Shown: piece by piece, positions 1-56,145 of the stretch
Numbering within the stretch: the first letter of the stretch is position 1
How the letters are laid out: every line of letters begins with the position of its first letter
Assembly: GCA_937951485.1 (NCBI GenBank)
Contig: CALEDJ010000014.1
Span: forward strand, 1 to 56,145
Direction of reading: 5' to 3'
DNA length: 56,145 bases
Origin: an uncultured bacterium
GTDB lineage: Bacteria > Hydrogenedentota > Hydrogenedentia > Hydrogenedentales > CAILVY01
Program-made: the position numbers and the translations under genes
The notes under the pieces: generated by a model
Database searches by the model: none
What the model saw: only the letters and a program-made list of their open reading frames with translations
Told to the model about the DNA's origin: nothing

Positions 1-2
1 CC

Positions 3-1736
3 CCCGCGCCGGAGCCGACCCCGGAACCTGCGCCGCCCCCCGCGCCGGAGCCGACCCCGGAACCTGCGCCGCCCCCCGCGCCGGAGCCGACCCCGGAACC
101 TGTCCTTGATGTCCCTGATGTCCCTGATGTCCTTGAATCCCCCTTATCCGAGGCACCCTGCGAGTTCCACCAGGAAAGCGGCGCAGGTTCGCCGCTTTTC
201 GCAGGCGCGGCCCAGGTGGACGTGCTGCACTCCCGGCGGCCTGCGTCCAGCGCCGCACTCGCGCTGGAAGCAGGCGGCGTGTTGGTCGCATTTTGCGTGG
301 TGGATGCGCCGGCGGTGGACGGGGCCTTTGTAGAGGCCGTGGCCGGGCGGCTTGCGGCGCAGGGGTCCCGCATTACCCGCCCGGGCCTCTTCCTGTCCGC
401 CACGGGATCGGGCGAAGAGAATATCATGCGGAAAACCCTGTCGTCCGGGGCGGCAACCACAGATTTCAGTACAGAGGCCTTTTCCAATGCGGCGCTTCTG
501 GCAACCCAGGCCGTGCTGTCAGCCGAGGCCTCGTTGGCGCCCGCAACCTTGCGCATCGGCCAGATCGAAGCGCCCGAATGGCAGGCGCTCCGCGAGAATG
601 GCAGCCCAACCGCCGATTCAACGTTGTCGGTGATGTGCGTCGAGTCGCTTGAAGGGGAGGCCGTGGCGTATCTTGTGAACTACGCCCTGCTCCCGCCACC
701 CGGCTCGAGTCGTCCCGCAGGCGTGGGGGACACGGACACACACGGACAACCACGGACGGGGAAAAGCGCCGGCGCGGTTGCGCCGGGCGTGGCAATCCCA
801 GGGATTCCCGAGGCGTTGGCCGGGGCCGTGCAGCAGCGCATTGGCGGCGGCGTTCCCGTGTTGTTTTTCAACGGCGCGGCGGGCGACGTGGCGCCCAACG
901 GCGCAGCAAACGAAATCGCCGACGCGCTTGCCGAGGCGGCCATGGCCGCCATCGCCGAAACGCCCCCCCGCAAAGCGGTCGCTATGGGTCTTTACGTCCA
1001 TACCGCCGTTCCGCCGCCGACGCTGGCGGCGGAACGCCACCCCGAACCCGTGCTGATTCAGGAATTGCGGATGGACGACGCCGTGTTCCTGGCCATGCCC
1101 GGCCATCCCGCCGCGCAGATAGGTCTGCTGCTGCGCGCCAAGGCCATGGCCGCCGGGGCCGAGCACGTCTTCCTGCTCGCCGCCACCGGCGAGTGCCTGG
1201 GTTTCCACCCGACCATCGAGGAATATTTCGCGGTGACCGACGCCGCGCGCGGTGTCTGGCACGGACCGCTCATGGTCAAGTGGTACGGGGAGACCCTGCG
1301 CGCTTTTGACGATGCGCCCGACGACCTTTGGGACAGCGCAACCGCGATCGGCCGCTATGCCGCCGCGTTTCAGGCGGCCGTCGCGCGCGGGGAACGCGAC
1401 CGCGAGGAGATGCATGCCGCATGGGCGCGGCTGCTCCCGACGGTGGACGCATTGGCGGCAAACCTGGCCGAAACCCAGGGCGCGCAAGCGCCCGAAGACC
1501 GTGAAATGGCCTCCGTAGTGGCGCGGCATCGCCTGGCCCTGTATTTTCGACAGGAACTGGCCGATTTCACCGAAGAACAGCGCGTTATGCTGATGGGCGT
1601 CGCCGAGGGCGCCGCCCTCCCCTTCGATGCGATCCTGATCATGCAGGTCCTGTCCCGGCCCGGCCGGATTCCTGCGGACATCAGCGCAAACGCGGCGTTG
1701 GCTGCGGCAGAGACGCCTGATTTGTTGGCGAATTGA
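3..1736 (+). CDS. Neutral/alkaline ceramidase-like protein, 5' end outside window, probably non-catalytic
   Basis: The frame is open from the window edge, so the N-terminus is missing. A GTG at 216 is in frame, but the proline-rich sequence before it reads as a normal linker, so I do not take it as the start. Order: PAPEPTPEP-type linker, a short VPD repeat, then a domain of about 490 residues. FFNGAAGDVAPN (near nt 861-896) and GECLGFHPT (nt 1188-1214) match conserved patterns of the neutral ceramidase family, exported enzymes that hydrolyse N-acyl-sphingosine or similar lipids. The family's metal-binding ATHTHS stretch reads SATGSGEEN here (nt 396-422), and the usual N-x-x-x-H-P reads NYALLPP (from nt 678), so catalysis is doubtful. 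A low-complexity insert (GDTDTHGQPRTGK, about nt 727-765) interrupts the domain. The family call rests on pattern memory, not on a search. Confidence 0.55.
   Translation, partial: PAPEPTPEPAPPPAPEPTPEPAPPPAPEPTPEPVLDVPDVPDVLESPLSEAPCEFHQESGAGSPLFAGAAQVDVLHSRRPASSAALALEAGGVLVAFCVVDAPAVDGAFVEAVAGRLAAQGSRITRPGLFLSATGSGEENIMRKTLSSGAATTDFSTEAFSNAALLATQAVLSAEASLAPATLRIGQIEAPEWQALRENGSPTADSTLSVMCVESLEGEAVAYLVNYALLPPPGSSRPAGVGDTDTHGQPRTGKSAGAVAPGVAIPGIPEALAGAVQQRIGGGVPVLFFNGAAGDVAPNGAANEIADALAEAAMAAIAETPPRKAVAMGLYVHTAVPPPTLAAERHPEPVLIQELRMDDAVFLAMPGHPAAQIGLLLRAKAMAAGAEHVFLLAATGECLGFHPTIEEYFAVTDAARGVWHGPLMVKWYGETLRAFDDAPDDLWDSATAIGRYAAAFQAAVARGERDREEMHAAWARLLPTVDALAANLAETQGAQAPEDREMASVVARHRLALYFRQELADFTEEQRVMLMGVAEGAALPFDAILIMQVLSRPGRIPADISANAALAAAETPDLLAN
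6..101 (+). repeat. 36-bp in-frame tandem repeat encoding a Pro/Glu linker
   Basis: Two full copies (6-41, 42-77) and a 24-bp partial third copy, nearly identical, encode a 12-residue A-P-E-P-T-P-E-P-A-P-P-P unit. The array continues past the window edge. Near-identity of the copies suggests recent expansion; as protein it is an extended spacer. Confidence 0.9.
102..137 (+). repeat. 9-bp tandem repeat (GTCCCTGAT type), four copies
   Basis: Four 9-bp units directly follow the 36-bp array and read in frame as V-L/P-D/E. Similar short degenerate repeats recur between genes in this window, for example near 24111-24146. Confidence 0.85.
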
Positions 1737-1797
1737 TACGCGGCTGTTGACATGGATGAGATATAATGAAAGGCTTGATGACCAAGGAGAACAGGCC

Positions 1798-2850
1798 ATG
1801 AGTAAAGCAGTGAACAGCATTAATCCCGGGCGAAAGCGCGGGGCGGCGAATCGGCATCTGGTGATTGGCGTGCTGTGTGTCGTCGTGTTGGCCCTGATAG
1901 CGGTCTTGTTCTGGACCTCGCGCGGCGAACGGCAAGCGCCCGCGCCTGCGCCTGTGCCTGCGCCCGCCGTAGCGCCCGAACCGGTCGCCCAGGAAACGCC
2001 GCCGCCCGAAGCCCCCAGGCGTGTGATTACCGGTCCCTACGCCCACAGCCCTTACGCGGAGGCCATCGAAGACGGTCTCAACTTCGCCGCCACGCACGAC
2101 CGGCATCATCCCGCCGACTGGCAGATATGGGCGATGCTCGATTACTTGCAGCGGAAGTTCAATTTGGACGAGAAATATGCCATCGCCAACACCGCCCCGG
2201 AGGAAAAACTTGACTTGGACAACCGGGAAATGGCCGTCCTGTTCGGTCGTATGACCAATCCCGAATATCACGTCTTGCGCGAGGTCCTTGACGCCACCGA
2301 CAGTCCCATCAACCGCACCATGGCGCGCGCCTTGTATTGCGATGTGTATCCTGTGGACGCGGCGTTCGTGGAGGAGACCCTGGCTGTCCTGGACCGCGAG
2401 TCGGCCCCCGGCAACAAACTCGCGGACTATATCAAAACGCACTACATCCTGAGCCTCCATTGGATGGTGGAGAACGGCTGCGCCGAGGCATTTCCACAGA
2501 TCGCCGCCGCCCGCAGCCGCATCGCTGATATTCTCGTGGACATTGTCGAAAAGGAAAAAGGGATAACAGACCTTGCTTTCGAGGCCATGGCGTTCCTGTA
2601 CTATATGGGGTTCCAGGACCGCGTCTCGGAGGCGTGGGTTTCACAAGTCGCCGCAATGCAATTGTCCAATGGCGGCTGGGTCTATGACCCCAACCGCGAG
2701 GGCGATGAGGCGCATGGTCATCCCACCGTGTTGGCGACCTGGGTGCTCCTGGAACATGCGCTGCCGGAGGCGCCGGATATTCCCTGGGTGGCTGCGCCAA
2801 AAGTGGCGGAAGCAACCGGATACAAGGCAAGTACAACCGAACACAATTGA
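1798..2850 (+). CDS. Membrane-anchored helical protein, possibly alpha/alpha-toroid-like
   Basis: Start chosen at ATG 1798 because AAGGAG (1784-1789) lies 8 nt upstream; an upstream in-frame TTG at 1747 has no such site. The product is 350 residues: a short basic N-terminus, one membrane segment at about residues 20-40, an Ala/Pro-rich linker to about residue 75, then a helical domain of about 270 residues on the outer side. Near the C-terminus GGWVYDP followed by GHPTVLATWVLLEHAL resembles the QW-like turns of terpenoid-cyclase or prenyltransferase toroids, but only one such unit is clear. I do not recognise the family. It follows the ceramidase-like gene by 61 bp and may be cotranscribed. 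Confidence 0.75.
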   Translation: MSKAVNSINPGRKRGAANRHLVIGVLCVVVLALIAVLFWTSRGERQAPAPAPVPAPAVAPEPVAQETPPPEAPRRVITGPYAHSPYAEAIEDGLNFAATHDRHHPADWQIWAMLDYLQRKFNLDEKYAIANTAPEEKLDLDNREMAVLFGRMTNPEYHVLREVLDATDSPINRTMARALYCDVYPVDAAFVEETLAVLDRESAPGNKLADYIKTHYILSLHWMVENGCAEAFPQIAAARSRIADILVDIVEKEKGITDLAFEAMAFLYYMGFQDRVSEAWVSQVAAMQLSNGGWVYDPNREGDEAHGHPTVLATWVLLEHALPEAPDIPWVAAPKVAEATGYKASTTEHN

Positions 2851-3186
2851 TGTAGAGGGTAATAAGGTGATATAGATAGCATAGCGCAGCCCGGGCGTCC
2901 CGCCTGTGGTCTGCAAAGACGATGGCGAGGATGGCCATGCCACAATCCGGTTATGGAACGTAATCTTATCTCGTTACATTGGTCTCTTTACATTTCAATT
3001 GCGCGGCGTGCCGCGGGGAATGTCCCCCTTTGAAGGGGGTGGCGCGGAGCGCCGGGGGATGTAAAAGGCCGTATAGTGCGTCCCTATGATACGTGACGGA
3101 ATCGGAATGTGATTATTTCAAGAAAAATATGAAATACACTAATCCGGTCCTTGATTCACGACCATTGATTTTTTTAAAAAAAGGTC
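2851..3186. other. Gene-free interval with a dispersed-repeat hairpin
   Basis: No credible reading frame. It holds the palindromic repeat at 3021-3061 and an AT-rich stretch (about 3110-3180) just upstream of the promoter at 3187, which could act as an UP-like element. Confidence 0.6.
3021..3061. repeat. Double-hairpin dispersed repeat
   Basis: CCCCCTT (3024-3030) pairs with AAGGGGG (3033-3039), followed at once by GGCGC-GGA-GCGCC (3041-3053). The unit resembles short palindromic repeats seen many times in other bacterial genomes; only one copy is in this window. Confidence 0.6.
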
Positions 3187-3215
3187 TTGACAAGCCACTC
3201 CACTTGTTGTAGGAT
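3187..3215 (+). promoter_or_regulatory. Sigma-70-type promoter for the large mosaic gene
   Basis: TTGACA (3187-3192), a 17-bp spacer, TAGGAT (3210-3215), preceded by an A/T tract. Transcription would start near 3222, giving a leader of about 310 nt before the chosen start at 3533. I found no known riboswitch in that leader. Confidence 0.7.
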
Positions 3216-3532
3216 GGATTCGGGAGATTGGCCTCCCTGGTGTGAGCAGGACGGGCCGCAGCCGTGAGATGCAGCCTGTATCCGTGCAAAAATTGTGCAG
3301 TGCGGACGGCAGCGTGAGGACGTTTGCACCTGTGTGATTTTAATGCAGGAAAGGACTTGCCGGTGGGAAGGAATCTCTGGCGTGTGTTGTGTTCAAGTGC
3401 TTTTCGACGGAATGTTAAGGAGTGGCTTCACTGAGTAACGCGATTATGCGCAGGGTTGTGGGTGTTTTTTCAACGTCAATGCCGGGGCTTCCGCAGGCGG
3501 CTGCGCGGGGTCTCGGGGGAAGGAATCACGTG

Positions 3533-6500
3533 ATGAATAAGCGCATCTCTTTCATGTGTGTGGTAATGGCGCTGGCAATGGCGCTGCCGGGGCTGGCTTA
3601 CGCGCAGTATGACTTCGATGCCATACTGAGTGGAATGTCGGCGCGGCTTGACGCGGCGACATTGAACAACTGGTCTCAGGGCGATAATGTATGGCAATAC
3701 GTGGTGCCCAATCCACAGTATCCCGCGCCGTGGGCGCAACTGAGTCCGAGTTTTCCCGGGCTGGACCATACCGGCGACGGCATCAATGATGACGATCACC
3801 TGGCACTGCTGGCGAAAGTTCTGAATAACGACCCCTGCACGCGGGCTTTGCTCGGCGACGCCAAGGTGAACGCCATTCAGGCGGCCTTCGCCGCGAACAA
3901 GGCGCGGGTGCAGAACTTTGAGGTGACTTTCTGTCTGGAAATACTGAATCTAACCCGGATTTCAGCGAGAATGGACACCGGGATCATAGGATGCATTAAT
4001 TTGAACAATCGCCCCGCATGGATGTCCAACACCTATATAACGACGGGTTCCAACGTCACGCTCAGCATCACCGTGGACACAGGCATTTTTATTGTGGGCA
4101 ATTACACGCTGAATCAAAATGTGGATGTTCCAAGCCTTTGGGGCAATGGCGGCATTCTGGATTCCGTGGATGATGGGTTTGACGACGATGTCGCAAACTT
4201 GCTGGCGGCATGGCTGACGATTGGCGATCAGAACAATGTGGATTACATGCAGGCGTTGATCGCCCAGGTTTTTGCCCGCGGTGTGTTTCCCAATATCGGC
4301 TTGATTATTTTGTCGCTGATCGGGAACAAGAGCACAGATGAAGCGGCCTTCACGGTGAACGGTGTTGATTTCAATGCCGAATCGCTGAATGATAAAAAAG
4401 ACGACAAGAATTATGAACTGCCTCCGCAAAACAACATCGAAATAGACCTGAACTTCAATCCTCCCTACCGTATTCCCACCGGTAACAGATGCGGGGGACC
4501 TGATTCCGAGTATGTGGAGATCATTCGGCTGCGGGCGCGCATTTTGGGGTCTTGTGTCCGTAATGGTCTACACAACTGGCTCTGGAACTACCAGGTGAAC
4601 ACCAACGGATTCACAGGTTACCCGACCTTGCTCCCGTCGTGGGGCAATCTGAACGAAACGGGTTACATGAACGCGATTTCGTACAGCACGTATGGCGGCA
4701 ATCGAACTTCGTTTTTGATCAGTGAATGGGCGGCGTATCCGACGCTGGGCTTCAACCCGCAGCCGACGGGCGGTACTGCGATTTACGGAACGGGCAACTG
4801 GAATTTCAATGCCGGCCTGCAGATGACGCCTTCGGGCATCCTGGGCGTGACGAACCCGACCGACTACCAGTGGCAGTGGAACAACGGCGGCACATGGGAG
4901 AACATCCCCGGCGCCACCACGATTGACTGGCAGTTGCCGCTGAATTATCTGGGTGAGCGGCAGTATCGGGTGCTTGTCACCGCGCCCAGCCCGGCGTGCG
5001 GTTCGGTTGTCAGCAATACCGCCACGGTGAAAGTTGATCCGCCGCCGATTATCATTACGCAACAGCCGGCGGGCGCTACGGTGATCTACGGGGACGATTA
5101 CACGCTGAGTGTGACGGCCACCATAGACTTTGGCGGCCTGCTGTACCAGTGGCAGAAAGGTGGGATAGACATTCCGCTGGCGAACAACCCCAGTTATCAG
5201 ATCAGCAACGCCGATTTTCCGGATGCGGGTTTCTACCGGTGCGTGATCACGTCCGATACCTTCCCCGGCCATTACCGCAACAGTGATACGGTGGAGGTGC
5301 AGGTGGTGCCGCCGCCGATTGTGGTGACGGTCCAGCCCGCCGGCGCGACGATCCCCGAGGGCGGGGCACATACGCTGGAGACGGACGCGACGATAGCGAT
5401 AGGCGGCCTGAATTACCAGTGGCAGTTGAACGGTGTGAACATTCCCGGCGCGACGGGTAAGATACACGACATCGTCAATGCCCAGCCCGAGGACCAGGGC
5501 AACTACCGGTGCCGTATCACTTCGGACACCTTCGCGGGTCACTTCGCGTTCAGCAACACCGTGTTCGTGCGTGTCGGCGAAGGTGGCGTGGTGTATGTGG
5601 ACAAGTTCAGTCCTGCGGCCCCCGGCACCGAAGACGGTCTGGACTGGGAGACCGCGTTCAAGACCATCCAGGAAGGCATTAATGCGGCATACGCGCAAGG
5701 CGGCGGCCAGGTCTGGGTGGCGGGTGGTCCGGAACCCGGCGGGTATGTGTACGACGAATTCCGCACAGAACCATGGGGCTACCCGGCGATGACGGGGTCG
5801 CTTGTGCTGAAGGCGGGCGTGGAGGTCTATGGCGGCTTCGAAGGCTGGCACGGCCGCCGCGAAGTGGTGCGCACCCAGCGGGGCGTGCGGCGTTCGGTGA
5901 CGATTATTGATGGGTCGCACTCGCGTGCCGGCGCGCCGGCCTATCATGTGGTGGTCATCGGCGAAGAGGCGGCGCCGGTGGGCGGTGTGCGACTTGACGG
6001 CTTCGATATCCGTGGCGGCGACGCCGTGGGCGTGGCATCGCCGTATGGCTATCACACCTACCGCGGCGCCGGCCTGTTTTCGTGGCTGTCCAGCCCGACA
6101 ATTGCCAACTGCACGTTCTACGCGAATACGGCGGCGGTTTCCGGTGGCGCGATAGCGGTGGAAGGCAGCCCCGCACTGGGTATTTTCCCCACTCCGGAGA
6201 TTGTAAACTGCGTGTTCTTTGACAACCATGCGCTGCGCATTCCGGACGGCGCTGCGCCGAACCCGAACCCGGTGCGGGGCGGTGGGGCGATATTCAACAA
6301 CTACGCCAATCCGCTCGTCCAGTACTGCACCATCACCATGAATACGCTGGGCACGCCGTCTTACACGGAATTGGGCACGCAGAGCGGCGGCATTTACAAC
6401 TGGTCGTCTTCGCCGCTGGTGAACAGTTCGATTGTGTGGGCGAACACCGGTGGCGGCATCCAGAGCCAGTTCCCTGTGGGCGGCAGCGAGACGGCGATTG

Positions 6501-8884
6501 TAATGTATTCTGACGTGCAGGTGCCGCCGCTGGTCGGCCCCGGTCCCGGCAACATCAGCCTGGACCCGGTATTCCTGACGCCGCTTGGCCCCGAATTCCA
6601 CTTGACGCCGGGGCTGTCGCCGTGCATAGAGACGGGCGACCCGCTGGCGCCGCCGCCGTTGCGGGACCTGCCGGGCGCGCCGCGCCCGCAGCAGGCGCAG
6701 GTGGACATGGGCGCGTATGAGTTTGTGCCTGCGCCGCCGACGGCCGTGTGTCAGAACGCAACGGTGACGCTGGACGAAAACGGGGAGGTGGTGGTGACGC
6801 CGCAACTGATCCGCGACCCGGCGACCTCTGCGCCCGGCGGTATCTGGCGTATCAAGATAGATAACGGCGGCACGCCGGCTTACTCGCTGTTGCTGGACTG
6901 CTCGTATGTGCCGGATACACAGGTGACGTTGACGGTGATTGATTACCACGGCCAGACGGATACCTGCACGGCGACGATCACGGTGACGGACGACGAATTT
7001 CCGGATGCGGTCTGCCAGAACATCACCGTGCAACTGGACAACACCGGCAATGCGAGCATCGTGCCGCAGGACGTTGACGGCGGCAGCACCGACAACTGCG
7101 GGATTGACTGGGGTCTGAGCACCGTCGTGCCTGACGCCTTCGACTGCACAGACATCGGGGCGCCGGTGACAGTGACGCTGACAGTGTCCGATCTCAGCGG
7201 CAACACGGATACATGTCTGGCGCAGGTGACCGTGGTGGACACAGTGGCGCCGGACGCGCTCTGCCAGAACATCACGGTGGACCTGGACGAATTCGGTGCT
7301 GCGAGCATCACGCCGGCGGACATAGACAATGGGACGACGGACAACTGCGATGCGGACCCGGTGCTTGAACTCGACATCACGGCGTTCACCTGCGCCGACC
7401 TTGGCGTCAACACCGTAACCTTGACGGCGACGGACATGTACAACAACAGCGACAGTTGCCAGGCGACGGTGACGGTGCGCGATGTGACGCCGGCGGTGAT
7501 CGTGCTGAACGGCCCGGCCTATCTCGAAGTGCCGTATCAGAGCGTTTACACGGAGTTGGGCGCGGTGGCGCAAGATGCCTGCGACGGTAACCAGCCGGCC
7601 ATCGTCGGCGGCGATGTCGTGGACACCAGCACCATCGGCTTCTACACGGTCACCTATGACTACACCGACGGCAGCGGCAACGTATCCGCACAGGTGGAGC
7701 GTACGGCGCGCGTGGTGCCAGTGCCGGTCATCACCATCCTCGGCGACGACCCGGCGACCGTGGAGTGCAAAGCCGTGTACAACGACGCCGGCGCGACGGC
7801 GTGGGACGACATTGACGGCGATCTCACCGCGAGTATCGTGACGCTCGGCCTGCCCGTACCCACGGCGTTCACCGGCGTTTACCAGGTTACCTATCGCGTG
7901 ACCAACTCCTTCGGTGTGACCACCCAGGCGTTCCGCACGGTGAACGTGGTGGACAGCGTGGCGCCGACCTTCTCCATCAATGGGCCGACCACCCACTACG
8001 TGGTGAAGGGCAACGCCTGGACCGCGCCGACCATCACCGCGTTCGATGATTGCGACGGCCTGGCCATCGTGTTCAACCTCGTCCTGGGCGGCGATTATCC
8101 GCCCGACACGGATACGGTCGGCACCTATGTGGTCAGTTACGACCTGTCCGACAACTACGGCAACCCGGCGCCGACGCAGTACGTGACGGTGCACGTGATT
8201 GACGCGCTGCTCCACTTCATCGGACAGCCGCAGGACGAAGAAGCCTATGTGGACGACGATCCGTTCGACCTGAACGCGACGGTCGCGGGCGGCTTCAACC
8301 TGCAGACCTATCAGTGGTACCGTGTGCAAGGTTCTGTGACCACTCCGCTGGGCGTCAACACGATGCCGCTCATCAACACCGTGTCCATCACGGTGGACCC
8401 GGCGGCGGTGGGCGTGGGCCAGTACCAGTACTATGTGCGGGTGACGGACGAGATCGGCACGACGCAGTCCGGATCGGCGGATGTGACCATCGCGAACCAC
8501 ATGAGCGTCACCGGCGACATCGAGGACTCGGATGTGGTCATCGGCCGGCAGTACAGCATGGGCATCACGGTGGGCGGCGGACTCGGGACGCTGACGTATC
8601 AGTGGTTCAAGGATGACGGCGCCAAGGCGATGCAGCCGCTCAGTGACGGCGGCAATATCTCCGGGGCCAACTCCGATACGCTGGTCTTCACGCCCTTCAC
8701 CGAAGCGGATGGCGGGGACTACCAGGTGTCCATCTCCGACAACTACGAGACGATTTACTCGTCCGTGGCGACGTTGACCCCGGTCACGGGAGTGCCGGCG
8801 GCGGGCGTGCTTGGCCTGGCCATCCTGGCGGCGCTGAGCGCGGCCGGCGGCGCGGTCACCCTGAGGCGGAGAAACCGCCGCTAG
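3533..8884 (+). CDS. Giant secreted mosaic protein: Ig-like, beta-helix, HYR-like and DUF5011-like domains with exosortase-type C-terminal sorting tail
   Basis: Start at ATG 3533 because it opens a clean signal peptide (MNKRISFMCVVMALAMALPG, cleavage near AYA|QY) with GGGGAAGGA 8 nt upstream; the in-frame GTG at 3422 overlaps its own AAGGAG. The product is 1783 residues. Approximate layout: unrecognised region 25-430; Ig-like modules 430-680; right-handed beta-helix 686-1065 ending in VDMGAYEF, typical of this class; three HYR-like modules 1066-1316 (C-Q-N-x-T-V, then D-N-C); three DUF5011-like modules 1320-1558; further Ig-like modules to 1751; then VPAAGVLGL, a hydrophobic segment and RRRNRR. 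That tail has the form of exosortase sorting signals (motif, membrane span, Arg cluster), and an exosortase is encoded at 50461. Likely a surface adhesin or matrix protein. It is monocistronic with its own promoter and terminator. Confidence 0.88.
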   Translation: MNKRISFMCVVMALAMALPGLAYAQYDFDAILSGMSARLDAATLNNWSQGDNVWQYVVPNPQYPAPWAQLSPSFPGLDHTGDGINDDDHLALLAKVLNNDPCTRALLGDAKVNAIQAAFAANKARVQNFEVTFCLEILNLTRISARMDTGIIGCINLNNRPAWMSNTYITTGSNVTLSITVDTGIFIVGNYTLNQNVDVPSLWGNGGILDSVDDGFDDDVANLLAAWLTIGDQNNVDYMQALIAQVFARGVFPNIGLIILSLIGNKSTDEAAFTVNGVDFNAESLNDKKDDKNYELPPQNNIEIDLNFNPPYRIPTGNRCGGPDSEYVEIIRLRARILGSCVRNGLHNWLWNYQVNTNGFTGYPTLLPSWGNLNETGYMNAISYSTYGGNRTSFLISEWAAYPTLGFNPQPTGGTAIYGTGNWNFNAGLQMTPSGILGVTNPTDYQWQWNNGGTWENIPGATTIDWQLPLNYLGERQYRVLVTAPSPACGSVVSNTATVKVDPPPIIITQQPAGATVIYGDDYTLSVTATIDFGGLLYQWQKGGIDIPLANNPSYQISNADFPDAGFYRCVITSDTFPGHYRNSDTVEVQVVPPPIVVTVQPAGATIPEGGAHTLETDATIAIGGLNYQWQLNGVNIPGATGKIHDIVNAQPEDQGNYRCRITSDTFAGHFAFSNTVFVRVGEGGVVYVDKFSPAAPGTEDGLDWETAFKTIQEGINAAYAQGGGQVWVAGGPEPGGYVYDEFRTEPWGYPAMTGSLVLKAGVEVYGGFEGWHGRREVVRTQRGVRRSVTIIDGSHSRAGAPAYHVVVIGEEAAPVGGVRLDGFDIRGGDAVGVASPYGYHTYRGAGLFSWLSSPTIANCTFYANTAAVSGGAIAVEGSPALGIFPTPEIVNCVFFDNHALRIPDGAAPNPNPVRGGGAIFNNYANPLVQYCTITMNTLGTPSYTELGTQSGGIYNWSSSPLVNSSIVWANTGGGIQSQFPVGGSETAIVMYSDVQVPPLVGPGPGNISLDPVFLTPLGPEFHLTPGLSPCIETGDPLAPPPLRDLPGAPRPQQAQVDMGAYEFVPAPPTAVCQNATVTLDENGEVVVTPQLIRDPATSAPGGIWRIKIDNGGTPAYSLLLDCSYVPDTQVTLTVIDYHGQTDTCTATITVTDDEFPDAVCQNITVQLDNTGNASIVPQDVDGGSTDNCGIDWGLSTVVPDAFDCTDIGAPVTVTLTVSDLSGNTDTCLAQVTVVDTVAPDALCQNITVDLDEFGAASITPADIDNGTTDNCDADPVLELDITAFTCADLGVNTVTLTATDMYNNSDSCQATVTVRDVTPAVIVLNGPAYLEVPYQSVYTELGAVAQDACDGNQPAIVGGDVVDTSTIGFYTVTYDYTDGSGNVSAQVERTARVVPVPVITILGDDPATVECKAVYNDAGATAWDDIDGDLTASIVTLGLPVPTAFTGVYQVTYRVTNSFGVTTQAFRTVNVVDSVAPTFSINGPTTHYVVKGNAWTAPTITAFDDCDGLAIVFNLVLGGDYPPDTDTVGTYVVSYDLSDNYGNPAPTQYVTVHVIDALLHFIGQPQDEEAYVDDDPFDLNATVAGGFNLQTYQWYRVQGSVTTPLGVNTMPLINTVSITVDPAAVGVGQYQYYVRVTDEIGTTQSGSADVTIANHMSVTGDIEDSDVVIGRQYSMGITVGGGLGTLTYQWFKDDGAKAMQPLSDGGNISGANSDTLVFTPFTEADGGDYQVSISDNYETIYSSVATLTPVTGVPAAGVLGLAILAALSAAGGAVTLRRRNRR

Positions 8885-8916
8885 GCGCGGCAGCCCACAA
8901 CAAGGCGTAGCCTTCC

Positions 8917-8953
8917 AAGGCCGCCGGTGGCAACACCGGCGGCCTTCTCCTTT
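8917..8953 (+). terminator. Intrinsic terminator of the mosaic gene
   Basis: A perfect 13-bp stem, AAGGCCGCCGGTG (8917-8929) with CACCGGCGGCCTT (8934-8946), GCAA loop, then CTCCTTT. It lies 32 bp after the stop codon. Confidence 0.85.
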
Positions 8954-9091
8954 AAGGTCGGTGTATGGGCAAAGCGCTTGAGAGACCAAAAGGACAAGGG
9001 GACGCAAGCGACGCAAGGGACAGGAGGGACGGGAAAGAGAGAAGGCGGCAGGGGAATGAAGGGAACCCTGCCGACATGCGGCCATAAGGCG

Positions 9092-9556
9092 CTATTTGTG
9101 GCGCTTTTCGGGAAGGGTACACTGCATGAAACAGTTGACCTTGCCGAGCAGTCGCTTGGCCGGGCCGGGCCGGGCGAGCAGCATTTCAAGGGTCCATCCG
9201 GACAGCACGGACAGAATCGCTTCCTGCAGGCGGTGCATGGCCTCGTGAAAGGCGCAGACCTCGCTGAGGTCGCCATGGTGCGCGCAATAGTCTCCCAGCA
9301 CTTTGCCCTGGCACGCCTCGACAATGTCCAGCAGGGTGATATTTACGGGCGATCGCCCCAGCGTAACCCCGCCGTGCGCGCCGCGATGGGCCTTCAACAG
9401 GTCCGCTTTGGCCAACTGCGTATGAATCTTGCCCAGATAGGTCGGGGAAGCCCCCAGATGCTTCGCGATTTCCAGCGGCGACACCGGGGCATCTCCGGGG
9501 CGCTGCGCAATATACATAAGCGCCTGAATGGCATTGATGCTTGTTTTCGTGAGCAT
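9092..9556 (-). CDS. Rrf2-family transcriptional regulator
   Basis: Start at ATG 9556 (complement), with GGAGGG about 8 nt upstream; a longer in-frame extension lacks family similarity. The product is 154 residues. The N-terminal winged helix (residues 2-66) carries the Rrf2 patterns TKTSINAIQALMYIA, LGASPTYLGKI and the wing RGAHGGV. Three cysteines at 82, 91 and 101 lie where NsrR/IscR-type members hold an Fe-S cluster, though the spacing C-x8-C-x9-C is wider than usual. Lying directly downstream of hcp on the same strand, it is probably the NO or redox sensor controlling that gene. Confidence 0.88.
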   Translation of the reverse strand: MLTKTSINAIQALMYIAQRPGDAPVSPLEIAKHLGASPTYLGKIHTQLAKADLLKAHRGAHGGVTLGRSPVNITLLDIVEACQGKVLGDYCAHHGDLSEVCAFHEAMHRLQEAILSVLSGWTLEMLLARPGPAKRLLGKVNCFMQCTLPEKRHK

Positions 9557-9676
9557 GCGAAGAACCCTCCCACAATACGCCATAAAGATACCCCATCGGA
9601 CGCGCCGCATGCCAGTGCGCCGTGCGCCGCATGAAATGTCGGGGTGAACAGGACCTCCAGGACAAGAAACAAATCT

Positions 9677-9691
9677 CATGTAAACTGCATG
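9677..9691 (-). promoter_or_regulatory. Candidate operator upstream of the Rrf2 gene
   Basis: CATG-N7-CATG is an imperfect dyad (10 of 15 positions symmetric) in the AT-richer part of the hcp-rrf2 spacer, about 120 bp before the regulator's start. Its size is compatible with an Rrf2 dimer site. No clear second copy was found at the hcp promoter, so this is tentative. Confidence 0.3.
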
Positions 9692-9729
9692 ATGAGTGTT
9701 TCCTGGGAGCGCGGCCGTCCCGGCGGCCG

Positions 9730-9756
9730 CCCCGCGCCACTTGGGGTGGCGCGGGG
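9730..9756 (-). terminator. Hairpin after hcp (terminator or attenuator)
   Basis: A perfect 11-bp stem, CCCCGCGCCAC (9730-9740) with GTGGCGCGGGG (9746-9756), loop of 5. A second hairpin (GCGGCCG/CGGCCGC, about 9711-9730) abuts it. No T-tract follows on the minus strand, so termination would be partial or Rho-assisted, leaving some read-through into the Rrf2 gene. Confidence 0.5.
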
Positions 9757-9771
9757 GGCTTCCAGGCCGCC

Positions 9772-11076
9772 TTACGCCTTGCCCACACAAGCGGCGGCGT
9801 CTTTACGGCCGTCGTCGCCGATCGGTCCCAGGTTGAAGGTCTCCTGGAGCACCTTGAATACGTTCGGCGTGACGAATGCCGGGAGTTTCGGCCCCAGCCG
9901 GATGTTCTTCACGCCCAGGTGCAACAGCGTCAACAGGACTGCGACGGCCTTCTGCTCGAACCAACTGATGCAGAGGGTCAGCGGCAGGTCGTTGACCGAG
10001 CATTTGAAGGCATCCGCCAGCGCGATCGCCAGTTGAATCGCGCCGTAGGCGTCGTTGCACTGGCCCATGTCCAGAAATCTCGGCAATCCCGCGACCGTGC
10101 CGTAGTCGTGGTCGCGGATGCGGTATTTGCCGCAGCCCAGGGTCAGGATGAGTGATTCCTGTGGCGCCTGCTGCGCGAAGTCCGTGAAATAGTTTCGGCC
10201 CGGCTCCGCGCCGTCGCAGCCGCCGACCAGAAACACGTGTTTCACCTGCCCCGCCTTCACCGCGTCAATCACCTTGTCCGCAATGCCCAGCAGGAAACTG
10301 TAGTGGAAGCCGATGGTGGAAGTCTTGAGGGCGGTGGGCGTCAGCGCGCCGATTTTCTTTGCGCATTCGATGACCGGCGTGAAGTCGTCATCCTTGATGC
10401 ACACAGCGCCGGGCACCGCCGTCACCCGCGTGGTGAACAGGCGGTTGCCATACGTATTCTTCGCGGCGGGGATGAGCACGCAGTTGGTGGTCGCGACGAT
10501 GGGGCCGCCGAAGTCCTCGAATTCCTGCCGCTGCTTCTGCCATGCGCCGCCGTAGTTCCCCGCCAGATGGGGATATTTGCGCAGTTCAGGATACATGTGC
10601 GCCGGAAGCATCTCCCCGTGTGTGTACACCTTGATGCCGGTATCTTTGGTCTGCTCCAGAATGTTCTTCAGGTCCAGCAGGTCATGTCCCGTCACCAGGA
10701 TGCCCGGCCCCTCCTGGATTCCCTCCTTCACCTCCACCGGCCCTGGTTGACCAAAGGTTTCCACATGGCCGTCGTTCAGCAATTGCATGGTCTTCAGGTT
10801 CATGCGGCCGCATTCCAACACCATGCCCAGCAACGATTCCATGTCGAAATTCACATTGGTCACCGTGGCGAAGAGCGCCTCCTCGATGAACGCCTCGACT
10901 TCGGGGTCCGTTTTGCCCAGACGCCGCGCATGGCTCTTGTACGCCGCCATCCCTTTCAGTCCGTAGAGCAGGATTTTCTGCAACGATTCGATGTCGGCAT
11001 CCTTGCCGCACACGCCTTTCACCGTGCATCCCTTGCCGTCGAAGGTCTGTTCGCACTGATCGCAAAACATCTGCAT
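9772..11076 (-). CDS. hcp: Hybrid cluster protein / hydroxylamine reductase, class III
   Basis: The product is 434 residues, about 110 fewer than class I and II Hcp, as expected for the short class III form that lacks one helical region. The N-terminal cluster motif is C5-x2-C8-x8-C17-x5-C23. Hybrid-cluster ligand segments are present: GHDLLD (His), THGEMLPAH (Glu), ATTNCVLIP, LTLGCGKYRI and DMGQCNDAY (Cys). Hcp is a cytoplasmic enzyme that reduces NO and hydroxylamine under nitrosative stress in anaerobes and facultative anaerobes. It has its own strong promoter (11160-11188) and a following Rrf2 gene, so nitrosative-stress induction is likely. The 5' leader contains an 8-bp inverted repeat (11111-11118 with 11131-11138). 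Confidence 0.95.
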   Translation of the reverse strand: MQMFCDQCEQTFDGKGCTVKGVCGKDADIESLQKILLYGLKGMAAYKSHARRLGKTDPEVEAFIEEALFATVTNVNFDMESLLGMVLECGRMNLKTMQLLNDGHVETFGQPGPVEVKEGIQEGPGILVTGHDLLDLKNILEQTKDTGIKVYTHGEMLPAHMYPELRKYPHLAGNYGGAWQKQRQEFEDFGGPIVATTNCVLIPAAKNTYGNRLFTTRVTAVPGAVCIKDDDFTPVIECAKKIGALTPTALKTSTIGFHYSFLLGIADKVIDAVKAGQVKHVFLVGGCDGAEPGRNYFTDFAQQAPQESLILTLGCGKYRIRDHDYGTVAGLPRFLDMGQCNDAYGAIQLAIALADAFKCSVNDLPLTLCISWFEQKAVAVLLTLLHLGVKNIRLGPKLPAFVTPNVFKVLQETFNLGPIGDDGRKDAAACVGKA

Positions 11077-11159
11077 AACCTGTCTTCCTTCTTGGTTGTA
11101 CTGTGTCCGACGGCGCGCGATTTGTTTTCGGCGCGCCGCATTTACTGGATAACATGGAT

Positions 11160-11188
11160 ATTATATATCTCTTTTAGGCGAAAGTCAA
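11160..11188 (-). promoter_or_regulatory. Sigma-70-type promoter of hcp
   Basis: On the minus strand, TTGACT (11183-11188), a 17-bp spacer and TATAAT (11160-11165). The leader to the hcp ATG is about 75 nt. Confidence 0.75.
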
Positions 11189-11428
11189 ACCCTGCCCCGC
11201 ACCCGGCGGTTGGACATCGCCGCAAGCGCATCAGGTATAGTGTATGGCATGAGGCTTTTGCAAAACCTGCCGTTACCCAATCCAAGGCGGGCCTCCTGCT
11301 CGTGTTTCATGGGCGGGACGCTCATGCCGCGGGAGATTCTGCAAGATCCTCCGTGTATATGGCCAGGTGCGAAAAACCCCAAGGACGGACGCCGCACGGC
11401 GCGCCACGGATGAGATGCTGGAAAGGTC

Positions 11429-12412
11429 ATGACACTGCAACGACATCGCCACCGGGTGGAATCCGGCCCGAAGACCCAATGGTCCGGTTTTCGCCCCCTG
11501 TTTGACTGGCGGGGCAACGAATGGAAACGTTTCTATCGCCTGGAGACTTTGGCTGCGGCGGTGGACGGCGCGGTGCGCGGGAAGGATTGGTTTATCATTC
11601 CCAGCGTGCAGGCGGTTCTTGGACCTGCCGAGGTGTTCTCTCTTTCATTCAGTCTGGTTCGCGAAAACGTGGATACCCTGACCTTTCGGATGGATGCAAC
11701 GAATGCGCGGCGGAAACGGGCGAGTTTCGCGTTCGTCGCCGCGAAGAACGACAAAGAATGCAGCGCCTCGGCGCGGACCGGACATGCGTATCTGCGGACG
11801 TTGTGCGAACGTGTTCCGGAATCTGTTGTGCGCCCCCATCGCGGGGGTACGGTCTATTTGCCGGACCGCCACCGGCGCGCGGCGCATGGACGGGTGGTTT
11901 ACGCCTATGTGACCCAATGGCTGCCCGGCTATGAGACGGTGGGCATTGACGGGAACATGCAGTTCTGCGCTCTGGGCGAACGCCGTCATACTTTCACGAT
12001 TGCGGAGACGGAGGCGTTGAAAGCCCAGATCGTGGGGCTGATGGCGCGGTCATATGACGCGAGGCGGCGTAACGGCATGGGGGTTCCCGACATCATGGCG
12101 GGCGATTTATTGGTGCGCCGCACGCGGCGCGGTCTGCCCAGACTCAAGGTGGTCGCCTGTCGCCGTATGGTGTCGGGCGTATCGCCGGTGAAGGCGCTGC
12201 ACGCGATCCTGGCCGGGGCATGGGATTGCGGCGGGAGGGCTATGCCCTTGGCGCCTTCCAATCCGGAAACGTTGTGGGAAGGATTGGCGGGTGCTTTGGG
12301 CCGGGACACGGCAGTGCAATGGCTCCGGCAGTATCTGGACGCTGTGGAGGGCGGCAGGATCACGCCCCCTGCTGTGGATGTTGCAGGATTGCGTGAAATC
12401 GTGATGAAATAG
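11429..12412 (+). CDS. Unrecognised cytoplasmic protein
   Basis: The product is 327 residues with no signal peptide or membrane segment. GGAAAGG ends 2 nt before ATG 11429, tight spacing; the frame has coding-like composition throughout. I do not recognise the family. The series VVYAYVTQWLPGYE, then MAGDLLVRR, then LPRLKVVACRRM is faintly reminiscent of aminoglycoside-phosphotransferase or kinase-like folds (hinge, catalytic loop, metal loop), but no HxD or DFD-type motif is present, so a kinase call is not justified. It is followed 55 bp later by a secreted beta-helix gene. Confidence 0.7.
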   Translation: MTLQRHRHRVESGPKTQWSGFRPLFDWRGNEWKRFYRLETLAAAVDGAVRGKDWFIIPSVQAVLGPAEVFSLSFSLVRENVDTLTFRMDATNARRKRASFAFVAAKNDKECSASARTGHAYLRTLCERVPESVVRPHRGGTVYLPDRHRRAAHGRVVYAYVTQWLPGYETVGIDGNMQFCALGERRHTFTIAETEALKAQIVGLMARSYDARRRNGMGVPDIMAGDLLVRRTRRGLPRLKVVACRRMVSGVSPVKALHAILAGAWDCGGRAMPLAPSNPETLWEGLAGALGRDTAVQWLRQYLDAVEGGRITPPAVDVAGLREIVMK

Positions 12413-12467
12413 CGCGATTCTTGGGACAGATAACCGAGATTCCCTGGATCGGGAGAAGGTGCATGAG

Positions 12468-15149
12468 ATGATGTATCTGCGTTGGATGATCTTTCTGGCG
12501 TTCGTGGTTGCGGGCGGCGGCGTGGCGTGGGGCGACAGCCCGATATATTTCGTCGCCACAAACGGCAACGATGCCTGGTCGGGTACGCGACCGGACCCGT
12601 CGGCAGACGGACGGGATGGTCCCTTCGCCACCCTGCACCGGGCGCAGGAAGCCCTGCGGGCGGGCGCTTCCGAGAATACCGGCCTGCCGGACGGCGGCAT
12701 GGTCTATGTGCGTGAGGGGACATATTTCCTGGATAGACCGTTGGAATTCGGCGCGATGGATTCCGGTACGCGCGAGAATGCGGTTGTGTGGCAGGCGTAT
12801 TGGGGAGAGCGTGTGCGGCTGGTCGCCGGGCGCCGCGTGGATGGCTTTGTTGCCCATGAGGACGGGATTTATCGGCGCGAATTCGCGCCCGAAGAACGCC
12901 CCGTTGCGCCTTTTGCCCAACTGTTCTTCAACGGAGAACGCCAGACACCCGCCCGCTGGCCCAATAAAAGCGATGCGGGCATGCCGGGCGGCGCATGGAC
13001 TTTTACCGCCGCTTCGGTTGAAGAGGACCGCAACCGCAGTTTTCATTACCTGGGCGACAGGCCGTCCCAATGGGCCGGCCAGGCCGGGGTGCAGGTTTCC
13101 ATCTGGCCGAATTACAACTGGTGGCAGACCATCGCCGAGGTTGCGGAAATCGATGTGGAGAAACGGATCGTTCGGCTGAAAGAGGAATTGCCTTATACCA
13201 TTGAACCGGGCCGCCGCCTGTTTTTCCAGAGTATCCTTGCGGAACTGGACGTACCCGGCGAGTGGCACTATGACGCCGCGGGCGGCGTGCTGCATTTCCG
13301 GCCGCCCGGACCCCTTGACGGCGCGGAAGTCATTATTCCGGCGCTGGACCACGCCGTCGTTTTCGACAATGCTCATCATATTGCGTTCATCGGATTCACG
13401 ATCGAGGCGGCCCACGACGACGCGGTAATGGTGCGCGATTCGCAGGAATGCATTATCGCGCGCTGCACCATCCGCAATGTGGGCGGCTTTGGTGTGACGG
13501 TGCGCGGCGGCATGGCGGTGCGCGTGGCGGGCAATGATATACACAACACGGGACGTGGCGGCATTGTGATCAACGGCGGCGATCGCAAGACGCTCGCTTA
13601 CGCACGCCATGAGGCGATCAACAACCATATACACCACTTTGCGGAAATATACCAGACGTACCAGACCGGCGTGCATGTTCAGGGTGTGGGCAATTATGTG
13701 GGACATAATCTAGTCCATGACGCCCCACATATCGCCATTCTGCTCAATGGCAATGATCACCTCATCGAGTACAACCGCATCCATCACGTTTGCCTTGCGG
13801 GGTCGGACAACGGCGCATTTTACATGGGACGCGACTGGACCGAGCGCGGCAATGTCATCCGCTACAACATCTTCCACGACATCTACGGCTTTGGCATGTC
13901 ATCGGCTGAAAACGGCGTTTTCCGGTATGAATCGCCGTATCAGGCGTGGGGTGTCTATCTGGATGATTGCAGCAGCGGCACGACCGTTTTCGGCAACCTG
14001 TTTTACCGTGTGCCCCTGTGCGGGGTGATGGTTGGTGGCGGCCGTGACATCGTGGTCAAGAACAACATTTTCGTCGAGTCCGTACCGGCGTTTCACATAG
14101 ATGCCCGATGGGACGCCTACTGCTGGGATTTGATGCAGGAGCGCCTGGAGGCGATGAATTATCGCGAGCCGCCATACAGCGAACGTTATCCGGAATTGCT
14201 GGAGATTGAAAAGGACCCGCGCCGCCCGATGAACAATGTGTTCGTGCGCAACCTCATTTTCTATGCGCGCGATGATTTCCGCGGCCTCAGTTCCGCTGCG
14301 GTCGGATCCGCGGAGGCGGTGATTTATGATCTGGACCGCTTTGATCCCGCCACAACGAAGATTGAAAACAACTTCGTGTGCCATTACGGCCTGCCCGTTC
14401 GTGTGCGTTGGCGCGCCTTTGACGAGTCGGATGCCGAGACGCTGTCTTGGGAGGATTGGCGGGCGCGCGGATTTGATCAGAACAGCATTGTGGACAATCC
14501 CGTGTTTTTCGATATCGCGTCGGATGATTACCAGATTCCCCCGGATTCCGCCGTGTTCCGGACGGGGTTTAAGCCGATTCCGTTGTGGAAGATCGGGTTG
14601 TATGAGGATGAGTTCCGTGCATCGTGGCCGCCGCCGCAAGCGCGGCGAAGCAGCGCAGACAAGCATTACGCCTGGACGGTCATCCTGGCCGAACTTGAAG
14701 GCGCGGATGGCGCGTACGACGCACCGCCGGCTGTGACCGAGGCCCCGCCGCCGCCGCCCCTGCCTTTGCCAAGAGACAAGATGCAGGAAGGTGTGGTGCC
14801 CCCCATGGGGCCGGCGCCGGGCGTGGGAGTCCCCGGCATGCCGCCGGGGATGCCCATGCCGGGCATCGGCATGCCACCGGGGATGCCCATGCCGGGCATC
14901 GGCATGCCGGAGGCGGGTGCGCCGTTGACCGTCATGCCTCCCACACCGCCGCCGGAACTGATGCGCGAATTTCTGGGCGAGGGCCAATCGGAAGGCGGTA
15001 TCCTTGAACTGCCCGAAGAACTGCTGTCCATGCCCGGCGTCACCGTGTCGGTGGCGCCCCTTGCTCCGGATGCGGAACAGGCGCCGGAACCGGAACTGAC
15101 GCCGGACCCGGAGGAACAGGGCGAAGGCGATCAGGAATCGGAACCCTGA
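12468..15149 (+). CDS. Secreted right-handed parallel beta-helix protein (polysaccharide lyase/hydrolase-like)
   Basis: Start at ATG 12468, with GGAGAAGG ending 8 nt upstream; an in-frame GTG at 12459 overlaps that site. The product is 893 residues. The signal peptide ends near GGGVAWG|DS. The mature start YFVATNGNDAWSGT...DGPFATLHRAQ is the hallmark of DUF1565-type beta-helix proteins of saccharide-degrading bacteria. The central helix rungs (about residues 290-560) contain repeated N-x-I/F-H patterns such as NNHIHH and YNIFHDIYGFG. The last 150 residues are a Pro/Gly/Met-rich, then acidic tail with a short repeat. A role in cleaving or binding acidic polysaccharides is probable; the substrate cannot be read. 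Its last 19 bp overlap the convergent gene at 15131. Confidence 0.85.
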   Translation: MMYLRWMIFLAFVVAGGGVAWGDSPIYFVATNGNDAWSGTRPDPSADGRDGPFATLHRAQEALRAGASENTGLPDGGMVYVREGTYFLDRPLEFGAMDSGTRENAVVWQAYWGERVRLVAGRRVDGFVAHEDGIYRREFAPEERPVAPFAQLFFNGERQTPARWPNKSDAGMPGGAWTFTAASVEEDRNRSFHYLGDRPSQWAGQAGVQVSIWPNYNWWQTIAEVAEIDVEKRIVRLKEELPYTIEPGRRLFFQSILAELDVPGEWHYDAAGGVLHFRPPGPLDGAEVIIPALDHAVVFDNAHHIAFIGFTIEAAHDDAVMVRDSQECIIARCTIRNVGGFGVTVRGGMAVRVAGNDIHNTGRGGIVINGGDRKTLAYARHEAINNHIHHFAEIYQTYQTGVHVQGVGNYVGHNLVHDAPHIAILLNGNDHLIEYNRIHHVCLAGSDNGAFYMGRDWTERGNVIRYNIFHDIYGFGMSSAENGVFRYESPYQAWGVYLDDCSSGTTVFGNLFYRVPLCGVMVGGGRDIVVKNNIFVESVPAFHIDARWDAYCWDLMQERLEAMNYREPPYSERYPELLEIEKDPRRPMNNVFVRNLIFYARDDFRGLSSAAVGSAEAVIYDLDRFDPATTKIENNFVCHYGLPVRVRWRAFDESDAETLSWEDWRARGFDQNSIVDNPVFFDIASDDYQIPPDSAVFRTGFKPIPLWKIGLYEDEFRASWPPPQARRSSADKHYAWTVILAELEGADGAYDAPPAVTEAPPPPPLPLPRDKMQEGVVPPMGPAPGVGVPGMPPGMPMPGIGMPPGMPMPGIGMPEAGAPLTVMPPTPPPELMREFLGEGQSEGGILELPEELLSMPGVTVSVAPLAPDAEQAPEPELTPDPEEQGEGDQESEP
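14838..14903 (+). repeat. 33-bp tandem repeat in the tail of the beta-helix gene
   Basis: Two copies (14838-14870, 14871-14903) differ at one base and encode MPPGMPMPGIG twice. This extends a flexible Pro/Gly/Met-rich spacer. Confidence 0.85.
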
Positions 15150-16402
15150 TTGCGGGCCTGGGTGACTTCGTCAAAGACCTTTCCGTTGCGGTCAATGGCT
15201 TTGTATTGAATGCTTTCGGGACCCACTTCGACCAGCCAGAAGTGGGGAGTGCTCTCAGCGCGGGCAAGATACCAGCGCAATTCGTCGTCCACGGTGCGCG
15301 CCGGCACGCCGAAACAACCATCGCCGAGATACAGCACGCCTTCGGGGTCAATCTGATTGTTGCGCAGCAGATGCGACCTCTTGTAAACATGGTCATGATT
15401 TTCAAACGCCGCCGTCAAGCGGTATTGGTCGAAAAGGGGCCCCCACAATTCCCGGCCCTTCACGGACGACGCCCCCATGAAGTCCCGATGCGCCGGATAG
15501 AGCGGTATATGATAACAGGCGAATTTGACCGGAACGTCGTGGTAGCGTTCCAGTTCCTGCCGGAGCCATTCGGTTTGTGCGCCCTCGTAGGGGATGAGAT
15601 GCCCGGTGTCCAGGAGGAACATCACGATGTCTTTGCCGATACGCCGGGAGAAATAGATGGTCTCCGCCTGATGCCCGAAAAACGCCATGTAAAACGGCGC
15701 GCGCACGTGAAGGTCTTCTGATTGCTCTTTGTTCGTTTCGTGGTTGCCGATGGCCGCCACGATGGGAATCATCAGACCATCCGGCGTGACCATGTGCTGG
15801 GTCCAGTTATCGAACCATTTGTCCCAGCGGCCCACGTTTTTCAGATTGCCGTTTGCGTACGCGAAATCGCCGCCGATGACCGCGAACATGGGCGCCTGCT
15901 CGCCGGCGTGACGGAGCAGATCGGCCGGCAGCGTGCCTATGTTGATATCGCCCCCCGTGACGAAGCGAATTTGCTCGCTATCGGTGGCGATGGTGCGGAA
16001 TTTCATTTCGTTGCTGAAGCCGGTGACGGCATCGCCCGCTATGAAATAATACACGTGGTCCGGTTGCAGATTATCCAGTCGCACCCGATGAATCCGGCGT
16101 TCATCCTGCAGACCGGCAATCATGATCGGCGCGGCCGTAGCATGAAAGGCGTAATCCTCTGTTTTTCCCCCTCTGGAAGTCACATCGTAGTAGACGTTGC
16201 TTTCATTTACAGGCGTCAGTGTCTGGTAGTTGATCATCATGGATTGCGCCGGGTCTTCCGTCAACGTCAGATAGACGTGAAAAATTCCGGCATATACGGG
16301 CCGATGGTCGCCTGACTGCAGAAACAGAACGACACCCAATGCCGTGACAAAAAGGAGCATCGTCAATAACAATTTTGCACGAGGTGATTTGGAATAACTC
16401 AT
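15131..16402 (-). CDS. Membrane-anchored purple-acid-phosphatase-like metallophosphoesterase
   Basis: The product is 423 residues; AAGGAAAC lies upstream of the ATG at 16402. One N-terminal membrane segment (about residues 9-29), a fibronectin-III-like domain (about 40-140) with the LQPDHVYYFIAGD turn usual in purple acid phosphatases, then the catalytic domain. The five metal motifs can be followed: GGDIN, GGDFAY (GDxxY), IGNHE, CYHIP and NHDH (GHxH, with the first Gly replaced by Asn). The family hydrolyses phosphate esters with a two-metal centre in the periplasm or at the surface. It converges on the beta-helix gene with a 19-bp 3' overlap. Confidence 0.87.
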   Translation of the reverse strand: MSYSKSPRAKLLLTMLLFVTALGVVLFLQSGDHRPVYAGIFHVYLTLTEDPAQSMMINYQTLTPVNESNVYYDVTSRGGKTEDYAFHATAAPIMIAGLQDERRIHRVRLDNLQPDHVYYFIAGDAVTGFSNEMKFRTIATDSEQIRFVTGGDINIGTLPADLLRHAGEQAPMFAVIGGDFAYANGNLKNVGRWDKWFDNWTQHMVTPDGLMIPIVAAIGNHETNKEQSEDLHVRAPFYMAFFGHQAETIYFSRRIGKDIVMFLLDTGHLIPYEGAQTEWLRQELERYHDVPVKFACYHIPLYPAHRDFMGASSVKGRELWGPLFDQYRLTAAFENHDHVYKRSHLLRNNQIDPEGVLYLGDGCFGVPARTVDDELRWYLARAESTPHFWLVEVGPESIQYKAIDRNGKVFDEVTQARNQGSDS

Positions 16403-16512
16403 GATGTTGTTTCCTTGTGTTGACGGCTTCTTATGAAGTTTCCAAAGCCGTACGGAATCCTTGGATTGCGCCGAAGGTCAGCAGATGATCTTTCTTCGTG
16501 GAAAACCATGGG

Positions 16513-17826
16513 TCAGATTACCGCCTGTCCGCCATTTGTCACAGCAGCGCTGTTTTCATCTTCCGCGCGAATTGCCACACCCCGTCGGTACGCGTCCATG
16601 GCCATGCATAACGCCGTTTGGGCATGACATGCGGTATCTACGTTGCATCCGTCCCCGGATCTGGTCCGAACCGCGTCGATCCAGTGTTTGAGCGTTTTTT
16701 CTGGCGCAGAATATTCTTTTTTTCCGGCTATTTTCTGCACCGCTGAAGTTTCACTCGCGCCTATCCGCACAGGCCTTCGGCGTTCGCGTTCCGGGGTGAC
16801 ACGCAATACGTCGCCTCGGAGTTCAACGCAAGCATCGCGCCCGCGGATGACGGTGATGGGCGCACTGCCATTGGCCGGACCGGCCACCAACACGACTGTT
16901 GTTCCGCCCGCACATTCAACATTGGATAACACCGCGTCCGGGGTTTCTTGTTCCCCATGTGCGAAGATGCCGCCGGCGGACGAAACAAGAAGCGGAGCGG
17001 CATCGCCCAGCGCGTGCAAGATCACCGCAAGATGGTTGAACAAAAGCGGGGCGCAGACTCCGTGGGAGTAATCCCAGTATTTCCACCAGTCAAAAAAGCG
17101 GTCAGCAGAAAACGGCCGCGACGGCGCGGGACCGAGAAAGCCTTCCCAATCCAGCCGTTCCGGCATGAAATCGGCCGCATCGGCGTTGGAAGCGGCTGCG
17201 CCCCGGGAGTTGCCGCAATTGCACTGGATCCATCGCACGGACCCTGCCGCGCCCCAGCGCACAAAGTTCTGGACGGCGCGCCAGCGCGGATCATGAAACT
17301 GCGGGACATTGAATCGGACGACCCGGCCGGAATCACGGACGACCTTGCGAAAGGCCGCCGCCTCTTCCACGGACAGCGCCATGGGCGTCTCGCAGAAAAC
17401 ATCTTTTCCTGCCTGCACGGCGGCGATTCCCATCGCCGCGTGCCAGTGGTCCGGAGCCGCAATAATGACTGCATCCAGGCCGGGATGATCCAACAAATCC
17501 CGCCAGTGACGGTACGTGCGGCACCCCGTGAGTGCCCGCGCTTCATCCAGGGAGGGATCATAAACATCGCATGCGGCGGCGATCTCGACGCTTTCCCCGT
17601 CTGCTTGGAGTCGCCGCAACACATGCAGGTGCTGCCTGCCCCGCTGCCCGCACCCTATCATGCCGATGCGGATGCGCGCGTCAGCGCCATGGGCGGCGCC
17701 GGTGCGAGGCTGCATCGCTCCCGCCGCAATGCCTGCGCCAGATGCGACCAGAAAGGCGCGGCGCGTTATCTCACATTTCTGTCTCACCGTCCATGCTCCA
17801 CGCCGTGCGCGCGCTTGTCCTGTCAC
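16513..17826 (-). CDS. Tat-exported Gfo/Idh/MocA-family protein with altered catalytic motif
   Basis: The product is 437 residues from GTG 17826; an internal GTG at 17787 is an alternative start. The twin-arginine signal is TRRAFL followed by a hydrophobic stretch. The Rossmann fold GMIGCGQRG (about residues 55-63) binds NAD(P). Family members oxidise or reduce sugars and related compounds in the periplasm. The usual C-E-K-P motif reads C-E-T-P (within DVFCETPMALS), so the catalytic lysine is missing, and the usual D-x-x-x-H motif is reduced to FNHLAVILHAL. It lies 11 bp downstream of a more typical paralogue on the same strand and is probably cotranscribed. It may bind rather than convert its ligand. 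Confidence 0.85.
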   Translation of the reverse strand: MTGQARARRGAWTVRQKCEITRRAFLVASGAGIAAGAMQPRTGAAHGADARIRIGMIGCGQRGRQHLHVLRRLQADGESVEIAAACDVYDPSLDEARALTGCRTYRHWRDLLDHPGLDAVIIAAPDHWHAAMGIAAVQAGKDVFCETPMALSVEEAAAFRKVVRDSGRVVRFNVPQFHDPRWRAVQNFVRWGAAGSVRWIQCNCGNSRGAAASNADAADFMPERLDWEGFLGPAPSRPFSADRFFDWWKYWDYSHGVCAPLLFNHLAVILHALGDAAPLLVSSAGGIFAHGEQETPDAVLSNVECAGGTTVVLVAGPANGSAPITVIRGRDACVELRGDVLRVTPERERRRPVRIGASETSAVQKIAGKKEYSAPEKTLKHWIDAVRTRSGDGCNVDTACHAQTALCMAMDAYRRGVAIRAEDENSAAVTNGGQAVI

Positions 17827-17837
17827 CGCCGGCTTTG

Positions 17838-19229
17838 TCAGGCAATGCGATACGGCGGTTTAAGGCTCCAGCCGTTGAGGTATTCGCGACAGGCCCACTG
17901 GTTGGCTTTTTCGACGGCTTCGCCCGAACCGGAAAAACGCTCCTTTTCCGCATCCCAGAAGAGTTTTGCCCCGGCGACGTAAGAGCAGGTGCCCATGTGG
18001 CAGGTTCGCGTCGTGTTGTGCAGCGTTTCAACGGAGACAACGGGGTCTTTGCGCGACCGGACGCATTCGACGAAGTTCTCCCAATGCGGTTCGTTCATGG
18101 GGCCGCCGCCCTGCTTTTTAGGTTCGCAGCCGCCATTGTTCGGCACGGGAAATATTTCATAGCCGCCACGGTCCACGCGCATGGTGCCGAGCGTGCCATG
18201 GAACAGGATGCCGTGGTCACTGTAGCCTTGGGGCGTGTATGCGTTATAGACGCGGTTGCAGAAAGTCAACAAGTAGTCGTCATACTCCCAGATCACTTCC
18301 AGCGTGTCGGGTGTGGTGCGGTTGTCGGTGACCACATATTTGCCGCCCTGCGCCACGACGCTCTTGGGTTGTTTGTCTTCGCCCAAGGCCCACAGGGCGA
18401 TATCAATAAGGTGTGCGCCCCAATCCGTGATCTTGCCGCCGGAGTATTCCAGGAACCAGCGGAAATGGTAAATCCAGCGGTTGGTATTGAAGGGGCGGTG
18501 CTCGACCCAGCCCTGATGAAACTCCCAGTCGCAACCTGGATATTTCGAGATGTCGTCATCGCCGGGGCCGATGCCCTCCACGGGCAGGCTTTCATGGCTG
18601 AAGGTTTCCGCAAAGGCCACCTTGCCGATGTAACCGCTGCGCACCAGTTCCACGGCCTCCCGGAAATGCGCCCCGCTGCGCTGCATGGTGCCGCCTTGGA
18701 ACACCACCTTGTTGCGGCGCACCGCTTCCACCATGACGCGCCCTTCCTCGATGGTGGTGGACAAAGGCTTCTCGCAATAGATGTCCTTCCCGGCATCCGC
18801 CGCGTATAACGTGCAAAGGCAGTGCCAATGGTCGGGCGTGGAGATCACCACGGCGTCAATGTCCTTCATTTCCAACAGTTCACGGAAGTCGTGGTACGTG
18901 GCGACATTCTCGAACTTCTGCTTGACCATCTGTTCGCCCCGCTTGAGATTGCGGTCATACAGGTCGCACACGGCGATGGGTTGCATATCATCGCGCTGCA
19001 GCACGAATCCCAGGTTGGACCGTCCCATCCCGCCGGTGCCAATGTGTCCGGTAAGGACCTTCTCGTTTGCGCCGAGTACGCCGGCCGGGAGAATAGACTT
19101 GTAGACCCCCGCTTTGGCTTGTTTGCCGATGCTGGACACGGCGGCGGCGCCCGCTGCGACTCCCGCCGCATTTCTGATAAACGAACGACGACTCAGTGGC
19201 TTCTTTTCATCCTGTGGCACATGTGACAT
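17838..19229 (-). CDS. Tat-exported Gfo/Idh/MocA-family oxidoreductase
   Basis: The product is 463 residues. GGAGAGGG lies about 10 nt before ATG 19229. The twin-arginine signal SRRSFI (residues 13-18) precedes an Ala-rich hydrophobic stretch. Rossmann motif GHIGTGGMG (61-69); catalytic EKP at 153-155 (YCEKPLSTTI); C-terminal D-W-G-A-H-L-I-D substrate motif. A periplasmic NAD(P)-linked sugar or sugar-derivative oxidoreductase, expanded in Planctomycetes-like bacteria. First gene of a two-gene unit with the ETP-type paralogue. Confidence 0.92.
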   Translation of the reverse strand: MSHVPQDEKKPLSRRSFIRNAAGVAAGAAAVSSIGKQAKAGVYKSILPAGVLGANEKVLTGHIGTGGMGRSNLGFVLQRDDMQPIAVCDLYDRNLKRGEQMVKQKFENVATYHDFRELLEMKDIDAVVISTPDHWHCLCTLYAADAGKDIYCEKPLSTTIEEGRVMVEAVRRNKVVFQGGTMQRSGAHFREAVELVRSGYIGKVAFAETFSHESLPVEGIGPGDDDISKYPGCDWEFHQGWVEHRPFNTNRWIYHFRWFLEYSGGKITDWGAHLIDIALWALGEDKQPKSVVAQGGKYVVTDNRTTPDTLEVIWEYDDYLLTFCNRVYNAYTPQGYSDHGILFHGTLGTMRVDRGGYEIFPVPNNGGCEPKKQGGGPMNEPHWENFVECVRSRKDPVVSVETLHNTTRTCHMGTCSYVAGAKLFWDAEKERFSGSGEAVEKANQWACREYLNGWSLKPPYRIA

Positions 19230-19545
19230 TGGAAACTATCCCTCTCCGAAAAGCGTTTTCGCCGGCGGAATACCGGCGCACCGGTTAATGAACCCATTGC
19301 ACCTGATAGTACCGATTTTTCGGCTTTCAATGCAAAGAGACGCGGGATTGAGAGGACGTATTCACTCGCGGGGCGCGAATCCGAGCGCTCGACGATACAC
19401 AAGCAATTGGCGTTTGCGGAAATTCACAAGTGCAATTCTTATGGATATCTGTGCAATGTAATCATCCTTGCGCACGGCCGCGCGGCAAAGGGGGTGCAAA
19501 TCACCCGCCCAAGGCGCATTTTTGCCTATACAGGCCGGCAATAAT
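19230..19545. other. Divergent intergenic region
   Basis: It separates the divergent Gfo/Idh/MocA unit from acpP. No credible gene. The acpP promoter is at its right end; I could not choose a promoter for the leftward unit. Confidence 0.6.
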
Positions 19546-19574
19546 TTGAAGTCGAACATTTCACCCGGTTATAC
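19546..19574 (+). promoter_or_regulatory. Sigma-70-type promoter of acpP-fabF-rnc-hppA
   Basis: TTGAAG (19546-19551), a 17-bp spacer, TTATAC (19569-19574). The leader to the acpP start is about 65 nt. No FapR-type operator is evident. Confidence 0.6.
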
Positions 19575-19645
19575 TTGCGCCACTTCAGACAGCGACGCGA
19601 AAGACGGCGCCTGTCAATTCCGTGTGTGCCAAAGGAGGTGATGCC

Positions 19646-19897
19646 ATGGGAACCGATGCCAATATTGCCGAGACCATTCGCAAGATCATCGCGGAGCGGC
19701 TGGACCGCAAACTTGAGGAGGTGGTGGATGAGGCGCGTTTCATTGATGATCTTGGCGCCGATTCGCTGGACCAGACGGAACTGCTGATGGCGCTTGAAGA
19801 AGAGTTCAACATCGAAATTGACGATGACGCCAACAACATCGAGACGGTGGGGGACGCCATCAAGTATATTGAAGCCCGTCTTGAAAAAAGTGCATAA
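19646..19897 (+). CDS. acpP: Acyl carrier protein
   Basis: Start at ATG 19646, preceded by AAAGGAGGTGAT, a near-perfect ribosome binding site; an upstream in-frame GTG at 19622 lies before that site. The product is 83 residues, normal for ACP. The phosphopantetheine serine sits in GADSLD, followed by the acidic helix [15 protein letters not shown]. It carries growing acyl chains in type II fatty-acid synthesis. First gene of acpP-fabF-rnc, a common bacterial order. Confidence 0.97.
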
Positions 19898-20002
19898 CCA
19901 TCGCCCGCGCCATGCGGACGTTCTTGAATAGAGCAACGATTTCAGTCACTCGGCCCGTGGGGCTTGCGCCACGGGCTGGGTCGCATAAGGACGGCCATAA
20001 GC

Positions 20003-21226
20003 ATGAAAGTGGTGATTACAGGGATGGGTGTCGTCTCCCCGGCCGGGAATGATGTTCAGACCTTTTGGCAGACACTTTGCGCCGGGAAATCCTGCATTCG
20101 CCGGATAGAACATTTTGATACGGCGGACTGCGCATCGAGAATCGCCGGCATGGCGGCGGATGTCATCCCGGCGGGACTTGGCCCCAAGGATATCCGGCGC
20201 CAGAGTCGTTTCACCCTCTTTGCCATGGAATCGGCGGACCAGGCGTGGCGCCAGGCCGGGATTGATATTTCCCGCGAAAACCCCTATCGTTGCGGCGTCA
20301 TTATCGGTTCCGGCATCGGGGGCATTGACAAAATTTATGAGAACTGTGTACGGTGTCATGAACATGGGGCAAAACGCGTTTCGCCCTTCATGATGCCGCA
20401 GGCCCTGAGCAACATGGGGGCGGGCATTGTCGCCATCAGGCTGGGCCTGAAAGGACCGAACCGCGCCGTGGTGACCGCATGCGCCACCGGCACCCAGGCC
20501 ATAGGCGAAGCGGCAGACCTTATCCGGATGAACAAGGCCGATGTGATGGTGGCGGGGGGCGTGGAAACGCCCGTGCTGCGCTTCGGCCTGGCGACCTTCG
20601 GCTCCATGCGGGCCTTGTCCACCCGAAACGATGCGCCGGAGCGGGCGAGCCGCCCCTTCGATGCCGACCGCGACGGTTTTGTAATGGCCGAGGGGGCGGC
20701 GGCCTTCGTGCTGGAGTCGGAGGCGCACGCGCGGGAACGGGGCGCGGCCATTCTGGCGGAAGTGGCCGGCATGGGCGAATCGTGCGACGCCTATCACGTC
20801 ACCGCGCCCTGTCCGGACGGCAGCGGCCCCGCCGAGGCGATGCGCGCGGCCCTGCGCGATGCGGCGCTGAACCCATCAGATATAGATTATTACAACGCCC
20901 ATGGCACCAGTACGAAACTGAACGATATCAGCGAGGCCCGCTCATTAAAGATGGTTTTTGGAGACGCGATGCCGCCGGTGAGTTCCACCAAGTCCATGAT
21001 GGGTCATTTGCTGGGCGCGGCGGGCGCTGTCGAGGCCGTGGTCTGCGTGATGAGCATTCTGGAGGGGGTGATGCCGCCCAATATCAACTATGAAACGCCG
21101 GACCCGGAATGCGATGTAAATGTGGTGGCGAACACGGCGAGGGAGGCAAAGGTTGCAATTGCCATGTCAAACTCGCTAGGATTCGGAGGTCACAACGCGT
21201 CCATTATATTCAGACGCCATGAATGA
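20003..21226 (+). CDS. fabF: 3-oxoacyl-[acyl-carrier-protein] synthase II
   Basis: Start at ATG 20003 (MKVVITGMGVVSPAGND), the usual FabF opening; the ribosome binding site is weak. The product is 407 residues. Catalytic triad: Cys160 (VTACATGTQ), His300 (NAHGTST) and His335 (KSMMGHLLGAAG). It condenses acyl-ACP with malonyl-ACP. It follows acpP by 105 bp and overlaps rnc by 8 bp, which points to translational coupling. Confidence 0.97.
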   Translation: MKVVITGMGVVSPAGNDVQTFWQTLCAGKSCIRRIEHFDTADCASRIAGMAADVIPAGLGPKDIRRQSRFTLFAMESADQAWRQAGIDISRENPYRCGVIIGSGIGGIDKIYENCVRCHEHGAKRVSPFMMPQALSNMGAGIVAIRLGLKGPNRAVVTACATGTQAIGEAADLIRMNKADVMVAGGVETPVLRFGLATFGSMRALSTRNDAPERASRPFDADRDGFVMAEGAAAFVLESEAHARERGAAILAEVAGMGESCDAYHVTAPCPDGSGPAEAMRAALRDAALNPSDIDYYNAHGTSTKLNDISEARSLKMVFGDAMPPVSSTKSMMGHLLGAAGAVEAVVCVMSILEGVMPPNINYETPDPECDVNVVANTAREAKVAIAMSNSLGFGGHNASIIFRRHE

Positions 21227-21974
21227 CACCAAAGAACGCGCGGAGACGCTCCGGGTTTTGGCGGCCCGCTTGGGGATTGCGGTTCAAAACATGACGTTGT
21301 TGGACCGCGCGCTGACACATGCTTCCGTAGTGGCGGAAGCGAGCGGGTCCCTGTTGGACTATGAATCGCTGGAATTTCTTGGGGATGCGGTGCTGGGTCT
21401 GGCGGTGGCGGATTATCTCTTCGCGAAGTATCCCGATCGGACGCCGGGCGAATACAGCCGGATGCGGGCGGGGGTGGTGAGCAGACGCAGCGTGGCGCGT
21501 GTGGCCCATGAATTAGACATTGCGCCGGCCATTCGCCTGGGAAAGGGCGAAGAACATTCCGGAGGCCGGCAACGGACCGCGCTGGTGGCGGATTGCCTGG
21601 AAGCGTTGATCGGTGCGGTTTATCTGGACAGCGGCTGGGAGGCGGCGCGGGACTTTGTGACGCGATCGTTTCGGCGTGAATTGCAGAATGCCTGCGGCGA
21701 GAAGGAAGTCTGGGATTTCAAGTCCTGCCTGCAAAACCATTGCCAGGCGGAGCGCATTGCGCTACCGGTGTTCAAAGTGATCCGGTCCGAGGGACCCGAT
21801 CACTGCAAAGAATTTGAAGTGGAAGTATGGGTTCGGGGCCAGCCGATGGGTCGCGGACGGGGTACGAGCAAAAAGGAAGCGGAGCAGAACGCTGCGCGCG
21901 AGGCTCTGGAGCGCGAAGGGCATCACTTCGGCCAAGGCAACGGCGTGGTGAAAAAGAAAGGAGAAAAGGAGTAA
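21219..21974 (+). CDS. rnc: Ribonuclease III
   Basis: The product is 251 residues; ATG 21219 lies within the last codons of fabF. The RNase III signature is ESLEFLGDAV (about residues 49-58), and the second acidic pair is in DCLEALIGAVYLDSG. A C-terminal double-stranded RNA-binding domain (about 168-236) ends in GTSKKEAEQNAAREAL. It cuts double-stranded RNA in rRNA and mRNA processing. The stop codon is 2 nt before the hppA start. Confidence 0.96.
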   Translation: MNDTKERAETLRVLAARLGIAVQNMTLLDRALTHASVVAEASGSLLDYESLEFLGDAVLGLAVADYLFAKYPDRTPGEYSRMRAGVVSRRSVARVAHELDIAPAIRLGKGEEHSGGRQRTALVADCLEALIGAVYLDSGWEAARDFVTRSFRRELQNACGEKEVWDFKSCLQNHCQAERIALPVFKVIRSEGPDHCKEFEVEVWVRGQPMGRGRGTSKKEAEQNAAREALEREGHHFGQGNGVVKKKGEKE

Positions 21975-21976
21975 TT

Positions 21977-24022
21977 ATGGACCGGTTTTTATGGGCTTCT
22001 GGAATAGCGAGCCTGTGTGCGTTGGTGTTTGTGGCGTATTTGATCAAGTACGTCCTTTCCAAGCCGCAGGGCAATGAAACGATGGCCCGTCTGTCGCGGG
22101 CGGTGCAGGAAGGGGCGCTGGCGTTCCTGTTTCGGGAATACCGCTATGTCTTGAGCACAGCGCTCGTGCTGGCGATTGGCATTGCCGTCCTTGGCGGGCT
22201 GCGCCCGGACCTGCCGCTGGGCTGGAAAACGTCGGTGGCGTTCCTCATTGGAGCGCTGGCCAGCACCATGGCGGGCTTCCTGGGTATGTTCATCGCCACG
22301 CGCGCCAATGCGCGCACGACGGCGGCGGCGCAAAGCGGCGGCGTCAAGGCGGCACTGGATGTGGCCATCAGCGGCGGAGCGGTTATGGGCATGGGCGTGG
22401 TCGGCATTGCGCTGCTCGGACTTGCCATTGTGTATAAGATTTTCCTGGGCGAGTCGCAGATCGTGAACGGCTACGCTATGGGCGCTTCGCTGGTGGCGCT
22501 GTTTGCGCGTTCCGGCGGCGGTATTTATACCAAGGGCGCGGATATGGGCGCGGACCTCGTGGGCAAGGTGGAAGCGGGGATTCCGGAAGACGACCCGCGC
22601 AATCCCGCCGTGATTGCCGATAATGTGGGCGACAACGTGGGTGACGTGGCAGGCCTTGGCGCAGACCTGCTTGAATCCTATGTGGAATCCATCATAGCGA
22701 GCCTGGCGGTGGCGACGATTATCACGCCGACCGTGGCTGGCAGCGGTTATGCACAGGCGTTTCCGTTCTTTACAGCGGCCATCGGTATTTTTGCGTCCAT
22801 TATCGGTGTGATGTACGTGAAAACGTTTGCGCAGAGCAATCCGCAGGGGGCGTTGATGAACGGCACCTACCTCAGCGCTCTGCTCGCCATTGCCGGGGTC
22901 TTCGGATATGCCTGGCTGAAAGGATCTGATTTCGAATTGGATGGGCATGTTTACAGATGGTACGGCCCGGCGATGGCGTGTGTGCTGGGCATCATTTCCG
23001 GCGGGGTGGTCGGGTTTGTAAGCGAATACTTTACTTCCAGTAAATATAAACCCGTGAAGAAACTGGCGGAAAGCGCCCAGTCCGGTCCGGCCATTGCCGT
23101 GACCGAAGGCACTGCGGTCGGCATGCAAAGCACCGCGGGACCGGTCATCGTTCTCGCGATCGCCATCATCGCCGCCTATCATTTCTGCGGCATGTACGGT
23201 GTGGCCATCGCGGCGCTCGGCATGCTGGCAACCACTGGCATGGTCGTTGCCGTGGACGCCTACGGCCCCATTGCCGACAACGCGGGCGGCATTGCGGAAA
23301 TGGCAGGACTTGACCCCTCCGTGCGCAAGATTACGGACAACCTGGATGCGGTGGGCAACACCACGGCGGCCATTGGCAAAGGATTCGCCATCGGCAGCGC
23401 GGCGTTTGCGGCGATCGGCCTGCTGAGCGCGTTCATGTTGTCGGCCAGACTCCAGCCAACAGCCGTTACCTTGCTCGAGCCGAAAATTCTTGCGGGCATT
23501 CTGGTCGGCGGCATGCTGCCGTTTCTGTTTTCCTCGATGCTGTTTCGTGCCGTGGGCACTTGCGCTTATGCCATGATTGAAGAAGTGCGCCGTCAATTCC
23601 GCGAAACGCCGGGCCTGAAAGAGGGCAAGGAAGGCGTGCATCCTGACAGCACCCGATGCGTTGATATCGCGACGCGCGGCGCAATCAAGGGCATGATGCT
23701 GCCCGGTTTCATGGCCATCGGCTTCCCCGTGGTCATCGGGTTTTCCTTGGGCGCGGAAGGCCTGGCCGGCATGCTGGTCGGCGCGATTGTCACGGGCGTC
23801 ATGCTCGGCATTCAGACCGCCAACTCCGGCGGCGCGATGGATAACGCCAAGAAGTACATCGAAGAAGGCCACTTCGGCGGAAAAGGTTCCGAGGCGCACA
23901 AGGCGGCGGTGGTCGGCGACACCGTCGGTGATCCGCTCAAGGACACCGTCGGGCCGTCCATCAATATCCTCATCAAGTTGATGTGCGTTATTTCGCTCGT
24001 GCTCGCGCCGCTGTTCATTTAG
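21977..24022 (+). CDS. hppA: Membrane-bound ion-translocating pyrophosphatase, K+-dependent type
   Basis: Start at ATG 21977, with AAAGGAG 6-7 nt upstream and overlapping the end of rnc. The product is 681 residues with about 16 membrane segments. The PPi/Mg-binding motif runs from GGGIYTKGADMGADLVGK through DDPRNPAVIADNVGDNVGD; the C-terminal motif is VVGDTVGDPLKDTVGP. The site that sets potassium dependence reads GNTTAAIGKG (Ala where K+-independent enzymes have Lys), so a K+-dependent enzyme is expected; many of these pump Na+, but the pumped ion cannot be settled by eye. It converts pyrophosphate energy into an ion gradient. Its place behind rnc is unusual. Confidence 0.95.
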   Translation: MDRFLWASGIASLCALVFVAYLIKYVLSKPQGNETMARLSRAVQEGALAFLFREYRYVLSTALVLAIGIAVLGGLRPDLPLGWKTSVAFLIGALASTMAGFLGMFIATRANARTTAAAQSGGVKAALDVAISGGAVMGMGVVGIALLGLAIVYKIFLGESQIVNGYAMGASLVALFARSGGGIYTKGADMGADLVGKVEAGIPEDDPRNPAVIADNVGDNVGDVAGLGADLLESYVESIIASLAVATIITPTVAGSGYAQAFPFFTAAIGIFASIIGVMYVKTFAQSNPQGALMNGTYLSALLAIAGVFGYAWLKGSDFELDGHVYRWYGPAMACVLGIISGGVVGFVSEYFTSSKYKPVKKLAESAQSGPAIAVTEGTAVGMQSTAGPVIVLAIAIIAAYHFCGMYGVAIAALGMLATTGMVVAVDAYGPIADNAGGIAEMAGLDPSVRKITDNLDAVGNTTAAIGKGFAIGSAAFAAIGLLSAFMLSARLQPTAVTLLEPKILAGILVGGMLPFLFSSMLFRAVGTCAYAMIEEVRRQFRETPGLKEGKEGVHPDSTRCVDIATRGAIKGMMLPGFMAIGFPVVIGFSLGAEGLAGMLVGAIVTGVMLGIQTANSGGAMDNAKKYIEEGHFGGKGSEAHKAAVVGDTVGDPLKDTVGPSINILIKLMCVISLVLAPLFI

Positions 24023-24050
24023 CCGTTGCGCGTTTTCCCCTGTAATATCA

Positions 24051-24084
24051 AGGGCCTCCAGCAACCGCTGGAGGCCCTTTCTTT
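24051..24084 (+). terminator. Intrinsic terminator after hppA
   Basis: A perfect 12-bp stem, AGGGCCTCCAGC (24051-24062) with GCTGGAGGCCCT (24067-24078), AACC loop, then TTCTTT. It ends the acpP-hppA unit. Confidence 0.9.
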
Positions 24085-24170
24085 GCTTCGACCGCGCCGC
24101 ATCTCTCCCGTCCGATCGGTCCAATCCGCCTGATCCGTCCGATGTGGACCCGACGGTCCCGCGTGTCACG

Positions 24171-25217
24171 TCACGCGCGGCGGCACGCCGTAATGGACAG
24201 GATCCCCATCAGTGTGAGCCATCCTGCCAGTCCCGCGACGGGGAGTTTGGCGAAGCCGCCGGAGGCATAGGCCAATCCGTCGGCAATCGCGGTAATCTGG
24301 CCGGTGACGGGATTGTAGATGGCCCTGGTATAGGCGTTCACGCCGCTGGGGTCCAGCGTCTCGATGACAGCGCCCGTGTCGGGATCTACGATTTGTATCC
24401 CCCCCGGCAGTGCCCAACCGAAAGCGCCGCTGATGACCAACCGGCCATCCGGCATGACCCCATTCACGCCGCCGCTGAAAAATGCGCCGGGGGCACCGAT
24501 CAGCACGCCGTCCCCCGCCCAATCCAGCGTGCCGCCGGTTTCATAGGCGTTGATCAGGGCGGTGACGGAAAACGCGCGCAACTCAAGAGAGGCCGCGTCC
24601 ATCGCGTAGAGGCGGTCTCGGGCATGGTCCACTGCCAGTGAAGCGGACCAGCCCGGCTTCTGAACTACTGTCTCGCCCTTGGGCGGTGCTGGTTTGTATA
24701 GCACCGGCGCAGGCAACGATTTTTCATCGCGCAGGTCGTGCACCACAATTACGCTGTTCATCCAGTCGCCCGCACCGGCGTCAATCGCCACCAGGTCTTC
24801 GGTAAGAAATACGGCGGCGTAATGCGGGAGCACGGCGACCACAGCGTCCGGCGCAAAATCGCGCGGCGCAGCCGGATCAAATCGGTAAATGCGATCCAGC
24901 CACGGGTCTGCGCCCCAGCCTCCTGCGCCCAGCAGCGCCGTCCGGCCGCTCGGCGACAACGCAAGAAAGGCGGGGTCGCCTTCATAACCCTGTGCTTTCA
25001 GCGAAAAACCATCTACCTGCGCCCATGCCTGCAAATAAACACCGTCCCCGTTCCACAACAGGAGCCGCCCGTCGGGCAGGGCTGCGCCCACCACGCTATA
25101 GCGTTCAGGCGAGGGGAAGTTCTCATAGCGTTGAAATGCGTCGGCGTGCGTGGCGAACATCGTCAGCGCCGCTGCCGCCAGAATCAAAGAAACTCTCGTT
25201 GAAATACCCTGTTTCAT
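24171..25217 (-). CDS. Secreted beta-propeller-like protein with sorting tail, under cobalamin riboswitch
   Basis: Start at ATG 25217 (MKQGISTRVSLILAAAALTM), with GAAAGGGA 6 nt upstream. The product is 348 residues; the signal peptide ends at THADA|FQ. The body consists of repeated blade-like units with Asp/Gly turns, e.g. LPDGRLLLWNGDG, LSPSGRTALLGAGG, AVDHARDRLYAMD, MPDGRLVISG and DPDTGAVIETLDP, the pattern of six- or seven-bladed YVTN-type propellers. The last 24 residues, LPVAGLAGWL then a hydrophobic span and CRRA, look like an exosortase sorting signal and share P-x-A-G-x-x-G with the mosaic protein at 3533. A cobalamin riboswitch lies upstream on the same strand. Inference: a surface-anchored corrinoid-binding protein, analogous to the Bacteroides BtuG propeller. 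A cobalamin-related role in other secreted steps is possible. Confidence 0.82.
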   Translation of the reverse strand: MKQGISTRVSLILAAAALTMFATHADAFQRYENFPSPERYSVVGAALPDGRLLLWNGDGVYLQAWAQVDGFSLKAQGYEGDPAFLALSPSGRTALLGAGGWGADPWLDRIYRFDPAAPRDFAPDAVVAVLPHYAAVFLTEDLVAIDAGAGDWMNSVIVVHDLRDEKSLPAPVLYKPAPPKGETVVQKPGWSASLAVDHARDRLYAMDAASLELRAFSVTALINAYETGGTLDWAGDGVLIGAPGAFFSGGVNGVMPDGRLVISGAFGWALPGGIQIVDPDTGAVIETLDPSGVNAYTRAIYNPVTGQITAIADGLAYASGGFAKLPVAGLAGWLTLMGILSITACRRA

Positions 25218-25361
25218 TGGGATTCCCTTTCGATATTTCCGGAACATGCTCCGGGGTTGAATGGCCAGTCATCGAAGGGGAAAAGCAGGCAGGAAGAGAT
25301 CATTTCAGGAGGGATCATCCTTCCCTGCGGCAACTTTTCCGCGAAATTGCTACAGCGAAAA

Positions 25362-25513
25362 CGGTGTCAGACAGGTTTTCTGGCTTCCGGATCATCCTAC
25401 CGGCCACCCCTTCCCATCCCCTGTGGGACAGTGGGTTCCGCGTGGCCTTCGTCCCCGGTCACAGCAGCGCGACTGCGACGGATTTGCACCGTGCTTCCCT
25501 CGTTCTGAGACCG
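25362..25513 (-). promoter_or_regulatory. Cobalamin (B12) riboswitch
   Basis: Read on the minus strand. The closing stem is CGGTCTCAG (25505-25513) with CTGACACCG (25362-25370), 8 of 9 paired. Inside follow GGTGCAAATCCG (25479-25490), CCCACTG (25429-25435), TGGGAAGG (25409-25416) and the 3' B12 box GCCAGAAAACCTGTC (25370-25384), in the order and spacing of the adenosylcobalamin-type aptamer. About 145 nt separate it from ATG 25217. That stretch holds two hairpins, one (CCGGA/TCCGG) close to the ribosome binding site, so control of translation initiation is plausible. No other gene lies in between. Confidence 0.93.
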
Positions 25514-25708
25514 TCCGGCGAAGCGATGTCGCTCTTTCTCATCCCTCCTTTCCAATGGTTGCGCTTCGCATGCGACAGGGCGAAGTATAGCGCACGGCGA
25601 ACCCGAAAGCAATGTGGCAGACCGAACACGAATGGATTGTGGCTGATCATTGACATTTGCCGGGACGAGATTCAGACTGGTCTTTGACCAGCCTGAAAGG
25701 AATTTGAG

Positions 25709-25948
25709 ATGGGCGCTGTGGGCGCCTGTGAGGCGAAAACCTATTTTGCGGAGTTACTGGACCGGGTGCAGGAGGGGGAACGCATCACGATTACACGGCA
25801 CGGCATGCCTGTTGACGGGCTGACGGCGTCCAACGAAGAGACCGCGCAGCGCGCGGAAGAGATAGTCGCGGGGTTGCGCGAGTACGGAAAAGGGCTGCGG
25901 CTCCGGGGCTTGTCCGTTTGCAAAGCCATCGAGGAGGGACTGCGTTGA
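25709..25948 (+). CDS. Phd/YefM-type antitoxin, orphan
   Basis: The product is 79 residues; GGAATTTGAG precedes ATG 25709. The N-terminus GACEAKTYFAELLDRVQEGERITITRHG matches the Phd/YefM DNA-binding fold (helix, then strand with ITRHG), and the C-terminal helix would bind a toxin. The toxin frame that should follow is cut short after a few codons (see 25945). Antitoxins of this family normally repress their own operon. Confidence 0.82.
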   Translation: MGAVGACEAKTYFAELLDRVQEGERITITRHGMPVDGLTASNEETAQRAEEIVAGLREYGKGLRLRGLSVCKAIEEGLR

Positions 25949-25980
25949 ATCCCGTCTTCGTCGTGGCCTGCGCGGCGATC
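25945..25980 (+). pseudogene. Stump of a PIN-domain (VapC-like) toxin gene
   Basis: A TTG overlapping the antitoxin stop (TTGA) opens NPVFVVACAAI, which resembles a VapC N-terminus (FVVDxSxA) with the first catalytic Asp replaced. After about 12 codons the frame runs into the 3' end of the minus-strand aldolase gene and no longer resembles a PIN domain. A 12-bp direct repeat, GCGGCGATCAGT, at 25972-25983 and 25995-26006 flanks the break. Confidence 0.45.
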
Positions 25981-26935
25981 AGTCCACGCCCTCTGCGGCG
26001 ATCAGTTCGTCATAGAACTCAACGATGCTGCGGGTGTTGTTGCCGCCGATGGAGGATTTGACAAAGGCGAGCGCGGCGCGGGGATGTTTGTTGAGGCTGC
26101 CGGTGATCATGTAGGGCAGTTCGTAGCCCCACTTGAGTTCGGTCTGCATTTTCATGAAGTACTTTTCCGCAAGCGCCAGCACGGGTCCCAGCCGGAATTT
26201 CGGATTCTTCAGGAAAGACAGCAGCAGTTCGGTGGTGCAGTTGCCTCCGGCGCGGCCCATGCCATAGATGGAACCGTCCACATAGTTGATGTTCTTGATG
26301 ATGCCTTCGATGGTGTTGGCGAAGGCGAGTTGCTGGTTGTTATGGCAGTGGATGCCGAGTTCCTTGCCGGGGAGTTTGGCCCGGTATTTGTCGGCGAGAT
26401 AATGGATTTGCTCGGAGTAGAAGTAACCGAAACTGTCCACCAGATAAACGACGTCCACGTTGGTTTCGGCCAGTTGGTCCAGCGCCTCGTCGAGATCCGG
26501 TTCCAGATTGGTGGATACGGCCATGATGTTGCAGGTGACCTCGTAGCCGAGGTCCTTGATGTGGCGAATCATATGGATTGCCTTGTCAATCTCCTTGACA
26601 TATGTGGCCACGCGATACATGGAGACGATGGACTGGTCCGCCGGCACGATGGTGCCGTAGTCGGTGCGTCCGACATCGCACATGACGGAGATTTTGGTGT
26701 CGCATTTGTAGGCGACTTCCCGCAGGTCTTCCTCGTCGCAAAAGCGCCACGGGCCGGATTCCTTGGGCGAAAACATCTTCTTGTCGGCGCGGTAGCCGAG
26801 TTCGACATAATCCACCCCGGCCTCCACCAACCCTTGAAAGACATCCCGCACCATCTCCTTGGAGAATTCCCAGTTGTTCATGAGTCCGCCGTCGCGGATG
26901 GTGCAATCCAACACCTTGATCTGCGGTCTGTACAT
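25979..26935 (-). CDS. DRE-TIM metallolyase / HMGL-like aldolase
   Basis: Start at ATG 26935, with GGAGAGGA upstream; a longer frame to 27028 has no supporting site. The product is 318 residues. N-terminal VLDCTIRDGG (residues 8-17) is the DRE-TIM signature with catalytic Arg-Asp; GIHCHNN (His196, His198) supplies metal ligands. The family includes 4-hydroxy-2-oxovalerate aldolase, HMG-CoA lyase and isopropylmalate synthase. This short version, without the C-terminal regulatory or communication domain, is like the stand-alone aldolases found near sugar or surface-polysaccharide genes. The substrate is not determined. Confidence 0.88.
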   Translation of the reverse strand: MYRPQIKVLDCTIRDGGLMNNWEFSKEMVRDVFQGLVEAGVDYVELGYRADKKMFSPKESGPWRFCDEEDLREVAYKCDTKISVMCDVGRTDYGTIVPADQSIVSMYRVATYVKEIDKAIHMIRHIKDLGYEVTCNIMAVSTNLEPDLDEALDQLAETNVDVVYLVDSFGYFYSEQIHYLADKYRAKLPGKELGIHCHNNQQLAFANTIEGIIKNINYVDGSIYGMGRAGGNCTTELLLSFLKNPKFRLGPVLALAEKYFMKMQTELKWGYELPYMITGSLNKHPRAALAFVKSSIGGNNTRSIVEFYDELIAAEGVD

Positions 26936-27061
26936 GCGATGTTCCTCTCCACTATATGGTTGATTAAGGCCCTTTTTCTGATTGCGCCGCCCCACCGCGC
27001 CATCATACGCGAATATCGAAGCATACATGTGAAATGAGACGTTGTCAAATCACGCAAGGCG

Positions 27062-27163
27062 CGAGGCATTTGCGAAATGAACTGTTTCCGGGCATGGGAC
27101 CATGAAATATCCGGAATTCCGGATGGAACTAAGGTCCGGAACGCCCATTTCGCAAATGCCTCG
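27062..27163. repeat. 102-bp long palindromic element
   Basis: CGAGGCATTTGCGAAATG (27062-27079) is repeated as a perfect 18-bp inverted copy at 27146-27163. The 66-bp centre is also self-complementary in pieces: ATCCGGAATTCCGGAT is a perfect palindrome, and GTTTCCGG faces CCGGAAC. It lies downstream of the LacI gene and upstream of the aldolase gene, both on the minus strand. It could be a terminator, a REP/MITE-like element or a cruciform binding site. Confidence 0.8.
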
Positions 27164-27213
27164 GCGCAGAACACCGGCAAAGGGTTCCGCCGTTCATAAG
27201 AGACGCGGAACGG

Positions 27214-28254
27214 TCACAGGGCGCGCACCGAGGCGCGCTCGATCAATTGGGGATGAATCCATTCCTCGACAATGCCCCGTCCGGTCTGATTCCGGATGAC
27301 CTTGAGCAGGAGTTCGGCGGCTTGGCGGCCCAGAAGTGTTGGAAAAATATTCACACTGGTCAGGGGGGGGCCGAACAGTTCGGCGAAATCTATGCCGTCG
27401 AAGCCGATGACGCTCAGATCACCCGGGATATCCAGGGACAATTCGTGGGCGGCGCGGTACGCGCCCATGGCCACCATATCATTGAAACATACCAGGGCGG
27501 TCGGACGCCGCGCCGGGTCGCGCAGCACCTCCAGTGCGGCGTGATAGCCGTCTGTGGCCGTCTCGCCCGCATCCACAATCACCGCGTCCGATACGGGGAT
27601 GTCGTGGGCAATCAGGCTTTCGATAAAGCCGAGTTTGCGTTCTTTGGCGCCGGCGGAGAATGCGGGGCCGCCGATATGCGCCAGGCGGCGGTGTCCCTTT
27701 TCTATGGCATAATCCGTGCCGATGCGCATTCCGAGGCGACAGTCGAAGTTCACCGCGTGCGTTTCGAGGCCCTCGAAACGCGTCTCGCTTACCAAGGGAA
27801 TGCCCAGTTCCTGAATTTTCCGGGCGTGCGCCGCATTCAATCCCTCGGCCCCCTTAAGTACAATGTAGCCCGCCGGACGATAGGCGTGAATGCTGGCCAG
27901 GGTCTCCGGGTCTTCCTGGTCCTCCCGGCGCACGTTGTGAAAGAGGATGTGATAGCCCTCCGCGTCCAGCACCTCGCTCAGCCCGCGAAACACCATCATG
28001 TGGTATGGACTCCCCAATGAGGAGACCAGTACCGCCACCATGCGGGACAACTCATCAACGAGGGTTCGCGCAATCATTCCAAACTGGTAATTCTGCCGGC
28101 GGATGCATTCCAACACTTTCCGCCGCGTGCTTTCGCGGACCGTGCTTTTCCCGTTGAGCACCGCGGAAACGGTGGTTCGCGACACCCCGCAGAGGCGCGC
28201 GATTTCGCTCGTAGTAATCGTGCGCCGGGACCGTTTTGCGTCGTTCCTCTCCAT
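27214..28254 (-). CDS. LacI-family transcriptional regulator
   Basis: The product is 346 residues. N-terminal helix-turn-helix TTSEIARLCGVSRTTVSAVLNG (about residues 14-35, shown here as a single known motif), then the hinge and a periplasmic-binding-protein-like sugar domain (ALVCFNDMVAMGAYRAA, IPGDLSVIGFDGIDFAELF). No Shine-Dalgarno site is visible before ATG 28254; TATGAT lies only 2 nt upstream. Such proteins control sugar-use genes in response to a small sugar ligand; the neighbouring aldolase is a possible target. A dyad at 28354-28372 may be its operator. Confidence 0.93.
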   Translation of the reverse strand: MERNDAKRSRRTITTSEIARLCGVSRTTVSAVLNGKSTVRESTRRKVLECIRRQNYQFGMIARTLVDELSRMVAVLVSSLGSPYHMMVFRGLSEVLDAEGYHILFHNVRREDQEDPETLASIHAYRPAGYIVLKGAEGLNAAHARKIQELGIPLVSETRFEGLETHAVNFDCRLGMRIGTDYAIEKGHRRLAHIGGPAFSAGAKERKLGFIESLIAHDIPVSDAVIVDAGETATDGYHAALEVLRDPARRPTALVCFNDMVAMGAYRAAHELSLDIPGDLSVIGFDGIDFAELFGPPLTSVNIFPTLLGRQAAELLLKVIRNQTGRGIVEEWIHPQLIERASVRAL

Positions 28255-28849
28255 ATATCATACCCCCGTCAGTGCAAGGTGAAGCCTTTTTTTTGCAGAA
28301 ACGCACCAACGTCCTACCATATGAAATACGTTTCTCACCATGAGTATGACATATTGCATACATTATGTGCAAATATTTTTTTGAGTGAAACCGACAAACG
28401 CGAAAGAATGCGAACCATGGGCGGAGGATAAAATTGGTTTTGTCTGTCGAGCGGGTAATTGCTTCTATATTCTGGTTTTTCGTATTTATCTACAATAAAT
28501 AAAAACTTCTAATAATATACAGTATGTATTTTCTGTTATTCATTTTACACTGTTTTGCAGGATCGTAAAGATTGAAGTGAAATACAGAACATTTGTCTAT
28601 GTATTCAGAATGCGAAACGTCAACAAATATTTGACTTTCCGGCTTTTGTAATTTAGACTGTCTCTTGGCCGTTTAAGATGGCGGGCCTGTCGCCTGAAAG
28701 AATGTAAGCGGGGTCTTTGATCCGGCAGTAGCCCTGCAGGCGATCCTGCAGTAGTTCGCACGTGTGATACGCTTTGGGCCTTGAGAGTATATTCCCGAGA
28801 AGGCATGTAGAGGCGCATCCAGCGCAAAATGTGGCAAGGAGCGTTTGCG
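28255..28849. other. AT-rich gene-free interval
   Basis: About 595 bp with no credible gene. The stretch 28370-28660 is markedly A/T-rich against its surroundings, with runs such as AATAAATAAAAA. It should contain the promoters of the divergent LacI and acyltransferase genes; no single promoter stands out. Two CCTGCAG copies lie near 28732-28760. Confidence 0.6.
28354..28372. promoter_or_regulatory. Candidate LacI-type operator
   Basis: TTGCA-N9-TGCAA, a perfect 5-bp dyad about 100 bp upstream of the LacI gene. LacI-family operators commonly have such arms, but the central CG usual in the family is absent. Confidence 0.35.
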
Positions 28850-29977
28850 ATGTCTGAAGAATCTCCCAGCCCTGCTTCCGGGCGCATCATGTCCGTGGAT
28901 GCCCTGCGTGGTTTCGATATGTTCTGGATCACCGGGGGCAAGGAAGTTCTTTTTGGCTGGTTCCCTGTGCTGTCTCTGCCCCTGCCGGTATGGCTCGGAC
29001 GGCATCTGGAACATGTTCCCTGGGAGGGGTTTGTTGCGTGGGACCTCATCATGCCGTTATTCCTGTTCATTGTCGGCGTGTCCATGCCGTTTGCATTCAA
29101 GCGGCGGCTGGACGCCGGTCGTGCCGGAGCGGCGCTGTACATGAGAATCGTCCGCCGCATACTCATTCTCTGGGTGTTGGGCATGATTGCCCAGGGAAAC
29201 CTGTTGTCGGTTCTGTGGACCTTCATCCAGGGACGCCCTGATGTTTCGAGGCTCCATTTCTACAGCAACACCCTCCAGGCCATCGCCAGCGGGTATCTTG
29301 TTGCCGCGATTGTGATGTTGAATGTCCGGAAACTCGGTCAGATTCTTGTGATCGCGGGGCTGCTGGCCGGTTTCTGGGCATTGATGATTTTCGTGCCGGT
29401 CCCCGGTCACGGCGCGGGCGTGCTCGAACCTCGCGCCAACCTGGCCTATTACATAGACGAGACGCTGTTGGGCCGTTTCAGCGACGGCACGCCGTACACG
29501 TGGATTCTCAGCAGCATGGGCTTTGCCGCGACCGTGTTGCTCGGGGTTCAGGCGGGTCATATCCTGAACGCATCAAAAACGCGCCATGCCAAACTGGCGA
29601 TGCTGGTCGCCGCAGGGCTGGGGTGTCTGGCGCTCGGCTGGATTTGGGGTTGGCGCTTCCCGATTATCAAGCATATCTGGACCAGTTCCATGGCATTGTG
29701 GGCCGCGGGCTGGAGTTTTCTGATGCTCGCGGCTTTTTATTGGGTGATAGACATCATCGGCCGGCGGAAATGGTCTTTCCCATTTATGGTCATCGGCATG
29801 AACGCCATCCTCGCGTACATGGGGGCGCCGTTCCTGTCCGAGGGGTTCAAACACTTGTTGGGGTTGATTGGAGCGACCGGCCCCCTCCTGAAATTTTTCT
29901 GCGCGTTGCTTTCCTTCATCGTGATGTGGGTGTCCCTTTTTCTCCTCTACCGCAGGAAGTGGTTCCTGCGTATCTGA
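28850..29977 (+). CDS. DUF5009 / HGSNAT-like membrane acyltransferase
   Basis: Start at ATG 28850, with AAGGAG 9 nt upstream; an in-frame ATG at 28829 precedes that site. The product is 375 residues with about 10 membrane segments. The opening SVDALRGFDMFWI is the family hallmark, shared with eukaryotic heparan-alpha-glucosaminide N-acetyltransferase-like proteins, and WDLIMPLFLFIVGVSMPFA follows. These proteins are thought to move acyl groups across the membrane onto sugars. The acceptor here is unknown; a cell-surface saccharide is likely. Confidence 0.88.
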   Translation: MSEESPSPASGRIMSVDALRGFDMFWITGGKEVLFGWFPVLSLPLPVWLGRHLEHVPWEGFVAWDLIMPLFLFIVGVSMPFAFKRRLDAGRAGAALYMRIVRRILILWVLGMIAQGNLLSVLWTFIQGRPDVSRLHFYSNTLQAIASGYLVAAIVMLNVRKLGQILVIAGLLAGFWALMIFVPVPGHGAGVLEPRANLAYYIDETLLGRFSDGTPYTWILSSMGFAATVLLGVQAGHILNASKTRHAKLAMLVAAGLGCLALGWIWGWRFPIIKHIWTSSMALWAAGWSFLMLAAFYWVIDIIGRRKWSFPFMVIGMNAILAYMGAPFLSEGFKHLLGLIGATGPLLKFFCALLSFIVMWVSLFLLYRRKWFLRI

Positions 29978-30099
29978 TATCTTCCTGCGTAATCTGACGC
30001 GCCACCCATGCGGTACGTCGCACAGTTCCGGGGTTTTCTGCAATTGCCTGGTTCGCGCAATCCCTTTTCGGCGTGATAGGATCAACGCGGGGAACGGAC

Positions 30100-31095
30100 A
30101 TGAACATCTATGGTGATCGCGTGATAAAGATCATTGTGCTTATGGGGGTGCTGGCCTTTCTGCTGCTGCTGGTGTTTGCGGCGGCATTAAACCGCGCGCT
30201 CCAACCGAACGAAAGGGAGCGCGTCGTTGTTCGCACCAGGTATTCGCCGTTTGATGCTGCGCGGGCTTATCGGGACTTGGAATGGATTGTCGGGCTGGGG
30301 CCGCGCCCGGCGGGGTCGGAGGCCGCCGCGCTGCTGCGGCATCGGCTGAAGCAGGAACTTGCTGAGGCTGGGCTGCGGGTGTGGGAGCATTCGTTTGAAG
30401 CGGACACGCCGCTGGGCAAGCGGCGCATGGCGAACCTGGTCGCCGTGGTGGAAGGAAGCCGGTCCGGGGTGATTCTTCTGGGAAATCACTACGACACCAA
30501 GCACTTCACTGATTTTGAATTCGTGGGCGCAAACGACGGCGGTTCCAGCACCGCGTGGATGCTGGAGGCGGCGCGCATGTTCGGGCCGCGCCGGGAAGGC
30601 CGTTCGCTCTGGCTGGTCTGGTTCGACGGCGAGGAATCCTTCGGGCCGTGGTCGAAAAGCGATGGGCTGTATGGCAGCCGCGCTTTCGTGGAACATCTTC
30701 GCGCGGGGGATCAATTGGGCGATATTCATGCCATGATCAACGTGGACATGATAGGCGATTGCTATTTGCATATTTTGCGGGACCGCAACGCCCAATCGTG
30801 GCTGCTGGAGATCGTGTGGGATGTGGCGCGCCGGCTGGGCTATGGCAATCACTTCGGGCGCGGCGTGCAGGATATCCAGGACGATGATCTGCCATTCCGC
30901 AAGGCGGGGGTCCCCACACTGCTGCTGATTGATTTCAGTTACGGCGGATCGATCATCGAGCATCGCAAGAACTGGCATACGGAACAGGACACGCTGGACA
31001 AGGTCTGCGCGGAGAGTTTGCAGGCCGTGGCGGACGTGCTCTATCATGCGCTCCCGGCGATTGAAGCCCATTTGAACGAGGCAGGAAGTCCATGA
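30100..31095 (+). CDS. M28-family, glutaminyl-peptide cyclotransferase-like protein
   Basis: Start at ATG 30100 (MNIYGDRVIKIIVLMGV), weak GGGGAAC site. The product is 331 residues: an N-terminal membrane anchor (about 9-30) and an external M28 fold. Metal and catalytic positions: GNHYDTK (His130), GANDGG (Asp146), FDGEES (Glu178/179), NVDMIGD (Asp216), WHTEQDT (His293). The segment WFDGEESFGPW...DGLYGSR matches glutaminyl cyclases more closely than M28 aminopeptidases. Glutaminyl cyclase forms N-terminal pyroglutamate on exported proteins; an aminopeptidase role remains possible. First gene of a four-gene operon; the next start is 1 nt beyond its stop. Confidence 0.85.
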   Translation: MNIYGDRVIKIIVLMGVLAFLLLLVFAAALNRALQPNERERVVVRTRYSPFDAARAYRDLEWIVGLGPRPAGSEAAALLRHRLKQELAEAGLRVWEHSFEADTPLGKRRMANLVAVVEGSRSGVILLGNHYDTKHFTDFEFVGANDGGSSTAWMLEAARMFGPRREGRSLWLVWFDGEESFGPWSKSDGLYGSRAFVEHLRAGDQLGDIHAMINVDMIGDCYLHILRDRNAQSWLLEIVWDVARRLGYGNHFGRGVQDIQDDDLPFRKAGVPTLLLIDFSYGGSIIEHRKNWHTEQDTLDKVCAESLQAVADVLYHALPAIEAHLNEAGSP

Positions 31096-31096
31096 A

Positions 31097-32377
31097 ATGA
31101 CCCCAAGACGGCGCCATGACGAAGTGCCGCCCGCAAAGGACCCCGGGGATGAGATGGCGCGCATTGTGGATGCTCTGCATCGCGTGCACCAACTCCAGGG
31201 GGTGATTACGGATTTGGACGCGCTGCTGGAACGCATTGTGGAAGAAAGCCGTCAAGTGGCCCGGGCCGAGGCTTCATCGCTGTTGCTCTATGATTCCGCC
31301 GGAGACGACCTGTATTTCCATGTCGCCCTGGGTGAACGTGGCGACCAGGAATCGCTCAAGCGCCGCGTGCGCCTGCGCCTGGGCCAGGGGATTGCCGGCG
31401 CCGCGGCGCAGTTGCGTCAGACCATTGTGACGGACAACGCGCAGGAGGACCCCCGTTTTTTTGCGGAGGCCGATGTCGCCAGCCGATTCAGCACCCGGTC
31501 GCTGCTGGCTGTGCCGATGATCGAGCGGGATGCGTTGATTGGCGTGCTGGAAGTGGTGAACAAGACGGATGGCGGCGCTTTCACGCCATTGGATGTGCAG
31601 GTGATGGAGATGTTTTCCTCGCTTGCTGCGACCGCCATCGTCAACGCCCGCCTTATCGAGGAACACGTTCGCAATGAGCGGTTGGCCGCCATCGGAATGG
31701 CGGTCACCAGTCTGAGTCATTACACCAAGAACATTGTCACGGGTTTGGGCGCCAGCGCCGACCTGATTGACATGGGCCTGGAGTCCGGCAACATGGAGGC
31801 GCTTCAGCGGGGATGGCCCATTTTCAAGCGCGCCACAAAACGCATTGCTGATTTTGTGCAAGACATGCTGTCGTTCTCCAAGCCGCGCACCCCGGTGCGG
31901 CAGCGATGCGCCATTAAGGCGGTGATGCAGGAAGCGTGCGATGCCTTTGCGGAATTGTTTGCGCAGAAGCGGGTGGCGTTTCAGGTCGAAGTGGATCCCG
32001 CCGTGCCGCCCGTGTGGGTGGACCCGCAGGGCATCTATCGCTGTCTGTTGAACCTGTTGGTCAATGCGGCTGATGCCGCGCCCGAAGAAGGCGGCGAGGT
32101 GCGGATGTCGGCGCGGATGTCGGCGCCGGACATCCTGGAAATTGTCGTGGAGGACAACGGCGATGGGATTCCCGATGAACTGCGCGAGAGAATCTTCGAC
32201 CCGTTTTTTTCCACCAAGGGGTCTCAGGGCACGGGTTTGGGCCTTGCCGTTACGCGAAAAATCGCGCTGGAACATGGCGGCGCCGTTGCTGTAGAGACCA
32301 GCGTGCTGGGAGGCGCATTGTTCAGAATCACATTGCCGGTGTCCGCGCCGGCAGGGGAGGAGTTTGCTGAGACATGA
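31097..32377 (+). CDS. Soluble GAF-domain sensor histidine kinase with atypical H-box
   Basis: The product is 426 residues, no membrane segment. GAF domain at about residues 38-185; a dimerisation helix with SLSHYTKNI (His208) in place of the usual H-E-x-K/R-x-P; then the ATPase domain: N-box NLLVNAADAA (Asn323), G1 DNGDGIP (353-359), F-box FDPFFSTK, G2 GTGLGL (378-383). It would phosphorylate a response regulator, none of which is encoded in the window. Tightly spaced with its neighbours (1-nt gap before, 4-nt overlap after), so cotranscribed with the glutaminyl-cyclase-like gene. Confidence 0.92.
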   Translation: MTPRRRHDEVPPAKDPGDEMARIVDALHRVHQLQGVITDLDALLERIVEESRQVARAEASSLLLYDSAGDDLYFHVALGERGDQESLKRRVRLRLGQGIAGAAAQLRQTIVTDNAQEDPRFFAEADVASRFSTRSLLAVPMIERDALIGVLEVVNKTDGGAFTPLDVQVMEMFSSLAATAIVNARLIEEHVRNERLAAIGMAVTSLSHYTKNIVTGLGASADLIDMGLESGNMEALQRGWPIFKRATKRIADFVQDMLSFSKPRTPVRQRCAIKAVMQEACDAFAELFAQKRVAFQVEVDPAVPPVWVDPQGIYRCLLNLLVNAADAAPEEGGEVRMSARMSAPDILEIVVEDNGDGIPDELRERIFDPFFSTKGSQGTGLGLAVTRKIALEHGGAVAVETSVLGGALFRITLPVSAPAGEEFAET

Positions 32378-32646
32378 AGTCGCTGCGAGAGATCGAGTCG
32401 GTGGGATGGATTTTCTGGACGGTTCTTTTCGTGTTGTTTTTGTATCCGGGCTATCTTTTTGCCAAAATGATGACCTATGATACGGCGGATACGCTGGTGC
32501 GCGGCGGCTTCGGGGTCTTTATGGCGGCGTTGAGTGCGGGACTCATTTCCTGGGGAGTGAATGCGGTCTTGCAGCGGCGTGTCTGGCGGAAAATGCTGGA
32601 AAAGAAAAAAGCGGAACGACGCCAGCGCAAGAAGAACCGGAAATAG
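32374..32646 (+). CDS. Small two-span membrane protein
   Basis: The product is 90 residues; ATGA overlap with the kinase stop. Two membrane segments (about residues 10-31 and 43-63) and a strongly basic C-terminal helix (KMLEKKKAERRQRKKNRK) on the cytoplasmic side. Not recognised. Its place between the kinase and the TPR-zinc-ribbon protein suggests a membrane partner of one of them. Confidence 0.75.
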   Translation: MKSLREIESVGWIFWTVLFVLFLYPGYLFAKMMTYDTADTLVRGGFGVFMAALSAGLISWGVNAVLQRRVWRKMLEKKKAERRQRKKNRK

Positions 32647-32667
32647 GCGGCCCCGCGCGGCGGGGGC

Positions 32668-34173
32668 ATGAAATGGGGCGCGATTATGGCAGAACTCTGG
32701 GAACTCTCGCGGCATGTAGAAGAGCATCCGGACGATTTTGAGAAGCGCTGGCAGTTGGCCAAGAAGTTGTATGCGACGTGGGAGTATCGGCTTGCCCTGG
32801 AGCATCTCCAGGTGCTTCGCAATAAGTGGCAGCGAAAAATCAACGTGGTAAGATATCTTGCGGCGACGTATTACCGTCTGGGGCGTTACGATGATGCGGC
32901 GGCGGAATTGCGCGCTGCCATAGAAACGTGGCCGCAGGAAATGGGATTGCGGGAGCAGTTGGCGCGTGTGCTGGAGGTGGCGGGCAAGCATCTGGAAGCC
33001 GCCGATGTTTGGGAAAGAATCCATACCCTGGATAGGAATCATCCCTTTGCCTCGAGCGCCATCAAGCGCTTGCGCTCCGAACCGAAGAAGACACCCGAAG
33101 CAGACCTTCATCTCGAGGACAGCGATAGCGGCATTGATTTAAGCCCGGGCCGGGTCTGCCCGAATTGCGGCGCACAGAACAGCGATGAGTTTGATCGTTG
33201 CTGGCAGTGTCAGGCGCTGCTCGGGGTTGAGGCGGTTTCCGCCCGCCGCACGCCGGCATGGTCGGAAAACGGGGCCGCAGGGATCACGCCGGAGAATGTG
33301 AGCCTGGCGGCGGGCCTGGTCGTGATAGGGCTTTTCTTGCTGGCGGGCTATCTCTCGGTTTCCCTGTTGCTGGGGGCTTCGTCCGTTGACGGAGCAGCCG
33401 TTGCGAAGACTTTCTGGGATGTATATGAACGCGAAGTGGCATGGTCACGCATTCTTACGGGCATACTGATGCTCGTCGCCTGGCCGTTTGCGCTGCATGT
33501 TGCGTTGAAGGTCGTCAAGCCGGAGCGGCCCATACCCGGCGGGTTGATCATGGTGACGGGTTTGCTCCTGGCCTTACTGAGTTATGTAGCCTCTTGGCTG
33601 CCGCCGAATCTGATTGGCTTGACGGCTTTGCTGCCGCTGGCGGTGTCGTTGGCGATCATTGTCGCAGCCTTCGGTTTGGGGTTTGTGCGCGCCCTCAATG
33701 TTTGGGCCTTGCAGTTGGTGCTGGCGGGTGCTGTCGGCGTGGGGGGCTTTACGGCGATTGAGTCCTATCAGTGGGGTCGCGTTTTCAATCCGCTCCTCGA
33801 GATTCCCGCCGTAGTGCATTTCGTACAATACCAGCGTCAATCTGATGAACCGGGTGTGTTTGAAATCCCGGGCGCCGCGGCGCCCATCTTGCAGGAGATG
33901 GAGTGGCAATCCACCGGTTCGCTCTGGCTGGACTTGCGCGCAGGCGCTGTGGAATTCACCGTGTACGCGGACAGCATTGAGGCCGGTCTGCGGTTTGAGA
34001 TCAACCAGGGCGAAACGAAGCCGCTGGTCTTCGAATATGTGAAAGGCCGCCAATGGAAGCATGTGTACCATGTTTCCCCGGGCGAGCGATATGTGGTCAA
34101 GGTGTCGGGACCGGAAGGAACGCCTGCTCGGGTAGTGTGCGCGGGATTGCTTATTCCGCGCGTTCTCCCGTGA
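32668..34173 (+). CDS. TPR protein with zinc ribbon and multi-span membrane domain
   Basis: The product is 501 residues from ATG 32668; ATG 32686 (MAELWELSRH) is an equally good start. N-terminal TPR-like helices (about 10-125), a zinc ribbon VCPNCGAQNS...CWQCQ (two C-x2-C pairs, about 158-180), about five membrane segments (about 210-365) and a C-terminal external beta-rich domain (about 390-500). Not a known family to me. Last gene of the operon starting at 30100; its final 23 bp overlap the convergent O-antigen-ligase-like gene. Confidence 0.8.
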   Translation: MKWGAIMAELWELSRHVEEHPDDFEKRWQLAKKLYATWEYRLALEHLQVLRNKWQRKINVVRYLAATYYRLGRYDDAAAELRAAIETWPQEMGLREQLARVLEVAGKHLEAADVWERIHTLDRNHPFASSAIKRLRSEPKKTPEADLHLEDSDSGIDLSPGRVCPNCGAQNSDEFDRCWQCQALLGVEAVSARRTPAWSENGAAGITPENVSLAAGLVVIGLFLLAGYLSVSLLLGASSVDGAAVAKTFWDVYEREVAWSRILTGILMLVAWPFALHVALKVVKPERPIPGGLIMVTGLLLALLSYVASWLPPNLIGLTALLPLAVSLAIIVAAFGLGFVRALNVWALQLVLAGAVGVGGFTAIESYQWGRVFNPLLEIPAVVHFVQYQRQSDEPGVFEIPGAAAPILQEMEWQSTGSLWLDLRAGAVEFTVYADSIEAGLRFEINQGETKPLVFEYVKGRQWKHVYHVSPGERYVVKVSGPEGTPARVVCAGLLIPRVLP

Positions 34174-35935
34174 CATCCGTTGATTCCTGGATGCCCCATT
34201 GGGCCGCATGTTCCGCCAATGGACCCCGGTCTTCGACGGGCGTGAGAGACCACAGCATGCGCCATGCGTCGGCGTTGGCAGGCCAGCGATCCAGGCAGGC
34301 CGCGAGCCACAGCCGCGCGGCCTCATTATCGCCCAGGCCAAGGGCGGCCGCTCCCAGCAACAGATAGAGGCGGCCTGTGTCCAATCCCTCCCGCGCTTTC
34401 AAGAGTTGCGCATAGGCGTCGTTCGCGCGTCCAATATCCAACAAGGCCATGCCGTATTCTTCGCGCGCCTGCGCGTTGGGCCATGGGTGGGCGATGGCGC
34501 GCGCATAGAGCGCAGTGGGGTCCGCGCCGGCGACGTGGAGATCTTCGGCGGCGCGCAACAGTCGGCTTGGTTCATAAACGGTCCACCAAAAGCCGGCGGC
34601 CAGCGCCGCCGCCAGCATGACACATCCCCAAAGCCAAGGCGCGCGTGAGGGCGCAAGGTCAGGCGCGGGAGATGCCTCCGCCCGCTTCCCGAAAAGCGTC
34701 CCGGCCAGCAGCAGACCCGCCAGGGCATGCGGTGCGCTGTGCAGCGCGGCGTTGAAGCAGGAAAACACCAGCAAAGCGGCCAGTCCGCCCTTGGCGCGGC
34801 CCCGCAGCCGCGACAGGCGCGCAAGAAACCACATGCCGCAGAGCAACCCCGGCAGGCCGGTTTCCGCGAGGAATTCCAACGGTTCGCTGTGGGCATGGAT
34901 AGTGTGTAACTCATTGTGATAATGACGCGGTCCACGTGGCCCGCGCAGCGCCTCGCCCTGATACCATGGGCTGTAATAGGCGTAGTTTCCCAGCCCGACG
35001 CCCGCAATCGGGTGATCGCGAATCATGCGCGCGGCCCCTTCCCAGAACCACAGCCGGGCGCGTCCGCCCACATCACCCTCGCGCAGCGTTTGAAACATGC
35101 GTTCCGCCGGGCGCGGCCATGTGGCGACCGCGGCGCAGAATATACTCAGCGCCATGAATCCGATCGCGCAAAAGGTTGTTTTCCGGCGCGGGCCACGCCA
35201 CGGTATGCAGACGAGTACGCCCACGGCGGCTGCCAGCCATGCGGTGCGCGACTCCGACAGGACCAATGCCACGGAAAGAATGGCCAACGCGGCATAGTGG
35301 ATCGGGCGTAACCGGGAATCAGCACCGATGTGCGCGGCGAGGAGGGGGATGGCAATGGCCAGGTAACCGCCGAAAAGGTTTTGATTGCCGAAGACGGAAT
35401 ACACCCGCTGGTCATAACCGGGAAACACAGGGAAAAGCGATGGTATCAGACCAAAGTACTGTATCAGACCCAGCAGGGCGACAATGGCAGACGACACAAC
35501 GACAGACGCAGCGATGCGGGCGCGGCGCACGGGATCGGTGAACATATCGGCGTTGACGGCAACCAGGGCGAGCAGCGCCGCATACCGGATGATTTCTTCA
35601 ATGACACGCGCCTTCACGTGCGCCACGACGATGCCGGACATGCCCGCCCATGCCAATCCCAGCAGGAGCGGCAGCAGCCATGAGGCGCGCCTGGCATCGG
35701 CGCGCCCCCTGATTGCCGCCAGCACCGCGCAGGGAACGAGCCCGATGTGCAGCACCGCTTCTTTGGCGTGGAGGAAAGATGTAAGCCGAAATGAACAGGC
35801 GATGGCGCCGAGCACGATGATGGCGCACAATGCGGCCTCGCGCCAGGAATCGAGAGTGACAGCGCGGCGCGGTTGTTCGGACTTGGATTCAAGGCCGTCT
35901 GCGTATGCGGCGCAACATGCTTTGTGGGTGGCCAT
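34151..35935 (-). CDS. O-antigen ligase / polymerase-family protein with C-terminal TPR
   Basis: The product is 594 residues with about 12 membrane segments. VYSVFGNQNLFGGYLA and ALVLSESRTAWLA are typical of the Wzy_C family, as is the large external loop with PIAGVGLGNYAYY and HAHSEPLEFLAETGLPGLL. The last 130 residues are soluble TPR-like helices, as in many bacterial WaaL-like ligases. It would polymerise or ligate surface polysaccharide at the outer face of the inner membrane. It lies directly downstream of rpoC on the same strand but is separated by a hairpin. Confidence 0.9.
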   Translation of the reverse strand: MATHKACCAAYADGLESKSEQPRRAVTLDSWREAALCAIIVLGAIACSFRLTSFLHAKEAVLHIGLVPCAVLAAIRGRADARRASWLLPLLLGLAWAGMSGIVVAHVKARVIEEIIRYAALLALVAVNADMFTDPVRRARIAASVVVSSAIVALLGLIQYFGLIPSLFPVFPGYDQRVYSVFGNQNLFGGYLAIAIPLLAAHIGADSRLRPIHYAALAILSVALVLSESRTAWLAAAVGVLVCIPWRGPRRKTTFCAIGFMALSIFCAAVATWPRPAERMFQTLREGDVGGRARLWFWEGAARMIRDHPIAGVGLGNYAYYSPWYQGEALRGPRGPRHYHNELHTIHAHSEPLEFLAETGLPGLLCGMWFLARLSRLRGRAKGGLAALLVFSCFNAALHSAPHALAGLLLAGTLFGKRAEASPAPDLAPSRAPWLWGCVMLAAALAAGFWWTVYEPSRLLRAAEDLHVAGADPTALYARAIAHPWPNAQAREEYGMALLDIGRANDAYAQLLKAREGLDTGRLYLLLGAAALGLGDNEAARLWLAACLDRWPANADAWRMLWSLTPVEDRGPLAEHAAQWGIQESTDVTGERAE

Positions 35936-36001
35936 GATGTGTTGCCAGGGTTATGGATGGCGGCGATTGAGGCGCTCCATTTGGCGCATGATACATGCAA
36001 C

Positions 36002-36023
36002 GGGCGGCCCTTTCGGACCGCCC
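36002..36023 (-). terminator. Hairpin between rpoC and the ligase gene
   Basis: On the minus strand GGGCGGTCC-GAAA-GGGCCGCCC, a 9-bp stem with one G-T pair and a stable GAAA tetraloop, 32 bp after the rpoC stop. The following T-tract is poor, so it may terminate only partly or act as an mRNA 3' stabiliser. Confidence 0.55.
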
Positions 36024-36054
36024 CGCAACAACCGTGTCTGTCCAGCGCCGCAAA

Positions 36055-39000
36055 CTATGCGGTTTCCTCTTCGATTTCCTCTTGGGCTTCTTCACCCACG
36101 GTACCGATTTCCAGTTCGTGCGAGTAATCCTCGAGCGCAGCGTCCTTAATCCTCGGCTGCGAGTCCTGATAATGCGGGCTGCCGGTGCCGGCAGGGATCA
36201 GGTGGCCGATGATCACGTTTTCCTTCAGTCCGCGCAGGTAATCCCGCTTGCCGCTGAGCGCGGCTTCCGTGAGTACGCGCGTGGTCTGCTGGAACGACGC
36301 AGCGGCGACGAAACTTTCCGTGCTCAAGGCGGCCTTGGTGATGCCCTGCAGCACGGGTTCGGCCTCGGCCGGGCGTCCGCCGCGTCGCAATGTTTGCTCG
36401 TTGATTTCCGCGAAGCGAATCTTGTCCACTTCTTCGTGGGCGAGGAAAGGCGTGTCGCCGGGATCGTCCTTGATGCGGACCTTGCGCAGCATCTGTCGGA
36501 TGATAATCTCAATGTGCTTGTCGTTGGTGTGGACGCCCTGCAGGCGGTACACTTGCTGCACTTCGTCGAGCAGGTAGCGCCGCAGGTGCTCTTCGCCTTG
36601 AACCTCGAGGATGTCGTGCGGAATGATGGGGCCGTCGGTCAGGCGCTGCCCGGCGTAAACGCGATCGCCGGTCTGGACGTTGAGATGCTTGCCGGGCGGA
36701 ATCGTGTATTCGCGCTCCTTGCCGACGCTCGGCACCACCTTCACCTTGCGCATGCCCTTCGAAGCGCCGCCGATCTCCACAAAGCCGTCAATGTGGCTGA
36801 TGATGGCGGGGGACTTGGGCTGGCGCGCCTCGAACAACTCGGCCACGCGCGGCAGGCCGCCGGTGATGTCTTTGGTCTTGCTGAACTGTCGGGGCGTTTT
36901 GGCCAACAGGTCGCCTGCGCGCACCTTGTCGCCGTTGTGCACCACCACGTGCGTTTGCGGAGGAATGGTGGCGAAGGCAAGCACTTCGTCGTTCTTGCCG
37001 CGGATGGTAATCTGGGGATGCAGGTCCTGTTTGTGTTCAGTGACGACGCGCTCTTCAAGCCCCGTATCCGGATTGATGTCAATGCGGACGGTGATACCCT
37101 CAATCATGCCCTCCAGCCGGACGGTGCCGGACTGTTCCGCCATGATCGAGACGTTATAGGGGTCCCATTGATAAATGATCTGTCCCTTTTTCAGTTTCTG
37201 TCCGTCTTCGCAGTGCAGAATACAGCCGGGGGGCACGGCAAATCGGTGAATCTCCTTGCCGTCAGGGCTGAGAATGCCGATCTCGCCGCCTCGGTTAACC
37301 GCCACTTTGACACCATCGCGGTTGACTGCCGTGCGCACGTTGCGGAATTCGACTGTGCCGGTGTCCACCATGCGAATATCCGTACTTTCCACCTGGCGGC
37401 TTGCCGCGCCGCCGATATGGAAGGTGCGCATGGTCAACTGCGTGCCGGGTTCGCCGATGGACTGCGCGGCGATGATGCCGACGGCTTCGCCCAGTTCCAC
37501 CAGTTTACCGGTGGCCAGATTGCGTCCGTAACATTTGGCGCACACCCCGCGTTTCGACTGGCAGGTCAAGACGGATCGAATGCGCACGCCCGGCAGTCCG
37601 ACTTCGACGATGCGTTGCGCCTTTTCGGCGTCAATTTCCTCATTGGCTTCGACAATCGGCTCGTCCTGCCCGGGGAGAACAATGTCTTCCAGGGCATAAC
37701 GCCCAATGATGCGCTCTTCCAGAGGGGTAATGACATCGCTGCCGTCCATCAACGGTTCCACCCACACGCCGTTCAGCGTGCCGCAGTCCAGTTCCTCGAT
37801 GGTGACGTCCTGCGCCACGTCCACCAGGCGCCGGGTGAGATAGCCCGCATCGGCGGTTTTGAGGGCGGTGTCCGCCAGCCCCTTGCGCGCGCCATGGGAG
37901 GAAATAAAGTATTCGACCACCGTCAGGCCTTCGCGGAAATTCGAGGTGATCGGCGATTCGATGATGTCGCCCGACGGCTTGGCCATCAGACCGCGCATGG
38001 CGGCAAGTTGGCGAATCTGAGACTTGCTGCCGCGCGCCTTTGACTGATACATCAGGTAGATGCCGCTGAATCCCTGGTCGTTTTCCTCCATGCGCCGCAG
38101 CATCGCCGCCGAGACCGCTTCGGTCGTCGTAGTCCACTCGTCAATGATCTTATTGTAACGCTCGCCTTCGGTGATCAACCCGTTCTGATACATTTCATCT
38201 ATGCGTTCGACCTCTGCGCGGGCCTTTTCAATCAGTTCTTCTTTTTCCGGGGGGATGACCATGTCGCCGATGGCGATAGACAGCCCGGACAAGGTGGCGT
38301 ACTTGAAACCGGTTTGCTTGAGTGCGTCCAGCAGTTCAATGGTCTTTTTGTGGCCGTGGCGCGTGTAGCACTTGGCGATGACTTCGCCGATGGTGCTTTG
38401 ATCATGCTGGCGGTTCACGTCGTGCAAGGTGATTTCCGGCGGCAACGCGTCGCAAAGCAGGACTCGCCCGACGGTGGTGTCAACGATTTCGCCGTCGTAA
38501 TGCAGTTTGATCGCGGCGTGAATGTCCACCCGTTTGCTGTGGTAGGCGAGCAAAACTTCGGGAATGCCTGCAAAAACCCTGCCGGGTTGGAGAATCTCAC
38601 CGTTGGGGCCTTCCCATTCCTTTTTCCATTCTCCCTTTGCGCCTTCGCGGACTTTGCTCATCCATGCGATACCGAGCACGATATCCTGACTCGGCGTGAC
38701 AATGGGCATGCCGTCCGAGGGCGAAAAGATGTTGGAAGAGGCCATCATGAGCAGATGCGCCTCAAGTTGTGCGGCGGGCATCAGCGGCACATGCACGGCC
38801 ATCTGGTCGCCGTCAAAGTCGGCATTGAATGCGCGGCAGACCAGCGGGTGAATGCGGATGGCCTTGCCTTCGATGAGCACCGGCTGGAAGGCCTGAATGC
38901 CCAGGCGGTGCAACGTCGGCGCGCGGTTGAGCAGGACCGGATGATCCTTGATGACATCCTCGACGATGTCCCACACTTCGTCGCGGCCCTGGGCGATGAT

Positions 39001-40182
39001 ACGCTTGGCGGCTTTGATTGTGGAGGCGATGCCGCGTTCCTTGAGTTGGTTGATGATGAACGGCTCAAAAAGTTCCAGAGCCATGCGCTTGGGAAGGCCG
39101 CACTGGTGCAGTTTGAGTTCGGGGCCGACCACGATCACCGAGCGGCCCGAATAGTCCACGCGCTTGCCCAGCAGGTTCTGGCGGAAACGGCCCTGCTTGC
39201 CCTTGAGCATGTCGCTGAGGGACTTGAGCGGGCGGTTCCCCGCGCCGAGCACGGTGCGGCCGTGTCGGCCGTTGTCGAACAGGGCGTCCACCGCTTCCTG
39301 AAGCATGCGCTTTTCATTGCGCAGAATGACTTCGGGCGCGCGCAGTTCTATCAGGCGCTTCAGGCGGTTGTTGCGGTTGATGACGCGCCGGTAGAGATCG
39401 TTCAAATCGCTGGTGGCGTAGCGGCCGCCTTCCAGCGGCACCAGCGGGCGCAAATCGGGCGGGATCACCGGAATGACGTTCAGCACCATCCATGCCGGGT
39501 TGTTGCCGGATTTCCGAAGCGATTCCACCACTTTCAGCCGCTTGATGGCTTTAGCGCGGACTTGGGCGGAGTTGGTGGCCGCGAACTGGGCGTGCAGTTC
39601 GGCGCTCAGGGCGTCGAGGTCCAGTTCCTCCAACAGCATCTGCACCGCTTCCGCGCCCATTTTCGCCACAAAACGGTCTTTGAACTCCTCGCGCGCGTCC
39701 TGGTATTCGTCCTCGGTGAGCGTCTGCATCTTTTCCAGGCTGGTATCGCCGGGATCAATGACGATGTAATGTTCAAAGTAGATAATCCGTTCCAAGACGC
39801 GGATGGACAGATCGAGCAGGTTGCCGATGCAACTGGGCGTGGTCTTGAAGAACCAGATGTGGGTGACGGGCACGGCCAGTTTGATGCAGCCCATGCGCTC
39901 GCGCCGCACCCGCGACTCGGTGATTTCTACGCCGCAACGGTCGCAGGTGATCCCGCGATGCTTGACTTTCTTGTATTTGCCGCAGCCGCATTCCCAGTCT
40001 TTGACCGGGCCGAAGATGCGTTCGCAGAACAGGCCGTCTTTCTCCGGCTTGAAGGTGCGATAGTTGATGGTTTCGGGTTTTTTCACCTCGCCCCGCGACC
40101 ACTTGAGTATCTCTTCGGGTGATGCCAGCCGGATGGCGATGGCGTCGAATCGTTCCCCTGTCGTGGCAATATATTTGGCCAA
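36055..40182 (-). CDS. rpoC: DNA-directed RNA polymerase subunit beta'
   Basis: The product is 1375 residues, full length. The first zinc site is CGCGKYK...ITCDRCG near residue 65-90; the catalytic magnesium loop is NADFDGDQM; the second zinc site is [13 protein letters not shown]. The trigger-loop region ([12 protein letters not shown]) and C-terminal [15 protein letters not shown] are conserved. It starts 3 nt after the rpoB stop and forms one operon with it. Confidence 0.99.
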
Positions 40183-40185
40183 GGT

Positions 40186-43100
40186 TCAGTCCTCCACCTG
40201 TTCTTCTTCTGTTTCTGCGGCGCCTTCGACCCGGATGAGTTTCATAACATCCAGGCACAGGCTTTGCATCTCATGCACGAGCACGTTGAACGATTCCGGC
40301 GTGCCGGGTTCCACATCGCGCTCGCCTTTGACAATAGCCTCATAGGCTTTTGTACGGCCTTGAATATCGTCTGACTTGATGGTCAGGAGTTCCTGCAGGG
40401 TGTATGCGGCCCCATAGGCCTGCAGCGCCCACACCTCCATTTCTCCAAAGCGCTGCCCGCCGAACTGCGCTTTGCCACCCAGCGGCTGCTGAGTCACGAG
40501 TGAATATGGCCCGATGGCGCGGGCGTGGATTTTGTCGTCCACCAAGTGGTTGAGTTTCATCATGTAAATCTGCCCGACACAGGTTTCCTGGTGGAATTCC
40601 TCGCCGGTGCGACCGTCGCGCAGGCGGATTTTGCCGCTGGTCGGCAATCCCGCCTTCTTCATGAACTCCGCCACGCTCTCCTCGGTTGCGCCGTTGAAGA
40701 CGGGGGAGGCCACGCGCATCCCGAGTGCTTTCACCGCCCAGCCCAGAGTGGTTTCGAGAATCTGGCCGACGTTCATACGCGAGGGGACGCCCAGCGGATT
40801 CAGGATGATCTGCACCGGTGTTCCATCCGGCAGGAAAGGCATGTCCTCCTCAGGCACAATCCGCGCCACCACCCCTTTGTTGCCGTGGCGTCCGGCCACT
40901 TTGTCGCCCACGGACAGCCGCCGTTTCGTCGCCACAAAAACCTTGACGAGCTTGATCACGCCGGGCGGCAGTTCGTCTCCTTTGCGGAGGCGTTCGATCT
41001 GGCTGTCGCGGAAGGCGATTAATTTGGCCTCTTCCATCGCGGCCATGTTCACCAGACGGGTGAGTTTCTGTTGGATCTTCTTGTCTTCGAGGCGCAGGCG
41101 GGCCAACACGCTGTAATCGGATTTCTCCAGGTGGGCGACGCGCAGTTTTTTGCCCTTTTCCAGCACCAGTTCTTCTGTCTTGTGATCGTACACATCGTCG
41201 AGAATCTTCATGCCGATCACGTCATCCTTGACGAGACTCATGAAAGTGCTCCGGATTTCCGCGATGCGCTCGTCGTAATGGCGTTTGATTTTTGTCACTT
41301 CAGCGGCGAGCGACTTCTTGGTCTGCGAATCCACCGCCTTGTCGCGCCGGCTGCATACTTTCACGTCCACGACGACGCCGTTCGCCCCGGGCGGCAGGGT
41401 GAGCGATGCGTCGCGCACGTCCTCCGCTTTTTCGCCGAAGATGGCGCGCAGCAGTTTCTCCTCCGGTGCGAGTTCTGTCTCGCCCTTCGGCGTCACCTTG
41501 CCCACGAGAATGTCGCCGGGGCCGACTTTGGACCCGATGCGGACGATGCCGTCTTCGTCCAGGTTGCGCAGGGCGTCCTCGCTGACGTTGGGAATGTCGC
41601 GGGTGACTTCCTCCGGACCGAGTTTGGTGTCGCGCGCCTCCATTTCAAAGACTTGGATGTGGATGGAGGTAAACACGTCTTCTTTGACCACTTCTTCGCT
41701 GAAAATGATGGCGTCTTCGAAGTTGTAGCCTTCCCAGGGGAGAAACGCCACCAGCACATTGCGGCCGAGGGCGAGTTCGCCGTTGTCCGTGGCCGGCCCG
41801 TCGGCGATGATGTCGCCCGCTTCCACCTTGTCGCCTTTGACCACAATCGGCCGCTGGTTGATGCAGGTGTTTTGATTCGAGCGGGTGAACTTCTTGAGGA
41901 TGTATTCGTCCTCCTCGGTGCGGAAAGGGTTCTCGTGCTTGGTTTTCTTGGAACGGATGCGGATGACTTCGCTGTCCGCGTATTCCACCACGCCCTCGCG
42001 TTCGGCGCGCACCACCGTGCCGGAATTGCGCGCCGTCACTCCCTCCAGACCGGTGCCCACCAGTGGCGCTTCGGTCCTGAGCAGGGGCACGGCCTGCCGT
42101 TGCATGTTCGATCCCATCAGGGCGCGGTTCGCGTCGTCATGTTCCAGGAAGGGGATGAGCGCCGCAGCGACGCTCACCAACTGCTTTGTGGAGACGTCCA
42201 TGTAGTCCACGGCATCGGGAGAAATCTGCGGGAAATCGCCCCGGTGCCGGCACAGGACAGTGCGCCGCTCAAAGCGGTTTCGCTTGTCCAACGGTTCGTT
42301 GGCCTGCGCGACGACGTAGTTGTCCTCGTCGTAGGCGGAAAGCATTTCCACCCGATCGGTGACACGTCCATTTTCCACCTTGCGGTAGGGGGTTTCCAGA
42401 AAGCCGTATTCGTTGATGCGGGCGTAAGTGGACAGCGAGGCCATCAGGCCGATGTTCGGTCCTTCGGGCGTCTCGATGGGGCAGATGCGGCCGTAGTGCG
42501 TGGGGTGCACGTCGCGCACTTCGAAGCCCGCCCGTTCACGGCTGAGGCCGCCCGGCCCCAGGGCGCTCAGGCGGCGCTTGTGCGTCAGTTCCGCCAGCGG
42601 ATTGATCTGGTCCATGAAATGCGACAACTGGCTGCGTCCAAAGAAATCCTTGATCACCGCGCTGACCGGCTTGGGATTCACCAGGTTCTGCGGGGAAAGT
42701 TGTTCTTCCTCCTGGAAATTCATGCGCTCGCGTACGGTGCGTTCCATGCGCACCAGACCGATGCGCACCTGGTTTGCCAGCAGTTCGCCCACCGCGCGCA
42801 CGCGCCGGTTGCCGAGATGGTCAATGTCGTCCAACACGCCTTCGCCCAGGCGGAGCCGCACCAGGTACTGCAATGTCGCCACGACGTCTTCCTTGGTGAG
42901 CGTCCGGACGCTCTGCGGCACCTGGATGCCCAGTTTCCGGTTGATCTTGTAGCGGCCTACCGCCGCAAAATCATAGCGGCTGGGGTCAAAAAAGAGCCGG
43001 TTGAAGAAGGTGCGGCAGGTGGCTTCGGTGGCTGGGTCGCCCGGGCGCACCCGCGCGTAAATCTCGCGGAAGGCATCGTCCTGCGTCTGGGTCTTGTCTT

Positions 43101-44031
43101 GCGACAGCGACATGACGATGGTGGCGTCACGCGCAATCTGTTCCGCGTTCAGGATTTTTATCTCCTGCACGGGCGAATGCATGATGCGTTCGAGGGTTTG
43201 CATCGTCAACTCGGTTGTTGCGTCCGCCAGAATCTCTCCGGTTTCCGGGTCAATCACGTCCGCCGCGAGCCACGCGCCTTCGATCTCTTCCGGGTCCTTC
43301 GGCGTTCCGTTTACCTTGACCTTGGTCCGCCCGAAGGTGACCGTATCAAATGCGTAGAACAGGGACAGGATTTCCTCCGGCTCCGTGTAACCGAACGCTT
43401 TCAGAAACGCCGTGGCAAGCAGTTTGGATCGGCGGTCTATGGTCAGCCACAGATAGTCGTTGACGTCGTACTCAAATTCCAGCCATGCGCCCCGGTAGGG
43501 GATGATCCGGGCGGAAAGCAGCGGCTTGCCGTTCTGGTGAATCTTGCGCTCGAACGACACGCCCGGCGACTTGTGCAACTGACTGACAATCACGCGCTCC
43601 GCGCCATTGATGATGAAGGTGCCCGTCGGCGTCATCACCGGCAACTCGCCCAGGAAAACCTCCTGCTCCAGCATCATTTTTTCGCGCAGTTCATTGCCCG
43701 AACCCGTTTCCTCCAGGCGCACCAGCCGCAACAACGCCTTCAGCGACGCGGCATAGGTCATGCCGCGCTCCTGGCATTCCTGGATGGTGTACTTCGGGGG
43801 GGCGAAGGAATAGTGGACGAATTCCAGCCGCGTCAGCCCGTTAGGCGCGACGATCGGAAAGACCTCCAGAAAAACCTCCTGAAGACCTTTCGGCTCACGT
43901 TCGTCCGGGGGGGTGTCCCACTGCAGAAAATCCGCGTAGGACTTCGTTTGGATTTCGATCAGATCGGGCAGTTCCGCGATTTCAGGCATGACGCCAAGAG
44001 AAATGCGGTCGAGACGTGGGGCTACAGCCAT
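40186..44031 (-). CDS. rpoB: DNA-directed RNA polymerase subunit beta
   Basis: The product is 1281 residues; GGAGTC precedes ATG 44031. The rifampicin-pocket region [14 protein letters not shown]...[13 protein letters not shown] is clear, as are [16 protein letters not shown] and the C-terminal [19 protein letters not shown]. Residue 471 (E. coli 513) is His rather than Gln, and E. coli Asn518 is Ile. The gene opens the rpoBC operon; no ribosomal-protein genes (rplJL) precede it. Confidence 0.99.
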
Positions 44032-44155
44032 GCGGAGACTCCTTTGGCCATTGCTGAAGAAAAGGTAAAGGCGGTGTTCACAAATGACGTACGCACGTTT
44101 GCGTTACACACCTCGCTCCAAAGACAGATCTCCCCCTACGGGGAAACAATCAGGG

Positions 44156-44184
44156 ATTATAACAAAGCATTCGCCCCCTGTCAA
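44156..44184 (-). promoter_or_regulatory. Perfect-consensus sigma-70 promoter of rpoBC
   Basis: On the minus strand TTGACA (44179-44184), a 17-bp spacer and TATAAT (44156-44161). The leader to rpoB is about 115 nt. Confidence 0.9.
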
Positions 44185-44223
44185 ATTGCGGGCGTGCCTA
44201 GTAAATCTTTTTCTAACAGGTGA

Positions 44224-44321
44224 GTTGTTCATGCTTCAGCATGCTGGCGAGTGTGAACAACAGGGCGGCGCGGGACAGCCGGCACACTAAAGTGGGAACA
44301 ACACACCGGCACACTAAAGTG
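44224..44321. repeat. Inverted and direct repeats, probable mobile-element remnant
   Basis: GTTGTTCA (44224-44231) faces TGAACAAC (44254-44261). CCGGCACACTAAAGTG occurs at 44279-44294 and again at 44306-44321 (27-bp period), each followed by a GAACA stretch; CACACT-AA-AGTGTG in the second copy is itself a short hairpin. Such arms resemble termini of IS21/IS481-like elements. No transposase gene is present. Confidence 0.5.
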
Positions 44322-44395
44322 TGAACACCTGAAGGCGACGACCCCGTTGACAGGCGCGTGGGGGGCGTCTGGTAACTGCGATACGATCCGGCAAT

Positions 44396-44527
44396 ATCCC
44401 TGCCACAGGCGCCGCAGGGCCAAGTCATGGACCGACGGTGCTGGCTGGCATCCGCATCCCTGCCACAGCCCGTGGATGGCCGGAAATAGTACCTTCGCGT
44501 ATCGTTGCTCAGGAAATCCCTGCCACA
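44396..44527. repeat. Three copies of ATCCCTGCCACA at exact 60-bp spacing
   Basis: Identical 12-mers at 44396-44407, 44456-44467 and 44516-44527, separated by two unrelated 48-bp stretches. On the minus strand each unit begins TGTGGCAGGGAT. They lie 165-295 bp upstream of the sigma-54-like promoter at 44689. Confidence 0.85.
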
Positions 44528-44688
44528 AATGTTAGGATAGTCATAAAAAATGATTCAACTTTGAATAACATTTAACGGGTGCGCAATGTTTACCGGGGAT
44601 CATATTTCGGTTGGTGGTAATCCGTAACGCATTTATTGACAAGGAGATATGTGACAAGAAAGGCAGAAGCGATCTTCCCAACCGCTTG

Positions 44689-44704
44689 CGGCACATAATT
44701 TGCA
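44689..44704 (+). promoter_or_regulatory. Sigma-54-type (-24/-12) promoter
   Basis: CGGCACATAATTTGCA: the invariant GG (44690-44691) and GC (44702-44703) are exactly 10 bp apart, with GGCAC and TTGCA as in the consensus TGGCACG-N4-TTGCA. Transcription would start near 44715, about 48 nt before the sugar-transferase/TagA fusion gene. Confidence 0.65.
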
Positions 44705-44762
44705 CGCATATTGACCAAGAACTAGAGAGGTGCGCCTTAGCCGGCTTCACGGGGAGTAAGCA

Positions 44763-46202
44763 ATGTCTTCAACCGAAGTCCGAAGCACACCACTGGCGGC
44801 TTTGGGAGAGGCGACTGTGTCGGTGGATGCGTTTGTGTGCAAGCGGGTGCCCAAGCGTGTGATGCAGCGTCTCGAGGTGGATGACAGAGTTCCCGCGACG
44901 GGCAATGGCGTGTTGCTTTATCCGCATATTAAGCGGATGCTTGATATCGCGCTGGCTGTAGTGGCGTTGGCATTCTTGTCGCCGTTGCTGGTGATGGCGT
45001 GGTTCTGGTTCAGCGTGAAGAACGGCGGGCGGATTCTGGATCGCAAGGCGCGGGCAGGGCTGCATTGTCGTCCTTTTGACGAGTATTCTTTCGCCACGGA
45101 TCAGCGGTTGCTGCGGCGATTGCCGGTGCTTTTCAACATTTTGAAAGGGGACATGTCGTTCATCGGCCCGCGGGCGGCATGTCCTGGGGAAATGTGCGTC
45201 GAATGCCGGAGCATGCCCGTGGCACACAAGCGCAGCGCGGTCCGGCCCGGTCTGATCTGTGACTGGTGGATTCGCCGTCACATCAGCCTCGATTATGTGC
45301 GGGAAATTGTTTTGGATGTGGCCTATGTGGAAAGCACATCGTTCCGCAAGGACGCCGGTATCGTGTTGCGGGCATTGCCGGGCATGATCACCACGCTGTT
45401 TTGGGGCGATGAACCGGTGGAATATCCCCCCCGTGTTGAAATACTCAATGTACGCATTGACAATCTTACAATGCAGGGGGCCGTCGCGGGCGTGGTGGGA
45501 TTGCTGGACGGACGGAAGCCCCGACAGGTGTGCTTCGTCAATCCCCATTACATCAATGAGGCCTTCCGCGTGCCCGCGTACAAGCGGGTGCTGGATGAGG
45601 CGGAACTGGTGTTCGCCGACGGCTTCGGCACCCGGATCGCCGGCAAGATTCTCCGCCGCCCGATTCGCCAGAATCTCTGTGGCACGGATCTGTTTCCAAG
45701 ACTGTGTGCCGCTCTGGATGAGGGCGCCCGGAGCATCTATTTGCTCGGAGCCGCGCCCGGCGCGGCGGAATTGGTGGCGGACTGGATCCGTGAACGGTAT
45801 CCGGGCGTGGTGATCAAGGGCTGTCATCACGGCTTTTTCTCCGTCGCGGAGGAAATGGCGGTTGTTGAGGAGATTGCCCGGTCGGGCGCGGATATTCTCA
45901 TTGCCGCCATGGGCGTGCCCAGGCAGGAACTGTGGCTGCACCGTCATCTCGAACAGTTAAACGTTAAAGTTGCCATTGGCTTCGGCGGCTTGTTTGATTA
46001 TTTTGCGGGTCGTGTGCCCCGCGCGCCGCAATGGGTGCGTGAAATCGGCATGGAATGGGTATATCGCCTGATTCAGGAACCGCGGCGGATGTGGCGCCGT
46101 TATCTCATTGGGAACGGTTTGTTTCTTGGACGGGTGTTGCACCAACGACTTTTTCCCCGGGAGTGGACGGTTCGCCCGGTGGAGAACCGGATAGGGGAGT
46201 GA
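44763..46202 (+). CDS. Fusion of degenerate polyprenyl-phosphate sugar transferase and WecG/TagA/CpsF glycosyltransferase
   Basis: The product is 479 residues; GGGGAG lies 7 nt before ATG 44763. Residues about 55-215 follow the bacterial sugar-transferase (WcaJ/PglC) fold: KRMLDIALAVVALAFLSP membrane helix and LFNILKGDMSFIGPRA. The catalytic S-L-D-E-L-P-Q segment is reduced to RLLRRLPVLFN, so the Asp-Glu dyad is missing. Residues about 225-470 are a complete TagA-type domain: FVNPHYINEAFR, FADGFGT (Asp286) and the hallmark GVPRQELW (386-389 PRQE). It would add a sugar to a lipid-linked intermediate at the inner membrane during exopolysaccharide assembly, with the N-terminal part acting as anchor or dock. 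Single gene behind a sigma-54-type promoter. Confidence 0.9.
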   Translation: MSSTEVRSTPLAALGEATVSVDAFVCKRVPKRVMQRLEVDDRVPATGNGVLLYPHIKRMLDIALAVVALAFLSPLLVMAWFWFSVKNGGRILDRKARAGLHCRPFDEYSFATDQRLLRRLPVLFNILKGDMSFIGPRAACPGEMCVECRSMPVAHKRSAVRPGLICDWWIRRHISLDYVREIVLDVAYVESTSFRKDAGIVLRALPGMITTLFWGDEPVEYPPRVEILNVRIDNLTMQGAVAGVVGLLDGRKPRQVCFVNPHYINEAFRVPAYKRVLDEAELVFADGFGTRIAGKILRRPIRQNLCGTDLFPRLCAALDEGARSIYLLGAAPGAAELVADWIRERYPGVVIKGCHHGFFSVAEEMAVVEEIARSGADILIAAMGVPRQELWLHRHLEQLNVKVAIGFGGLFDYFAGRVPRAPQWVREIGMEWVYRLIQEPRRMWRRYLIGNGLFLGRVLHQRLFPREWTVRPVENRIGE

Positions 46203-46487
46203 GGGACGGCAATGGTGGGGGCTTCGCGCTGTTGTCGCTGTTGATGGGTTGACCTGCCGGCAATTGTTATTCAATTTTGACATACTTTTGTTTCGGGATG
46301 GCAACATTGTTTTCAGGAAGGTATGTCGCCTGATCGCAGTAACCACTTCATTTGATTGGACTTTTATGGAATAACGGAGTGCAAGGTGACCTGGCATGTT
46401 CCTTGCGCTTGCAAACAGGCGCAAATCAGCGTTCAGGCAAACGGCCCGGGCGGATATGATGATGGGAATGATGACAAGAAACGGCGG
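46203..46487. other. Gene-free interval holding a second sigma-54-like site
   Basis: No credible frame. It contains TTGACA at about 46285 without a matching -10 and the -24/-12 element at 46392. It is the 3' side of both the fusion gene and the GGDEF-like gene. Confidence 0.5.
46392..46407 (+). promoter_or_regulatory. Second sigma-54-type promoter candidate
   Basis: TGGCATGTTCCTTGCG: GG (46393-46394) and GC (46405-46406) 10 bp apart; only two positions differ from consensus. The next plus-strand gene starts 850 bp further on, so a transcript would run antisense to the GGDEF-like gene or be a small RNA; alternatively it gives the TPR-exosortase operon a long leader. Confidence 0.4.
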
Positions 46488-46883
46488 TCAGTCTTGGTAA
46501 ATGACGTGCCCGTTATGATGATTCTGCGCTTTTTGCAGTCGTTTTTCTGCCGTGGCAAGGAGTCCTTCGACCGACGCCTCATCGGAGGGATAGGTCGCCA
46601 CGGCGAAACGGACGTCGAACTGGTTCTTCAAGAGGGAGTGAAAACGGTCCACGGCGCAAAGCGCATCATTCTGGTCGGTTTCGCTCATCAATACGGCGAT
46701 CGAATGGTCGTAGGAGGTGAGGGCATCGCTTTTTCTTATCAGATGATCAAAGGCCGAATTCAGTCCTTCTTGGTGGTCTGCCAATGAACGTACCAGAACC
46801 ACAGACAAATAGCGGCGATAACGTTCCGATGCGAATAACTCGTATTGGAGCAATTCTTGAAACACGGGAAATGTTATTCGCAC
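46488..46883 (-). CDS. Short degenerate GGDEF-like protein
   Basis: The product is 131 residues from GTG 46883, with GGAG 9 nt upstream. The order FxxLLQYELFASERYRRYLSVVL, RKSDALTSYDHSIAVLMSET and VRFAVATYPSDEASVEGLLATAEKRL follows diguanylate-cyclase GGDEF domains, but the active GGDEF loop is replaced by SYDHS and the N-terminal third is short. It could be a c-di-GMP-linked regulator without cyclase activity. It stands alone on the minus strand between exopolysaccharide genes. Confidence 0.6.
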   Translation of the reverse strand: MRITFPVFQELLQYELFASERYRRYLSVVLVRSLADHQEGLNSAFDHLIRKSDALTSYDHSIAVLMSETDQNDALCAVDRFHSLLKNQFDVRFAVATYPSDEASVEGLLATAEKRLQKAQNHHNGHVIYQD

Positions 46884-47143
46884 GACACTTTACTCCGATA
46901 GCAAGGTTTATTAGGTTCTGCAAGGTTCATGCCAAGTGTGTCGGCGGCATTTGGGACCACATTAAGTTGCTTTCTGTCATAGATTTAATGGTGCCAGATG
47001 AACATGCAGACGACGTGACGAAAACATGAGCACTTGTTCTGAAGTGAATAATGTTTGTTCTTTAGCGGTAACATCCGCCAGAGCGAAAAGTGGGGCAGGG
47101 CTGAGTTCCGAAGGCCCGGCGCGAAAACGCTCGAGACCTCTTC
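46884..47143. other. Gene-free interval before the exosortase operon
   Basis: No convincing frame on either strand; composition is more A/T-rich than coding neighbours. It should hold the promoter of the leftward GGDEF-like gene, which I could not place. Confidence 0.5.
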
Positions 47144-47172
47144 TTGCATTCTCAAGAGCGCATGCTTATGAT
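47144..47172 (+). promoter_or_regulatory. Sigma-70-type promoter of the TPR-exosortase operon
   Basis: TTGCAT (47144-47149), a 17-bp spacer, TATGAT (47167-47172); the leader to ATG 47255 is about 75 nt. Confidence 0.5.
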
Positions 47173-47254
47173 AGTGACAAAGAGGGGTCAGCGGCTTCCA
47201 AGCGCGTGTGTATCATTAAGGGCGTTGCGGGAAGCGCCTCTCAGGGGAAGACCA

Positions 47255-50200
47255 ATGGCGCGTAAATGGCCGTGGATCATTGTGGGGATTGTTTTTCTGC
47301 TTGCCGTCACAGGCGTGGCGGGGATAGGGGGCTACCTGGCGTTGCAGGGGTATCGCGGACAGGGGGCGCTGCAGAATGCGGAAGCGGCCTATGCCGAAGA
47401 GCGCTGGGGCGAAGCCAAGCAGAACTATACGTGGTATCTTGCGCGGCAACCGGGCGACCCGCAGGTGTTGCGCAGATATATTGATTGCTGCCTGCGTCTG
47501 GTGAACAACCGTAGCGCGCAAGTGCGCGACGCGGGCCGCGCCTATCTTCAGTTGGCCCTGGCGAACCGTTCCGACCGAACATTGCTTGACGAAGTCATGG
47601 CTTTCTACAGGAAGTATCGGTTGTGGCGGGAACTGGATTATGCGACCGAGATTTTCCTGCGCGACAAACCGGGCGATCCCGATTTTACATTTCTGCGGGC
47701 ACTAGCCATGGACCGGCTGGGGCGCACAGTGCCGGCCATAGAAGCGTATCAGAGGCTGGTGGGTGCAGGGCAGGCCCGGCCTGAAGTCTATGGGAATCAG
47801 GCATTGCTGCTTCTGGAACAGGGGCTTGGCCAACAGGCCGGCCAACTGCTGGACCAGGCGCTGGCAGACCATCCTGAGGAGGCAGAGATTCGTGTGCAGC
47901 GCGCCCGGTTCTTTCTGGCGCAGAAAGATCTGTCACGGGCTTCGGAGGAAATTGATGCGGCGTTCGCAGCGGGTGTGGAAACGGCGGAAGCCCTTCTGGT
48001 GGCTGCGAATGTGCGCCGTGCCGGGAGGGACTGGCAGGCGGCGCAGGCCCTGGCGGAAAAGGCGGTGGCTGTTGATCCTTCGGCTGCGGAGGGATATCTG
48101 CTGATTGCAAACAGTTACGTGGCCGAACGCCAGACCGACAAGGCCATCGCTTTTCTCTCCGGCATTGACCCCTTTGTCATGGCCGATAACCCGCAGTTGT
48201 ACCTGTTTCTGACAGAGTTGCAAATCAACGCGGGACAACTGGACGAGGCGGACCAGACCATGGAGGCCTATCGGCAGGCGTACCCCAATGAGCCGTATGT
48301 GCTCGAATATCTCGTGGCGCGCCGGTTGCTTCGCGAAGGCCGAACCACGGATGCGATATCCAAACTGGAAGTCGTGGCGCAGCAGATTCCCGACCTGCGC
48401 GCGGCCCGCTATTTCCTCGCGCTGGCGTATCTGGAGACGGGTCAACGGGATCGCGCGAAAAGCACTCTGGAACTGTATTTGAAAAGCGTACCGGAAGATG
48501 AGAACGCGCGGGCGGTCTGGGAGGCGACCTTCTCCAAACGGCCGGTTCAAGAACTGGAGGCGACGGCGCTGAGTCTGCTCGACAGTGAAATGCCCCCCTT
48601 TGGCGCGCTGGTGTCCGCGGCCTATTCACTGGGCCGCGCGGATACGGAGGGCAAGGATTCGGGGGAACAGCGGGCGCTTGCCAAGCGTCTCTATGAACGG
48701 GCCATCGATCAGTCGCCCTCCTCGCCCGAGGCGTACCGGGGATTGGTCTCGATTTATCTTGACCAACAGGACGTGAACAATGCTCGGCGGACGCTGGACC
48801 GCGCGAAAGCGGCCGATGTGGAGGTATCGGACCTGAATTTTCTGGAGGCGGCGCTGGCCATCGCCGAGGACCAGATGGATAAGGCCCGGCGTTTTTTTGA
48901 TGCGGAGCGCGCGACCGGCGCCATGACGCCGCAGCGCGCCCTCCGGTGGGCGGAACTGTTCTCGGAACGCGGCAGCCTGGAGGCGGGCCTGGACCTTCTG
49001 AACACGCTGATCGCCGGGGAAACAGACGAAGACAATGCGCAGCAACTCGCGCTTGGTCGGGTGACGCTATGCATGCGGGCCGGCGAACTGGAACGCAGCC
49101 TCGCGCTGGTCCGGGAGATAGGCGATCGCTATGCGAACACGCCCGCCATGTTGCGGCGCTTGAATGACCAGCGCATGCTTCTGGTGCAGGCATTATTCGC
49201 GGAGAATGAGGATCTGGCGGAGGGATTGCTTGAAGAGGTGGAGCGGACGGAACCGGATCGTACGGACACGAAAATATTTCGGGCGCACATGCTTCTGGCT
49301 ATGGACCCGCCCAACCTCGATGCCGCCGACCGGCTGTGCGCGGCGGCGCGTCGCGCGGGCGCGTCCGATGCGGAACTGTTTCTGCTTTCCGGCGACATTG
49401 CGGCGCGAAAAGGGCAGACGGCGGCCGCGCTGGACTATGCGCTGCAAGCGAGCGCGGCGGCACCCAATGACGTGACCATGTTGATGGCGCTGGCATGGGC
49501 GCAAGTGCAGGCGGAACACTTTACCGACGCGGTCGGCACCCTGGAAAGGGTGCGGTCCATGCAACCTGAAAACAATGCCGCCCTGGAGTTGCTGGGCCGC
49601 GCCTATGCGGGCGCGGGACGTTACCGCGAGGCGGAAGAGGTGGCGCGGCAGTTGGAAAAGGCGGTCGGGCAATGGGCGGCCGCGCCGCTGCGCGCCTGGG
49701 TGTTGATTTCCAGGGGGGAATGGTCCTCTGCGGAATGGATTCTGCGCCAGTTGCATGAAGCCAATCCGGATGACCTGTGGACCATTCATTTTCTGACGCG
49801 GGCCATGGTCGCGCAGGACCAGATGGCCGACGCCGTGCGGCTTATTGACGAATGCATCAAGCGGCGGCCCGAATCGCCGGAACTTTGGAGCGAACTCGGC
49901 CATTTGCGATTGGCGGCGGGCGATGCGGCGTCGTTGTCGCAGGCGTCATCTGCATTTACCCAGGCCCTTATCCACCAGAAGGGCTTCCTTCCGGCCCTGC
50001 GCGGCCTGCTGGAGTTGCAGGTGCGGTTGGGGAATCTGGGCGGCGCGTTGGGTTTGTGCAACCGTTTTCTTTCGGAGAATCCGGACGACCCCGATATGCT
50101 CGAACGAAAAGCGGCACTGCTGGCCCAGGTCCCGAGCACCCAATATGAGGCACTTGACGCCATCCAACGCGCGATTGAAATCAGCGCGCGTCCGGAATTT

Positions 50201-50464
50201 TTTTACCTGCGCGGATATTTACGAGTGAATCTCGGGGATTTCCCCAATGCGATAGAAGATTTTCAACGGGTGATGCAGGCCGGTGGGGGCGCGTCGGCCA
50301 ATTTGGATGTTTTACTTGCCGAGGCGCATCTCGGCCTGAACAACACGGATCTCGCACGGTTCTATTATGATGCCGCCGTGGCAAAACGTTCAAGGGGGGA
50401 ACCGCTGGATTCGGCCCGATTGGACAGGCTGACGGTTCGTTTCGCGGAGGCAGCGATCCGGTGA
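47255..50464 (+). CDS. Very long membrane-anchored TPR protein of the exosortase operon
   Basis: Start at ATG 47255 (MARKWPWIIVGIVFLLAVTG), with AGGGGAAG upstream; the longer in-frame ATG at 47144 falls in the putative promoter. The product is 1069 residues: one N-terminal membrane segment (about 5-27), then more than twenty TPR-type helix pairs to the C-terminus, predicted to lie in the periplasm (e.g. ALLLEQGLGQQAGQLLDQAL, ALELLGRAYAGAGRYREAEE). In PEP-CTERM/exosortase loci long TPR proteins of the PrsT kind accompany exopolysaccharide export and assembly. Its stop overlaps the exosortase GTG start. Confidence 0.9.
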   Translation: MARKWPWIIVGIVFLLAVTGVAGIGGYLALQGYRGQGALQNAEAAYAEERWGEAKQNYTWYLARQPGDPQVLRRYIDCCLRLVNNRSAQVRDAGRAYLQLALANRSDRTLLDEVMAFYRKYRLWRELDYATEIFLRDKPGDPDFTFLRALAMDRLGRTVPAIEAYQRLVGAGQARPEVYGNQALLLLEQGLGQQAGQLLDQALADHPEEAEIRVQRARFFLAQKDLSRASEEIDAAFAAGVETAEALLVAANVRRAGRDWQAAQALAEKAVAVDPSAAEGYLLIANSYVAERQTDKAIAFLSGIDPFVMADNPQLYLFLTELQINAGQLDEADQTMEAYRQAYPNEPYVLEYLVARRLLREGRTTDAISKLEVVAQQIPDLRAARYFLALAYLETGQRDRAKSTLELYLKSVPEDENARAVWEATFSKRPVQELEATALSLLDSEMPPFGALVSAAYSLGRADTEGKDSGEQRALAKRLYERAIDQSPSSPEAYRGLVSIYLDQQDVNNARRTLDRAKAADVEVSDLNFLEAALAIAEDQMDKARRFFDAERATGAMTPQRALRWAELFSERGSLEAGLDLLNTLIAGETDEDNAQQLALGRVTLCMRAGELERSLALVREIGDRYANTPAMLRRLNDQRMLLVQALFAENEDLAEGLLEEVERTEPDRTDTKIFRAHMLLAMDPPNLDAADRLCAAARRAGASDAELFLLSGDIAARKGQTAAALDYALQASAAAPNDVTMLMALAWAQVQAEHFTDAVGTLERVRSMQPENNAALELLGRAYAGAGRYREAEEVARQLEKAVGQWAAAPLRAWVLISRGEWSSAEWILRQLHEANPDDLWTIHFLTRAMVAQDQMADAVRLIDECIKRRPESPELWSELGHLRLAAGDAASLSQASSAFTQALIHQKGFLPALRGLLELQVRLGNLGGALGLCNRFLSENPDDPDMLERKAALLAQVPSTQYEALDAIQRAIEISARPEFFYLRGYLRVNLGDFPNAIEDFQRVMQAGGGASANLDVLLAEAHLGLNNTDLARFYYDAAVAKRSRGEPLDSARLDRLTVRFAEAAIR

Positions 50465-51369
50465 CAGAAACGCCCATACCGCCGATTGCGGGGCCTGCGC
50501 TTAAAACGCAGTTCATCAACTGGAAAGCCGTCGCATTCTGGGTCGCGGCGGCGGTGCTGTGCTGTCTGATTTTTCTGGAAGCCGCCCGCGATCTCTATGA
50601 ATTCGCCACCAGAAGCGATTCGTATTACTCGCACGCGTTGCTGGTGCCATTTGTCAGCGCATACTTCGTATGGCGGGACCGGGCTGTTCTGTCGCAGATG
50701 GCAACAAGTCCCTCAAAAGTGGGGTATCCCCTTATTTTTGCCGCGTGCGTTATTGTGGTGGTGGGGGACCTGCTGGGATTGCGCATCTTCGGGCAAGTCG
50801 CGGTCCTTCCATTGCTGGTCGGGCTGATCCTGGTGTTTCTGGGCCCCAGGCATCTGCTCCGCATGTGGTTCCCCCTTGTCTTTCTGCTGTTCATGATCCC
50901 GTTGCCGATGTCTCTGACCACGGCCATGACGTTCCGAACGAAGATGCTGGCGACGGAGGGGGCGGTGCGCTTATCGCAAGCGTTCTTCCTGCCGATGGTT
51001 CGCGACGGATCGTATATTCATTTTGCCGGCGACCGCCTGCTGGTCGGGGATGTGTGCTCGGGACTGCGCTCCCTGATTGCGCTTCTGGCGCTGGGCGCGG
51101 TGATGAGTTATATCAGTCGGACGAAGACATGGGCGCGCCTGTTGATTTTTGTGGTGGCCGGCCCTGTCGCCGTGGCGTCGAATGTGTTTCGCATCTTCCT
51201 GCTGTGCGTGGTCGCCCATTACTGGGGCAGTGAAGTGGCCAGCGGCTGGGTGCATGATGTCTCGGGTGTCATGATTTACATTGTGGCGCTTGCACTGATG
51301 ATCGCGCTGGAAGGGCTGATGCGGCAAATCGCGCCGGCCTCGGAACCTGAGAAAGAAGGGACAACCTGA
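50461..51369 (+). CDS. Exosortase
   Basis: The product is 302 residues from GTG 50461, overlapping the TPR stop (GTGA). About eight membrane segments. Catalytic triad: Cys199 in VGDVCSGLRSL, Arg244 in SNVFRIFLL and His265 in GWVHDVSGV, in the order and membrane setting of exosortases. It cleaves and transfers proteins that carry a C-terminal sorting tail to a surface acceptor. Two candidate substrates are in the window (3533-8884 and 24171-25217). The subtype (XrtA or other) cannot be named by eye. Followed by EpsI with a 1-nt overlap. Confidence 0.95.
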   Translation: MTETPIPPIAGPALKTQFINWKAVAFWVAAAVLCCLIFLEAARDLYEFATRSDSYYSHALLVPFVSAYFVWRDRAVLSQMATSPSKVGYPLIFAACVIVVVGDLLGLRIFGQVAVLPLLVGLILVFLGPRHLLRMWFPLVFLLFMIPLPMSLTTAMTFRTKMLATEGAVRLSQAFFLPMVRDGSYIHFAGDRLLVGDVCSGLRSLIALLALGAVMSYISRTKTWARLLIFVVAGPVAVASNVFRIFLLCVVAHYWGSEVASGWVHDVSGVMIYIVALALMIALEGLMRQIAPASEPEKEGTT

Positions 51370-51995
51370 TGATACGATATTTCATTGTCTTGGGCATGCT
51401 GCTGGCCACGGCGACAATACATCGCGCCATTGTCGCGGCGCAGGCCAGGGCTGCAGACAGCACGGCCGACCCGACGGTGCTGTCTGTGCCATCTGAAATA
51501 CTGAACTTCCGCCAGGCGCGCCCCGATATCCCTGTGGATGAATCCATACGACAGCAGTTGGAAACCAACACAATACTCATGCGCGATTATGTGTCGTCCT
51601 TCGGCTTGCCGGTGCACCTGACGATTGTTTACGCAGAGAACACGCGCCGGAGCCTGCACTTCCCGGAAGTGTGCCTTACGGGACAGGGCTGGGAAGTGAG
51701 CCGCGCGTTCCCCATCCCCGTGGGAGTCTTTTTCGTGGGCAAGGGGCTTGTGCTGCAGAAGGCCAATGCGCGGGAGGCCGTGATTTACTGGTTTCAGACC
51801 GGCAGGCACTGTACGGGCAACTATTTCGTGAATTCTTTCCGGTGGGCTTGGGACAAGTTGTTGCTGCGCAAGCCCGCGAACATGTTGGTTCGCCTGAGCG
51901 CGCCGATCGGCCCTTTGAGCGAGGAGGCGGCTTTTGGATTGCTGAATGATTTTGCGTTCGGCCTGGCGCCGATTCTGATTGAGACCACCCCGTAG
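51369..51995 (+). CDS. epsI: EpsI-family exosortase-associated protein
   Basis: The product is 208 residues; TGATG stop/start overlap with the exosortase gene. An N-terminal signal or anchor (MIRYFIVLGMLLATATIHR), then the periplasmic EpsI domain with the family pattern HFPEVCLTGQGWE (about residues 98-110) and IYWFQTGRHC. EpsI proteins are found fused or next to exosortases and are required for exopolysaccharide formation or export; the biochemical activity is not settled. Four residues of the PEVC-GW pattern correspond to the usual PEVCYPGxGW. Confidence 0.9.
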   Translation: MIRYFIVLGMLLATATIHRAIVAAQARAADSTADPTVLSVPSEILNFRQARPDIPVDESIRQQLETNTILMRDYVSSFGLPVHLTIVYAENTRRSLHFPEVCLTGQGWEVSRAFPIPVGVFFVGKGLVLQKANAREAVIYWFQTGRHCTGNYFVNSFRWAWDKLLLRKPANMLVRLSAPIGPLSEEAAFGLLNDFAFGLAPILIETTP

Positions 51996-52006
51996 GAGGA
52001 AATACC

Positions 52007-54898
52007 ATGATGATTGCATGCGGTCGCGGCAGGGCGCGACACATTGTGTGTGGGGTCACCATCGCGACACTGGCGGGGCTGCTCTTCGCCGGCTGCGGCG
52101 AGCGGCGGAGCGACCAGTACCTGCAACAGGGCGCCACCTATCTCCGCCTGCAGAAGTACGGGGAAGCCGAGGAAACCTACCGCTGGGCGTTGCAGGCGAA
52201 TCCCCACAGCGTTCAGGCCAGACTGGGATTGGGCCAATGCCTGATCGCACTCGGCAAGACCGACGAAGCACTGGGGTGTTTTCAGGAGATCATTGCCATA
52301 GCGCCGGAAGATGACCGGGGTTACCTGGAAACGGCCCGCCTGCTCCTGAGGATGGGCAAGACGGATGAGGCGCTTGCCACGGCGCAGCGACTGGAGGCGG
52401 TCAACGCCGAACTGGGCGGCGTGTTGCACACGAGTCTCTTACTGAATTTGGGACGGCATGCGGAGGCGCGTGACCTCTTGGCCGGGCTTCAGGAACGGTT
52501 CCCGGATTCTGTGACCGTACGCACGCATTCGGCTGCGGTGCTGTTGGCCACGGGACAGGCCGCCGAGGCCGAAGCGGCATTGAAAGCCGTAATTCAACAG
52601 GACCCGGCGGGGGCAACCGGCGCAAAGGTGTTGCTGGTTGAGGCCTTGGCCGCCCAAGGCAGGGTCGCCGAGATGCTTGCGCAGCAGGAAATGGTGTCCG
52701 CGGAGGATTCCGACCAGGCGATGGTGACGGCGCATGCGCTGATCCTTGCCGACCGCGCGGAGGAAGGGGCGGCGCTGCTGCGCGGCGTGTTGGAGCAGAA
52801 TCCCAGGGCGCCTTGGGCGTGTTTTGTGTTGGGGGCGCATCTGATGGCCATGGGCCGGCGCGAGGAAGCCGGGCCGTTCCTGCAGGTGGCCGCCGAATCC
52901 CTGCCCTGGGAGGCCGCAGTCATGCATGGCCCGGCAAGGGAGCACCGTTCAGAACCGGCCGCACCGGTCCTTGCGCCGCCGGATGCACAGCGGGCGCCGG
53001 CCGACCGGATCATTTCCGATGCGGCGGCCCTGGAAGATTGGCAACGACTGTGGCGTCAGGGCGCGTTGCGCCGCCTCGTGGATGAACGGGAACGTTTCCG
53101 GGGTCAGCCGGGCGCACATTTGCAGGAAACGTTGTCACTTGCGGCGTTGTTCCTGGGGAACTTCGCCCTGGCCGAGGCATTGGCCGGGGAACTTCCCGCC
53201 GATTCGCCGTTGATTGCCTATCTGGAAGCGTTGAAACAACAGACGCCGCGGGAAGCGGTGAATGCGCTGGAACCCTGGATGCAACAAGAAGACGCCGCGC
53301 TGGGCGTGCTGGCGTTGAATGCCGCCGGATATGCCATGGCCATCACGGGCGCGCGCGGGCAGGCGGTCCAGGTGCTCTCGGAGTGCGTGGAACGCTTTCC
53401 GGACAATGGCGTGAGCCTGATCAATCTTGCGCAGGTCTTTCGGGCGGCCAACATGCCCCAGTTCGCCGCCCGCGCCCTGTCGCGCCTGACCTCGGTTTCC
53501 CCCGAAAACATCGAAGCCCACGCCCTGCTCTTCCGCGTGTTGCGCGAGGCGGGCATGCACCAGGCGGCGCGCCAGGCCGCCGAAGTCATGTATGCCCTGT
53601 TTCCGGACAGCCGTGAGGCGAGTCTGGCCGTGTGTGGCATCTATATGGATGGCAAGGACCCGGACCTGGCGATGCGCGTGGCGGATCGGTATCTGCAATC
53701 GCACCCCCAGGACGGCGAAATGCTGATGACAAAGGCGTCGGTGTTGTTGCGTAAAGGCCGAATCGAGGATGCGCTCGAGGTGCTTGGAAACATCCCCCCC
53801 TCCGATGTCCTGGCCCCGGGGATCGCCTCGATGACCGCGCTGAGCCGCGCACTCCTGCACGATTGGCAGGGGGTCATTGACGTTATAAACCCCGTCGGTC
53901 AGACGCCCATCCCCCTGACCCAGCATTTCATTCTTGCCGCCGCCCATATCAAGCGCGGGGAGAAAGACCAGGCGGCAACCGTTATGACCCAGGCGGACAG
54001 TGATGAGCCCCTGGGCGGGCTTGCGGGCAGGATCATTCTGCATGCGCTCGGGCGTCCCATGGAAGCCCTCGCGGCCGGGGATCGCGCCCTGGCCGAGGCG
54101 CTTGCCGGCAACGACGCCGCGATCGCGGACTTCGCGGCGGGCGCCGCCTGTCAGGTGGCGCTGATGCACGATGACGCCTACGTCGCGTTCAAGCGGGTTG
54201 ACGACGCCCTCGCGGGAGACCATGACACGCTCGTGGGTTTCATGTTTTCAAGCCTCCCGCATCTCGCCCGTGTCGAAGACATCGCGGCGGAAGGGCGCGC
54301 CCTGGCCGAACGCCACGCATCCCGCCCACGGGCGTGGCTGGGCTATGCCGGCCTGTTGCAAAAAATCGAAGACGCGGCCGGCGAGCGCGCCGCGCTCGAC
54401 AAGGCCGCCGAAGTCGGGCCGGACGATCCGCAGGTCTTCCTGCGGCGCGGCGATTTCTTCTCCCGCATCAAGGACCCGCAAGCGGCTGCCGTCGAGTATC
54501 GGCGGCTGCTGCAATTGCGCCCGAATGACCCGGTGGGAAACAACAACCTTGCGTATCATCTTATCCTGACGGAAGAAGACAACGACGAGGCACTGCGATG
54601 CGCGCGCCTGGCTGCACAGAGCCTTCCCATGAATCCGCATGTGCTGCATACCCTGGGAGTGGCGCTGCTGCGCAACGGCGACCTGGAGGAGAGTCGGAAA
54701 AATCTGATGACCGCGCTGCAACTCATGCCGGGCGACCCCTCGTTGCTGCTCGATTACGGCGAATTGCTCATCACGCTCGGCGACATTGAAGGCGGCCGCA
54801 GGCACATCGAAAGCGCCCTCGCCAACACCCGCGCCCTGGACCTCGATTTCGACCGTCAGGCCGAAGCCGAAGCCCTGCTCGCGAAACAGCACAAATAG
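52007..54898 (+). CDS. Long TPR lipoprotein (PrsT-like)
   Basis: The product is 963 residues; AGGAGG lies 7 nt before ATG 52007. The lipoprotein signal ends in LLFAGC, so the mature protein starts at a lipidated Cys. TPR helix pairs run through the whole length (e.g. LQQGATYLRLQKYGEAEETY, NNLAYHLILTEEDNDEALRC), with a less regular stretch at about residues 300-345. It resembles the TPR lipoprotein PrsT of PEP-CTERM/exosortase loci in size, export signal and position. Fourth gene of the operon, 11 bp after epsI. Confidence 0.9.
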   Translation: MMIACGRGRARHIVCGVTIATLAGLLFAGCGERRSDQYLQQGATYLRLQKYGEAEETYRWALQANPHSVQARLGLGQCLIALGKTDEALGCFQEIIAIAPEDDRGYLETARLLLRMGKTDEALATAQRLEAVNAELGGVLHTSLLLNLGRHAEARDLLAGLQERFPDSVTVRTHSAAVLLATGQAAEAEAALKAVIQQDPAGATGAKVLLVEALAAQGRVAEMLAQQEMVSAEDSDQAMVTAHALILADRAEEGAALLRGVLEQNPRAPWACFVLGAHLMAMGRREEAGPFLQVAAESLPWEAAVMHGPAREHRSEPAAPVLAPPDAQRAPADRIISDAAALEDWQRLWRQGALRRLVDERERFRGQPGAHLQETLSLAALFLGNFALAEALAGELPADSPLIAYLEALKQQTPREAVNALEPWMQQEDAALGVLALNAAGYAMAITGARGQAVQVLSECVERFPDNGVSLINLAQVFRAANMPQFAARALSRLTSVSPENIEAHALLFRVLREAGMHQAARQAAEVMYALFPDSREASLAVCGIYMDGKDPDLAMRVADRYLQSHPQDGEMLMTKASVLLRKGRIEDALEVLGNIPPSDVLAPGIASMTALSRALLHDWQGVIDVINPVGQTPIPLTQHFILAAAHIKRGEKDQAATVMTQADSDEPLGGLAGRIILHALGRPMEALAAGDRALAEALAGNDAAIADFAAGAACQVALMHDDAYVAFKRVDDALAGDHDTLVGFMFSSLPHLARVEDIAAEGRALAERHASRPRAWLGYAGLLQKIEDAAGERAALDKAAEVGPDDPQVFLRRGDFFSRIKDPQAAAVEYRRLLQLRPNDPVGNNNLAYHLILTEEDNDEALRCARLAAQSLPMNPHVLHTLGVALLRNGDLEESRKNLMTALQLMPGDPSLLLDYGELLITLGDIEGGRRHIESALANTRALDLDFDRQAEAEALLAKQHK

Positions 54899-54922
54899 AG
54901 AGAACATAAATATAAGCCGGTC

Positions 54923-55078
54923 GTAACCGTTCACGGGCTTGCCCCCCCAAAAAAACATGGGGTTTTTCGCAATTGCACCGGGAGAACGGCGCGAAAATGC
55001 GGCAAAATGCGACGACTTGTGAGCCGAAAAGTGCGGCTTTCCGAGTGTTTTCGCATTCTGGAACCCGTGAACGGTTAC
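54923..55078. repeat. 156-bp element bounded by perfect 15-bp inverted repeats
   Basis: GTAACCGTTCACGGG (54923-54937) and its exact complement CCCGTGAACGGTTAC (55064-55078). The inside is A-rich with repeated GCGAAAAnGCG-like words and GCCGAAAAGTGCGGC (a small hairpin), and contains no gene. It has the form of a MITE-like element; no clear target duplication was seen. Confidence 0.65.
54945..54967 (+). terminator. Weak intrinsic terminator of the exosortase operon
   Basis: CCCCA (54945-54949) with TGGGG (54958-54962), 8-nt A-rich loop, then TTTTT. A short stem; it lies inside the inverted-repeat element 54923-55078. Confidence 0.5.
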
Positions 55079-55082
55079 AGCC

Positions 55083-55255
55083 CGTCATTGCGAGCGAAGC
55101 GAAACAATCGCACAGCCCGCGATTTGTAGTTGTGGCCGGTTTCCCCACATTTCTTATGGCCGGCCACCTGCATGTCCGCCGTAGCGGTCAGCGAAGGCGG
55201 GACAATGCCCCCATATTCCGCACGCCGCATTCCGCATTCCGCACGCCGCATTCCG
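55083..55255. repeat. Cluster of three dispersed or simple repeats
   Basis: From left to right: GTCATTGCGAGCGAAGCGAA (from 55084), a word well known as an interspersed repeat in many bacterial genomes; a GTCCGCCGTAGCG...GCGAAGGCGG hairpin (55174-55200); and a tandem array of ATTCCGCAC/GCCGC units (55214-55255). No gene; the region is the 3' flank of two convergent genes. Confidence 0.65.
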
Positions 55256-55265
55256 ATGGTCTCCC

Positions 55266-56057
55266 TCAACGCGTAACCGACACGAATTCCGTCGTGACGC
55301 TGTCCCCGTCGAGGTGGAAAAGCCGGAACCCTTTCCATGGTGTGAAGTCATGGTTGCCGCGTGCGCTCGAACAGCAGGCCGTGGTGGTGAAAAGGATGCC
55401 GTCCTGGGTTTCGACCTGGTTGCCGTGCCAATGGCCGGCGGCCACGAACCTGAGACGGTGCTTTGCGAAGATCGCCAGTACTTTGTCGGCGTTTCGCACC
55501 CGTGGCCTGAACGAGTGCGGATTGAAGGGATGATGTGTGAACAGGGCGACCGGCCGGTCGGTCGGGATGTCCTGCAACTGGTCCCGGAGCCAATTCATCC
55601 TGGAAACGGGAATGGTGACCGTGTCCGCGCTTCCCTGGCACGAATCCAGCCCGATGAAGAACCAGTTCCTGAAAGGCCACACCCAGTTGCGTTCACCGAA
55701 GAAAAGGGTGTAATCCGCATAAGGGACGCCCTTGCCCAGCACGTCATGATTGCCCGGCACCGCGCGATAGGGTGGCTTCAGTTCATCCAGCGCCTCTTTC
55801 GCCCACTCGAAGCGTTCGCGGCCGGCGTTATAGGTAATGTCTCCCAATATCACGACCGCCTCTATTTCAGGGCGTTCGTTGATTTGGGCGACCGCCCGTT
55901 TGAGGAATCCCGTGCAGGTCCCCTTCAGTATGTGCAGATCATTCATGGTGGCGATGGTGAAGCCCCCGGCCGCGCCTGCCGGCGCTGCGCCCCGCGCAGA
56001 TCGGCTGAGAACCAATGCCCCCGCCGCCAGTAAAAATTCCCGCCGCGTGAATCGCAT
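55266..56057 (-). CDS. Tat-exported calcineurin-like metallophosphoesterase
   Basis: Start at ATG 56057 (MRFTRREFLLAAGALVLSRS), with GGGAG upstream; a 9-residue extension is possible. The product is 263 residues. Twin-arginine signal TRREFLL. All five metallophosphoesterase motifs are present: MNDLH (DxH), LGDITYN, GNHD, THHP and GHWHGN. It hydrolyses phosphomonoesters or diesters outside the cytoplasm; the substrate is unknown. The stop lies beside a repeat cluster. Confidence 0.93.
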   Translation of the reverse strand: MRFTRREFLLAAGALVLSRSARGAAPAGAAGGFTIATMNDLHILKGTCTGFLKRAVAQINERPEIEAVVILGDITYNAGRERFEWAKEALDELKPPYRAVPGNHDVLGKGVPYADYTLFFGERNWVWPFRNWFFIGLDSCQGSADTVTIPVSRMNWLRDQLQDIPTDRPVALFTHHPFNPHSFRPRVRNADKVLAIFAKHRLRFVAAGHWHGNQVETQDGILFTTTACCSSARGNHDFTPWKGFRLFHLDGDSVTTEFVSVTR

Positions 56058-56145
56058 CTTGCTGCTCCCTGCATTGCGCCCCACGACAGGTTATCACAAT
56101 CAAAAGTGATATTGAAACCATCATGCATGAGGATCCTGCAAAACC

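Follow-up and report, generated by a model that had tools for sequence, protein, structure and literature searches.

A cobalamin riboswitch-led secreted beta-propeller is a probable surface B12-capture protein of Candidatus Hydrogenedentota

We have identified a full-length cobalamin riboswitch that leads into a single gene for a secreted, predicted six-bladed beta-propeller protein in a 56,145-nucleotide stretch of DNA (hereafter, the window) from an uncultured member of the Hydrogenedentota. The linkage between riboswitch and propeller recurs across the order, and the same regulon includes homologs of the B12-binding protein BtuH. We think it probable that the propeller captures cobamides while anchored at the cell surface and that its synthesis is repressed by B12; it would then resemble BtuG in its job without being BtuG. 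The regulon as a whole is probably part of a B12-capture route that has not been described. These results name concrete, testable genes for BtuB-independent B12 acquisition in an order most of whose genomes have B12 riboswitches and transport of the BtuFCD type but lack a TonB plug protein. They also suggest a likely function for two new propeller families and extend BtuH-type proteins past the gut Bacteroidetes.

Ordinary porins do not admit a molecule as large as vitamin B12, and to our knowledge the described outer-membrane route for it in diderms is BtuB together with TonB. In Bacteroides thetaiotaomicron, the seven-bladed propeller lipoprotein BtuG2 forms a lid on the TonB-dependent BtuB (PMC10404256). 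BtuH also binds B12, and the single protein BT_1490 (BtuG1/BtuGH) contains both a propeller and the BtuH region (PMC8941943). Proteins with DUF4465 (BtuJ) are secreted, riboswitch-controlled B12 binders of several phyla (PMC13398666, PMC12751083); these are jelly-rolls, whereas the window protein is a predicted propeller, and no DUF4465 match was found in the regulon proteins scanned.

A sequence-only reading of the window had proposed a B12 aptamer on the minus strand with a secreted protein as its one target, and both proposals were borne out (Table 1). Rfam cmscan placed RF00174 there with 85.8 bits (gathering score 31.5; E 8.5e-20), covering model positions 1-189 of 189, and this was the window's sole Rfam match at gathering thresholds. 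The source genome (4.55 Mb, 94% complete) has just two cobalamin riboswitches, the window copy and one elsewhere. The open reading frame behind the window copy has 348 codons and starts MKQGIS, 135 nt from the aptamer; an alternative in-frame ATG lies 30 nt further upstream and would give 358 codons. The gene is solitary, its downstream neighbor being a convergent hppA-like (pyrophosphatase-like) gene on the other strand (21827-24022). Between the two lies a GC-rich perfect hairpin with nine GC pairs in its 13-bp stem, a candidate terminator of the convergent pair. On the minus strand, a terminator scan of the leader gave no hairpin with a T-run, and the stability of the leader's fold was no greater than that of shuffled sequences. 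Judging from the riboswitch class, the gene would be shut off when B12 is plentiful, and the propeller would therefore be made under cobamide scarcity.

Table 1. Positions of the features discussed, numbered from the first letter of the window
Feature	Position	Strand	Basis
Cobalamin riboswitch aptamer (RF00174)	25353..25523	-	Rfam cmscan, full length
Leader, aptamer to start codon (expression platform region)	25218..25352	-	Sequence
Secreted six-bladed beta-propeller protein (predicted fold), 348 aa	24171..25217	-	ORF list, AlphaFold2, VIA-align, homologues in phylum
C-terminal tail coding region AKLPVAGLAGWLTLMGILSITACRRA plus stop, proposed sorting/anchoring signal	24171..24251	-	Architecture only
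Strong hairpin, candidate terminator	24050..24079		13-bp stem
Exosortase, candidate tail-processing enzyme	50461..51369	+	PF09721, TIGR02602

The encoded protein comprises a signal peptide (approximately residues 1-28), a propeller (approximately 25-321) and a tail of motif, transmembrane segment and basic end (approximately 322-348). The propeller fold, which the sequence-only reading had suggested, was upheld by an AlphaFold2 model built with 28 homologues as input (mean pLDDT 86, pTM 0.82). The best VIA-align matches of the model were six-bladed propellers, among them Pizza6 (Z 22.3, 241/250 residues, rmsd 2.6), NHL domains, strictosidine synthase and lactonase; because the superposition on Pizza6 extends across the whole propeller, six blades are favored. 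Propellers are a very common fold, and the fold by itself tells little about the ligand; the VIA-align and Foldseek lists hold hundreds of propellers with unrelated functions. BtuG chains were absent among the VIA-align and Foldseek matches listed. Searches of Pfam (including the DUF5074/YncE-type families of BtuG) and of NCBIfam with the window protein gave no match up to E 10, a sequence search of the PDB showed no similarity to any chain, and the propeller profile A1 found no BtuG chain in the PDB at E <= 1. The window protein is thus a predicted propeller, but these searches do not recognize it as a homologue of BtuG. The earlier comparison with BtuG held for the general fold and failed for sequence; the best structural matches are six-bladed, as against the seven blades of BtuG2. 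The enzymes among the structural neighbors, a six-bladed lactonase and strictosidine-synthase-like proteins, raise the alternative of an enzymatic role at the surface, such as that of a hydrolase resembling lactonases, with the propeller deployed at B12 shortage for the release or remodelling of cobamides, or for bypass of a B12-dependent step. We regard this as improbable, since no enzyme family was matched in Pfam or NCBIfam and the remaining members of the regulon are binding and transport proteins rather than isozymes.

No lipobox was found, and the signal peptide region MKQGISTRVSLILAAAALTMFATHADA is without cysteine. At the other end of the protein, the tail AKLPVAGLAGWLTLMGILSITACRRA consists of a motif, a hydrophobic stretch and arginine; written in full it is LPVAGLAGWLTLMGILSITACRRA, with LPVAG, the hydrophobic stretch and RR as its elements and a helix at residues 331-347 of the AlphaFold2 model. 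Many homologues, and also the BtuH-type partners described below, have similar tails of the form P-x-x-G, transmembrane segment and Arg/Lys, while some propeller homologues carry other extensions instead. In this architecture, a short motif with a transmembrane helix and a basic end in a genome that has an exosortase, the protein is like PEP-CTERM, IPTL-CTERM and VPLPA-CTERM substrates. It differs from them in that none of the curated CTERM sorting models of NCBIfam matches the window tail at E <= 10, so the label of an exosortase tail derives from architecture alone; similarity to IPTL-CTERM was weak and confined to two homologues. The exosortase itself lies within the same window, with TIGR02602 at 176.6 bits (cut-off 105.55) and PF09721 at E 6.6e-59, the strong exosortase match of the genome. 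The suggestion of an exosortase-type tail in the sequence-only reading therefore stood as regards the arrangement of motif, transmembrane segment and arginine and the presence of the enzyme, and found no counterpart among the curated models. Exosortase-mediated anchoring of the propeller is plausible. A large TPR protein adjoins the exosortase gene on its upstream side (window 47144-51369 for the two).

A contig search with the single window protein returned one relative only, and its contig is identical to one in G002, which together with one other genome is assigned to the window's own family; a single-sequence search across the genomes of relatives found homologues in many. A profile search of 68 Hydrogenedentota genomes placed the propeller family in 31, two of these by weak matches only, with 31 strong loci in the other 29 genomes. 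So far the family has been found only in Candidatus Hydrogenedentota. At each of the 31 strong loci, Rfam scans located RF00174 directly upstream of the propeller gene and in its orientation, usually 20-240 nt before the start. No riboswitch was found at the two weak, divergent homologues (G044:C114 and G050:C346, the latter a fragment near a contig end). Since the genes flanking the propeller vary between families while the riboswitch is kept, the linkage is more than synteny. The genomes all come from one order, which could suggest an association by accident of location or by the shared ancestry of close relatives; with every strong locus riboswitch-led, many families, varied flanks and only one to three cobalamin riboswitches in each surveyed genome that has them, we give this explanation almost no weight. 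Chance placement of the riboswitch is refuted by the census that follows.

The census covered 92 cobalamin riboswitches from 60 genomes, of which 88, from 54 genomes, had enough downstream sequence to be read. All 88 lead into one or more of five kinds of target: the propeller at 26 loci, a second propeller (p2) at 14, a BtuH-type domain at 37, a pilin at 39 (three of them of a weaker type) and BtuFCD at five; the categories overlap because operons hold several members. Among the five BtuFCD loci, a CobU-like gene follows in one and a CobT-like gene in one. The secreted p2 is predicted to be a six-bladed propeller (Z about 24), has no detectable sequence similarity to the first propeller family, carries an Ig-like domain and is confined to one family of the order (L142, L103, L117 and others). 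The two propeller families never share a genome (25 versus 14 genomes), a pattern that replacement of one by the other would produce. The link to B12 that the sequence-only reading had asked homologues to display is thus conserved, both in the riboswitch at every strong propeller locus and in regulon partners, a BtuH-type domain and, in five relatives, BtuFCD.

The second cobalamin riboswitch of the source genome (G000:C15:81731-81970) precedes a 1085-aa open reading frame (G000:C15:78319-81576; L034:6320-9577, minus strand) that holds, in one reading frame, a BtuH-type domain, Ig-like parts, a transmembrane and basic stretch and a full pilin. With phmmer, the BtuH-type domain matched 7biz_A (E 1.1e-5) and 8blw_B (E 3e-5); a 28-sequence profile searched against the PDB raised these to E 4.9e-15 and E 1.4e-18, respectively. 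In several relatives a single riboswitch-led operon holds the propeller gene and, immediately after it, the BtuH-type gene. This recalls the BtuH/BtuGH proteins of Bacteroides (BT_1956, BT_1490), of which BtuGH has propeller and BtuH domain fused; both are lipoproteins encoded in btuB operons, whereas the Hydrogenedentota domain precedes Ig-like parts and a transmembrane tail, often with a fused or adjacent pilin. BtuH2 contacts B12 through Gln333, Asn399, Phe401, His476, Tyr510, Trp511, Trp577 and Leu578. As counted in printed alignments, Asn399 and Phe401 fall on a NAF motif that is invariant, as is the WGY whose tyrosine corresponds to Tyr510, while no evident counterparts of Trp511, Trp577 and His476 were seen in the BtuH-type partners. 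Because the contact residues are only partly kept, binding of B12 by the partner is likely, though not certain, on sequence grounds. The BtuH-type protein also weakly matches the model of the Leptospira lipoprotein LIC_13355 (NF033170, E 4e-6), possibly another member of this B12-binding superfamily.

The sole sequence homology to a proven B12 binder resides in the BtuH-type domain, and many propeller homologues bear extra Ig-like or repeat domains. The propeller might accordingly be a non-binding scaffold or docking partner for the BtuH-type protein or the pilin, with the BtuH-type domain alone binding the vitamin. We hold this to be unlikely, albeit a serious alternative. Against it, several genomes have the propeller behind a riboswitch and no BtuH domain found behind one (G026 and G054, where contig ends limit the view), and the mutual replacement of two propeller families suggests that the propeller has a direct task.

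No TonB plug domain was found in the source genome, nor in 45 of the 60 genomes surveyed, by a search that detected the domain in E. coli, Caulobacter and Bacteroides, and no plug protein occurred among the classified riboswitch-led genes. FecCD permeases of the BtuC type are present in 58 of the 60 genomes. The source genome has a BtuFCD-like set (at C7), eight matches to B12-binding domains, and secretins. The BtuFCD-like set and the B12-binding domains indicate use of B12 by the organism and a route for it through the inner membrane, with no recognized outer-membrane receptor. A role for the propeller as a lid on BtuB was rejected, as the genome has no TonB plug protein. Taken as a whole, the B12-capture reading put forward from the sequence is partly supported, by the conserved B12 link, the predicted propeller fold and the presence of an exosortase; its comparison with BtuG does not extend to sequence homology or to a lid on BtuB. 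The second riboswitch with its BtuH-type domain and pilin, and the regulon shared across the order, go beyond that reading and are the most unusual features.

Under the capture role that we prefer for the propeller, scarcity of B12 would lead the riboswitch to permit its synthesis, and plentiful B12 would turn it off. The signal peptide would export the protein and the C-terminal tail would hold it at the surface, the tail probably being cleaved by the exosortase, whose gene lies at a distance of 25 kb. There the propeller could capture cobamides and pass them on, as BtuG does in Bacteroides. It would work with the BtuH-type domain protein and a dedicated pilin, both of which the second riboswitch precedes, and with an inner-membrane BtuFCD. 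The resemblance to BtuG lies in an extracytoplasmic beta-propeller under a cobalamin riboswitch, in a regulon with BtuH-type proteins and BtuFCD; the differences are six blades by best matches, the missing lipobox, the C-terminal tail and a genome free of TonB plug proteins.

The pilin under control of a B12 riboswitch is the most surprising member of the regulon. It shares a prepilin N-terminus and the H-X9-DG motif with H-X9-DG/DUF1559-type pilins, and differs from them in forming a distinct, single-copy subfamily behind a B12 riboswitch: in the source genome the regulon pilin scores 456 bits over the full profile, and the next protein scores 86 bits over the N-terminal part. It often adjoins the BtuH-type protein or is fused with it. 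In the source genome, the fusion runs past the transmembrane segment and basic stretch into the prepilin motif G-FTLIELL, and fused frames recur in G001, G011, G012, G021, G032 and G063. From the position of this motif we infer that prepilin peptidase could split the BtuH-type protein from the pilin. Six genomes (G006, G029, G014, G044, G033 and G019) have a riboswitch-led transcript with the pilin alone (loci L135, L129, L146, L143, L108 and L116), and in G006 and G029 this is the only cobalamin riboswitch of the genome.

These features allow a more specific proposal, which we offer as a speculative and rather unlikely one: that Hydrogenedentota bring B12 across the outer membrane without TonB. 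Surface propellers and BtuH-type domains would catch the vitamin, and the riboswitch-controlled type IV pilin-like protein would help to carry it inward through a secretin-type channel to BtuFCD; where this pilin is translated jointly with the BtuH-type protein, prepilin peptidase could part the two. The pilin may instead act only as a pseudopilin adaptor that helps to export or assemble the BtuH-type protein and the propeller, with no role in uptake, B12 crossing the outer membrane by an unrecognized porin-like route. This alternative is quite possible, falling a little short of even. Approximately 56 loci of the source genome match the pilin profile, about 55 besides the regulon pilin, so the organism may well employ dedicated pilins as a rule, and the frequent adjacency to or fusion with the BtuH-type protein would suit a helper. 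The pilin-only transcripts speak against it, since there the pilin is B12-controlled with none of its supposed cargo behind a riboswitch.

Titles and abstracts of the open-licence literature gave no description of a cobalamin riboswitch with a PEP-CTERM, exosortase, pilin or pseudopilin system, nor of such a system for Hydrogenedentota with cobalamin; as far as that literature was searched, a B12-regulated pilin is raised here for the first time. At one further locus (L124; G048:C11:52302-52472 and 52649-52814, minus strand), two cobalamin riboswitches stand in tandem before a single, longer pilin-like gene of a different type.
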